A stretch of 42,563 bases of DNA, from contig JACRKH010000064.1 of NCBI GenBank assembly GCA_016235495.1, positions 1 to 42,563 of the forward strand, read 5' to 3'. How positions within the stretch are numbered: the stretch's first letter is position 1; the number at the start of each line of letters is the position of its first letter. This stretch comes from Candidatus Woesearchaeota archaeon (GTDB lineage: Archaea > Nanobdellota > Nanobdellia > SCGC-AAA011-G17 > GW2011-AR17). The notes beneath the pieces were generated by a model, which searched no databases, was not told the DNA's origin, and saw only the letters and a list, made by a program, of their open reading frames with translations. This document shows, in pieces, positions 1-42,563 of this stretch. The translations under genes were made by a program, and so were the position numbers.

Positions 1-3000
1 AGTCATCCTGTCAAGATCTATCTTTCCTGTCTCTGGATCCATCCCAACTTCAGTCATACAATATCTAAGCAAAGCAACAGCACGAATAGCATCCTCTTCT
101 TCAACCTCAGACTTTAATTTTATCCGAGCAGAAGCCTCAGCTAATCGAACAACAGCCTCTAACTGTCTCGCAGAAATAGGAATAGGTTTAATTCCTCCAT
201 CACCATGTGTGCTCGTAGAACGCAGCTCAACATAATAAGCTTTGATAACATCAATTGCCTTCTGTGTCAGCTTGGGAAACACTTTCTGCTTTGCATACGC
301 AAGATATTTCCTGATAAACTTTGCTTCAATCTCTGGCGCAGGTTCTTTTGCAGCATGTGAATCCAAGACTCGAGTAGCAATCTTTTCATCCAAATCTTTA
401 TTAGGCAAATCACGCATGACAAAAATCAAATCAAACCTATTAATCAAAGCAGGAGGCATATCAATCTGATTAGGAATAGGAGTTATAGGATCAAACCTCC
501 CCAGCTTGGGGTTTGCAGCCGCAAGGATAGAAGTTTGTGTTCGCAACGTAGCTTGTATATTCGCCTTTGCAACAGAAATACTATTATGAAGTACAAGTCC
601 CTCACTTAAAAAATTCTGTGTGGGCTCAACAGTAACATCATATACCCATTGTGCATCTGTATTTTTAATAGTTTTTATACTTTTAATTTTAACAAAACGT
701 AAATCAGACTGAATAAGAGTATTTTTCTTTTCTAAAAAAGGGAGTTTTCTCGGAGCTGGGACAAAAAGGCCTTCTTTCAAATCACAAGCAGCAATTTCAG
801 TATAAACATTATTTTGAAAAACAAAAAAAGGATGCTCTGGAGTAACAACAACCTTTCTGCCATGACTAAAAGTAACCTCTATAAAAAAATCTGGAGCTGC
901 ATGCCTGCTTACTCTATTTACTGGTATAGAAAAAATTTTTTTAAAGTCAGTTGTTAAAACATGTATATCAGAAACAGGAAGTATTTCACAATTCTTACCC
1001 AATTGTTTTTTTTCAGGATATTTTTCAAAAAGCTGATCAACAAATGAGCCAATCTTCTCAACACTCCCATCAGCAAACATAATCTTAAATTCTGGATGAT
1101 AACTTTGTTGCTCCATGGCCTCATGCAGTGCAGAAGTATCCTCTTTAGAGATTTTATCCATCTCATCAAGCACAAGAATTCCTTTATCAGCAAGCACCAT
1201 CGCTCCTGCCTCTAGTGCCCAGCCTCGGAGAAACTCATCTTTGACAACACTACAAGTATTATGAACCAAAATCCCATCCACGACAAAATTATGAGAATCC
1301 TCAACTGTTAAATCATAAACATAATCATAAGGAGAATCAAATTCACATACTGAAACAATTTTTTCCCAGAAGAGATCACTTTCGGCTAAATAAGAGAGCC
1401 CCTCATCCTTTATATGTGCACTATCTAACACTTTTTTAAGATGACAGGGTGAAAAACCATGAGAATGCCAATGTGATTTCCTTAAACTTATTCTTTTAGA
1501 TTGTAATAACTGCTTAACTCTATATTGAACACATGGAATAATATCAATATTTGTATCTGCCTTTACATGCTCCTTAAGCCTGCTCTCTATTTTATTTTTC
1601 TTGAGAGTATGTGCAATAGGGATATGTCTATAGAATTTTTCAATCTCAGACTGTGCGGAACTCGATAATTCCCATTTGAGAAGCCTGCTTTTTATTCTTC
1701 CTTCTGCAGGTTGACGAACACGAAGCTTCCAATGCATGCCATAACGTAAAAAGACAAGTTGAAGAGTTCTAAGCATTTCTTCTGAACCTGAGCAAAATGC
1801 AAGCTCCACTCTATTATTATCTTTTCTTTTTCCAACAGAGCCATCAGAATCAAAATATCCAGCTATAAATGAAGCAAGAAGAGTATTTGAAAAATGAAGA
1901 AGAATAGGAGTAAAAGTAATAATGTTAGATTTTGGAGAAAACTGCATACCAAGTTTCAACAAAATTTCAGACAAAATCCTAGAATTTGCAATAGTGCACT
2001 GAGGTCTTTTACTCGTAACAGCCTTCTGCAAAGAGAAATGAAGAGAAAATTCTTTTTGAAGGATAGACTGATATTTCAACTGCAAAGTCTCAGAAGAATT
2101 AGAGAAACCAAACTGATAACTCTTTCGTAAATTGCCATCACCAACAAGAAGACCAGTAAGATAAAGTAAATCTAAAGAAACGAAAGTGGGAAGACTGTGT
2201 TTTTTTCCATTATATAAACTGACAGTTTTAACTTTATCTCTATATTCTAATCCAACATCTTGTGCAAGTTTCTTAAGTGTTTGAAGTTTTATATTCCCCC
2301 GAGCGTCCTTTCTAACCCAATGATGATAGAGATTATTCTCGTGTACTTTCAGAGCTCTTGCTGCAATCCTTATACTTCCATATTTTTTCTGCAGTTTTAC
2401 AACAATTTCTTGAATAAAACCCTTTATATCATGAACAACAGGATTAGAATCAATAAGATCAACAATATACACTTTATCCTCATTTCCACCAATAAGTTGC
2501 CTTGGTGTTGCAATATAGTCTCCTTCTTTCAGTTCTATGCTTTTTTTCCAAAGAGGATATCCATTTTGAATAGAATAAAGTTGAGTATTTGCAGTAAGTT
2601 CAATCTTTTTCCCTGACTGTAATCGAACTTCAATCATTTTTGAAGGAGATTCAAGTTTCCACAAGGCTGCTGGATATTGAGAATGTACTTTAAAATCATA
2701 TCCCATGCTTTGAACTTTAATATCTGTGACTTTCTCTTTTCTCCAAACCCCATGGCAATATTGTGAAAGCCCCTCAACTTTAGGATTTACAAAGGAAGAA
2801 ATTTTTTCTATTCCACCTGGATTTAATAACACTTTACTTTGTGGGGAAACACAAAGTCCAGCACCGCTAGCACTTCGCCCAGCAACATACCGCGATTTAG
2901 GTGCAGTATTATTTACAAAGGTAAGCATCTGGCTTTTACCAGAGTTATGACAGAGTATACCATTAGCAATGAACGACTTGCTCACAGGCACTTCAAAATC

Positions 3001-5067
3001 ATAAACATCCTGAACACCTGCAAAATCTAAAGATACTACTTTCTCCCAAGATTGATAACGCTTTCGTAATTGTCTCTTATCTTTTCTTTCTTCAACTACC
3101 GCAGATACTCTCAAAAGAGCATTCTTCTTTTTCTGAGAAACAAAGCCAATATCTGTAATAAACTGATCCATATCCAAAGCCCTTCGTATACAAAGATTAT
3201 CTTCTATAATTCGAGATTGAATACCAAAAAATAAAAGAAGTTGCTGTACATCTTTCAACAACCCAGGGCTTCGGGATTTTAATTGAATCGAAGTCCTCCC
3301 TCTTCCATTTCCAAAAGCACACCCATCTGCTTCAAAAAGCCAGCGTAAAAAGCTAGCAATAACTGCTTTAGGACTCTGAAATATTTTCTGTGGAACACGC
3401 TTTGTAGACAAGAAAGAAAGTGAATGAGCTATTTGTTTGCTATTGACTTCTAAAAGATGAAGATCTTGCACAGAATGTATGACCCTTTCATACCCATTGG
3501 TATCAATAATAAGATGAGGCGAAGCTTTCCTAAGAATAGAAGCTGCTTCAACTCCAAAGACATTTTTCCAAAGAGACTGTAGTTGAGCAAGAAGCTCTTT
3601 TTCTTCTTCATTGATATAACAAGTTACTCTGTAGCCTTTAGGATGCAAATTTCCATCACCCAAAATATATCCACAAAGTGCTGCAAGTTCAGAATCAAAA
3701 AATTCCGGAAGATGAACCTCTTTTAATGGTCCATATGTCCTTTTTAGAGCACTAAATTCTGTCGATACCAAATCAGTAACAAGATGTGGAATATGAGGCA
3801 TAACACGAATTTTCTCTCCAAGAGTAAGACAATCTGCCCTCCTCCACCCTTCTTCAGTATAAACAGGCTGATTGAGTGTACAAATGATTTCTTTTCCTGT
3901 TTCAGTAACAAGCTTTAGAACAGGTTGCTTTTCATACTTCTGAAAAACAGTTGCATAATCATAAGCCTTATCCATACTATTCTTTCTTATTTTTACAACA
4001 GGAATATGAATAGACTGTCCATGTTCTTTTCCAAGAGATTGAATCTGCTTCAATCCTTTATTATGCAAAGCAACCAGAGAATCACCAGCAATACATCCAG
4101 GATCGCCAACCAAAAGCACGTGCAAATCTCCTCGCACAATGGTGCCATCCTTCTTTGTCTTTCGAATACCGCCAAACAGCTGCAAAAGAATTGCTTCTTT
4201 GATTTTTTCATGCCCATAAATAGAAGGAGCAATGCTTCGTATTAATCGCTCATTCACTTGCTTATCCCTCGCCAATTTCTTAATTTCCTTTTCATCCTCA
4301 GGACTGATGGAAATCTCAGAATAATCCTCCTCTACAGGCTCAATATAATTTGCCTGCACTGCAAGATCAAATCGTGTTGAAGTAGCACCAGTTTTTGTTT
4401 GTATAGGAATTTCATACAAAAGCCCATTCGTAAGAATTCTTGTCCCTGGAGTTGTTCGCTTCTCCATTCTAGGTTCAACAAGATCTTCCCGCAAAAATAT
4501 CTGCATCCTCTTCGGCTGTGCACCACCCTCAAGATTTTCAGGAGACTCCTCAATCACAAGCCTTTGTACATCAACCAACTCTTTTGAGAGTAATCGAAAC
4601 TTTCCTTTTCTCCCGCAGCTGCATCGCGAAGGTTCACGAAACTGCTGATCAATCTGAGGCATAGTAATAGTATTCCCGCAGGAAGGACACTCAAACTTTG
4701 CACTTACAGCTTGCGGTCGTACCTCAGAGCTCTGCCTGATGATGCCTTCCATGGCAATAAATTTATTCAAATGCTTGCTTCGCAGATTACGAATATAAAT
4801 CTCCTGAGACTTAGGTAAATTTCGAAAACGAATACGAAAACCTTTTTTCACTTCAAACTGCTCTAAAGCCATCTCCGCAGCCTTAGTCGTTTCCTCAGGT
4901 TCCTCTAACAACTGATCTGCAAGCTTAGGATCATACTTAGTAATATCAAAGAAATCAACGAGAAGATAATTCAGGCCCTTATTCATATTCTCATGCAGTT
5001 GTTTCTGATAGCTCTGCTCAATAAATTCCTGAAACTTCTCTATTTGCTCTGCTGCATCTATCGCCAT
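1..5067 (-). CDS. mcm: Replicative helicase MCM, three inteins, 3' end beyond window
   Basis: ATP-driven 3'-5' helicase of the archaeal replisome. One frame runs from ATG at 5067 to the left edge (1689 codons, no stop reached). Exteins are residues 1-324, 709-738, 1271-1321 and 1496-1689, which join into about 599 residues of MCM. Visible are a zinc-binding set near residues 125-150 (CPSC then CSC), a Walker A loop GDPG/SGKS split by intein 1, the GRSASGAGL segment split by intein 2, Walker B VLDEMDK, the HEAMEQQ/SISVAKA segment split by intein 3, sensor 1 (ILAAANPK) and the arginine-finger region LINRFD. The C-terminal winged helix lies off the window. The start fits a leaderless mRNA: the TATA box is centred near 5094, 27 bp upstream. 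The gene is divergent from the PIN gene at 5175, with a shared upstream element at 5116-5126. Confidence 0.97.
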   Translation of the reverse strand, partial: MAIDAAEQIEKFQEFIEQSYQKQLHENMNKGLNYLLVDFFDITKYDPKLADQLLEEPEETTKAAEMALEQFEVKKGFRIRFRNLPKSQEIYIRNLRSKHLNKFIAMEGIIRQSSEVRPQAVSAKFECPSCGNTITMPQIDQQFREPSRCSCGRKGKFRLLSKELVDVQRLVIEESPENLEGGAQPKRMQIFLREDLVEPRMEKRTTPGTRILTNGLLYEIPIQTKTGATSTRFDLAVQANYIEPVEEDYSEISISPEDEKEIKKLARDKQVNERLIRSIAPSIYGHEKIKEAILLQLFGGIRKTKKDGTIVRGDLHVLLVGDPGCIAGDSLVALHNKGLKQIQSLGKEHGQSIHIPVVKIRKNSMDKAYDYATVFQKYEKQPVLKLVTETGKEIICTLNQPVYTEEGWRRADCLTLGEKIRVMPHIPHLVTDLVSTEFSALKRTYGPLKEVHLPEFFDSELAALCGYILGDGNLHPKGYRVTCYINEEEKELLAQLQSLWKNVFGVEAASILRKASPHLIIDTNGYERVIHSVQDLHLLEVNSKQIAHSLSFLSTKRVPQKIFQSPKAVIASFLRWLFEADGCAFGNGRGRTSIQLKSRSPGLLKDVQQLLLFFGIQSRIIEDNLCIRRALDMDQFITDIGFVSQKKKNALLRVSAVVEERKDKRQLRKRYQSWEKVVSLDFAGVQDVYDFEVPVSKSFIANGILCHNSGKSQMLTFVNNTAPKSRYVAGRSASGAGLCVSPQSKVLLNPGGIEKISSFVNPKVEGLSQYCHGVWRKEKVTDIKVQSMGYDFKVHSQYPAALWKLESPSKMIEVRLQSGKKIELTANTQLYSIQNGYPLWKKSIELKEGDYIATPRQLIGGNEDKVYIVDLIDSNPVVHDIKGFIQEIVVKLQKKYGSIRIAARALKVHENNLYHHWVRKDARGNIKLQTLKKLAQDVGLEYRDKVKTVSLYNGKKHSLPTFVSLDLLYLTGLLVGDGNLRKSYQFGFSNSSETLQLKYQSILQKEFSLHFSLQKAVTSKRPQCTIANSRILSEILLKLGMQFSPKSNIITFTPILLHFSNTLLASFIAGYFDSDGSVGKRKDNNRVELAFCSGSEEMLRTLQLVFLRYGMHWKLRVRQPAEGRIKSRLLKWELSSSAQSEIEKFYRHIPIAHTLKKNKIESRLKEHVKADTNIDIIPCVQYRVKQLLQSKRISLRKSHWHSHGFSPCHLKKVLDSAHIKDEGLSYLAESDLFWEKIVSVCEFDSPYDYVYDLTVEDSHNFVVDGILVHNTCSVVKDEFLRGWALEAGAMVLADKGILVLDEMDKISKEDTSALHEAMEQQSYHPEFKIMFADGSVEKIGSFVDQLFEKYPEKKQLGKNCEILPVSDIHVLTTDFKKIFSIPVNRVSRHAAPDFFIEVTFSHGRKVVVTPEHPFFVFQNNVYTEIAACDLKEGLFVPAPRKLPFLEKKNTLIQSDLRFVKIKSIKTIKNTDAQWVYDVTVEPTQNFLSEGLVLHNSISVAKANIQATLRTQTSILAAANPKLGRFDPITPIPNQIDMPPALINRFDLIFVMRDLPNKDLDEKIATRVLDSHAAKEPAPEIEAKFIRKYLAYAKQKVFPKLTQKAIDVIKAYYVELRSTSTHGDGGIKPIPISARQLEAVVRLAEASARIKLKSEVEEEDAIRAVALLRYCMTEVGMDPETGKIDLDRMT
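583..1104 (-). other. MCM intein 3, mini-intein (174 residues)
   Basis: Residues 1322-1495 of the precursor. It starts with Ser (SYHPEFKIMFADGS) after HEAMEQQ and ends LVLHN before Ser (SISVAKA). Block B is intact (VVTPEHPFF). No LAGLIDADG motif is visible, and the length fits a splicing domain only, so this is an endonuclease-free mini-intein. Confidence 0.93.
1258..2853 (-). other. MCM intein 2 (532 residues) with helix-turn-helix insert
   Basis: Residues 739-1270 of the precursor, starting Cys (CVSPQSKVLL) after GAGL and ending LVHN before Thr-Cys of the C-extein. Two LAGLIDADG motifs are visible (LTGLLVGDGNL and FIAGYFDSDGS). Before them lies an extra segment (GSIRIAARALKVHENNLYHHW) that looks like a helix-turn-helix, probably DNA-binding. 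Block B reads LTANTQLY, with Thr where His is expected. The intein is unusually long, and the Thr +1 nucleophile is a known option. Confidence 0.93.
2944..4095 (-). other. MCM intein 1 (384 residues), inserted in the Walker A loop
   Basis: In-frame intervening protein, residues 325-708 of the precursor. It starts with Cys (CIAGDS) after GDPG and ends in the block G pair His-Asn, with Ser as the +1 residue (SGKS). It carries two LAGLIDADG helices (CGYILGDG, LRWLFEADG), so a homing endonuclease domain is present. The splicing block B segment reads CTLNQPVY: the usual TxxH histidine is Gln. Removal restores GDPGSGKS, so the host helicase is inactive unless splicing occurs. From memory, an MCM (CDC21) intein of Thermococcus kodakarensis also lacks this His yet splices. 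Confidence 0.95.
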
Positions 5068-5089
5068 GCACCCAAAAGGTCAAAAGCCA

Positions 5090-5153
5090 AATATAAAGAT
5101 TTAGGTGCTTTTTTTGAAAGATTTTCGGTTTTTTCCTCTAAAGTCTTTTTAAG
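5090..5153. promoter_or_regulatory. Divergent promoter mcm / PIN gene with GAAAGATTTTC element
   Basis: The dyad GAAAGATTTTC is at 5116-5126. On the minus strand a TATA box (TTTATATT, 5090-5097) lies about 27 bp away and 26 bp before the mcm ATG. On the plus strand a TATA-like CTTTTTAA (5145-5152) lies about 28 bp away and 26 bp before the PIN ATG. The motif is therefore almost equidistant from both boxes. The same arrangement recurs at other promoters in the window. Confidence 0.6.
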
Positions 5154-5174
5154 GGAATAAATCTTCTAGGCAAA

Positions 5175-5591
5175 ATGACAAAGTATTATGTAGATTCCTG
5201 TATCTGGTTAAATCTTTTGAATAAAGAACAGATAAAAATCCAAGGCCTGCCTGTATGGAAGATTGCAGAACTATTCCTACAACAATATAAAGGGGATATT
5301 ATTATCTCGGATTTTGTAAGAAGAGAAATAATAAGAAAAATAAATTTTCCAGAGGCCATCCTTCTTATAGAAAAAAATGCAGAAGCTATAGTTGTAAAAG
5401 AAGAAGAAATTACCCTAGCAAGAGAGATTGAATCCAAAGAAAGATATAGACTTTCATTTTTTGATTGTATTCATATTGCAACTGCAAAGACAAGAAATTA
5501 CACCCTTATAACTCGTGATAAAGAGCTACTCCTAAGAGGAAAAGAATATAGTAACACTTTAAAGCCAGAAACTATAATGTATTGGTTCTAA
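5175..5591 (+). CDS. PIN-domain ribonuclease (VapC-like), no adjacent co-directional antitoxin
   Basis: 138 residues. Acidic residues expected of a PIN nuclease site are visible: Asp7 (VDSCIW), Glu51, Asp97 (FFDCIHIATA) and Asp115 (TRDKELL). PIN proteins cut RNA in a metal-dependent way and usually act as toxins. No antitoxin gene precedes it. The start codon sits 26 bp after a TATA-like box, which fits leaderless initiation. Its 3' end overlaps a convergent small gene by 4 nt. Whether that small protein is its antitoxin is not known. Confidence 0.85.
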   Translation: MTKYYVDSCIWLNLLNKEQIKIQGLPVWKIAELFLQQYKGDIIISDFVRREIIRKINFPEAILLIEKNAEAIVVKEEEITLAREIESKERYRLSFFDCIHIATAKTRNYTLITRDKELLLRGKEYSNTLKPETIMYWF

Positions 5592-5782
5592 GAAAGGTTC
5601 TTCTTTTTCTTAACATGTTGAAGCAAACATTCATATTTAGCACGAGCTTCTCTGCAATACCTCTCAACATCCTCAAAAGTCTTTATTTTCTTAGATTCTT
5701 CCCATCGAAATGCTCGAATATCAGCAATAGTCTGTTCAGCATCAGAGAGCTTTTTCTGTTTTTGAAGAGTCTTCATTTCCAT
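5588..5782 (-). CDS. Small basic helical protein of unknown function
   Basis: The frame opens at 5806 (72 residues), but a TATA box (TTATAAAT, complement of 5805-5812) lies only a few bases from that ATG. The expected transcript start is near 5782, exactly at the ninth codon, an ATG. The likely product is 64 residues, starting MEMKTLQKQKK and ending KKKKNLS. It is charged and predicted helical, with a conserved-looking centre (ADIRAFRWEESKKIKTFEDV). No family was recognised. It is convergent with the PIN gene and divergent from vapB, sharing the upstream dyad at 5832-5842. An antitoxin role for the PIN gene is possible but unproven. Confidence 0.55.
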   Translation of the reverse strand: MEMKTLQKQKKLSDAEQTIADIRAFRWEESKKIKTFEDVERYCREARAKYECLLQHVKKKKNLS

Positions 5783-5804
5783 ACTAAAATCCATAACAAA
5801 ACTC

Positions 5805-5868
5805 ATTTATAACTCTTTCCAAATACTTTTTGAAAGATTTTCAGAAAAAGAAGAGAAAGGTTTATTAA
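5805..5868. promoter_or_regulatory. Divergent promoter with central GAAAGATTTTC element
   Basis: The dyad is at 5832-5842. The plus TATA box TTTATTAA (5861-5868) is about 27 bp from its centre and drives vapB, whose ATG lies 27 bp further. The minus TATA box (5805-5812) is about 28 bp from its centre and drives the small gene ending at 5588. This is the same geometry as at the mcm/PIN promoter. Confidence 0.6.
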
Positions 5869-5870
5869 GA

Positions 5871-5888
5871 AGTAATACTAGTAATACA
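5871..5888 (+). repeat. Tandem 9-bp repeat before vapB, possible operator
   Basis: Two adjacent copies, AGTAATACT and AGTAATACA, fill the space between the TATA box and the vapB start codon. VapB antitoxins commonly repress their own promoters, so this could be the binding site. That role is inferred from position only. Confidence 0.4.
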
Positions 5889-5891
5889 AGT

Positions 5892-6128
5892 ATGACAACA
5901 ACACAGCTCAGCGTGAAAGAAGTAGATAAAAACACTTTCAGAGAATTCAAGGCAGAATCTACAAGAGAAGGTCTAAAAATTGGCCAAGCATTAACTTTAG
6001 CTATGCAACAATGGTTAAAAATAGAAAAGAAAAAACAAAAGAGGAGTTTTTTAGATTTCAAACCAAAACCTTGGGGAAAAGGAACCGAAAGAATCAGTGA
6101 AGAAACAGACAAGGCACTTTACCAATGA
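5892..6128 (+). CDS. vapB: VapB-type antitoxin
   Basis: 78 residues. The N-terminal part resembles a short ribbon-helix-helix/VapB DNA-binding domain (TTQLSVKEVDKNTFREFKAE, then a helix with GLKIGQALTLAMQQWL). The tail is basic then extended, as expected for a segment that wraps the toxin. The stop codon overlaps the ATG of the downstream PIN gene (ATGA), the classic antitoxin-toxin coupling. The start is leaderless, 27 bp after the TATA box. Confidence 0.82.
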   Translation: MTTTQLSVKEVDKNTFREFKAESTREGLKIGQALTLAMQQWLKIEKKKQKRSFLDFKPKPWGKGTERISEETDKALYQ

Positions 6129-6532
6129 CTATCTTTATTGATGCAAGTATTTTTTGTGCATATGCAAATACAAACGACGTACACCACAAAAAGGCAAAAG
6201 AAATTCTAAAAAGATATATAATAGAAAGACAGGAACAAGCTATTACCTCTGAATATATTTTTGATGAAACAGTAACAGTAGCCTTAAGAAAAGCAAATAA
6301 AAATCTAGCAAATGAAATTGGGCAACACCTTCTCAACTCCGAATACAAGATTGCAAAAGTAGATCAAATTTGCTTTGAAGAAGCTTGGAAATTATTTCAA
6401 GAGGAGAAAAACAATTTTAGTTTTACAGATTGCACCTGCATAATCTTAATGAGAAAATTAGGGATAAAACAAATAGCAACTTTTGATAAAGAATTCAAGA
6501 AAATAAAGGAAATTCAAGTAATTGATATATAA
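6125..6532 (+). CDS. vapC: VapC-type PIN-domain toxin
   Basis: 135 residues. PIN-domain acidic residues are Asp6 (FIDASIF), Glu48 (FDETVTV), Asp102 (FTDCTC) and Asp121 (TFDKEF). It is expected to be a Mg-dependent endoribonuclease, probably against tRNA or rRNA, neutralised by the VapB encoded just upstream with a 4-nt overlap. The protein is complete, with no missing catalytic residue. The 160 bp after it are AT-rich, with a TATA-like CTTTATAAG near 6641 but no open frame that I can support. Confidence 0.88.
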   Translation: MTIFIDASIFCAYANTNDVHHKKAKEILKRYIIERQEQAITSEYIFDETVTVALRKANKNLANEIGQHLLNSEYKIAKVDQICFEEAWKLFQEEKNNFSFTDCTCIILMRKLGIKQIATFDKEFKKIKEIQVIDI

Positions 6533-6692
6533 CAAATAATGACAAACATTTTAATACACTTTCTAAAGAACTTCTAGAAAATAAAAAAGAATAAATTAGA
6601 TTTTAGAACGGAAAAGATAATCATATCCTTTATAAGTAAATTCAAGACAAGATCACCTAATTTAAGAATTTTTCACAAGTTCATAAGTTTTA

Positions 6693-7016
6693 TTATTCAC
6701 TCTTTCTCTTCAGCCATTCTTCTCTTGCCAGTTGAGTTAACCTCTCTTCAAGCACAGAACCCTCACAATAATTTTTAAAACCACTGCGAAGACAATCATA
6801 AGCAAAAAGAGTAACAAGACCTAAACCACCAAAAACAGAAGAAGAATAAAGATAATCAATATTCTCATAGAGTATATGTTTCTCAATAAGCTCGCCCAAA
6901 TAAGCACCACTAAGAAACAAAGAAGAAGAAAAAATAAACCCGCCAGTCAAAAGATCACGCTTCCCCTCAGCAATTCTATCCTTACAAACTTGAAAATCTA
7001 ATTGTTCTAGAGGCAT
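6693..7016 (-). CDS. Small membrane protein, unknown function
   Basis: 107 residues with two hydrophobic segments, near residues 22-44 (LLTGGFIFSSSLFLSGAYLG) and 57-75 (SSSVFGGLGLVTLFAYD), and charged ends. No family was recognised. It begins 2 nt after the TBP stop codon, so it is probably co-transcribed with TBP. Nothing visible ties it to transcription, and the coupling may simply reflect genome compaction. Confidence 0.65.
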   Translation of the reverse strand: MPLEQLDFQVCKDRIAEGKRDLLTGGFIFSSSLFLSGAYLGELIEKHILYENIDYLYSSSVFGGLGLVTLFAYDCLRSGFKNYCEGSVLEERLTQLAREEWLKRKSE

Positions 7017-7018
7017 TT

Positions 7019-7567
7019 CTATTTATACCCAACCTTAGCCAGCTCTTTAATGAGCAAATCAACTGCTTCATGCAATTTAGCTTCAGATCGTGTTCCCGTA
7101 CAAACAATTTTTCCATTGCTGAACAACAAGAAAGTCGCTCGAGTATTAGGAAGCTTATAGACCAACCCAGGGAATTGTTCTGGTTCATACTCTGTGTTGC
7201 TTAACTGAACTGCCAATGCATTGAGATTTAAATCCAAACCAATAGACCCAGATGCAACAAGGTTTTGAACAGTAAACTTCGGTTGAACAGTGATCTTCAC
7301 TTTAATCTTTTCAACATTTTTAATAATCATGTCAATAGAATCTTTTACAATCTGCATAGACTTTGCACCAGTGCAAACAATCTTACCTGAACTAAAAATT
7401 AAAGCAGAAGTTTTTGGGTCTTTAATTCTCATAACCAACCCTGGAAATTGTTCTGGGTTGTATTCTGTATTTGGGAGTGCCTCAGCAAGTTTCACAAGCG
7501 GAATCGCTCGTTCAAGGCTTGCAGTTGCAACAATATTTACAATCTTGATTTCTTTCTTAACTGCCAT
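7019..7567 (-). CDS. tbp: TATA-box-binding protein
   Basis: 182 residues made of two imperfect direct repeats, the saddle fold of TBP. Each repeat carries the hallmark NTEYxPEQFPGLV (about residues 33-45 and 124-136) and the phrase GKIVCTG. It binds the TATA boxes seen throughout the window and recruits TFB and RNA polymerase. Unlike most neighbours it has a leader: a TATA box at 7616-7623, predicted transcript start near 7593, and a Shine-Dalgarno GGAGG at 7575-7579 placed 7-8 nt before the ATG. The length matches archaeal TBP. Confidence 0.98.
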   Translation of the reverse strand: MAVKKEIKIVNIVATASLERAIPLVKLAEALPNTEYNPEQFPGLVMRIKDPKTSALIFSSGKIVCTGAKSMQIVKDSIDMIIKNVEKIKVKITVQPKFTVQNLVASGSIGLDLNLNALAVQLSNTEYEPEQFPGLVYKLPNTRATFLLFSNGKIVCTGTRSEAKLHEAVDLLIKELAKVGYK

Positions 7568-7656
7568 AGTATAGCCTCCAATGTGTATTTTGTCGTAATA
7601 ATGAAGGAAAACCTCTTTATAAACCTATTTAAAGCTATGCTATCCCCTAAAGAGGA

Positions 7657-8403
7657 CTATTTAGGGTAATATTTCACAAGATAATAGAACCTTCTAAAAA
7701 TATTAAGGAATCTTACAGCAAGAATACGCAGGAAAGACCGAGAAGCAAGAGCAGCAATATACTCTGCAAGATCCTCGGAACGCAGCATGCTCCACCTTTT
7801 TCTCACTTTGCTGAACTGCGAAACTATTTCAGTATCGACACCAGCAGGATGCACGAGAGAAACCTTAATTTTTTCTTTCTTCAGCTCCCATCGCAAGGCG
7901 CGCATGAACCCAGTGACTCCATGCTTGGAAGCGCAATACACACTTCTGTTTGGCAAAGCAAGCAAACCTAAAACAGAGGAGACAGTAATAATATGTCCTT
8001 GCATTTTTCTTTCAGTCATCAATTTAGCAGCTTCCTGCGTGCAATAAAAAACCCCATAAAAATTCACTGCAAAGGTATCAAGCATATCTTTCTCGGAATG
8101 CAATAACAAAGAACTATTCCGTGCAATCCCAGCATTATTTACAAGAACATCAACAGCCCCTAATGTAATTTTAATCCAAGAAAACAATTTCTCCACTTCT
8201 TTCTTTCGTGAAATATCAGCAGGAAAAACAAAACACTCCTTACCAAGAGCACGAATCTTTTTCTGTAATGCGAGCAATCTCTCTTTTCTTCGTGCAACAA
8301 GCACAACAGTGCTCCCTTCTCGTGCAAAGGCCAACGCACTCGCTGCACCAATGCCAGAACTCGCACCTGTAATGACAACAACTTTATTTTTTAAAAAAGG
8401 CAT
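7657..8403 (-). CDS. Short-chain dehydrogenase/reductase
   Basis: 248 residues with a Rossmann fold. The nucleotide motif TGASSGIG is at 12-19, NNAG at 89-92, the catalytic Ser near 142-143, and YxxxK at 156-160 (YCASK). The Arg residues after the second strand (VARRKER) favour NADP(H). The substrate cannot be told from sequence. The basic, aromatic C-terminus (IFRRFYYLVKYYPK) could contact membrane. The gene lies 24 nt downstream of the broken Bro-N gene. Confidence 0.9.
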   Translation of the reverse strand: MPFLKNKVVVITGASSGIGAASALAFAREGSTVVLVARRKERLLALQKKIRALGKECFVFPADISRKKEVEKLFSWIKITLGAVDVLVNNAGIARNSSLLLHSEKDMLDTFAVNFYGVFYCTQEAAKLMTERKMQGHIITVSSVLGLLALPNRSVYCASKHGVTGFMRALRWELKKEKIKVSLVHPAGVDTEIVSQFSKVRKRWSMLRSEDLAEYIAALASRSFLRILAVRFLNIFRRFYYLVKYYPK

Positions 8404-8427
8404 AAAAAAAGAATATATGGTTTCCTT

Positions 8428-9266
8428 TTAAGGTTTCCCCTTCTTTTGAAAAGCTAACTTCTTCTTAGACTGATCTAAAAGCTCTTTTGCATTTTTAGAA
8501 GCGATAATACTCTCCCCTAATCTTTTCTCAATATCCTTTCGTGCATTCCCTGCAATAGTGCCGCCCTTCACAGCGATATCTTTACTTTCCACAAATGTTT
8601 TAGGATTTTCTTTCTTTGATATTTCTGTGCTAGTAACCTCTGCAAGCATATTCAAAACAAGCTCCATATTGGTCATATTATCTCTCAAGTTTTCTTTTTT
8701 AAGATTCTTGAACTGTTTATACTCAGAAACAGTCTTGCCAGACCAAGCTTTTGTTATTTCATTAGTAAGAAGAGCAAAATCAGATGGTTTATCCACTCCA
8801 GCTCTTTCCGTATCTCAATGGTTTTAAGCCTTTGATTTATCCATTCGCGAGAATAACCCTTCTGTAAATAAGTCTTCATCGCTCTCTCAAAAGCAAGCTC
8901 CGGATCCTCAGTCTCCTCAATCCTTTCATAACCCACTTTTGCCAGCCAGAGTTTGAAAGGTTCAGCATTTTTTGAAGGGATAGACTGTACCAAACGAAGA
9001 ATTTGTTCTGTATCAGCCACATCAGCAAGCCTCATTTTGCCATCAGATGCAAGCAATTTCAAAGCGTGACAATTTGTCACAGTTTTTTCATTTCCTTCAG
9101 CTTTTAGGCGTTCTTTAAATTTACGCCAATAAGCTCCAGGATCAACACTATCAGTAAGAACCCCTATTACATCAACTATAGAAAAGTACCATTTCTCCTC
9201 TTCTTGAACCCACTGAACTCGTACTTTCTTATTTTCAAACAGTTTAATGGAATGCTCTTGATCCAT
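8428..9266 (-). pseudogene. Bro-N/DinD-like protein, frameshifted
   Basis: Two overlapping frames together make one protein of the Bro-N (phage antirepressor-like) family. The first (9266 to about 8793) encodes the N-terminal domain (WYFSIVDVIGVLTDS, YWRKFKERL, RLKTIEIRKELEW). The second encodes the usual continuation (LLTNEITKAWSG, LKKENLRDNMTNMELVLNM), read up to 8428. Adding one base at 8793/8794 (GTGGAT to GTGGGAT) fuses them as ELEW-DKPSDF, so a single-base deletion explains the break. The second frame has a GTG (8796) that could start translation. The promoter TATA-like ATTTAAAT near 9292 looks intact. It could also be a sequencing error. Confidence 0.75.
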
Positions 9267-9329
9267 AAAGAAAAGAAAAAGAAGCTGCCCATTTAAATCT
9301 GACGCAGAGGCATGCCATCTGTCCGAACC

Positions 9330-12158
9330 TTAAAGAACATCAAACCCTATAAAAAATTTCTTCTCCTTAATATCTCCCTCGCTATGATGCTTCATCTTTT
9401 CAGCTTTTACAAAAGATATTTTCTTTGCACCACACCTTTCTGCAATATGTTTCTTCCACACAAACAAGTCAACACCCTCAACAAATACAGACAAGACGAT
9501 ACTATCCTCTCGTTGAAGCCCAGCTTCCTTTCGTAAAGCTTGGACTCTCCTCATAATTTCCCGAGAGAAACCCTCAGCTTCCAATGCAGGAGTCTGCTTC
9601 AAATCTAAAACAACATGCATCTCAATATTACTTTCTTTTTTCGCAGCCACAAACACTAATTCTTTCAAGTTCGCCTGTTTCAAAAGCAAAGGAACAAAAT
9701 CCTTCAAATTTTTCACATCAAATTCTTTCTGCACATGCACTTCTGCTTTTTGCAAAGGCCAGCGAACATTAACTTTTTCTTTATCACGAGCAGCCATAAG
9801 CATCTGCAAGATATCCAAACTATTTTGCATCCCTTCTTCAAGTGCTTCTTTCAAATATTTCTTCTGCACTTTTGGCCATTCCTGAAGATGAATAGACTCT
9901 TCAGCAAAAAGATCTAAATTAATCTTTTCTGCAGTGAAAGGTAAAAAGGGTGCAAGCAAAGTTATTCCAGTAAGATAACAATCATACAACCCCTTCTGCA
10001 CCTTCGCATCATCTAAATCATCCCGGATAAACTGCACATAGGTCTTGGATAAATCAAACAACAAATAGTTCTTCAAAGATTCCATTGCCTTGTGATATTC
10101 TAAAGCATCTAAAGAAGCAGTAACATCCTGCACTAATCTCTCTCGCCTAGAAAGTATCCACGCACTCGCAGGATCAGTGCTATAACTCTTTGCTCGCTTT
10201 ACACAGTTCTCTTTCACATAACGCGCAAGGTTATGAATGATAAACAAATGTCTCTGCACTTCCTTCGCAGGTCCATAGCCAAAATTAACATTAAACTGCG
10301 GATTCTGAATACAGTACTGCCAGCGCATCACATCAGTGCCCATCTTTTCAACAGCATCATCAAACCATATTGCATTCCCACTGCTTTTATGCATAGGTTT
10401 TCCTTTTTCATCTCGAACTTCTTCATATGCTAAAACTCTTTTATAGGGAGCTTTGCCAACGAGAACTACAGACATGAACAGCTGTGCATAGAACCACAAA
10501 CGAACTTGTGCACGCATCTCAATCTCCAACTCAGCAGGGAACCACTTCTTCCAATAAGTCTGATCATCAAAATAATGGAGAGTAGAGAAAGGAACGATGC
10601 CAGCATCTAACCAGCAGTCGCCAACATCAGTAATTCTATGAACTATTTCACCGCAAGAGCATGTTATTTTCACAGCATCAATCCAAGGCCTGTGTAATTC
10701 AGGAAGAGCATCAACAGCTTTCTTATCAACAGCCTTCTCTCGCAGCTCTTTCAGACTCCCAATAACAGTAGTATGCTTGCACTTCCCGCATTCATAGAAC
10801 ATCAATGGCAGGCCCCAATATCTTCTTCGAGAAATATTCCAATCTTCCATATTATCCAGCCAGTCCTGCATCAGCTTTCCAACATGCTCTGGATACCATT
10901 CCACTTTTGCAGCTTCTTTCTTCATCTGCGCACGAACAGGATCGCAGGCAATAAACCAAGAAGAATCTAATCGGAAAACAAGCTCATGCTTGCATCTCCA
11001 GCAAATAGGATATCTGTGCTTGTACTGCTCAACAGCAAACAATAATCCTCTTTTTTCAAGATCTTCAACAATCTCTTTTTTTATCCTCCCAACATTCTTT
11101 CCAGTCAGCCATCCAAAACCTTTGTTATAATTCCCAAACTCATCAAGCGTAGGCTCTAAAATTTTCAATCCTAATTTCTTTGCTAACTGATAATCTTCTT
11201 CCCCGCAGTTTGGAGCAATATGTACAATGCCAGTCCCATCTTTTTCTCCAACCTCATCCCATGCAACAACCTTGTGCACAACCCCTTTCTGCACTTCAAA
11301 CTCCGGATAGAAAGCCTCATACTCTAAACCGACTAACTCTTTTCCTTTTATTTTCTTCAAAATACTATAATCTTTTTTTAGCTTGTGCACCAAAGCCTCA
11401 GAGAGATAATAAACATCTTCACCCTTCTTTGCTTGCACATACATAACAGCAGGATTCACTGCAGCGGCAATATTGCTGGAAAGTGTCCATTCGGTAGTCG
11501 TCCATAAGAGTAAATATTCATTTTTTCTCCCCACAATCTTCGCACGCGCATACACAGAGGGATGCACAAGCTCAGCATAGCCATCATCACTCATCTCATG
11601 CTTCGAACTGCTCGTCCCGCAGCGAATGCACCAAGGAAGACTTCTCCTCCCCTTGTACAACAACCCTTTTTCTTCACATTTCTTCAGAAAGAACCAAATA
11701 GCTTGAATGTTTGCATCACTCATAGTAAAATAATCCTTGCCCCAGTCCATCCACTGCCCTAAAAGTTTAGATTGTTCTGTCTGCACTGCAGAGAACTCAT
11801 CCACTCTTGCACGGCAGGCCTTGGAAAATCTATCCAGCCCATAATTTTCAATATCCTTTTTCGAATTAAAACCTAAAGATTTCTCAGTCTCCACCTCTAA
11901 CCAAAGACCCTGACAATCAAAACCATTTTGATATCGTTGATCATATCCCTGCATTGCTTTATATCGTTGATACAAATCCTTCAGTGTTCTCCCCCAAGCA
12001 TGATGCACACCCATAGGATTATTTGCAGTAATAGGCCCATCAAGAAAACTCCAAGATTTATGCGGAGCATTCCTTTTCCGCAATTGTGCAAAAATCTTCT
12101 TCTTTTCCCAGTATGCAAGAATTTCCCTTTCCATAGGAGATTTTGAAGCACTTTCCAT
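9330..12158 (-). CDS. ileS: Isoleucyl-tRNA synthetase
   Basis: 942 residues, class I synthetase that charges tRNA-Ile. The HIGH-type signature is the variant PMGVHHAWGRT (residues 49-58), and the KMSKS-type loop is KPMHKSSGN near residue 600. The core includes FDCQGLWLEVE and the editing-domain region (LLLWTTTEWTLSSN). Cysteine pairs suggest zinc knuckles (CIRCG, CWRC, CGKCKH). The C-terminal anticodon-binding region is present. The start is leaderless: a TATA box is at about 12183-12190. Leu/Val relatives are excluded mainly by overall resemblance, which I judged by eye. Confidence 0.93.
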   Translation of the reverse strand: MESASKSPMEREILAYWEKKKIFAQLRKRNAPHKSWSFLDGPITANNPMGVHHAWGRTLKDLYQRYKAMQGYDQRYQNGFDCQGLWLEVETEKSLGFNSKKDIENYGLDRFSKACRARVDEFSAVQTEQSKLLGQWMDWGKDYFTMSDANIQAIWFFLKKCEEKGLLYKGRRSLPWCIRCGTSSSKHEMSDDGYAELVHPSVYARAKIVGRKNEYLLLWTTTEWTLSSNIAAAVNPAVMYVQAKKGEDVYYLSEALVHKLKKDYSILKKIKGKELVGLEYEAFYPEFEVQKGVVHKVVAWDEVGEKDGTGIVHIAPNCGEEDYQLAKKLGLKILEPTLDEFGNYNKGFGWLTGKNVGRIKKEIVEDLEKRGLLFAVEQYKHRYPICWRCKHELVFRLDSSWFIACDPVRAQMKKEAAKVEWYPEHVGKLMQDWLDNMEDWNISRRRYWGLPLMFYECGKCKHTTVIGSLKELREKAVDKKAVDALPELHRPWIDAVKITCSCGEIVHRITDVGDCWLDAGIVPFSTLHYFDDQTYWKKWFPAELEIEMRAQVRLWFYAQLFMSVVLVGKAPYKRVLAYEEVRDEKGKPMHKSSGNAIWFDDAVEKMGTDVMRWQYCIQNPQFNVNFGYGPAKEVQRHLFIIHNLARYVKENCVKRAKSYSTDPASAWILSRRERLVQDVTASLDALEYHKAMESLKNYLLFDLSKTYVQFIRDDLDDAKVQKGLYDCYLTGITLLAPFLPFTAEKINLDLFAEESIHLQEWPKVQKKYLKEALEEGMQNSLDILQMLMAARDKEKVNVRWPLQKAEVHVQKEFDVKNLKDFVPLLLKQANLKELVFVAAKKESNIEMHVVLDLKQTPALEAEGFSREIMRRVQALRKEAGLQREDSIVLSVFVEGVDLFVWKKHIAERCGAKKISFVKAEKMKHHSEGDIKEKKFFIGFDVL

Positions 12159-12300
12159 ACGAGGGAAAAAATGGAAGACAATTTATATAACTTTTGTTAA
12201 AAAAGAGTATTTATCCTCCAGTACTAACAAAACGAAAACTATTTAAAGAAACAAAGGCCTATAAAGCATAGAAAAAGGGTGATGCTATGAGTACAAATAA

Positions 12301-12600
12301 ATGGAAGATCTTATCGAAAAACCTATGCTTGTCATGCAGATTCGCCCAGAGTTCTCTATAGTCTATAAAGCAAATCCTAAACTTAAATTAAGAAAAGAAC
12401 ATCTCAAAACAAAAAAAGAATTTACTGATTATCTTTCTAAAACCACAAAAAATTGGAAAGAAGGGGACTACTTCTTGCGATCTAATCTTGGCCCCTTTGC
12501 AGGTTTTCATGTAAAGAAAGGCGGGAAGGTAATACTCTACAAAGAAAACAAAAATAAAGTCCCATACCTCTGCTGGGGCTTGCTTGGTATGAAAAGATAA
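12301..12600 (+). CDS. Hypothetical protein, 99 residues
   Basis: Complete short frame rich in Lys, with a compact end (YLCWGLLGMKR). No family was recognised. TATA-like boxes lie at 12241-12248 and 12259-12266; the second predicts a transcript start near 12289, giving a 12-nt leader. An ATG at 12286 with a GGGTGATG-like ribosome site lies in another frame that stops after about 24 codons. The true start is therefore not certain, and an upstream frameshift cannot be excluded. Confidence 0.55.
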   Translation: MEDLIEKPMLVMQIRPEFSIVYKANPKLKLRKEHLKTKKEFTDYLSKTTKNWKEGDYFLRSNLGPFAGFHVKKGGKVILYKENKNKVPYLCWGLLGMKR

Positions 12601-12676
12601 AAAATATATATTTAAAATAAACCTTTATAAAGGAAAGATTGACTTCTGGGCTTATCAAAAAATAGGAGGAAAGTCT

Positions 12677-12826
12677 ATGTATCAGCTAAACTGTGAAGCC
12701 TGTGAACTACAAATTCCAGAAAAGGAAGCAACGACCTACATTAAGGTACATATAAATCCAATATGGATAGAGCATGTAAAAATTATTTGTAGTAGTTGTT
12801 TAAAAGAGAAGAAACTCAAAAAATAA
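12677..12826 (+). CDS. Small zinc-ribbon protein, 49 residues
   Basis: ATG at 12677, stop TAA at 12824-12826. The protein starts MYQLNCEACELQIPEKEA and has two cysteine pairs, CEAC (residues 6-9) and CSSC (38-41), as in a zinc ribbon, with a Lys-rich tail. It has a clear TATA box (CTTTATAAAG near 12622-12632) and a strong Shine-Dalgarno AGGAGG about 7 nt before the ATG, so it is one of the few leadered genes here. The function is unknown; nucleic-acid or protein binding is possible. Confidence 0.7.
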   Translation: MYQLNCEACELQIPEKEATTYIKVHINPIWIEHVKIICSSCLKEKKLKK

Positions 12827-12948
12827 AAATTTAATAAAATTTCAAGGATTTTTTTACACAAAGGTTTTACTTAACACACAAAAGAAACTTTCTGCACAAA
12901 CTCAAGAGATTCAGAAAATATTTAAACAATGAGGCCATAATACTAAAG

Positions 12949-13287
12949 ATGATACCACTTAATTTAGATCCAGAAACAAGAAAAGTCTTTAACAAAGAGC
13001 AAGGGATTAGAAATTTAGAGAATTATTTTAGTTTTAGAAATGAATCACCTGAAGAAGCATTAAAAACAAGACCCTACCTCGCAAATAGGGCAATAGCTCT
13101 TTTAGATGAAATTCAAGAACTAACAGGATTAGAATATGTTTTTCTTCATATTCAAGGTGGACCAAGAGGAGGAAGCTATTGCGTCCTACGAGAAAAGAGT
13201 TACGAACCTTCCAACGTTGTGCATTCTACCTTAGGTTCATACAATAAAGCTTATTTTGAGAAATTTCTAAAAGAAAATATAATATAA
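12949..13287 (+). CDS. Hypothetical soluble protein, 112 residues
   Basis: Complete frame with a leaderless start 27 bp after a TATA box (ATATTTAA, 12918-12925). The centre holds the glycine-rich phrase LHIQGGPRGGSYCVL, flanked by helices. No catalytic motif or family was recognised. It stands alone between the zinc-ribbon gene and the TRAM gene, each with its own promoter. Confidence 0.6.
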   Translation: MIPLNLDPETRKVFNKEQGIRNLENYFSFRNESPEEALKTRPYLANRAIALLDEIQELTGLEYVFLHIQGGPRGGSYCVLREKSYEPSNVVHSTLGSYNKAYFEKFLKENII

Positions 13288-13384
13288 CTACTCTTTTTCA
13301 CCTGTATCAGCATTTACCCCTTGCCAAGTCCAAAAACAATGAGGCTTCTAAACGAAGCGAGAGAACAATAAGCTCTATTTCTCA

Positions 13385-13458
13385 GAAAATCCTTCGGAAA
13401 AAACACCAAAACACTTATAAATTACTAGAAACCCCAGTAGAATACCTAGCTAGCTAGG
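13385..13458 (+). promoter_or_regulatory. TRAM gene promoter: dyad variant, TATA box, 14-bp palindrome
   Basis: A variant of the recurring dyad (GAAAATCCTTC, 13385-13395) is centred 27 bp before the TATA box CTTATAAA (13414-13421). The predicted transcript start near 13444 falls at a perfect 14-bp palindrome, CCTAGCTAGCTAGG (13445-13458), which in RNA could fold as a 5-bp hairpin at the 5' end. The ribosome site AAGGAG follows. The palindrome may be a protein operator or an mRNA 5' structure. Further upstream, 13343-13357 holds an inverted repeat GCTTC/GAAGC of unknown role. Confidence 0.5.
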
Positions 13459-13473
13459 ATTAAGGAGTTAAAA

Positions 13474-13797
13474 ATGGATTCAGAAGATAGATATAGAAAA
13501 CCTGTAGAAGTAGGTGACGTAATTGAAGTAACCATCGAGAGCACTGGTGCAAAAGGCGATGGAATTGCAAAGGTAAACAACTTTGTAGTTATCATACCTG
13601 GTGCAAAGGAAGGCCAAAAAGTAAAAGTAAAAATTACAAGGGTCTTGAAAAAGATGGCTTTCGCAGAGATTGCTGGAGAATCTTCAGGTGAAGATGACAA
13701 TGAATCTCGTAAAGAAGATGAACATGATGCTGAAGATGAAGAGCATGAAGAATCTGAAGACGAGTTCGGCGACGAATCTGAAGAAGAAGAATCTTAA
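13474..13797 (+). CDS. TRAM-domain protein with acidic tail
   Basis: 107 residues. Residues about 5-68 form a TRAM RNA-binding domain ([52 protein letters not shown]). Residues 70-107 are an extreme Glu/Asp-rich tail. Stand-alone archaeal TRAM proteins bind RNA and have been proposed as RNA chaperones. The acidic tail is an odd addition and may modulate RNA binding or recruit partners. The gene has a leader with an AAGGAG ribosome site. It sits just upstream of the clamp-loader genes, which have their own TATA box. Confidence 0.85.
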
Positions 13798-13841
13798 GCA
13801 TTACACAAAAATTTATAAACAAATTTCTTTTTTATCTTTCT

Positions 13842-16697
13842 ATGTTTGATTCAGCAATCTGGACAGAAAAGTATAGGCCGCAAAAATTCTCAGAAATCAA
13901 AGGGCAGATAAAGATTGTAGAAAGAATCAAGGCTTTTGTTGAGCAAAAGAATATGCCCCACATCATGCTTGCAGGGCCTGCAGGAGTAGGCAAGTCAAGT
14001 ATCGCACTAGTCATCGCAAAAGAGCTCTTTGGCCCAGAATGGAAAAACAGTTTTCTCGAATTAAACGCGTCGGACGAGCGTGGCATTGATGTGGTAAGAA
14101 ACACAATTAAAGAATTCGCAAAAACAAAAGCAATGGGCAATGTTCCATTTAAAATAATTTTCTTAGATGAATGTGACTCATTAACGAAGGAAGCACAGCA
14201 GGCATTAAGAAGAACCATGGAAAATTTCGTTCTCACCACCAGATTTATACTAAGCTGTGTTACTCCAGACACAAAGATTCTTCTTAGTGAAGATAGAGAA
14301 ACAAATATAAAAACAATATTAGAATTAATGGAAAAAGGAACAGGAAATAGTATCACTAATCTTACAAAAGAAAAATCTTCCCTAAAAATAGATAAAATAA
14401 TTGCTGGAGTTGAATTACCTGCATCTTCAATAGGAAAAAAAGTCTTAGCTATAAAAACAAACACCGGAAGAAATATCAAAGTCACAGATGATCACAAACT
14501 CTTAACCGTAGAAGGATGGAAAGAAGCGGGAAAAATAACAAAAGAAGATAAACTTCTTATTTTCCCTGCAACAGAAGGAACCCCTTTAGAAGACAAACAG
14601 GAAAACATCATCAATCTAAAAGAGTTCATTAATTTTTTAGATAAAAGCGAGGAGGATTTAAATCTTAAGAATCTAGTAATTGCGAAAGAATTTAGAAAAT
14701 TAAAATCAATAGATAAGAAAAAAATATTTACCAGAATAAAAGAGCTTAAAGAAATGAATCTTAAGAATAGGGGTCTAACAAAAAGAGAATATGAAGTCTA
14801 TCAAATAATAAAAGAAAACAAAGCTATTTCAAGAAAAGAGCTACAAGATAAACTCAATATTACCCGAATGGGAACAAATTATCTAATAACCCAGCTTAAG
14901 AAAAAAGATATTATTCAAAGAAAAGGAAACCTCAGAAACCAAACTCTCACTTTAACTAACAATAATATTCTAATGCAACTAAGAACTGATATGGATATTA
15001 GAAAACTTATAGAAGAAGAATTTAAACTCTCCATATCCTACATAGCTGTACATAAACAAGAGAAGTTTACAACACATGGCAGAATCGATAGAATTATAGG
15101 AGAATTGAAAAGAAAAGATATCTTAGACATAACATATAACAATATTGAAATAATTGCAGCACTTGCAAGAATTTGTGGGTTTATAACTGGAGACGGGCAC
15201 ATTACCAAAAAAAATGGAAGAGTTTATTTTTCTGGTAATAAGCCAACCCTAGAAGAAGTGAAAAAGGATCTCCAAAAGATAGGCTATAATAATTACTCTA
15301 AAACAGAATCAAAAGAAATTAATAATTATATAGGCAGAAGAGAAATAAAAGGAATTTCTACATATTTCTACCTTGATTCAATAGCCTTTTCCTTATTATT
15401 ACAATACCTTGGTCTTGCAAAAGGAGATAAAGTAATAAGTCCATATAGAGTCCCAGAATTTATTGTAAATGGTACTATCCTAGCCAAAAGAGAATATCTA
15501 CGAGCCTTATTTGGAGCTGACGGAGATAGCCCAAGATGGAAAAACAAAAACTCTCAGCCATTAGCACTAAGACAAAACAAAGCAATTCCTTTCAAAAATG
15601 ACATGGAAGAATTTCTTAAAGAAATTTCTAATATATTAAAAGATTTTAAAGTTGAATCCTATGTAAATATAAGAGATAAAAAAGAATGGAGAAAGAAAGA
15701 TAATTTTCCAGTACTAACATTTGAATTACACATCAAAGCAAATAATTCTAATCTCCATAACTTTTTCACAAGAATAGGTTATTGTTATGAAAAAGAAAAA
15801 ATAAATCTAGCGAGAATAAGTGGAGAATACTTAAAATATAAACAAAATGCGATAGAAAAATGGGGGGAAAAAGGAAAACAAGCCTTAATAATACTTGAGA
15901 CTGAATCAAAAAAGACCAATATTGCAAAAACATTAAACATAAGCACAGATTTTATTAACCATCAAATAAAAGGAAAAATAGTAGGCCTACCCAGAAAGCA
16001 AATTAAAAATTTTAACAGGTGGAAAGAAGAATACATGTATAATGAAATTCTTATTTTAAATGAAATAGAAGAAATTGAAATAATCCAAGAAGATATAGTT
16101 TTAGATATAACTTGCAAAGGTAATCCTAACTTCATTTCAAATGGATTTATTTCCCATAATTGCAACTATTCCAGCAAAATCATTGATCCTATCCAAAGTA
16201 GATGCACAGTATTCAGGTTCAAACCATTAACTGAAGAAGAAATAGAAGAATATGTCAAGAAAATAATTACACAAGAAAACCTCCAAATGGACAACACCAC
16301 AGTAAAGGCTTTGGTGAACATTAGCGGAGGAGATGTAAGAAAAATTACAAATGTACTGCAAAGTTGTGCATCCATTGACAAAAGAATAAATGAAAATCTT
16401 ATTTACTCATTAGTATCCGCAGCAGAACCCCAGGAAATAAAAGAAATTCTTCTCCTCGCAACAGCAAGGCAATTCATCCGAGCAAGATCATTACTCTTAG
16501 ATACGATGCTCAAGCACGGGCTCTCAGGACTAGACATTTTAAAACAAATTCAAAAAGAAACCATTTTACTAAAAGAAGTTCCTGAAGAAAAGAGAATAGA
16601 TTTCATAGACAAGTGTGGAGAAATAGAATTCCGCATGGTAGAGGGAGCAGATGAATTTGTACAACTAGAAGCCCTGCTTGCGTACTATGGAAAATGA
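13842..16697 (+). CDS. rfcS: Replication factor C small subunit with intein
   Basis: 951 codons: 316 residues of RfcS interrupted by a 635-residue intein (residues 139-773). RfcS forms the AAA+ clamp loader that opens PCNA. The exteins show Walker A GPAGVGKS (45-52), ELNASDERG, Walker B FLDECDSL (107-114), sensor FILS/CNYSSKI and the Arg-finger motif QSRC. The start follows a TATA box (13807-13815) by about 27-30 bp. The stop codon overlaps the rfcL ATG (ATGA), so the two subunits are co-translated. Confidence 0.97.
14256..16160 (+). other. RfcS intein (635 residues) with winged-helix-like inserts
   Basis: Begins Cys ([13 protein letters not shown]) after RFILS and ends FISHN before Cys (CNYSS). 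Block B is intact (KVTDDHKLL). Two LAGLIDADG helices are visible ([10 protein letters not shown] and [10 protein letters not shown]). Between block B and the endonuclease lies a long extra region with a winged-helix look ([20 protein letters not shown], then [13 protein letters not shown]). A second helix-turn-helix-like stretch ([20 protein letters not shown]) follows the endonuclease. This is far larger than a typical 350-550 residue intein. The insertion site in the LS/CNY sensor segment is a known RFC intein position. Confidence 0.94.
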
Positions 16698-17857
16698 AGC
16701 CATGGACAAAACTATATGAACCGAATTATCTAAATGAGATAGTCGGACAAGAAAAAGCCTTGTTTACAATAGAAAAAGCACTGACCATAAAGAAACCGCT
16801 TCTCTTTCATGGTCCGACAGGAACAGGAAAGACAATCACCGCACATCTTCTTGGAAAAGAAAAAAATCTAGAAGTATTTGAAATAAATGCATCTGATGTA
16901 AGAAACAAAGAAAACATTCAAAATATTTTGGGCAGCGCCATGACGCAGCATAGCCTTTTCTCAAAAGGAAAAATTATTCTCATTGATGACATTGATGCAT
17001 TGAGTGGCACAAAAGATCGTGGAGGATTGCCAGCAATAGAATCCCTCCTAGAATCAACAAAATTTCCAGTAATCATCACCTGCATAAACCCATGGGATGA
17101 TAAATTCTCAAAACTCAGAAGAAAATGCACTTTGATAGAATTCAATCCCATAAAAACTGAAGCAATGAGAGAAGTATTAAAAAATATTGCAGAGAAAGAA
17201 GGAATAGAAAGTACAGAAGAAATTCTTACAGAAATAGGAAAATGGAGTAAAGGAGATATGAGAGCTGCAATTACCGACCTGCAAACCTATGGAATTACCA
17301 AGATACTCAACACAGAAGAAAAAGGAGAACGCGATAAAGAAGAAGATCTACTCTTCTGCCTCAGAAAAATCTTAAAAGGAAAAAAATGGGAAGAAGTCTA
17401 TAACATTTTTGACAAAAGCAATGAAGATATCAATGAATGCCTTTTATGGCTCGATGAAAACCTCCCCAAAGAATACAAAGGGGCAGATCTCAACAAAGCA
17501 TACACAGCCATTTCAAAAGCAGATGTCTACAATGGGAGAATACGAAGATGGCAGCACTGGCGTTTTCTTATTTACATAAATGCACTGCTCACCGCAGGAG
17601 TCGCATTTGCAAAAAAAGAAACAAACCCCAGCATGATCGAATACACCAGAACAACAAGACTTCTCAAACTCTGGCAGGCAAACATGAAATATGCCAAGAA
17701 AAAATCAATCGCAGAAAAAATAGCAGAAGCAACACACACCTCAAAAAAAAGAGCAATAAAGGATAGCTTTCCCTACTTAAAAAATGTTATTCTTCAGAAA
17801 GCAATCCAGCAAGAACTCGAACTTGAAGAAGAAGAAATTGAATGGCTAAGAAAATAA
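16694..17857 (+). CDS. rfcL: Replication factor C large subunit
   Basis: 387 residues. AAA+ motifs: Walker A GPTGTGKT (40-47), [10 protein letters not shown], and Walker [12 protein letters not shown] helical collar domain follows, with an acidic C-terminus ([13 protein letters not shown]). It pairs with the RfcS encoded just upstream, with start and stop overlapping by 4 nt. It is shorter than most archaeal RfcL (about 400-500), with little C-terminal extension and no obvious PIP box. The 3' end overlaps the convergent coiled-coil gene by 12 nt. Confidence 0.95.
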
Positions 17858-18643
17858 TGAACGGCTTTTCTGCAAACGAACGCGCAGTTTATGCAGCTCT
17901 AACATTTCCATATCCTGATAGACTTCCTGCAAAGCCTCTACCACCTCAGCTCTCTGTGCATCAGAAACCTTATCCAAGAAGGGTTGTATTTCTTCATAAT
18001 AAATAACAGCAAAATCAAAATTACCATTGGCTACTGCATCTCTGCACTTATGCACAAGTTCAACACACTTTTGCCAGGGATCAACCTGAGAAAATTCAAA
18101 AGCTTGGGCAGGATGCAGCTCTTCTTCAACAGGCTGAAGCTCTTCAAATCGCAAAGGCTCCAAAACATGCTCTGGAAGCACAGTAACAATAGGCCCTTCT
18201 TTCCTCAATTTCTTCTGTGCAAGCAAAAGTTTCTTAGCACGCATTTTCTCCTGCATAGCAAGACGCTTTTTCTTCTCTCGCAAGAGTTTTTCTTCTCTCC
18301 TTTTCCTCACTCGTAACAATTTCTCTTGTCCCTTTACTTTTCTTTCAAGTTCTCTTTGTCTCAAGAATACAATTCTCTCCTTCTTCCTTTCAATGAGTGC
18401 TTTCTTCTTAAGCTCATCAACTTCTGGGAAACGCAAAATATTTTTTGGAGGAACAGGAACAGCTGATAATTTTAAAGGAGCTAAAATTTTCTTACGAACA
18501 GGACTCTTATGTAAAAGTTTTTTCTTTTTTAGAGAAACAGAAACATGAGATAAATGCAAAGGCTTCTTCACCCTTCCTTTCTTCTTAAGAAACGCAAGCT
18601 CAGGAAAAACAAGAGCCTTCTTCGGAGTCACCTTTTTTTTCAT
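17846..18643 (-). CDS. Basic coiled-coil protein, unknown function
   Basis: 265 residues. The N-terminal 75 residues are Lys/Pro-rich and disordered-looking. Residues about 80-150 are a strongly charged coiled coil (repeated Arg-Lys-Glu runs). A C-terminal helical domain follows (CVELVHKCRDAVANGNFDFA, YYEEIQPFLDKV, EVYQDMEMLELHKLRVRL). The C-terminal part resembles a TPR-like or helical-bundle module, but I cannot name the family. The start fits a TATA box at about 18667-18675. The role is unknown; binding to nucleic acid or ribosomes is conceivable from the charge. Confidence 0.75.
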   Translation of the reverse strand: MKKKVTPKKALVFPELAFLKKKGRVKKPLHLSHVSVSLKKKKLLHKSPVRKKILAPLKLSAVPVPPKNILRFPEVDELKKKALIERKKERIVFLRQRELERKVKGQEKLLRVRKRREEKLLREKKKRLAMQEKMRAKKLLLAQKKLRKEGPIVTVLPEHVLEPLRFEELQPVEEELHPAQAFEFSQVDPWQKCVELVHKCRDAVANGNFDFAVIYYEEIQPFLDKVSDAQRAEVVEALQEVYQDMEMLELHKLRVRLQKSRSLFS

Positions 18644-18681
18644 ACCAGCTTAAAAGAGACAAACAAGATATATAAACCTTT

Positions 18682-19530
18682 TCAAAACTTCATTGCCCGC
18701 AGGCGCTTCACTCTATCCTCAGTAGAAGGATGTGTGCTCAGCATAGTCATAAAACCTTTCCAAGAAAAAGGATTCACAATAAACAAAGAAGCGCCAGCAG
18801 TGGATTCATTATGCATAGGATGTGCGTGCACACCATGTTCTAATTTTTCTAAAGCTTTTGCAAGATGTTCTCCATTTTTCAATAAATGCGCACCAGATAA
18901 ATCAGCTTGATACTCTCGGCTTCGAGAAATAGCCATCTGAATAAGGAAAGCCATAATAGGAGTAACAATTCCGAGCACAAGAAGACCAAGAATCCCTCCG
19001 CTATTATCTCTATCATCCCCGCCAAACCCACCAAAAAGTGCCCCCCATCGTGCCATCATTGCAAGAAAAGAAATAACACCAGCAAGTGTTGCAGCAATGG
19101 AAGATATCAGAATATCTCTGTTCTTCACATGAGAAATTTCATGAGCAATAACACCCTTCAATTCTTCCTTTGTAAGTAAATCCATAATCGCAGTGGTTGC
19201 AGCAACCGCAGCATGCTCTGGGCTTCTTCCCGTCGCAAAAGCATTGGGATTAGAAGAATGCACAATATACACTTTAGGCTTTGGTATATGTGCTAGTTTT
19301 GCAATCTCTTCAACCAACTCATGAAGAACAGGCTGATCTTTTTTACTCACTTCCTTTGCACCATACATCCACAAAACAATCTTATCAGAGAAGAAATAAG
19401 AGAAGAAATTCATAACCAATGCAAAAGCAAATGCAATAAGCAAACCTGAAGTCCCAAAGAAAGCACCAATTCCTAAAATAATGCCAGTAAGCAATCCTAA
19501 AAACAAAACAGTCTTAATCATATTTCCCAT
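18682..19530 (-). CDS. htpX: Membrane zinc metalloprotease HtpX
   Basis: 282 residues. Two N-terminal membrane helices (about 5-25 and 29-47), then the zinc motif HEISH at 130-134 and a third ligand in SREYQADLSGA. Two further hydrophobic segments (about 140-160 and 183-205) flank a glycine-rich stretch. HtpX degrades misfolded membrane proteins, with its active site on the cytosolic side. The C-terminal LSTHPSTEDRVKRL is typical of the family. A TATA-like box (TTTAAATA complement, near 19551-19558) supports the start. Confidence 0.95.
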   Translation of the reverse strand: MGNMIKTVLFLGLLTGIILGIGAFFGTSGLLIAFAFALVMNFFSYFFSDKIVLWMYGAKEVSKKDQPVLHELVEEIAKLAHIPKPKVYIVHSSNPNAFATGRSPEHAAVAATTAIMDLLTKEELKGVIAHEISHVKNRDILISSIAATLAGVISFLAMMARWGALFGGFGGDDRDNSGGILGLLVLGIVTPIMAFLIQMAISRSREYQADLSGAHLLKNGEHLAKALEKLEHGVHAHPMHNESTAGASLFIVNPFSWKGFMTMLSTHPSTEDRVKRLRAMKF

Positions 19531-19562
19531 AACTAAAATGAGAAATATTCTGTTTAAATACC

Positions 19563-20909
19563 TTACGGAGACAAACCAGGACTTCCCTCAAATCCTGATT
19601 GTTCCATTTGCTCACGAAGAAAAGTAACTCTAGGACTATTAGCACCATGCTTAAATCTCATTAAACCCTCTCTTACAAGAAGTTCAGTCTCAATACACTC
19701 ACGATTTAACCCCCTCCATTTAAAGTTCGAAGATATCTCTAAAGCCACAGAATAATCTATAATTACTTCCCTTTTCAGGAAAAATCGACGAAAAAAGCCA
19801 GCACCAGGAAGCAAGGATTCATTGATTAAGGCTCTAAAAAGATAAGGATAAATATTCCTTTGAGAAGGAGCCATAGAAAATCCTCTATCTATATCTTCTA
19901 ATCCCTCTTGAACAAAACCTAACTTCGCTTTCGCAAAGCCTCTTTCCACAAAAGTAAGATAGAAAGGATCCAATTCCAAAGAAATATCAAGAACTTTAAT
20001 CGCCTCTGCATACTCCCCCAACCTAATTCTCACAAAACCCAGATCATGATAAGGGAGAGCCCACGTAGGATTCAATGCAATTGCTTGAGCCAGATCAACC
20101 TTAGCCTCTTCAAACAATCCTAAACTTATTTTAACACCAGATCTCTCAAAATAAGACTGTTCATACTGGGTATCCAGTGCGACAGCTTCATCCAAACCTA
20201 AAAGTGCATCATGATAAAACCCTTTATTACGGAGAACAGCAGCTCGTGCAATATGTGCCTCAACTAGCTTGGGATTCAACTGAAGAGCACGATCAAATTT
20301 TTCTTTTGCAAAATCAAATCTTTTTAAATCAAGCAAAACAAGCCCCATATTATGATGAAGACTTGCATCCTGAGAATCTATACCCAATGCAAACTCAAAA
20401 TTAGACAAAGCATCTTCATATTTTTTTAAACCACGAAGAGCTAAACCTCGAAAATTATAGGCAGAAACATTTTTAGGATCCAACTCAATAATATTTTCCG
20501 CATCTTGAATAGCATCTTCAAAATGACCTAATCTATAATTACCCCGAGCTCTCCTATAAATATGTTCAGATTCATGCCCTGTTTCCCGTACTTCATCCTC
20601 AGCAAGACGAAGCTCAAGTCGAGTAAAAGTCTGATCTAAAGGATTTTGAAGTAGTACAGGCCTTGGCCTTCTCATCTCTTCAATTTTTCTATAAACATCA
20701 AGACAACTTTCCTGTCGAAAATATCGTATTTGTTCATCAGAAAATACAGGTTCTGAATCTAAACGATAAGCACCACCCTCTACTTTTTCTGCTTGACCTT
20801 CACAATAATCAACAAAACTTTGCAATGCTGTCTGCACAAATTCAGTCTTCTTAGATGGAAAAGAACTAACCGTTTCTGCTATGCTTCGCAACCTATCAAC
20901 AAGAGTCAT
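19563..20909 (-). CDS. Tetratricopeptide-repeat protein
   Basis: 448 residues. From about residue 115 to 345 there are roughly seven TPR units, with the usual pattern (AYNFRGLALRGLKKYEDALS, LVEAHIARAAVLRNKGFYHD and similar). No signal peptide is visible, so a cytosolic scaffold is likely. The C-terminal 90 residues leave the TPR pattern. The start is leaderless, 26 bp after a TATA box (complement of 20931-20938), divergent from the HerA-like gene. The binding partner cannot be deduced. Confidence 0.88.
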   Translation of the reverse strand: MTLVDRLRSIAETVSSFPSKKTEFVQTALQSFVDYCEGQAEKVEGGAYRLDSEPVFSDEQIRYFRQESCLDVYRKIEEMRRPRPVLLQNPLDQTFTRLELRLAEDEVRETGHESEHIYRRARGNYRLGHFEDAIQDAENIIELDPKNVSAYNFRGLALRGLKKYEDALSNFEFALGIDSQDASLHHNMGLVLLDLKRFDFAKEKFDRALQLNPKLVEAHIARAAVLRNKGFYHDALLGLDEAVALDTQYEQSYFERSGVKISLGLFEEAKVDLAQAIALNPTWALPYHDLGFVRIRLGEYAEAIKVLDISLELDPFYLTFVERGFAKAKLGFVQEGLEDIDRGFSMAPSQRNIYPYLFRALINESLLPGAGFFRRFFLKREVIIDYSVALEISSNFKWRGLNRECIETELLVREGLMRFKHGANSPRVTFLREQMEQSGFEGSPGLSP

Positions 20910-21017
20910 AACCTAACAAAAATACCTCTATTATTTAAGTCTTTTGAAGAGGAAGAACTCTAATTTAAAAAGAAAGCAACAAAAACCTTATAACTCCCAC
21001 AGCTCTAATAACAAATA

Positions 21018-22355
21018 ATGGCTTTTGATATAATTATAGGAAGAACAGAGGAAGACAGAAAAAAGTTTGCCGATAAAGGAACAATCTTCTTAGGAAAGTC
21101 CTATGTCAAAATGGGGCAGACTACTTCACTTTCAAACCCTGTGCATTTAGATGTCACAAAGGCGCATGTTGTCTTTCTCATCGGTAAGAGGGGTGGTGGA
21201 AAAAGCTACTCAGCAGGTGTCGTCGCAGAAGGCATAGTAGATCTGCCTGAAGACATTGCAAAAAATATTGCAGTTATCATGCTAGACACCATGGGAGTAT
21301 ACTGGACAATGAAATATCCAAATGAGAAAGATGCAGACCTTCTGGAGAAATGGGGGCTGCAGCCAAAAGGTTTGGAAAAAATAAGAATATTCACACCAAT
21401 TGGAAAATTCGAAGAAACAAAAGCAATAGGCATACCCACAGACTTCCCCTTCTCCATAAAAGCATCAGAACTCACGGGAGAAGACTGGCGTTTGGCATTC
21501 GAATTAGACATCTCACACCCAGTAACCATTCTTATCGAGAAAATTCTCGGTGACTTGGCAGAAAGAAAAATAAATTCTTACGACATAGAAACAATCATAG
21601 AAATGATAAGAAAAGATCAAAGCTTCACTAATGAAACAAAGAACGAAGCAATAAACAGATTTAAAACTGCAACAAAATGGGGATTATTCTCAAATGAGGG
21701 AACCGCAGTCGATGTATTGGTAAAAGGAGGAGCAGTTTCTATATTAGACCTCTCCGCATATGCAACAGCAGAAGGAGGATGGGGGGTAAAATCATTAGTT
21801 ATTGGTTTGATAGCAAAAAAAATATTCATTGAAAGAATGGTCTCAAGACAGCTAGAAGAAATTGAAGCAATCAAGGTAGGCTATTCTTATTTTAAAATCC
21901 AAGAAGAATCAGAATCCAAAGAAAAGAAACCCCTAGTCTGGTTCCTACTCGATGAAGCGCACGAATACTTACCTGCAGAAGGCAAGACAGCAGCAACAGA
22001 CGCACTCGTTGCAATACTCAGAGAAGGAAGACAGCCAGGAATATCTCTGCTTCTCATTACCCAGCAGCCAGGAAAAATCCACTCCGATGTACTCACACAA
22101 TCAGACATTGTTATCGCACACAGAATCACTGCTCGCCGTGATGTTGACGCACTGAACTCCATGATGCAGTCTTATCTTGGAGACACGCTCACAGGATATC
22201 TCAATATTCTTCCCTCTGAACCTGGAGCAGCAATTATCCTCGATGACAATTCAGAAAGACTCTACCCAATTCGTGTCCGACCTAAATTTTCTTGGCATGG
22301 GGGAGAAGCACCAACAGCAATAAAATACAAAAGATCAATGAACTTAGGAATCTAA
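21018..22355 (+). CDS. HerA-like ATPase (DUF87/DUF853 type)
   Basis: 445 residues. Walker A GKRGGGKS (56-63) and Walker B FLLDEAHEYL (309-318) mark a HerA/FtsK-family P-loop ATPase. The sequence LITQQPGKIHSDVLTQSD, with a later Arg-rich segment, matches the sensor region. HerA forms hexameric DNA translocases, usually with NurA in end resection. No NurA gene is adjacent, and the downstream neighbour is rRNA methyltransferase RlmE (1-nt gap). The beta-barrel HAS domain is short or absent. The exact substrate is uncertain. The start is leaderless after the TATA box at 20986-20993. Confidence 0.88.
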   Translation: MAFDIIIGRTEEDRKKFADKGTIFLGKSYVKMGQTTSLSNPVHLDVTKAHVVFLIGKRGGGKSYSAGVVAEGIVDLPEDIAKNIAVIMLDTMGVYWTMKYPNEKDADLLEKWGLQPKGLEKIRIFTPIGKFEETKAIGIPTDFPFSIKASELTGEDWRLAFELDISHPVTILIEKILGDLAERKINSYDIETIIEMIRKDQSFTNETKNEAINRFKTATKWGLFSNEGTAVDVLVKGGAVSILDLSAYATAEGGWGVKSLVIGLIAKKIFIERMVSRQLEEIEAIKVGYSYFKIQEESESKEKKPLVWFLLDEAHEYLPAEGKTAATDALVAILREGRQPGISLLLITQQPGKIHSDVLTQSDIVIAHRITARRDVDALNSMMQSYLGDTLTGYLNILPSEPGAAIILDDNSERLYPIRVRPKFSWHGGEAPTAIKYKRSMNLGI

Positions 22356-22356
22356 A

Positions 22357-22971
22357 ATGTATCAGCAAAAAGATTATTATTTTAACAAAGCAAAAAAAGA
22401 AGGTCTCCGAGCACGATCCTCATACAAACTCATTGAGATCCAAAAAAAATACAAGCTGATGAAAACAAATGATAATGTTCTTGACATTGCCTGTGCCCCA
22501 GGCTCTTGGTTGCAAGTAATAAAAAAGTTCACACATGGAAGAATTGTAGGGGTGGATTTAGAAAGCATAAAACCTATTGATGGAATAGAATTTATCCAAG
22601 GAGATATCCGAGATAAGAAAATACAAAGGCAGATAGGAAACAATTATCAAGTAGTCCTCTCAGATATCGCACCAAAAACAACAGGAATTAGAGACAAGGA
22701 TCAATATCTTTCTTTAGAACTCTCAAGAGTTTCTTTTCTCGTTGCAAAAGAGGTGCTCCAGAAAGGAGGTAATTTTCTCGTAAAAACATTCCAGTCGCAA
22801 GAAACAGAAGAATTAGTAAAAGAAATAAAAAAAGAATTTGATTTTGTAAAAAGATACAGTCCTGCATCAAGCAGAGAAGGTTCAAAAGAGATTTATATTC
22901 TTGCAACAGGATATAAAGGAAAAAAAATTAATTCAAAAAAGGAAGAGCTTTCTGTATCAAAGGAAGAATAG
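22357..22971 (+). CDS. rlmE: 23S rRNA 2'-O-methyltransferase (FtsJ/RlmE family)
   Basis: 204 residues. SAM-binding motif VLDIACAPGSWLQV, with the K-D-K-E catalytic set visible as SSYKL, LSDIAPK, FLVKTFQ and a Glu in SREGSKEIY. It transfers a methyl group to a ribose 2'-OH, in archaea most likely on 23S rRNA. The C-terminal 25 residues are a Lys/Glu tail. It is translated in an operon with the HerA-like gene. Its last 44 nt overlap the convergent small gene on the other strand. Confidence 0.94.
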   Translation: MYQQKDYYFNKAKKEGLRARSSYKLIEIQKKYKLMKTNDNVLDIACAPGSWLQVIKKFTHGRIVGVDLESIKPIDGIEFIQGDIRDKKIQRQIGNNYQVVLSDIAPKTTGIRDKDQYLSLELSRVSFLVAKEVLQKGGNFLVKTFQSQETEELVKEIKKEFDFVKRYSPASSREGSKEIYILATGYKGKKINSKKEELSVSKEE

Positions 22972-23167
22972 CTTCTGCTTCTTCTTTAAACAACCTTCCC
23001 ATTTTACTGAAAGAATATTCACCAGTAGCCTGGCTCCTATCTTCTCGAGAAATCTGAAGCTTTGCCTTTCCACCATTATAGGAAAAAACACTTACTGTTA
23101 AGCGTGTCGTCTCAAAATCCACTGATTCGTGAAATAATTCTTTATCCAAACTTTTGTCAAATGCCAT
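22928..23167 (-). CDS. Small conserved-looking protein, unknown function
   Basis: 79 residues, mixed beta and alpha. It starts MAFDKSLDKELFHESVDFET, has a strand-rich middle (TRLTVSVFSYNGGKAKLQIS) and a C-terminal helix ending IQKALPFLN. No family was named. It is supported by its own TATA box (GTATTTAA on the minus strand, 23191-23198) exactly 27 bp before the ATG and by one copy of the dyad element at 23215-23225. It overlaps the 3' end of rlmE. Confidence 0.7.
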   Translation of the reverse strand: MAFDKSLDKELFHESVDFETTRLTVSVFSYNGGKAKLQISREDRSQATGEYSFSKMGRLFKEEAEAILPLIQKALPFLN

Positions 23168-23190
23168 AACAATGAAAAATAAACAACTCC

Positions 23191-23272
23191 TTAAATACTT
23201 TTGCTAAGGAGCCTGAAAGATTTTCAGAAATCCTGAAAGATTTTCCATTTTTTCTCCTAAAGCTTTTTTAAC
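23191..23272. promoter_or_regulatory. Divergent promoter with two GAAAGATTTTC copies 20 bp apart
   Basis: Two identical 14-bp repeats (CCTGAAAGATTTTC) hold the dyads at 23215-23225 and 23235-23245. The first is 25-26 bp from the minus TATA box (23191-23198) of the small gene. The second is about 27 bp from the plus TATA-like box (CTTTTTTAA, 23263-23271) of the tRNA-Leu gene. Each promoter thus has its own copy. Confidence 0.6.
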
Positions 23273-23295
23273 AGAATTTTTGTAAAGAAGAAGAA

Positions 23296-23415
23296 GCCCG
23301 TGTCGCATAATTAGGTAGTGCGGAGGTCTCAAAAACCCTTAGCCCAGAGGAACTAAGGGTCTGAGGAAACCTCTTTCCTTCACCGGATCTCTGGGTTCAA
23401 ATCCCAGCACGGGCG
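23296..23415 (+). tRNA. tRNA-Leu (CAA) with a 34-nt intron
   Basis: Acceptor stem GCCCGTG/CACGGGC, 3-bp D stem GCA/TGC, anticodon stem GAGGT/ACCTC, loop CT-CAA-A/A, long variable arm (TCC/GGA stem) and T arm CTGGG-TTCAAAT-CCCAG. An intron at the canonical 37/38 position (23334-23367) forms a bulge-helix-bulge: central helix CTCA/TGAG with 3-nt bulges AAA and GAA, plus a terminal hairpin CCCTTAG/CTAAGGG. Base 73 is G, not the A usual for leucine tRNAs. CCA is not encoded. A TATA-like box lies 28 bp upstream. Confidence 0.9.
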
Positions 23416-23458
23416 ACATAAAATCATTGGAGAATATAAAGCTTACGAAAAAAATAAT

Positions 23459-23512
23459 GGGTGGCTGATGAGACCACCTAAATCACTGGCTAATAACCAG
23501 AGACACACACCC
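23459..23512 (+). ncRNA. Small tRNA-like RNA A (possible degenerate tRNA copy)
   Basis: A TATA box (AATATAAA, 23433-23440) predicts transcription from about 23459-23462. The RNA can close GGGTG with CACCC and contains a stem-loop CTGG-CTAATAA-CCAG like an anticodon arm, followed by AGACACACACCCGT. That stretch closely matches the next unit (B). No T arm is visible. It may be a decayed tRNA gene or a short structured RNA. The evidence is promoter, fold and similarity to B, all judged by eye. Confidence 0.4.
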
Positions 23513-23560
23513 GTATCAAAATAAAACCTAGTCCTCTATAAAAAAGTTTCGCTCAGTAAA

Positions 23561-23668
23561 GCTGGGGTGGCAGAAGCAGGTAAATGCACTTGGCTGATGA
23601 CCAGGAGACATACATCCGTGTGTCACGCGGGTTCAAAGGTGTCTTCACGGAAAGTCCCGTCCCAGGCG
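23561..23668 (+). tRNA. tRNA-like gene B, apparent anticodon GAU, long variable arm, T-loop insertion
   Basis: Cloverleaf: acceptor GCTGGGG/CCCAGGC (one G-A mismatch, one U-G), D stem GCA/TGC with GG in the loop, anticodon stem CTTGG/CCAGG with loop CTGATGA (GAU). A 21-nt variable region has a 7-bp stem (GACATAC/GTGTGTC). The T stem is GCGGG/CCCGT. The T loop TTCAAA...T holds a 17-nt insertion (GGTGTCTTCACGGAAAG) that could be a non-canonical intron. G73 and the long arm look serine-like, while GAU reads isoleucine codons. A TATA box is at 23536-23543. It ends 20 nt before the next gene, so it may instead be a structured mRNA leader. Confidence 0.5.
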
Positions 23669-23688
23669 CTGAAACGAAAGGAGAAAAA

Positions 23689-24216
23689 ATGAAGCAAGAA
23701 AAAAAATTGGAAGCATACATTCACAAGAATGCATGGAATCTTAACTACCATAATGCAGAAGTCACAGACATCTGGGGCACGAACTACCAAGTAACAATAA
23801 AGCCAGCAGGCTCCTGCTTTGCATTACCCTACTCAAAAGTATTCGACAGAGAAATCACCCTCAGCACACCATGTCAGTACACAGTAAAGCAGTTCAACAT
23901 TTCAGAAACAGAATACCTCGCACAGGAGCTCGCACACGAAACAGGCCACCTTGATACATGGATACCATCAGCCACACTTACCGGACTAATACTTTTCGCA
24001 GGAATAAGACAAATGAAAAAAACAAGAAGCTTCCTCAAACCTTTCCTTTACACAATCCTTGCACTGGGAGCAAAGAAAACTGTAATAGATGAAACATTGG
24101 CAGAAGTAGCCGCACAATACATTCACAAATCCAACCCGACAGGGGAGCAATTTCACAAAGGAGAACGCAATCCCAGTAATTTTATCAATGGATTAGAGCA
24201 CCTCATTGAGGGATAA
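23689..24216 (+). CDS. HExxH metalloprotease-like membrane protein
   Basis: 175 residues from ATG 23689, chosen because AAAGGAG lies 7 nt upstream. The open frame extends further upstream only through tRNA-like RNA B. The motif HETGH (about residues 84-88) is followed by two hydrophobic stretches (LTGLILFAGI, FLYTILALGA) and a later DETLAEVAAQYI that could supply a Glu ligand. This suggests a small zinc metallopeptidase, partly membrane-associated. The exact family is unknown. The 3' end overlaps trm5 by 14 nt. Confidence 0.7.
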   Translation: MKQEKKLEAYIHKNAWNLNYHNAEVTDIWGTNYQVTIKPAGSCFALPYSKVFDREITLSTPCQYTVKQFNISETEYLAQELAHETGHLDTWIPSATLTGLILFAGIRQMKKTRSFLKPFLYTILALGAKKTVIDETLAEVAAQYIHKSNPTGEQFHKGERNPSNFINGLEHLIEG

Positions 24217-25123
24217 AATCAACACAAACCCTGTACTTGCCAGGAGCTGACTGTCCGCATTTCACAAATCGAATCACCTTAAACTTTGCCACTTTAGTGC
24301 GGATGAGGGAGAGTACTTTGTCAGGTATCTCTTCCTCCCTGGCAAAGCTATAGAAATGTATCATCCCTTTTTCTTTCAACAGCTTCACAGCAACATCAAG
24401 AAACTCTTCCGCAGAGTGTGGTAAAGGCATCAGAATCCTATCAAACTTTTCAGGATAATGAAACTGTTTTGCATCCATATTATATAAAATAATTTGTGGA
24501 AACTTCCTGCAGTTTTCCAATGCATACCTATGCGCATTAGGATTTTTTTCCACAGCAATAATAAAAGAAGCTTTACTGTGTTTTGCAAGAACCAAAGGAT
24601 ATGGCCCTACACCAGAGAATAAAACTAAAATCTTCTCCCCTTTTTTCACGAGCTGAGCAATCCTCATTCTTTCTGTTCCTAATCGAGGAGAGAAGTAACA
24701 AGTTTCTACATTCAATTTCATCTCCACACCGTTCTCTCTATACACAGTTTCCTTTCTTTTTTCACCAGCAACCCATTCTAATTTCTGTGTACGGAACTCT
24801 CCAGAATGTATTCCCTTTTTTCTAAGAACAACTTTAATATTATTCCCATTTAATAATTGCTTAGCATCCTTTTTCGTAGCATTTTCAGCAACAATAACAA
24901 TATCACCTATATGATCAAAAGAATGCACAGAAATTTTTGGCTTCTGCACCATTTTTTTACATACTTTCCCAACAAGAGTAAAACCAGATATTTTCTTAGT
25001 CACAGGAAAATAAATGTGAGCAGTATCCTTAGGAATAGAATAATTCTCCGCAAACACCTTTGCCTTTATCAAAGCAAGCTTTGTTTTTTGTGCATCCTTC
25101 TTTAAGACTTTGACGCATTTCAT
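24203..25123 (-). CDS. trm5: tRNA (guanine37-N1)-methyltransferase Trm5
   Basis: 306 residues. The C-terminal Rossmann methyltransferase has the Trm5 marks CYFSPRLGTERMRI, SAM motif ILVLFSGVGPYPLV, VEKNPNAHRYALENC and the active-site region LMPLPHSAEEFL (usually NLP). It makes m1G37 in tRNAs, needed to prevent +1 frameshifting and, in archaea, a step toward wyosine. The N-terminal domain is present but short. The start codon follows a TATA-like TTTAATAAA complement near 25146-25154. Confidence 0.92.
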   Translation of the reverse strand: MKCVKVLKKDAQKTKLALIKAKVFAENYSIPKDTAHIYFPVTKKISGFTLVGKVCKKMVQKPKISVHSFDHIGDIVIVAENATKKDAKQLLNGNNIKVVLRKKGIHSGEFRTQKLEWVAGEKRKETVYRENGVEMKLNVETCYFSPRLGTERMRIAQLVKKGEKILVLFSGVGPYPLVLAKHSKASFIIAVEKNPNAHRYALENCRKFPQIILYNMDAKQFHYPEKFDRILMPLPHSAEEFLDVAVKLLKEKGMIHFYSFAREEEIPDKVLSLIRTKVAKFKVIRFVKCGQSAPGKYRVCVDFIPQ

Positions 25124-25413
25124 AGAGAAAAAGAAGAAGAAAGAATTTATTAAAGTTCGTATGCAACAAAATCTACCCCAAATATTACATTCCCCAATAA
25201 TTTCTATTAGAAAAGTTTCTCTTTTTAAGTTTTCTCTTCACAACTTCCTTTTTAGCAACCTTTTTGTATCCAATTTTTTTCTTTATTGTCTTATAAGCAA
25301 TAATCATAATTATTGAAGATTTAAACCCACCTAAATCCTTCTTGATTTACTTCACAAACTAATATACCCAAGTATACAAAATACTTATATATGTAGAGAG
25401 TTTAAGACATAGC
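25124..25413. other. Intergenic region, no supported gene until 25414
   Basis: The 290-bp spacer is very AT-rich with several T runs (for example near 25250-25290) that could act as intrinsic archaeal terminators on the plus strand. TATA-like CTTTTTAAG at about 25222-25230 has no open frame or recognisable RNA after it. The last 50 bp hold the promoter of the small gene at 25414. Confidence 0.4.
25362..25391 (+). promoter_or_regulatory. Promoter and overlapping inverted repeats of the small gene
   Basis: A TATA box (CTTATATATG, 25384-25393) lies about 26 bp before the ATG. Overlapping it is an inverted repeat AAGTAT-acaaa-ATACTT (25370-25386), and just upstream TATAC-ccaa-GTATA (about 25364-25377). 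Repeats covering the TATA box suggest a repressor site that would block TBP. The regulator is unknown. Confidence 0.4.
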
Positions 25414-25533
25414 ATGAAAAAAAGAGTGGTAGAAAAATCATTAGAGGAAATTGACAAAGAGATTGAAGCCCTCATCCAGAAAGGAGACAGAGTGGTAGAA
25501 AACAATAAAAGACTACTTTCTCTTCTTCAATAG
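25414..25533 (+). CDS. 39-residue coiled-coil peptide
   Basis: ATG at 25414, stop TAG at 25531-25533. Product MKKRVVEKSLEEIDKEIEAL, then a helix ending RLLSLLQ. It is one amphipathic helix with a heptad pattern. A leaderless start 26 bp after a TATA box supports expression. It resembles the short-helix type of regulatory or antitoxin peptide, but no partner is adjacent and no family is recognised. Confidence 0.5.
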   Translation: MKKRVVEKSLEEIDKEIEALIQKGDRVVENNKRLLSLLQ

Positions 25534-25580
25534 AATTCTTAAGACTTTTAATTAGATTTCTATTCTCTAGAACTCTAATT

Positions 25581-26588
25581 CTAAAACCACTTCTTCAATC
25601 CAGCCTCAGGCTTCTTCCTTCCTCGAATTTTTGCCAAAGTTTGTTCCACTCTTTCAAGAGAAAAGTTATGCCTCTCCACAAGAATTTCCTTTATTCTTTC
25701 TTCATTCATTTTCAAAGAAGGCAGCTTCACATCATCCACAGGAATATTCTTAAAAGTTTCAAAAATTTCTTTCCAATCAAAATCAACTTCTAAACTGCTA
25801 AAGATATCCTCAAACTTTTTTCCACTATGTAGCAATTTCAAAGCCTTCTTAGGTCCAATACCAGAGACACCTTTAGGATCATAATCTGTACCTACTAATA
25901 TTCCTAGAACTATCAACTGATCTTGATTCAATTCCAACTTGGTCAAAACATCTTTCAGCTCCACAAGATAGGGAGAGATATACACAGTCTTTCCACCAGA
26001 AATTTTTCTTTTCTGCGACAAAGTTAAATTCAACACTAATCGCGGAGCACCAAAAAGCAAAGAATCATAATCCTGAGACACAGACCCCCACACCACTTTC
26101 TTCTGTGCCATATACGCACACTGCGCCTCAGCTTCAGACGGAGCCTGCACTATCGGGAGACCCATTGCTTCCAATAACTCCTTGCTCTCTTCAAACATAG
26201 TAGAATTCACAGAAGAAAACTGCTTCGCATACATCCCAGCAGTCTCTACATCCTCATCAAGCACAGCCTCAGTATACCGCTCCCTAGCCTTCTCTTTTGC
26301 AGCTCTTCGTATTGCATGCACTTTAGATTTCAGTGCAGGAGCCTCACCATCAAACACAAACACAGGTGTAATTCCTTTCTGCATCATATTTGGCACGCGA
26401 GAAAACAAGCCTACTAAATGAGAAGTAACATTTCCTTCATTATCCATCAAAGGCGTTCCATCTGCCTGCCTGATAGAACTCAGAAACTGAAAAATGATAT
26501 TAGAAGCATCAACAGCAAGAGTCTTTCCCTCTAATTCTTCCCATTTGAGATTCCTCTTATCAACAAGCGCAGAGATCTTTACTCCCAT
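25581..26588 (-). CDS. fen: Flap endonuclease 1
   Basis: 335 residues, usual FEN1 length. The N region shows Asp27 (VDASNII) and VFDGEAPALK. The internal nuclease domain has PSEAEAQCAYM and SQDYDSLLFGA. The helix-hairpin-helix is GVSGIGPKKALKLL. It removes 5' flaps in lagging-strand maturation and repair. The C-terminus AGLKKWF looks like a short PCNA-interacting motif. A TATA-like CTTTTTATAG (minus strand, near 26612) lies about 24 bp before the start. Confidence 0.97.
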   Translation of the reverse strand: MGVKISALVDKRNLKWEELEGKTLAVDASNIIFQFLSSIRQADGTPLMDNEGNVTSHLVGLFSRVPNMMQKGITPVFVFDGEAPALKSKVHAIRRAAKEKARERYTEAVLDEDVETAGMYAKQFSSVNSTMFEESKELLEAMGLPIVQAPSEAEAQCAYMAQKKVVWGSVSQDYDSLLFGAPRLVLNLTLSQKRKISGGKTVYISPYLVELKDVLTKLELNQDQLIVLGILVGTDYDPKGVSGIGPKKALKLLHSGKKFEDIFSSLEVDFDWKEIFETFKNIPVDDVKLPSLKMNEERIKEILVERHNFSLERVEQTLAKIRGRKKPEAGLKKWF

Positions 26589-26609
26589 AAAAACAAAAAA
26601 GAGAAATTG

Positions 26610-27035
26610 CTATAAAAAGTTTCCTATGTTCAAAAAGAAAAAAATACCCACAATTATTAATCCTAAACCAAAAATAAAGCCAAAAAAAGCATATATTTTT
26701 GCAGGCGTGCCAAGGATAAGAGCATTATGTATCCTATATTCTCCTCGCACCCAATACTGCCTAGAGAGAACCATGCACCAAATACCAGAAAATATCAAAA
26801 ACACTCCTAAGAATAAATAAACAAAGAAAAAGAGAATAAAAGAAAGCAATGCAAGCAATCCAAACAAAGAGAGTATTTTATTCAAAGAAGCAATATGCTC
26901 TTGTACTTCCTTAGTTTTTCTAGGTGCCTTCTTCAATCCCATCCAAGTGCTGTTCTTCAGAGACCAATAAGTCATTCCAAAAATAAAAGACAGTAAGAGA
27001 ATAAAACTAATGACAAACCAAAATACAAGAGACAT
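26610..27035 (-). CDS. Multi-pass membrane protein, unknown function
   Basis: Four hydrophobic segments: N-terminal SLVFWFVISFILLLSFIFGM, a pair at about 58-100 and a C-terminal one. A short basic loop (KKAPRKTKEVQE) follows the first helix. No family was recognised. The frame opens at 27044, but the TATA box (27059-27066) predicts transcription from about 27036, so the start is probably the fourth codon, ATG at 27035. It lies 21 nt upstream of FEN1, which has a possible promoter inside this gene's end. Confidence 0.68.
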   Translation of the reverse strand: MSLVFWFVISFILLLSFIFGMTYWSLKNSTWMGLKKAPRKTKEVQEHIASLNKILSLFGLLALLSFILFFFVYLFLGVFLIFSGIWCMVLSRQYWVRGEYRIHNALILGTPAKIYAFFGFIFGLGLIIVGIFFFLNIGNFL

Positions 27036-27115
27036 AGAAATCAAGAAGCAAAAGAACTATTTATAGCTTGCGAAAAGCAAGAAAATATATAAACTCTCAA
27101 AATCAAAAACTGAAA

Positions 27116-27766
27116 GTGGTGATAAAACAGATTTCTTTCAAGCATGGTTGGTGGTACTTCTATAGAATACACGAAGCAAAGACTGCAAGACTCACACAAA
27201 GCTACCCAGCACTGAAACAATACCTTTACAACATGTTCGAAAACTGCCCTCATGATTATTTTCAAGTCGAACCTAGATCTTCAAAACTGAGATTTAATCT
27301 CGCAAATATAAACCTAAAACACATTGACAAACATGAACTTGCTGAGCTCACAAAATTAGGTCTAAAAACAAACGCAGCAAGATATCAGTCAGCACACTCC
27401 AAAGTACAGATGTACATGCTGGAACAAGATGCAAACACTTTAGCTATAGAAATTCCTTTATGGTTGCACCACCATGAACTAGAAGCGTATGAAGATATAT
27501 TTAACTCAAAAAATCCTTTAACTGGCCATATTGATGCACTAAGAATAGAGAATAATAAGATTTGGATATGGGACTACAAACCAAATGCAAGAAAAGAAAA
27601 GTTCGCTTCAACACAAGTCTACTTCTATGCCTACATGCTTTCCAAGCGTACAGCCATTCCTATGGAACACTTTCGCTGTGGCTACTTTGATGACATAAAC
27701 ACTTATGCATTCAACCCAAATAGCTGCACAATTCCACAAATAGAGCAAGAAAAACTTATTAAGTAG
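27116..27766 (+). CDS. PD-(D/E)XK nuclease-like protein (Cas4/RecB type core)
   Basis: About 216 residues. Core motif: GHIDALR (Asp140), IWDYKP (Asp153, Lys155) and a following Gln (STQVYFYAYML, about 167), the D-(D/E)xK-Q order of RecB/Cas4-like nucleases. An upstream Glu (IEIPLWL) fits motif I. No iron-sulphur cysteine cluster is evident. The start was chosen as GTG at 27116: the TATA box (27086-27093) is inside the longer frame, and transcription is predicted from about 27116. An operon with the phosphoesterase gene 18 nt downstream is likely. The DNA substrate is unknown. Confidence 0.75.
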   Translation: MVIKQISFKHGWWYFYRIHEAKTARLTQSYPALKQYLYNMFENCPHDYFQVEPRSSKLRFNLANINLKHIDKHELAELTKLGLKTNAARYQSAHSKVQMYMLEQDANTLAIEIPLWLHHHELEAYEDIFNSKNPLTGHIDALRIENNKIWIWDYKPNARKEKFASTQVYFYAYMLSKRTAIPMEHFRCGYFDDINTYAFNPNSCTIPQIEQEKLIK

Positions 27767-27784
27767 AAAACCACAAAGAAGCCT

Positions 27785-28924
27785 ATGCAAAAGCTCAGTC
27801 TCATTTTCAGTGATACAGAATTTGGAGAAGGAGATAATACAGATGATTTCATTGAAGATGACTTGCTCAACAAAGAAATAGAAAAAAACTTCAAATTTCT
27901 TAATCAATATCCCACAGAGCTTATACTCAACGGAGACACTTTTGACTTTCTTAAAGCTCCCTACAAGGGTCACCATCCAAGGCACATTACAGAAACAATA
28001 TCTCTATGGAAATTAGAGAAAATTTACCAAGCACATCCAGGAATATTCAAAACATTAGGAAAATTTCTAAAAATAGACCCAAGATCCAAAATTATTTTCA
28101 TTCCTGGAAACCATGACTTTGATTTAGTTTTTCCAAAGGTACAGAAGAGGGTAAGAGAACTCATTACAGAAAAAAAACAATTCGGAAGAATTATTTTTGC
28201 AGGTTTTGAATACACTTCAGGACTAGTGCATATTGAACATGGTTCTCAGTTTGATATATTTTTCAAAGTAAATCCTGATAAAATTATTTACGATACAAAA
28301 AACCAAATCATTGGAGAGCCATTTCTCTTGACACCTTGGGGGTATAACGCAATTTACGAACACTACTTAGCAATAAAAGAAGAGTTTCCCCTATTAGAAC
28401 GCCTTGTCCCCAGAGCAAGAACCTTTGAACTCCTTCCCTTCAAACTAAAAAAGAGACTGCTTCTTGGAACTGCATTATACATGCTCAAATCATTTTTTAT
28501 AACACAATTTATACATAGAAAAGATCCAACATACAAATTTACACTCTTAGAGTTCAAAAAATATGTAACAAACTTTATCAAAGGAGAATACGAACTGCAC
28601 ATAGATAAGCGTGCAAAAAGAAAACTAAGAAAAAATAAATTTCAAGTAATTTCCTATGGCCATAATCATAAGGGATTCATTAGAAAACACAAAAAGAAAT
28701 GGATCTTAAATACTGCAAGCTGGAGAGATGAATATTATTTATCAGAAAGAGACCAAAAATACCATCCAAAAATAAAAAATTATGGTTTCATCATTCATGA
28801 TAAAGAAAAAATCAACCAAATCAGGCTTGTAGAAGTCAAGTCAAAACAGCGTTCTATATCTGTAAAAGAATTAAAAGATCTTGCAAGAAAAAAAATAGAT
28901 TTAGGGAGAAGAATACCCAAATAA
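27785..28924 (+). CDS. Calcineurin-like metallophosphoesterase
   Basis: 379 residues. Metal motifs: IFSDTEF (Asp10; the usual DxH is DTE), NGDTFDF (50-55), IPGNHDFD (near 105-112), IEHGSQFD (near 150) and YGHNHKG (near 295). This resembles the UDP-2,3-diacylglucosamine hydrolase-like branch, but that substrate is not expected in archaea, so it is left open. The C-terminus is basic. The 3' end overlaps polB by 24 nt on the opposite strand. Together with the nuclease before it, a nucleic-acid role is possible. Confidence 0.85.
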   Translation: MQKLSLIFSDTEFGEGDNTDDFIEDDLLNKEIEKNFKFLNQYPTELILNGDTFDFLKAPYKGHHPRHITETISLWKLEKIYQAHPGIFKTLGKFLKIDPRSKIIFIPGNHDFDLVFPKVQKRVRELITEKKQFGRIIFAGFEYTSGLVHIEHGSQFDIFFKVNPDKIIYDTKNQIIGEPFLLTPWGYNAIYEHYLAIKEEFPLLERLVPRARTFELLPFKLKKRLLLGTALYMLKSFFITQFIHRKDPTYKFTLLEFKKYVTNFIKGEYELHIDKRAKRKLRKNKFQVISYGHNHKGFIRKHKKKWILNTASWRDEYYLSERDQKYHPKIKNYGFIIHDKEKINQIRLVEVKSKQRSISVKELKDLARKKIDLGRRIPK

Positions 28925-31162
28925 AGATCTTTGTCCAGATAAAAGCTCATCAAACTTCAAATTCAAAAAAACAAGCACAGAATCTGCAATAGGCTTTAAT
29001 TGTTTCTGCACATAATGTTCATAATCAATCTTTCCCTTTACCAATTCTATCGGTTCTGCACCTTCAGTCGTATACACATAACGAACAACTTTCCCTTTAA
29101 AGCGTGGAAGTTTCCGAGCAGCCTTCACATGAGGAGGGGTAGTTTTCAGATAATCCTTCAAAGGTTTTCGCAATGCTTTCTTATACACCAGCAGAGAATC
29201 ATACTTCCCATCCTTCAACTCCTGCACAAAATGAGGAATAAAATCTTGCACCCTTTGACCAGCAAACACTCTCTTAAGCAGCTCTTCCTGAAACTTCTTT
29301 GCAACAGGAGTCCAATCTCCTCGCACAGCTTCCATGCCCACAACTTCCAACTTCCCTTTTACAATTCCAGCATAACGCTTTTTCGCACCTTTATCTACAC
29401 CTCGCAATTTTGGCATAATAAATTTTGTATACACTTTTTCAAACTCTAATTCTAGATGACTATCCACAAAATACTCGGCATGAATATAATCCTTCAACAT
29501 AATATTTATTTTATGCTGCAGCTCTTCACCTAACTTTTGCGCATCCTTTTTACCCCCAATAACAAACACCGAATCAGTATCAGAATAAATCACTTCATAT
29601 CCTTCCTCTCTTATCCATGCAGCGGTCTTCTTGATAAAAAATTGTGCAAAAGAGGTAATCGCATTCGCCATATCCAAACTATAAAATCTACAGAGAGGGG
29701 AGGCCATAACTCCAAAGAAGGAATTCATCAAAATTTTAATTGCATATCTCCCAACTTCATCCTTCTTTTGCTTATACTCTTCTCTTACTTTCATAAGTTC
29801 TTCAATAATTTCCGGCATAACTCCTGGCTTCTTCGCAAAACTTGCACCATTCGGAGCCTTGATTCCCTTCTTCCCAAAGGATAATGGATCAATATTAAAA
29901 GTTCTCATAAGAGAAGGATACAAAGATTTAAAATCAAAAACTAAAATATTCTCATACATCCCTGGCTTGGAATCCATGACATACCCGCCAGTAATAGATT
30001 CATCTTTTGCAGAGTGAGCAACAGAAGGAGCAACATAGCCTCTCGATCGCAGCTTTTTCAAATAAATAGAATCCAAAGAAGCGATGCTTCCTCGCACATC
30101 ATCAAGCATAAGTCCAGTAAGGAAAGACCTCCGCATATATAGAGAAAGCAAATCACTCTTCACAAGAATTCCTAAAACCAATACAGAATCTTTCATATTA
30201 TAATCAATCAATTTCTGTGTCTGCTTCGCATACATCTCCTCAATCTCTTCACCCTTGCTCACAAATTGAACATGCTTTTTCTCTTGCAGATAATATTGCG
30301 CCGCTGTTTCCAGCTTGTAATCATCTAACTTCACCGCATCCTTCACCCAGGAAAGCAAATCAACAACCTGTCTTCCCTCTGCAATCACTCGAGAGCGTTC
30401 AAAGTAACCCTCTTTAATCATTATTTTACTTACTTCAGCAATTCTACCTAAAACAAAAGCTACTTCCAGCTTCTGGCAGCGCTTCTTAATCACATGCAAA
30501 TCAAACTCAATCACATGCCATCCCATAATAATATCTGGGTCAAGCTCTTGTACTAAAGAAAAAAACCTCTCCAGCATATCTTTTTCTGTAGAGAAAGACT
30601 CTGCAGACTTCCACTTCTTCTCAGAAACAATCAATACTTTCTTATACTCTCCGCAGACCAAAGAAATACAATAAATACTTTTTGCCTGCATATCTGTCTC
30701 AATATCAATAGCCAAAGTTTTCAAAGGGACAGAAACCAAAGCAGAATGAATTTCAGGATTTTTATACACCTTCACATCATTTTGATATTCATACTCACCA
30801 CTAATCTCAACACCGCCTTGAATATTTTTATCAATCAAAAACCTTCTCGGAAAAAGAATATCAGCTTCATAGGTTTTAATGCCCTCACCCTCAAATATTT
30901 TTCTTAATTTTGCAACATCAGCAGGGATATCTACCAAAACTTTCACCATCTTCTCATCAGAGAAATTCTTCAGAGCACTTTCTTCAAATCGAAAATCCTC
31001 AACCCGGGAAGCCTCATCCATATCCTTTTCTCGAATAAAAAAATAAGGCTCATAAGCATGCAGACTGAGAAAGGCCTCTCCCTCTTCAGAACGCCCATAC
31101 AAACACACATACGGCATGCCATGCATAACCCTGTATCCGCTATCAACAATAAAACCTTTCAC
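28901..31162 (-). CDS. polB: Family B DNA polymerase
   Basis: 753 residues with proofreading and polymerase domains. Exo I is LAIDIETDM, Exo II GWHVIEFDLHV (His where Asn is usual), Exo III YNMKDSVLV. Polymerase motif A is DFKSLYPSLMRTFNIDP, motif B KILMNSFFGVMAS, motif C YSDTDSVFV. The Exo II phrasing recalls bacterial Pol II. The C-terminus GQRSLFGYSS looks like a PCNA-binding motif. TATA box: complement of about 31186-31194. No inteins are seen at the known PolB sites. Confidence 0.97.
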   Translation of the reverse strand: MKGFIVDSGYRVMHGMPYVCLYGRSEEGEAFLSLHAYEPYFFIREKDMDEASRVEDFRFEESALKNFSDEKMVKVLVDIPADVAKLRKIFEGEGIKTYEADILFPRRFLIDKNIQGGVEISGEYEYQNDVKVYKNPEIHSALVSVPLKTLAIDIETDMQAKSIYCISLVCGEYKKVLIVSEKKWKSAESFSTEKDMLERFFSLVQELDPDIIMGWHVIEFDLHVIKKRCQKLEVAFVLGRIAEVSKIMIKEGYFERSRVIAEGRQVVDLLSWVKDAVKLDDYKLETAAQYYLQEKKHVQFVSKGEEIEEMYAKQTQKLIDYNMKDSVLVLGILVKSDLLSLYMRRSFLTGLMLDDVRGSIASLDSIYLKKLRSRGYVAPSVAHSAKDESITGGYVMDSKPGMYENILVFDFKSLYPSLMRTFNIDPLSFGKKGIKAPNGASFAKKPGVMPEIIEELMKVREEYKQKKDEVGRYAIKILMNSFFGVMASPLCRFYSLDMANAITSFAQFFIKKTAAWIREEGYEVIYSDTDSVFVIGGKKDAQKLGEELQHKINIMLKDYIHAEYFVDSHLELEFEKVYTKFIMPKLRGVDKGAKKRYAGIVKGKLEVVGMEAVRGDWTPVAKKFQEELLKRVFAGQRVQDFIPHFVQELKDGKYDSLLVYKKALRKPLKDYLKTTPPHVKAARKLPRFKGKVVRYVYTTEGAEPIELVKGKIDYEHYVQKQLKPIADSVLVFLNLKFDELLSGQRSLFGYSSP

Positions 31163-31200
31163 AAGAAGAAAAAGTTATCTAGAACATATAAAGCTTTTCT

Positions 31201-33708
31201 CTACCCTAAATAATTCGTCCTTGCATGAATTTCAGCGCCTCGTGCAATGCGGATATAGCTCTCTTCAATCTCTTCATACCTTTTCATATCCTCACTTCGC
31301 ACAGAGCCGCGAACTTTCGCAAGCGCCTCAAGAAAATGCTCCATACGCACTTCAGTTGCTTTGATATTCTCACGCAGTGCAAGCATTGCAGCCTCACGGC
31401 AGACTCCTTCAATATCACTGCCTACATAATTCACAGTCTTCTCAACAAGCTGTTTCAGAACAATATCTTTCGCAAGAGGCATATTCCTCATATGCAGTTC
31501 AAATATTTCTTTTCGTGACTGCTCATCGGGCAAAGGAGTCAATAAAATCCTGTCAAATCGCCCAGGTCTCAACAAAGCAGGATCAAGAATATCAGGTCTG
31601 TTCGTTGCAGCAATAACGACAACTCCATGCAATTCTTCTAGTCCATCTATTTCAGTAAGCAAAGTATTCACCACTCGCTCAGTCACATTATTGCCAGCCT
31701 GCATTCCTCGCCTTGGAGCAAGTGCATCAATCTCATCAAAGAAAATAACAGTAGGAGCAACTTGTCTTGCCTTCTTAAATATTTCTCGAACAGCTTTTTC
31801 ACTTTCACCTACCCACATATTCAGCAGCTCAGGCCCTTTCACCAAAATAAAATTCGCCTCGGATTCATGTGCCACAGCTTTTGCAAGTAAAGTCTTCCCG
31901 CAGCCAGGCGGGCCATACATAAGAACTCCTCGTGGAGCCCTGATGCCCATCTGTTTAAACTTCTCAGCATAAAGCAAAGGCCATTCTACTGCTTCCTTCA
32001 ATTCCATCTTAATGCTTTGCAGACCGCCAATATCATCCCACCTTACATTAGGAATTTCCACCATAACTTCCCGCATTCCGGATGGAGCAACCACTTTCAT
32101 TGCTTCATTAAAATCTTCCTCAGTTATTAACAACTGATCCAAAACTTCTTTTGGTATAGGCTGATTTTCTTTCAAATTAATATCAGGAAGTATTCTTCGT
32201 ATAACATGAATAGCAGCTTCTTTACACAATGCAGCAAGATCCGCCCCTACAAAGCCATGGGTCTTTGCAGCATACTCGCTCAGCATCCCTTCTAAAAGAA
32301 CAGCTTTGACTTTATCTTTATTTTCTTCAGACAGAGCAGCAAGAACTGCATCATTCTCTGCATTGTTATGCTTCAATTCAGCAAGCAAATCCTTCAGCAC
32401 TTTCAATCGCACTTTCAAAGACTGCCCATCAGCCTCTTCATCCTTCTTTGCATTCTTCATTGCATCGCTTAACTTTCGTATTCCTCTTTCCACATAAGCC
32501 CTCTTCACTCCTGGCATGAGAGGCATATTTCTCGTATGAATCTTTAAAATATTCAACCTTCCTTCTTTAGAAGGTGGAGCAATAGTAATCTCCCTGTCAA
32601 ACCTTCCTGGGCGGCGAAGTGCAGGATCAACAGCATTAGGTCTGTTTGTTGCAGCAATGACAATAACTTTTCCTCTTTCCTGCATCCCATCCATGGTCGC
32701 TAATAACTGTGCAACCATTCTCTTTTCTACTTCACCATAACTATCTTCTCTCTTGGAAGCAATCGCATCAATCTCATCAATGAACAAAATACTTGGTGCT
32801 TTCTTTTCAGCCTCCTCAAACTTTTCTCTTATTTTCTTTTCTGCCTCGCCTACAAACTTGGAAACAACCTCAGGGCCATTAATCAAAAGAAAACTTGCAT
32901 CGGATTCATTTGCCACAGCCTTTGCCAAAAGTGTTTTTCCACAGCCAGGAGGTCCATGCAAAAGAATCCCCTTAGGAGGTTCAATGCCTAATCGTTCAAA
33001 GAGTTCAGGATGCTTCAATGGGAGCTCCACCATTTCTCGCACTTTTTTAATTTCATCAGTCAATCCACCAATATCTTCATAAGTAACATAAGGAACTTTC
33101 TCTTCCAACACTTCAACAGCCTTAGAATTAAATTTGAGATCAGTATTCTCAGTAATAATCACAGCATTTTTAGGAAAACCATCCGCAACCACAAATCGTA
33201 ACCCGGAAATACCAAAACCACCCATGAAATCATCTTCAAACATTTGAAACACATCTTCAAAGAAAGGATTATCAGTCATTGCAGTTCTTCTTCTTCGCGT
33301 GCCGCCCAAAGCAATAATATCACCCTTCACCACTGCTCTTCCTAACAATCCGCGCTTGAACATATTTGGATCAACCTTAATAGTAACCCCTCTTTGTGCA
33401 GGTGCAATCGTCACAGTTTTTGCTTCCTTCACTAAAGCCTTTCTTACCTTGACAACTTCACCAATACCAGTCTTTGCATTCCTTCGTACAATCCCATCCA
33501 TGCGAATCACAGTCTGCCCAATATCAGTAGGATATGCTCTATCAACAATGCCAACAGTAATTCTTCCCCCCTCTATCTCAACAATATCTCCTACACGAAC
33601 ACCAATCTCTCGCATAGTTTCTGTATCAATTCGTACAATACCTTTGTAAGCCTCTTCCTGAAGGGCTTCCATCACTTTCAAATTGACTTCTTGCATTGTA
33701 TTTTCCAT
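31201..33708 (-). CDS. cdc48: CDC48/p97-type AAA+ ATPase with D1 insertion
   Basis: 835 residues (usual about 740). N-terminal double-psi-barrel domain, then two AAA modules: D1 Walker A GPPGCGKT (252-259) with [10 protein letters not shown], and D2 Walker A GPPGCGKT with [10 protein letters not shown]. It unfolds proteins for degradation and remodelling. An extra helical segment of about 75 residues (from [18 protein letters not shown] to the [17 protein letters not shown] region) sits in the D1 small subdomain. The N domain also ends in a Phe/Asp-rich linker ([18 protein letters not shown]). A TATA-like box (about 33719-33727) suggests the fifth codon (33696) as an alternative start. Confidence 0.95.
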
Positions 33709-33719
33709 CCTTGCTTTTC

Positions 33720-34067
33720 TTAATAAATCTTCCGCACCCTGCTAAAGCTGATGATGACCCTTCCTGGTTCATCAATATGTATTTGCACTATTTTTTCTGC
33801 ATCCTGCAGTTCTTGAAAATGCACAATTTCCTTTGGGATGCTGATAATCCATGAATTCCCCACTTCTCTCATCTTCACATGAAAACTGCGTTCTCGTAAA
33901 TGCTGGTAGGCTTTAAAATTTTCTAAATCCCCAGGGTGAAACCACTGCTGGTTGCAATGCAGGCAGTGCCAGCTTCGTATGGGAAAACCCTCCTTGTGAA
34001 CGAGGGATTTATGCGTTGCTTTCCTGCAGTGCTCACAGAGCAGCTCTGCTTCATAGATATCTTTCAT
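33720..34067 (-). CDS. Zinc-ribbon plus AbrB/SpoVT-like protein
   Basis: About 115 residues from ATG 34067. The open frame begins 8 codons earlier, but the TATA box (TTTATATA complement, about 34097-34104) predicts transcription near 34075. A zinc ribbon (CEHC ... CLHC) makes up the first 45 residues. A basic region follows, then MREVGNSWIISIPKEIV, typical of the SpoVT/AbrB swapped-hairpin DNA-binding fold. It is probably a transcription regulator. It lies 12 nt upstream of cdc48, so it may be co-transcribed with it. Confidence 0.78.
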   Translation of the reverse strand: MKDIYEAELLCEHCRKATHKSLVHKEGFPIRSWHCLHCNQQWFHPGDLENFKAYQHLRERSFHVKMREVGNSWIISIPKEIVHFQELQDAEKIVQIHIDEPGRVIISFSRVRKIY

Positions 34068-34146
34068 AGTATATCTTTTATGTATATACATAGAGGTATA
34101 TAAACTTTATGGATAAAGCCCCTAAAAAAGCAAACTAAGGATTTCC

Positions 34147-34183
34147 GCAAATCTTTCGGTTTTTCTCAAGAAATCTTTTTATT
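34147..34183 (+). promoter_or_regulatory. Promoter of 34206 gene, dyad element in inverse orientation
   Basis: GCAAATCTTTC (34147-34157) is the reverse complement of the dyad with one mismatch. Its centre is 27 bp from the TATA-like TTTTTATT (34176-34183), which is 26 bp before the start. The stretch CGGTTTTT then CTTTTTA also matches the PIN-gene promoter at 5127-5152. Confidence 0.5.
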
Positions 34184-34205
34184 GAGAACAAACAAAAAAA
34201 GTAAA

Positions 34206-34631
34206 ATGTTTGCAAAAGAATTACAACATTTAGAGAATATCTTTAAAAATTTTAACTTGTTCATATCAAGAAACAATAATGCTATGGAACTATTATTTCT
34301 CATGATATACTCTTTAGAACAAATGCTATTAGTTTATTTTACATTAAACGCACATAACCACATTGAATATATCATTTCAATCTTTGTAATAATATTCTTC
34401 CTCACATTTGCCTTACAAAAACTCTGTTTAGAAATCAGAACCAAATCCACAGAGAAACTCCTGAATAAAAGCAAAATGGAAAAAAGTCTCATCCAAAATG
34501 ATGCAGAAATTTTGCATAATAAAAACAGAGAACTTAGCCAAGAACTAGAAGAAATGTATGAAAGATACGAAGAAATAACAAAAAGTTTAAATAAACGGAG
34601 CCCTTCAAAAAAAGGAAGAGTGAACGAATGA
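34206..34631 (+). CDS. Membrane protein with coiled-coil tail
   Basis: About 141 residues from ATG 34206 (leaderless; an upstream in-frame TTG at 34182 is part of the TATA region). Two hydrophobic segments (AMELLFLMIYSLEQMLLVYF and IISIFVIIFFLTFALQKL) are followed by a long charged coiled coil ending KKGRVNE. No family was recognised. Its stop codon overlaps the start of the next small gene (ATGA), so both are probably one unit. Confidence 0.65.
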   Translation: MFAKELQHLENIFKNFNLFISRNNNAMELLFLMIYSLEQMLLVYFTLNAHNHIEYIISIFVIIFFLTFALQKLCLEIRTKSTEKLLNKSKMEKSLIQNDAEILHNKNRELSQELEEMYERYEEITKSLNKRSPSKKGRVNE

Positions 34632-34756
34632 AAGCTACAAAAATTTCTAAAAGATTCAATTTAATGAGAAAGGAAAATGCAAGAATAATGAAAAGGATCA
34701 ATGAAAGAAGTAAAAATATAGATAAAAATTTCGAAGAAATAATAAGCCTGCTTTAA
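34628..34756 (+). CDS. 42-residue basic helical peptide
   Basis: ATG 34628 overlaps the stop of the gene before it. Product MKATKISKRFNLMRKENARI, continuing with basic and acidic residues to end EEIISLL. It is a single amphipathic helix with no family recognised. It is supported by the 4-nt overlap (translational coupling) and a clean stop. The next 200 bp (34757-34954) hold AT-rich spacer with two TATA-like boxes but no other gene. Confidence 0.5.
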   Translation: MKATKISKRFNLMRKENARIMKRINERSKNIDKNFEEIISLL

Positions 34757-34954
34757 ATTCTAATTGAACAAAATATTGTTACCTTAGTGAATGATGTTTC
34801 TTTTTTGCAATAGTAATATCAGTAGTTGGGATTTGTCTTGCGAAGGCATAAAAGAAAGAAACTTATATCATTTATAAATTCTGCGCAGACCTGCCAGCTG
34901 TCCAACAAAAATTCTAACACAACACTTATAAAGTACCATACTCTATAAACACTA

Positions 34955-35215
34955 ATGGTAAAGAAAATAAAAAAGAATGAAGGTCGTATCTATTCCATCA
35001 TAGGACTCATCTGTGGAATCATTGGTCTAATTGTCGCCCCAGTAATTTTTGGTCCTGTAGCATTAATACTTGGACTCATAGCAAGAAAGAAAGGAGATAA
35101 AAAATTTGGACTCTGGGTGGCAATCCTTGGAGGCTTAGATATAGTCTTATCAATAATAATTTTCATATACCTTCTCAGTATTCTTCCTAGCTACCTAAGC
35201 ACAGCACCTGCTTAA
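34955..35215 (+). CDS. Small two-helix membrane protein
   Basis: 86 residues. A short basic start (VKKIKKNEGR) precedes two membrane helices (IIGLICGIIGLIVAPVIF and VAILGGLDIVLSIIIFIYLL) separated by IARKKGDKKFG. The glycine-rich first helix resembles DUF4190-type proteins; function unknown. The start is 26 bp after the TATA box (CTTATAAA, 34925-34932). Confidence 0.72.
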   Translation: MVKKIKKNEGRIYSIIGLICGIIGLIVAPVIFGPVALILGLIARKKGDKKFGLWVAILGGLDIVLSIIIFIYLLSILPSYLSTAPA

Positions 35216-35225
35216 TTTTTTCTTT

Positions 35226-35483
35226 TTAATGAAATAATTTTGCAAGGCCATAGCCCAACCCATAACCCAGAATTATTTCAGCACCATTCGATAAAACATA
35301 AAAACTATATCCAACATTATCAGAACGGGGTGGAGACTCGCCAAATACATCTATCCCAGTTTCCACAATAAGAATACCAGCTAAAGTCTTCAAAGCAACA
35401 CCCAAATCCATATGATGCCCTTTCCCTGTCATATAACCAGCATACACGCCAGCACTGATATTAACCAAATCACTGATTTCCAT
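35226..35483 (-). CDS. Small membrane protein, unknown function
   Basis: About 85 residues from ATG 35483. The frame extends upstream to 35516, but the TATA box (about 35504-35514) lies inside that extension and predicts transcription near 35483. Weakly hydrophobic segments (LVNISAGVYAGYMTG, LKTLAGILIVETGID, AEIILGYGLGYGLAK) suggest a small helical membrane protein. No family was recognised. It is divergent from the RadB-like gene. Confidence 0.62.
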   Translation of the reverse strand: MEISDLVNISAGVYAGYMTGKGHHMDLGVALKTLAGILIVETGIDVFGESPPRSDNVGYSFYVLSNGAEIILGYGLGYGLAKLFH

Positions 35484-35522
35484 AAAAAAAAGAATAAACT
35501 CCCAATATATAAACATTACCCT

Positions 35523-35559
35523 GAAAATCCTTCAACAAAAACACAAGAAAATTAATAAA
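35523..35559 (+). promoter_or_regulatory. Promoter of the RadB-like gene with dyad variant
   Basis: GAAAATCCTTC (35523-35533), identical to the copy before the TRAM gene, is centred 27 bp from the TATA box TTAATAAA (35552-35559), itself 22-26 bp before the start codon. Confidence 0.5.
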
Positions 35560-35577
35560 GCAAAAGACTGCAAAACA

Positions 35578-36150
35578 ATGATGCTCAAGAATCTAAACTT
35601 CCCTAATGGAATCACGCTCATCTACGGCCCTCCTGCATCAGGGAAAAGCACGCTTTGTTTTCAAATCACTGCCAACAATCCCGGCAAGATTATTTTTATA
35701 GACACAGAAAACTCCTGCAACATAGAGCGTATACAACAGATCAACCCCTTAACCAACTTAAACAATATTATCATTATCGAAGCAAAAAGATATTCCGAAC
35801 AGTGCACAGCAGTAAAAAACATTGCAAGTATGAAAAATATTTCTTTAGTAATCATTGATTCTTTTACGGTCCACTACAGAAAAAAAAACTCAGCAGAAAA
35901 AAAACTTTTCATCAACAAATCATTTAGAAAAATGTTATATCAACTAAAAGGCTTAAAGATCCCAGTCATTATAACCTCACAAATCTACTCTGATTTCAAA
36001 AAAGACTTCCATCCCATTGCAGAAAATATTTTAGAAAAATTCTCTCAATACACACTCAGACTAGACAATAATAAACAAAGAATAATATACATCGAACAGC
36101 TCAAACTAGAAATCCCATTTATAATCACAGAAAAAGGCCTCAGCACCTAA
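35578..36150 (+). CDS. RadB-like RecA-family ATPase
   Basis: 190 residues. Walker A GPPASGKST (17-25), a KIIFIDTENS strand, Walker B ISLVIIDSFTVHYR, and a QIYSD-containing L2-like region. Size and order match RadB, the short RecA/Rad51 paralogue that assists RadA. A KaiC-like single-domain ATPase is an alternative. Two ATG codons are adjacent (35578, 35581); the second best fits leaderless initiation. The last 4 nt overlap topA on the other strand. Confidence 0.8.
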   Translation: MMLKNLNFPNGITLIYGPPASGKSTLCFQITANNPGKIIFIDTENSCNIERIQQINPLTNLNNIIIIEAKRYSEQCTAVKNIASMKNISLVIIDSFTVHYRKKNSAEKKLFINKSFRKMLYQLKGLKIPVIITSQIYSDFKKDFHPIAENILEKFSQYTLRLDNNKQRIIYIEQLKLEIPFIITEKGLST

Positions 36151-38255
36151 GGCATTGCAGTATACGGCTGATCCTCAGGAACAGAGCTTCCAACATCAGA
36201 AACAGGCTTGCTAATACTTCTCTTATACTCTTCCTTCTTCGGACAGTTAGGATTAATACAGAAATTCCAAGGCCTCTTGCCTTTCTTAATCAAAAGCACT
36301 TCAGGAGAGGAACAAGCACCGCATTGTTTATCAGTAGTCTTCACGAGAAACCCTCGAGGCAGAGAAAAAGTAATCTTGCACTCAGGATACTTTGAACAGG
36401 CAATAAAATAGCTCTTGAACTTAGGAGTATACTTAATCTGCAAATCACCGCCGCAGCTGCACTTATTCACAAAATTTGCCTGCTTCAGAGTCTCATCATG
36501 AGAAGCAGACAACTCTGTTCCAATCTCTTTCTCTTTCTCTTTGAACTGAGCTAAGACCTTCGTTAAAAATTTCTCTGCATGTGTTAAAGTTTCCTTCTCA
36601 GAACTCACCCCTGTTCGAATCTTCTCCATATCAATTTCAAAATCTCTAGTCAGTTGTTCATCAAGAATATCCGGGCAGTATTTCTCCAGCACCACAACTG
36701 TCTTCAAGCCAAGACCAGTCACTTCAATAGAATCTCCTCGCTTCAAATAGTTCCTGTCAAATAAATTTTCAACAATCTCAGACCGTGTCGCCTTGGTTCC
36801 TAAATCCCTCTTCTCTAATTCTTTAATGATAGAAGCAGGAGTATACCTCTTCGGAGGAGAAGTCTCCTTATCCAAAATTTCTAAAGATTCCACATGCAGC
36901 TCCTGTTTTTCTTTCACAGTAATCTCTTGCTCTTCTAATTTTACATAAGGCTTGTAAAACTCATGCCAATTCGCTTCAACAGTTCTAGTTCCTTTTGTCA
37001 AAAACTTTTCTCCAGCCATATCTATAGTCACTTGCACAGTCTCACGCACTGCAGCTTCTGCAAAAGTAGCCATAAACCTCTTCACAATAAGATCATAGAG
37101 CTTTGCCTCTTTGTCATCCAGACTGCCAGGAATTTCTCCAGTAGGATACAACGCAGGGTGCGCAGGATCACTTTTCTTTCCATTGTTTGGCTTCAGGCTT
37201 TTCTGTCGTAACAAAGCCCCGCATAAGCCGCTGTACTGTTTCTGCTCAGAAAGTTTCTGCAATATTTTTTTATAGCCAATACTTTCAGGATATTGATTAG
37301 AAGATGTTCTCGGATAAGAAATGTAAGAATTAGTATACAAACTTTGTGCAATTTCTAAAGTTTCCTTTGGTTGAATATGAAATACTTTATAGGCTTCTAT
37401 CTGCAATGCAGTGAGATCAAAAGGATGAGGTGCTGCTTGGCTGAACTGTTTTGCATCTAACTTCTCCACAGCAGCTTTCTTTCCCAAGCAATGCGCATGA
37501 ATCTTCTCAGCATCTCCTCGTACCTCAAATTTTCCTTGCTCATGCAACGCACTCAGTTCTCTACATTGTAAAAGTAATTCCCAGAAAGGCACAGGAACAA
37601 AAGCCTGAATTTCTTTTTCTCTATCTGCAAGAATCTTCAATGCCGGCCCTTGCACTCTCCCAGAACTTAAAATCTTAAATCTGCCTGTTGCATGCTTAAT
37701 AGATAAAGTAAGTGCTCGAGAAAGGTTAATACCAAACAGCCAGTCTAATTCATGCCTTGTTATTCCTGCTTCAGCCTGAGGAAGATCCATATGCTCCATT
37801 TTATGCTCATAGGCCTCACGCAAATCTTCTTTAGTCGTAGTAGAAAACTTCATTCGAAATGCATCTGTTTTGCCGCAAGCAAATCGAACAATATTAAACC
37901 CTATGACCTCTCCTTCAACATCATAATCGCAAGCAACAACAACTTCTTGACTATCTTTGCATATTTTCTGAATAAGTTGTAAATAAGCTTTAGTAAAAGC
38001 AGCCCCTTTGTTTACCTCATAAGAAGCCTTCCACTCAACATCAAAAATAGGATAAGTCCAGCCTTTCTTATTCTTCTCAGTAACAGTATACAAATGACCG
38101 ACTGCACAAACAACAACAATCTTCTCCCCATTGTGGTTTAACTCATAATAAGGGATTTTTTTCATATACACAAGCTTCTTCGGAGTCTTATCAGCCAAAG
38201 CCTCCGCTATTTTAAGCGCCGCTGACGGTTTTTCAGCTATAATGACCTGTGCCAT
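36147..38255 (-). CDS. topA: DNA topoisomerase I (type IA)
   Basis: 702 residues. TOPRIM acidic motif DYDVEGE (110-116), active-site Tyr314 in YISYPRTSSNQYP, and FDRNYLKR in domain III. C-terminal zinc elements are CSCGG, ACSKYPEC and CGAC...CINPNC. It relaxes negatively supercoiled DNA by single-strand passage. A TATA-like TTTTTAAA (minus strand, 38278-38285) lies about 26 bp before the start. No reverse-gyrase helicase fusion is seen, which argues against a hyperthermophile but does not exclude one. Confidence 0.96.
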   Translation of the reverse strand: MAQVIIAEKPSAALKIAEALADKTPKKLVYMKKIPYYELNHNGEKIVVVCAVGHLYTVTEKNKKGWTYPIFDVEWKASYEVNKGAAFTKAYLQLIQKICKDSQEVVVACDYDVEGEVIGFNIVRFACGKTDAFRMKFSTTTKEDLREAYEHKMEHMDLPQAEAGITRHELDWLFGINLSRALTLSIKHATGRFKILSSGRVQGPALKILADREKEIQAFVPVPFWELLLQCRELSALHEQGKFEVRGDAEKIHAHCLGKKAAVEKLDAKQFSQAAPHPFDLTALQIEAYKVFHIQPKETLEIAQSLYTNSYISYPRTSSNQYPESIGYKKILQKLSEQKQYSGLCGALLRQKSLKPNNGKKSDPAHPALYPTGEIPGSLDDKEAKLYDLIVKRFMATFAEAAVRETVQVTIDMAGEKFLTKGTRTVEANWHEFYKPYVKLEEQEITVKEKQELHVESLEILDKETSPPKRYTPASIIKELEKRDLGTKATRSEIVENLFDRNYLKRGDSIEVTGLGLKTVVVLEKYCPDILDEQLTRDFEIDMEKIRTGVSSEKETLTHAEKFLTKVLAQFKEKEKEIGTELSASHDETLKQANFVNKCSCGGDLQIKYTPKFKSYFIACSKYPECKITFSLPRGFLVKTTDKQCGACSSPEVLLIKKGKRPWNFCINPNCPKKEEYKRSISKPVSDVGSSVPEDQPYTAMP

Positions 38256-38715
38256 AAGTCAAGGGAGCAGGGAGGCTTTTAAAAAGCTTTCTAATAAAAA
38301 TCCACTGTGTAGGACAGAGACATATGTCCCCCTAAACTCCTGTAATGATTTGTTTGTTATTTAATAAATACTTTTTGTGTCTTTTTTGCTCAAAATATAA
38401 ACTAAATTATAAGGAAAAGATGAATTTCCTATTTTCTTCTGAAGAATAATAAATTTTGCTTCATATTTTTCCATAAAACAATAAGAAAAATTCTCCATTT
38501 AAATATTTTTACATGAATCTCTGCTCTATACCAAAACTGAATCAGCTTTATAAAACAAACAATCCTACCATCAATAAGAAAACACCTCCCAAGCGTTTTC
38601 TTTTTATTTTTCTTTACAACTCTCTGTCGCAATAACGGGTGATAATTCTTAAGTCGAATGCGGGTGATGAGCAAACCTTGCTATTTATAAAGAATATAAC
38701 GTTTCTAAACTATAC
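38256..38715. other. 460-bp intergenic region, no supported gene
   Basis: AT-rich spacer between topA and the accessory block. It contains the topA promoter, a palindrome GACATATGTC near 38317-38326, several T-rich stretches, and the TATA box (TTTATAAA, 38684-38691) of the DUF2779 gene. A minus frame of 81 codons (38429-38674) is present, but its composition is unlike a folded protein and no promoter precedes it. Codon use changes after this point, so it may be the boundary of a transferred segment. Confidence 0.45.
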
Positions 38716-40170
38716 ATGAATCCAATACTTACAAAATCAAAGTATATCTTAGGATTGGAATGTCCAAAGCATTTATGGATTACTTTTAATCAGCCTGAGA
38801 AGATTAGAAAAGTCACTTTAGCTGAAGAGTTTAAGTTTAGTGAGGGAAATAAAGTCGGACAGCTTGCTAAAACTCTATTTTCTGATGGAATAGACCTTCC
38901 AGTAGGGAATTATTCAGAAAACTTAGAGAAAACTAAAGAGGCTATGAAGAAAGGCAAGCCATTATTTGAAGCAGGATTTGCATTTGAAAATTGCTTCTCA
39001 AGAGCAGATATTCTTGTTCCTGTTGGAAAAGAATGGGATGTCATTGAGGTTAAGTCTGGAACAGAAGTAAAGGACATTAATGTTCATGATGTTTCTTTTC
39101 AGAAATATGTATATGAATCAAATGGTTTGAAGATAAGAAAATGCTTTTTGATGCATCTCAATAAAGAATACTTTAGAAAAGGAAAGTTGGATGCAAAAAA
39201 ACTCCTTGTGAAAGAGGATGTTACCTCTCAAGTTAATCTCGCAATGAAAGACATTAAAGAGAGAATAGATAAAATGTTTAAGATAATTTCTTCAGAAAAG
39301 CCGCCAAAAGCTGGTCTTTTAATTGACAAAATGATTAAAGAAGGAAATCATGACTGCTTTACTGAAAACTGCATAGATGATCTGCCTGAAAATCATGTAT
39401 TTTGTTTGTATCGTGGGAACAAATTAGCCTGTGAATTATTTGAAAACGGGATAATGCACATCAAAGACATTCCACAGCATGTTAAGCTAAATGGTAAGCA
39501 GAATATACAAAGAGAATGCGAAATAAAGAAGAAAGTTTATGTTGATAAAGAAGGGATAAAAGAATTTCTTGCAACATTGAAATATCCTGTTTATTATCTT
39601 GATTTTGAGACATTTTCAACAGCAATTCCTATGTTTGATGGCTTGGAGTCTTATTCTCAAGTTCCCTTCCAGTTTAGCTTGCATATTGCTAAGAAAGAAG
39701 GCAGTAAAGCAGAACATCACGCTTTTCTGTATGATGGAATTGGTGATCCCAGAGAAGATTTTGCTATTGCATTAAAAAAGGTAATTGGAGAAAAAGGAAC
39801 TGTCTTAGTATATAACCAAAGCTTTGAAATTGGAAGGCTAAAAGAGCTTGCTGAACATTTTCCAGAGCATAAAGAATGGATTGACAATGTCTTAAAGAGA
39901 ATTGTCGATTTGCTTGTTCCATTCAGGGAATTTAGCTATTACAATCCAAAACAGCAAGGCAGCGCTTCTATAAAAGATGTTCTTCCGGCAATAACTGGAA
40001 AGAGCTACAAAGGCATGGAAATAGGAGATGGCGGAACAGCTTCTGTTGAGTTTTATAATATGTGTTATAATAATGGAAAAGATGTTAGAGAAGCTTTATT
40101 GAGATACTGCGAGTTGGATACTCTGGCAGAGGTTATGATTGTGGAGAAGTTGAAGGAGATTGTCGGATAA
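38716..40170 (+). CDS. DUF2779 protein: Cas4-like nuclease plus exonuclease-like domain
   Basis: 484 residues. The N-terminal part (1-160) resembles the PD-(D/E)XK fold: a Cys in LGLECPKHLW, ADILVP (Asp), VIEVKSG (Glu, Lys) and a later Gln in SFQKYVYES. The C-terminal part (from about 290) begins YYLDFETFSTAIP and has VYNQSFE and RYCELDT, the D-E...D...D layout of a DEDD 3'-5' exonuclease; this half is DUF2779. Both look catalytically complete. It has a leaderless start. Codons end in T and G more often than in the genes to the left, suggesting acquisition. The biological role is not established. Confidence 0.82.
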   Translation: MNPILTKSKYILGLECPKHLWITFNQPEKIRKVTLAEEFKFSEGNKVGQLAKTLFSDGIDLPVGNYSENLEKTKEAMKKGKPLFEAGFAFENCFSRADILVPVGKEWDVIEVKSGTEVKDINVHDVSFQKYVYESNGLKIRKCFLMHLNKEYFRKGKLDAKKLLVKEDVTSQVNLAMKDIKERIDKMFKIISSEKPPKAGLLIDKMIKEGNHDCFTENCIDDLPENHVFCLYRGNKLACELFENGIMHIKDIPQHVKLNGKQNIQRECEIKKKVYVDKEGIKEFLATLKYPVYYLDFETFSTAIPMFDGLESYSQVPFQFSLHIAKKEGSKAEHHAFLYDGIGDPREDFAIALKKVIGEKGTVLVYNQSFEIGRLKELAEHFPEHKEWIDNVLKRIVDLLVPFREFSYYNPKQQGSASIKDVLPAITGKSYKGMEIGDGGTASVEFYNMCYNNGKDVREALLRYCELDTLAEVMIVEKLKEIVG

Positions 40171-40184
40171 TTAAAATCATAATT

Positions 40185-40676
40185 TTAGAACTTCCAGCCT
40201 TCTGTTCTAAATAATTCGACAACATCTATAGCTTCTATTGATTTTTGGCTGCAAACGAAAGGTATTTTTATTTGATTTCCCCTTAATTTTTCTTCTGTGA
40301 CTACTATTCTTTTTATAGTGACTAGCGTTGTTTGTTGGTTTGAGGACATCTCTATAGCTAGAGCAACAACCCAAGGATCAGCATCATATTTCCTTTCTGC
40401 ATCAATTAATGCTGGATAATCTTTAAGAATTTCTTGAACAATTGTAATTTGTTTTTGCGTTGGTTCTTTAAACATCTTTTTTTGCTGTTTAGCCCATTTA
40501 CTAAGCATATCATCATTCTGTTTTATTTCATTAAATACTTCTTTGGGGGCTATCAAGCGATTATTATCTGACAAAAGTTTAAGCTTTTCCCAAATACTAG
40601 GAAATACATCAATTGGGTTGTTCCTGTTCAACTTCACTAAAGAGGAAGTATCTACTATGTAAACATTATTTGTCAT
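40185..40676 (-). CDS. PIN-domain toxin, DUF4411-like
   Basis: 163 residues. Acidic residues: Asp9 (IVDTSSL), Glu47/Glu50 (KEVFNEIKQ) and the strongly conserved ADPWVVALA (Asp98, Asp100). DUF4411-type PIN proteins are usually encoded next to an Xre-ImmA gene, as here. The ATG overlaps the stop of that gene (ATGA), so it is translated from the same mRNA. It is predicted to be an RNase toxin held in check by its neighbour. Confidence 0.85.
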   Translation of the reverse strand: MTNNVYIVDTSSLVKLNRNNPIDVFPSIWEKLKLLSDNNRLIAPKEVFNEIKQNDDMLSKWAKQQKKMFKEPTQKQITIVQEILKDYPALIDAERKYDADPWVVALAIEMSSNQQTTLVTIKRIVVTEEKLRGNQIKIPFVCSQKSIEAIDVVELFRTEGWKF

Positions 40677-41833
40677 TTTTTCGCCTTAGATAATACCTTG
40701 TCAAAATTTCTTGATTTTATTGATAAATAATTTAATGCGTCATTGTAGGTGATATATTCCTTATCATAATTGTTTGCAACAAGAGATACAAAATTATTTC
40801 CAACTTCAGAAAGACACCTAACTTCAGAGGGTATTCCTCCACCAGTCACTTTTTCTCCTTCTTTTTTTGGTTTGATTTCTTCTTTCTTGAATCTTGCTAA
40901 AATAGTATCATAATCATTTTTTTCAATATATTTCAATTTGAGCATATTTAGTATAAGCATAGCCTTACTTACCTTGTATTTATTTGAAAGATATTTTAGT
41001 GTCTCTTTCCTAGTCAGATTTTCTTTGTTCGTATCAAAAGCTGATTTTGCTAAGTTTTTAGGTAGTAAGAATGTTGATGAAAATTCGTTACACCACTTCT
41101 CAACTTTATCTTTATAGGTGTAAGTTGCGTCAGGTAAATCAATAACTGATTCTCCCAACAAAATATGTGCAAATTCGTGCATTAAAGAGAATATTCTTGC
41201 TTCGATATTGTCTTTTGTATTGACGACGACAACATTGGGAGATTCGTCTACAAAAACAAATCCTCTCGCATCCTCAACAGGCATCGAGAATTGGAATAGG
41301 AAGATATTCATCTCTTCAAGTATATCTCTCAGATAATTGAATAATTCATAAGAGGTTTTGAATTTTCTCTGCTTTTCTTCTGTTAAGTTGAATTTTTCTC
41401 TGAATCTTAATGCTACTGTCTCAGGATTATCTGCAAGTTTTGCTTTTTCTAACTTTGATTTCGTTTCATATTCAATATTTTTTGAGAGTTCCTTGCTTAA
41501 TTCCTGTAATCTTCTCGCATGTCTCATAACGAGAATCGTCTTTTTGTCAAATTTATTGGTCTTATCCAGAAGCATTCTATAATCTTTTGGCTTTGGTTTC
41601 TCAGTTAATGGTTTTGATAATAAAAATGAGGCAACAGGTCTTTTGAATATGATCGAAAGTTCTTCTAATTGTCTAAATGATAGCTTCTTCTCGCCAGACT
41701 CAATCTTTCCAATATTCTGGGAACTAGTTTTGAGCCGTTTAGCTATTTCTTCTCTTGTCCATCCGGAGCTTTCAATAAGCCATTTCAAGACAGACAATTC
41801 AACATTCACAACAATCGGTTGTTTTTTTGACAT
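40673..41833 (-). CDS. Xre-family regulator fused to ImmA/IrrE metallopeptidase
   Basis: 386 residues from ATG 41833, which is 1 nt after the upstream stop (the frame extends to 41866). The N-terminal Xre helix-turn-helix is WTREEIAKRLKTSSQNIG. The middle region is helical. The C-terminal half is an ImmA/IrrE-type (DUF955) zinc peptidase with HEFAH at about 219-223. Such proteins cleave or sense repressor partners. Here it probably serves as antitoxin or regulator for the PIN gene downstream. Confidence 0.9.
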   Translation of the reverse strand: MSKKQPIVVNVELSVLKWLIESSGWTREEIAKRLKTSSQNIGKIESGEKKLSFRQLEELSIIFKRPVASFLLSKPLTEKPKPKDYRMLLDKTNKFDKKTILVMRHARRLQELSKELSKNIEYETKSKLEKAKLADNPETVALRFREKFNLTEEKQRKFKTSYELFNYLRDILEEMNIFLFQFSMPVEDARGFVFVDESPNVVVVNTKDNIEARIFSLMHEFAHILLGESVIDLPDATYTYKDKVEKWCNEFSSTFLLPKNLAKSAFDTNKENLTRKETLKYLSNKYKVSKAMLILNMLKLKYIEKNDYDTILARFKKEEIKPKKEGEKVTGGGIPSEVRCLSEVGNNFVSLVANNYDKEYITYNDALNYLSIKSRNFDKVLSKAKK

Positions 41834-41834
41834 T

Positions 41835-42506
41835 TTATAATCCCTTTTGTTTTTTATTTTTTCCAACTAATTTTTTACCAACTTTAATTATTTTCTCATT
41901 TCCATTATTGTAGATTATTATCTCAATCTCTCCAGTGAATGGTTTCCAGATAAAAAAATCTTTTTGTTTATCTCCACCTACCCCAGCCATATCAATAGTA
42001 GCATATACTTCTTTCCTTGATTCTGCAATATTGCTTTTTATGAATTTTGCTATGATCACTTTTTGTTTAATTTTTCTAGACACTTTTTTAGCTTCTTCAA
42101 TTAGCTTATTATACAGCTTTTTTGAACTATTTGGGTTCTCGTCATACACTATAGATAATAGAATAAACTCTAGGCTTGGAAATTTTAAATTTTTCCCTAC
42201 CTTAACCTTAGTGTATTCTTCTAAAGTCTTTAATTTTTCATACCATTTGGGTTTAGTATTCTCAACTTCAGCAATTCCTTCAATAGCATATTTTCTCCCG
42301 TTTTTTAGTTTACATAAAAAGATATCAGCAGTTCTATAGTTCCCTTTACTATCTTTTATTTTTCTCCCGCCATTATTTACCAATCTTTTTTCTTTAAGTG
42401 AAAACCACCAATCAATCCAAAGTCCGATTAATGCTTCGTGGCATTTTCCCCAAAGAAAAGGTAGCCTAGAATCTTTCAATTTTTTAAAATCAGTTTCTAT
42501 ACTCAT
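41835..42506 (-). CDS. Unknown protein in a restriction/toxin operon
   Basis: 223 residues, Lys-rich. Features: WGKCHEALIGLWIDWWFSLK near the N-terminus, then TADIFLCKLKNGRKYAIEGI with AEVEN, a strand order that could be a nuclease core, but the catalytic Lys of PD-(D/E)XK is not clear. The end is KVGKKLVGKNKKQKGL. Its ATG overlaps the stop of the gene to the right (ATGA). Its place after a probable methyltransferase makes a restriction or specificity subunit a reasonable guess only. Confidence 0.6.
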   Translation of the reverse strand: MSIETDFKKLKDSRLPFLWGKCHEALIGLWIDWWFSLKEKRLVNNGGRKIKDSKGNYRTADIFLCKLKNGRKYAIEGIAEVENTKPKWYEKLKTLEEYTKVKVGKNLKFPSLEFILLSIVYDENPNSSKKLYNKLIEEAKKVSRKIKQKVIIAKFIKSNIAESRKEVYATIDMAGVGGDKQKDFFIWKPFTGEIEIIIYNNGNEKIIKVGKKLVGKNKKQKGL

Positions 42507-42563
42507 TTCAAACTCTCCTCAATAATTTTCTGCTCCTCTTTGGTTATTCCATAAATCTTGTAA
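42503..42563 (-). CDS. C-terminal end of a protein, possibly an adenine DNA methyltransferase
   Basis: Only the last 19 codons are in the window (YKIYGITKEEQKIIEESL, then Lys and stop TGA). The phrase IYGxTxEExKIxE at a C-terminus is often seen at the end of N6-adenine methyltransferase or type II/IIG restriction-modification proteins. The match is short, so this identity is tentative. It couples translationally to the gene at 41835-42506. Confidence 0.35.
   Translation of the reverse strand, partial: YKIYGITKEEQKIIEESLK

Follow-up and report, generated by a model that had tools for sequence, protein, structure and literature searches.

The window, that is the whole stretch of 42,563 nucleotides analysed here, belongs to an archaeal genome, since it encodes TBP, MCM, a FEN1-type nuclease and RfcL. 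Both MCM (positions 1-5067, minus strand) and the replication factor C large subunit (13842-16697, plus strand) contain inteins. Between a leaderless gene of 79 amino acids, read from the minus strand, and a tRNA-like gene, read from the plus strand, lie two exact copies of a 14-bp sequence, CCTGAAAGATTTTC, at 23212-23225 and 23232-23245. They start 20 bp apart, as the preliminary description of this DNA had noted, and alignment of genomic copies makes this sequence the core of a 15-bp palindrome, CYGAAAGATTTTCRG, henceforth the element. The features that matter are the following:

5114-5128: single element, centre 5121, between the divergent promoters of MCM (minus strand) and of a PIN-domain gene (plus strand)
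5830-5844: one element copy, centred at 5837, separating a small minus-strand open reading frame from a plus-strand two-gene operon with a PIN toxin
13383-13397: weaker element, centre 13390, with a plus-side TATA box at 19 bp
22928-23167, minus strand: leaderless open reading frame of 79 amino acids, present genus-wide and in some sister genera, for which no Pfam match was found
23189-23202, minus strand: BRE/TATA of the 79-amino-acid gene, whose BRE starts at 23202, 18 bp from the copy 1 centre
23213-23227: element copy 1, CTGAAAGATTTTCAG, centre 23220, the distal copy for the tRNA-like gene
23233-23247: copy 2 of the element, CTGAAAGATTTTCCA, with the plus-strand BRE 19 bp from its centre at 23240
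23259-23272, plus strand: BRE/TATA of the tRNA-like gene, AAAGCTTTTTTAAC, BRE start 23259
23296-23415, plus strand: tRNA-like gene with a Ser-type body, G73 and anticodon CAA at 23330-23332
34145-34159: weaker element, centre 34152, with a plus-side TATA box at 19 bp and a possible minus-side one 43 bp off
35521-35535: weaker element, centre 35528, with the plus-side TATA box of a RadA/RadB-like gene at 19 bp and a minus-side one just 10 bp off

Every promoter considered here is predicted from sequence, and the genomes compared are incomplete. The distances were measured with a BRE/TATA matrix, AAAgcTTTATAAA, trained on 119 promoters of the same genome that lack the element; its match starts 35 bp before the ATG. 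Around the tandem, the description of two divergent TATA boxes, each suitably spaced from one copy, holds, with the small correction that the boxes lie 74 bp apart from centre to centre, not about 73. Likewise as had been reported, the single copies with centres at 5121 and 5837 (14-bp starts at 5113 and 5829) sit between boxes 55 bp apart with a TATA match exactly 19 bp away on either side.

This geometry extends well beyond the window. The genome (G000, 867 kb in 67 contigs) was sampled as 325 kb of stretches, complemented by pattern searches. In the palindrome, positions -5 to +5 are nearly invariant, with a core TGAAA-N3-TTTCA, and the 12-mer TGAAAGATTTTC occurs 14 times in the 867 kb against once for its reversed control. 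Among the 156 sides of 78 strong elements, 44 have a TATA match that starts exactly 19 bp from the element centre, as against 11 at 20 bp and 4 at 18 bp, and a second peak appears at 39 bp. Because the initial set of sites was seeded by the exact 12-mer, the main support comes from an unbiased scan in the reverse direction: when 177 leaderless promoters of the 325-kb sample were scanned over all distances, 12 had an element at 19 bp, compared with 0.7 for each other distance (Poisson probability about 1e-11 to 2e-11). The same element-to-BRE geometry is found in the genomes of relatives. Together, the scan and the relatives strongly support the distance-dependent function that had been proposed, and the spacing is stricter than could be told from the window: the element centre keeps 19 bp to the BRE, the second peak being at 39.

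Some 35 to 40 promoters among the stretches examined carry an element. In the promoter scan, the distribution of element scores has two modes, positives making up only about 6-7% of the promoters, which sets aside a general component of the core promoter. A general element of tRNA promoters was discarded too: apart from the tRNA-like family, the canonical tRNA genes of this genome are without an in-register element.

Copies also keep a fixed register with one another. At loci that were not chosen for tandems, the spacing from copy to copy is 20 bp in 22 cases and 30 bp in seven, with at most two at any other value. The 20-bp tandem pattern recurs in 31 of the 103 genomes of the order, mostly in this family, with few matches to the control; G010 has triple copies. 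Triple arrays in exact 20-bp register are also seen in a genome of another family, G030 (loci L150 and L151).

What decides the number of copies is another matter. The preliminary description took it to be set by the distance between TATA boxes, one copy serving each divergent promoter, and had proposed that homologous promoters be aligned. A rule of this kind, under which every promoter depends on a correctly spaced copy of its own and wide divergent pairs carry two, agrees with the single copies at 5121 and 5837 and with the tandems that are in register on both sides, namely 23220/23240 in the window, its orthologue in G005 and L067 in G006. It agrees further with single copies that have a TATA box at 18-20 bp on both sides at L014, L049, L054, L056, L073 and L083. 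Yet the promoters of the orthologues of the 79-amino-acid gene lose the register. From 18 bp in the window, it goes to 18-19 bp on both sides in G005, where the tandem is shared, then to 24 bp for the minus-strand TATA box in G002 and G003, where two copies lie 30 bp apart; in G001 and G004 a single copy, 8 bp from the TATA box of this gene, serves the other neighbour. The G006 orthologue has a conserved core promoter with neither element nor tRNA-like gene, and no in-register element was found at the orthologues of G007, G012 and G014. Single copies also occur between boxes 46-68 bp apart, of which only one box is in register, and at 34152 possibly 79 bp apart. Most multi-copy clusters have just one in-register promoter: the TATA box is in register on one side only in about 20 of 33, and on both sides in three. 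Finally, 10 of the 13 paralogous tRNA-like genes of G000, G005 and G006 have the tandem, and those located elsewhere in G005 and G006 have it while a divergent in-register promoter is absent. The proposed dependence of copy number on box-to-box distance thus fails at homologous promoters, and a rule of one copy per promoter is improbable. Since orthologue registers vary and tandems recur at the tRNA-like paralogues, the tandem travels with the tRNA-like gene. The pair at 23205-23245 seems to belong to that gene, of which it would be the upstream element, instead of being split between two promoters, and the good spacing of its upstream copy to the TATA box of the 79-amino-acid gene, seen in G000 and G005 only, may be incidental.

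Which protein might read such a site? Archaeal Lrp dimers recognize imperfect inverted repeats of 13-17 bp with AT-rich centres, neighbouring sites being separated by two or three turns of the helix, and the activators Ptr2, LysM and Ss-LrpB occupy a tightly constrained place directly upstream of the BRE and contact TBP (review, PMC2995911). In symmetry, register and position the element agrees with this: CYGAAAGATTTTCRG is a 15-bp imperfect palindrome with an AT-rich centre, copies follow each other by 20 bp or 30 bp, and the centre keeps its 19 bp from the BRE start. A fitting Lrp protein is encoded in the same genome (G000:C59:7299-7769), its nearest solved structures being those of FL11 (PH1519; 2cyy, 2e1c; E about 1e-15), an Lrp/FFRP protein of Pyrococcus. 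What we take to be the consensus of the 13-bp palindromic FL11 site, TGAAAWWWTTTCA, matches the core of the element. FL11 is mainly described as a lysine-responsive repressor with metabolic targets, unlike the activator predicted here. Relatives of the candidate are present in 16 of the 17 other genomes of the family; the element-rich G001, 82% complete, gave a distant paralogue (E 6.5e-10) and no clear orthologue.

On these grounds the element is probably the recognition site of a dimeric activator, for which the FL11-like Lrp/AsnC protein encoded by this archaeon is the likeliest candidate; we infer its identity as an Lrp protein, activation and the cooperative binding of copies alike. The identity stays putative because genomes that show no enrichment of the element (G008, G009, G013, G015-G017) encode the orthologue too. 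A dimer centred 19 bp upstream of the BRE would contact the TBP/TFB complex and aid its loading on the promoter, and this contact would account both for the rigid spacing and for the use of one palindrome by two divergent promoters. Extra copies, offset by one step of 20 bp or 30 bp and facing the same side of the helix, would take a second dimer cooperatively.

The core promoter may bear a trace of the way in which such an activator works. An A is found at TATA position 6 in 10 of 19 element-linked boxes as against 161 of 180 others (P = 2e-4). The BRE of element promoters is not weaker (2.97 vs 2.99, P = 0.87), nor is their overall TATA strength lower. With position 6 degenerate and the BRE normal, the evidence leans towards a predicted recruitment of TBP, of the Ptr2 type, rather than of TFB. 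The TFB-recruiting type is known from TFB-RF1 of Pyrococcus furiosus, which binds a palindrome, TCTG-N5-CAGA, just upstream of the BRE (PMC5937170). The element resembles that site in symmetry and place, but TFB-RF1 acts on weak-BRE promoters, whereas here the BRE is normal and it is TATA position 6 that deviates; in view of the normal BRE, a weak-BRE mechanism was discarded. Ptr2 of Methanocaldococcus jannaschii offers a similar picture: its dimer site directly precedes the BRE at a tightly constrained place, an additional site follows at regular spacing, and it recruits TBP, as is proposed here (PMC2995911). The likeness has limits: the regulon is larger in the present case, it includes toxin-antitoxin and tRNA-like targets, and activation is here a prediction. 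The sequence of the Ptr2 site differs from that of the element.

The same core-promoter data bear on whether the element is instead the operator of a repressor. Toxin-antitoxin operons, which make up many of its targets, are usually repressed, and Lrp proteins can both repress and activate. Against repression, the element lies outside the core promoter, overlapping neither BRE, TATA box nor start site, at one fixed distance and on the side where archaeal activators bind, and TATA position 6 is degenerate; we find an operator for repression unlikely.

A somewhat more credible competitor, still doubtful, is a site for another dimeric regulator, of the TrmB, MarR or ArsR type, or for a DNA-damage regulator similar to Orc1-2. 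The half-site contains ANTTTC, as do the UV promoters of Sulfolobus, where this hexamer is likewise found immediately upstream of the core promoter and belongs to an Orc1-2 regulon of many stress genes (PMC5817253). The present regulon has MCM, RadA/RadB-like, SNase, RadC and XPD-like genes, RadC and XPD being recognized by eye only. Set against this, the 20-bp and 30-bp register is typical of Lrp. The element is palindromic and, given a BRE start 35 bp before the ATG and a further 19 bp to the element centre, is centred about 54 bp before the start codon, while the Sulfolobus motif is non-palindromic and located at -39 to -44; element and hexamer differ on both counts, and a 20-bp tandem register is not among the properties reported for the hexamer in the passages on it (PMC5817253).

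A coordinated change of sites speaks for a single factor, whatever its family. Many promoters of G002 and G003 carry GGAAATCTTCC in place of the usual site, with the spacing unchanged (16 vs 4 and 30 vs 4 against the control). When the orthologues of the genus and of sister genera are aligned, the recognition helix of the Lrp protein reads STIYDKMK in just these two genomes, the others having E for D and L or I for M, a covariation of helix and site seen in one clade only. That all sites changed together in two congeners implies one putative trans factor for the whole regulon. It also weakens the idea that element and TATA box form a promoter cassette, spread by descent along with mobile toxin-antitoxin genes and sharing no regulator. 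The enrichment in such genes, and the joint presence or absence of the element and the tRNA-like gene, would be expected of a cassette; unrelated targets (MCM, SNase, OB-fold, tRNA-like) nevertheless have only the palindrome and its spacing in common, and we regard this origin as very improbable. Regulons of uncultured archaea with small genomes are almost unknown. In this one, the DNA reveals the site, its exact geometry, its targets and a natural change of specificity in two congeners, so that a case of regulator-operator co-evolution becomes directly testable. As a separate observation, the element consensus of G002 and G003 is CGGAAATCTTCCG, at 19-bp spacing genome-wide, for example at L316 and L317.

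As for the targets, in an unbiased sample with calls by Pfam and inspection, 5 of 12 element-linked leaderless genes are of the toxin-antitoxin type, compared with 6 to 11 among 134 controls (P = 5e-4 to 4e-3). The wider list comprises PIN/VapB, MazF-type, AbrB and HicB-like pairs, a DNA methyltransferase, SNase, a RadA/RadB-like gene and MCM. Together with the odd tRNA-like genes, the toxin-antitoxin targets suggest a coordinated programme of stress response or defence.

The tRNA-like genes are multi-copy: besides that of the window there is one at G000:C43:6884-6999, with at least seven more in G006 and four in G005. They have an intron, a long variable arm, a Leu anticodon (CAA or UAA) and, in nearly all, G73; in the window, a bulge-helix-bulge intron is predicted, with likewise predicted limits, at about 23334-23367. 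The 3' half is Ser-like, with 34-35 of 42 bases matching tRNA-Ser(CGA) and 26-29 matching tRNA-Leu. Among the canonical tRNAs of this organism, Ser has G73 and Leu A73. It is conceivable, albeit highly speculative, that one Lrp-type activator turns on a stress or defence regulon in which toxin-antitoxin operons are coupled with a multi-copy family of tRNAs that accept serine and carry a Leu anticodon (CAA/UAA); induction would then put serine at UUG/UUA codons, as programmed mistranslation, or provide PIN toxins that cleave tRNA with decoys.

Each tRNA-like gene is followed by a conserved block, ATAAAAC...AATATAAA...TTACGAAA (about 23417-23450 in the window), and often, after it, by an open reading frame with a Shine-Dalgarno sequence; the block may be a second promoter or part of a joint transcript. 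Further on, at about 23460-23515, a stretch containing TGATGA...CTGG, for which no Rfam match was found, could be a small RNA.
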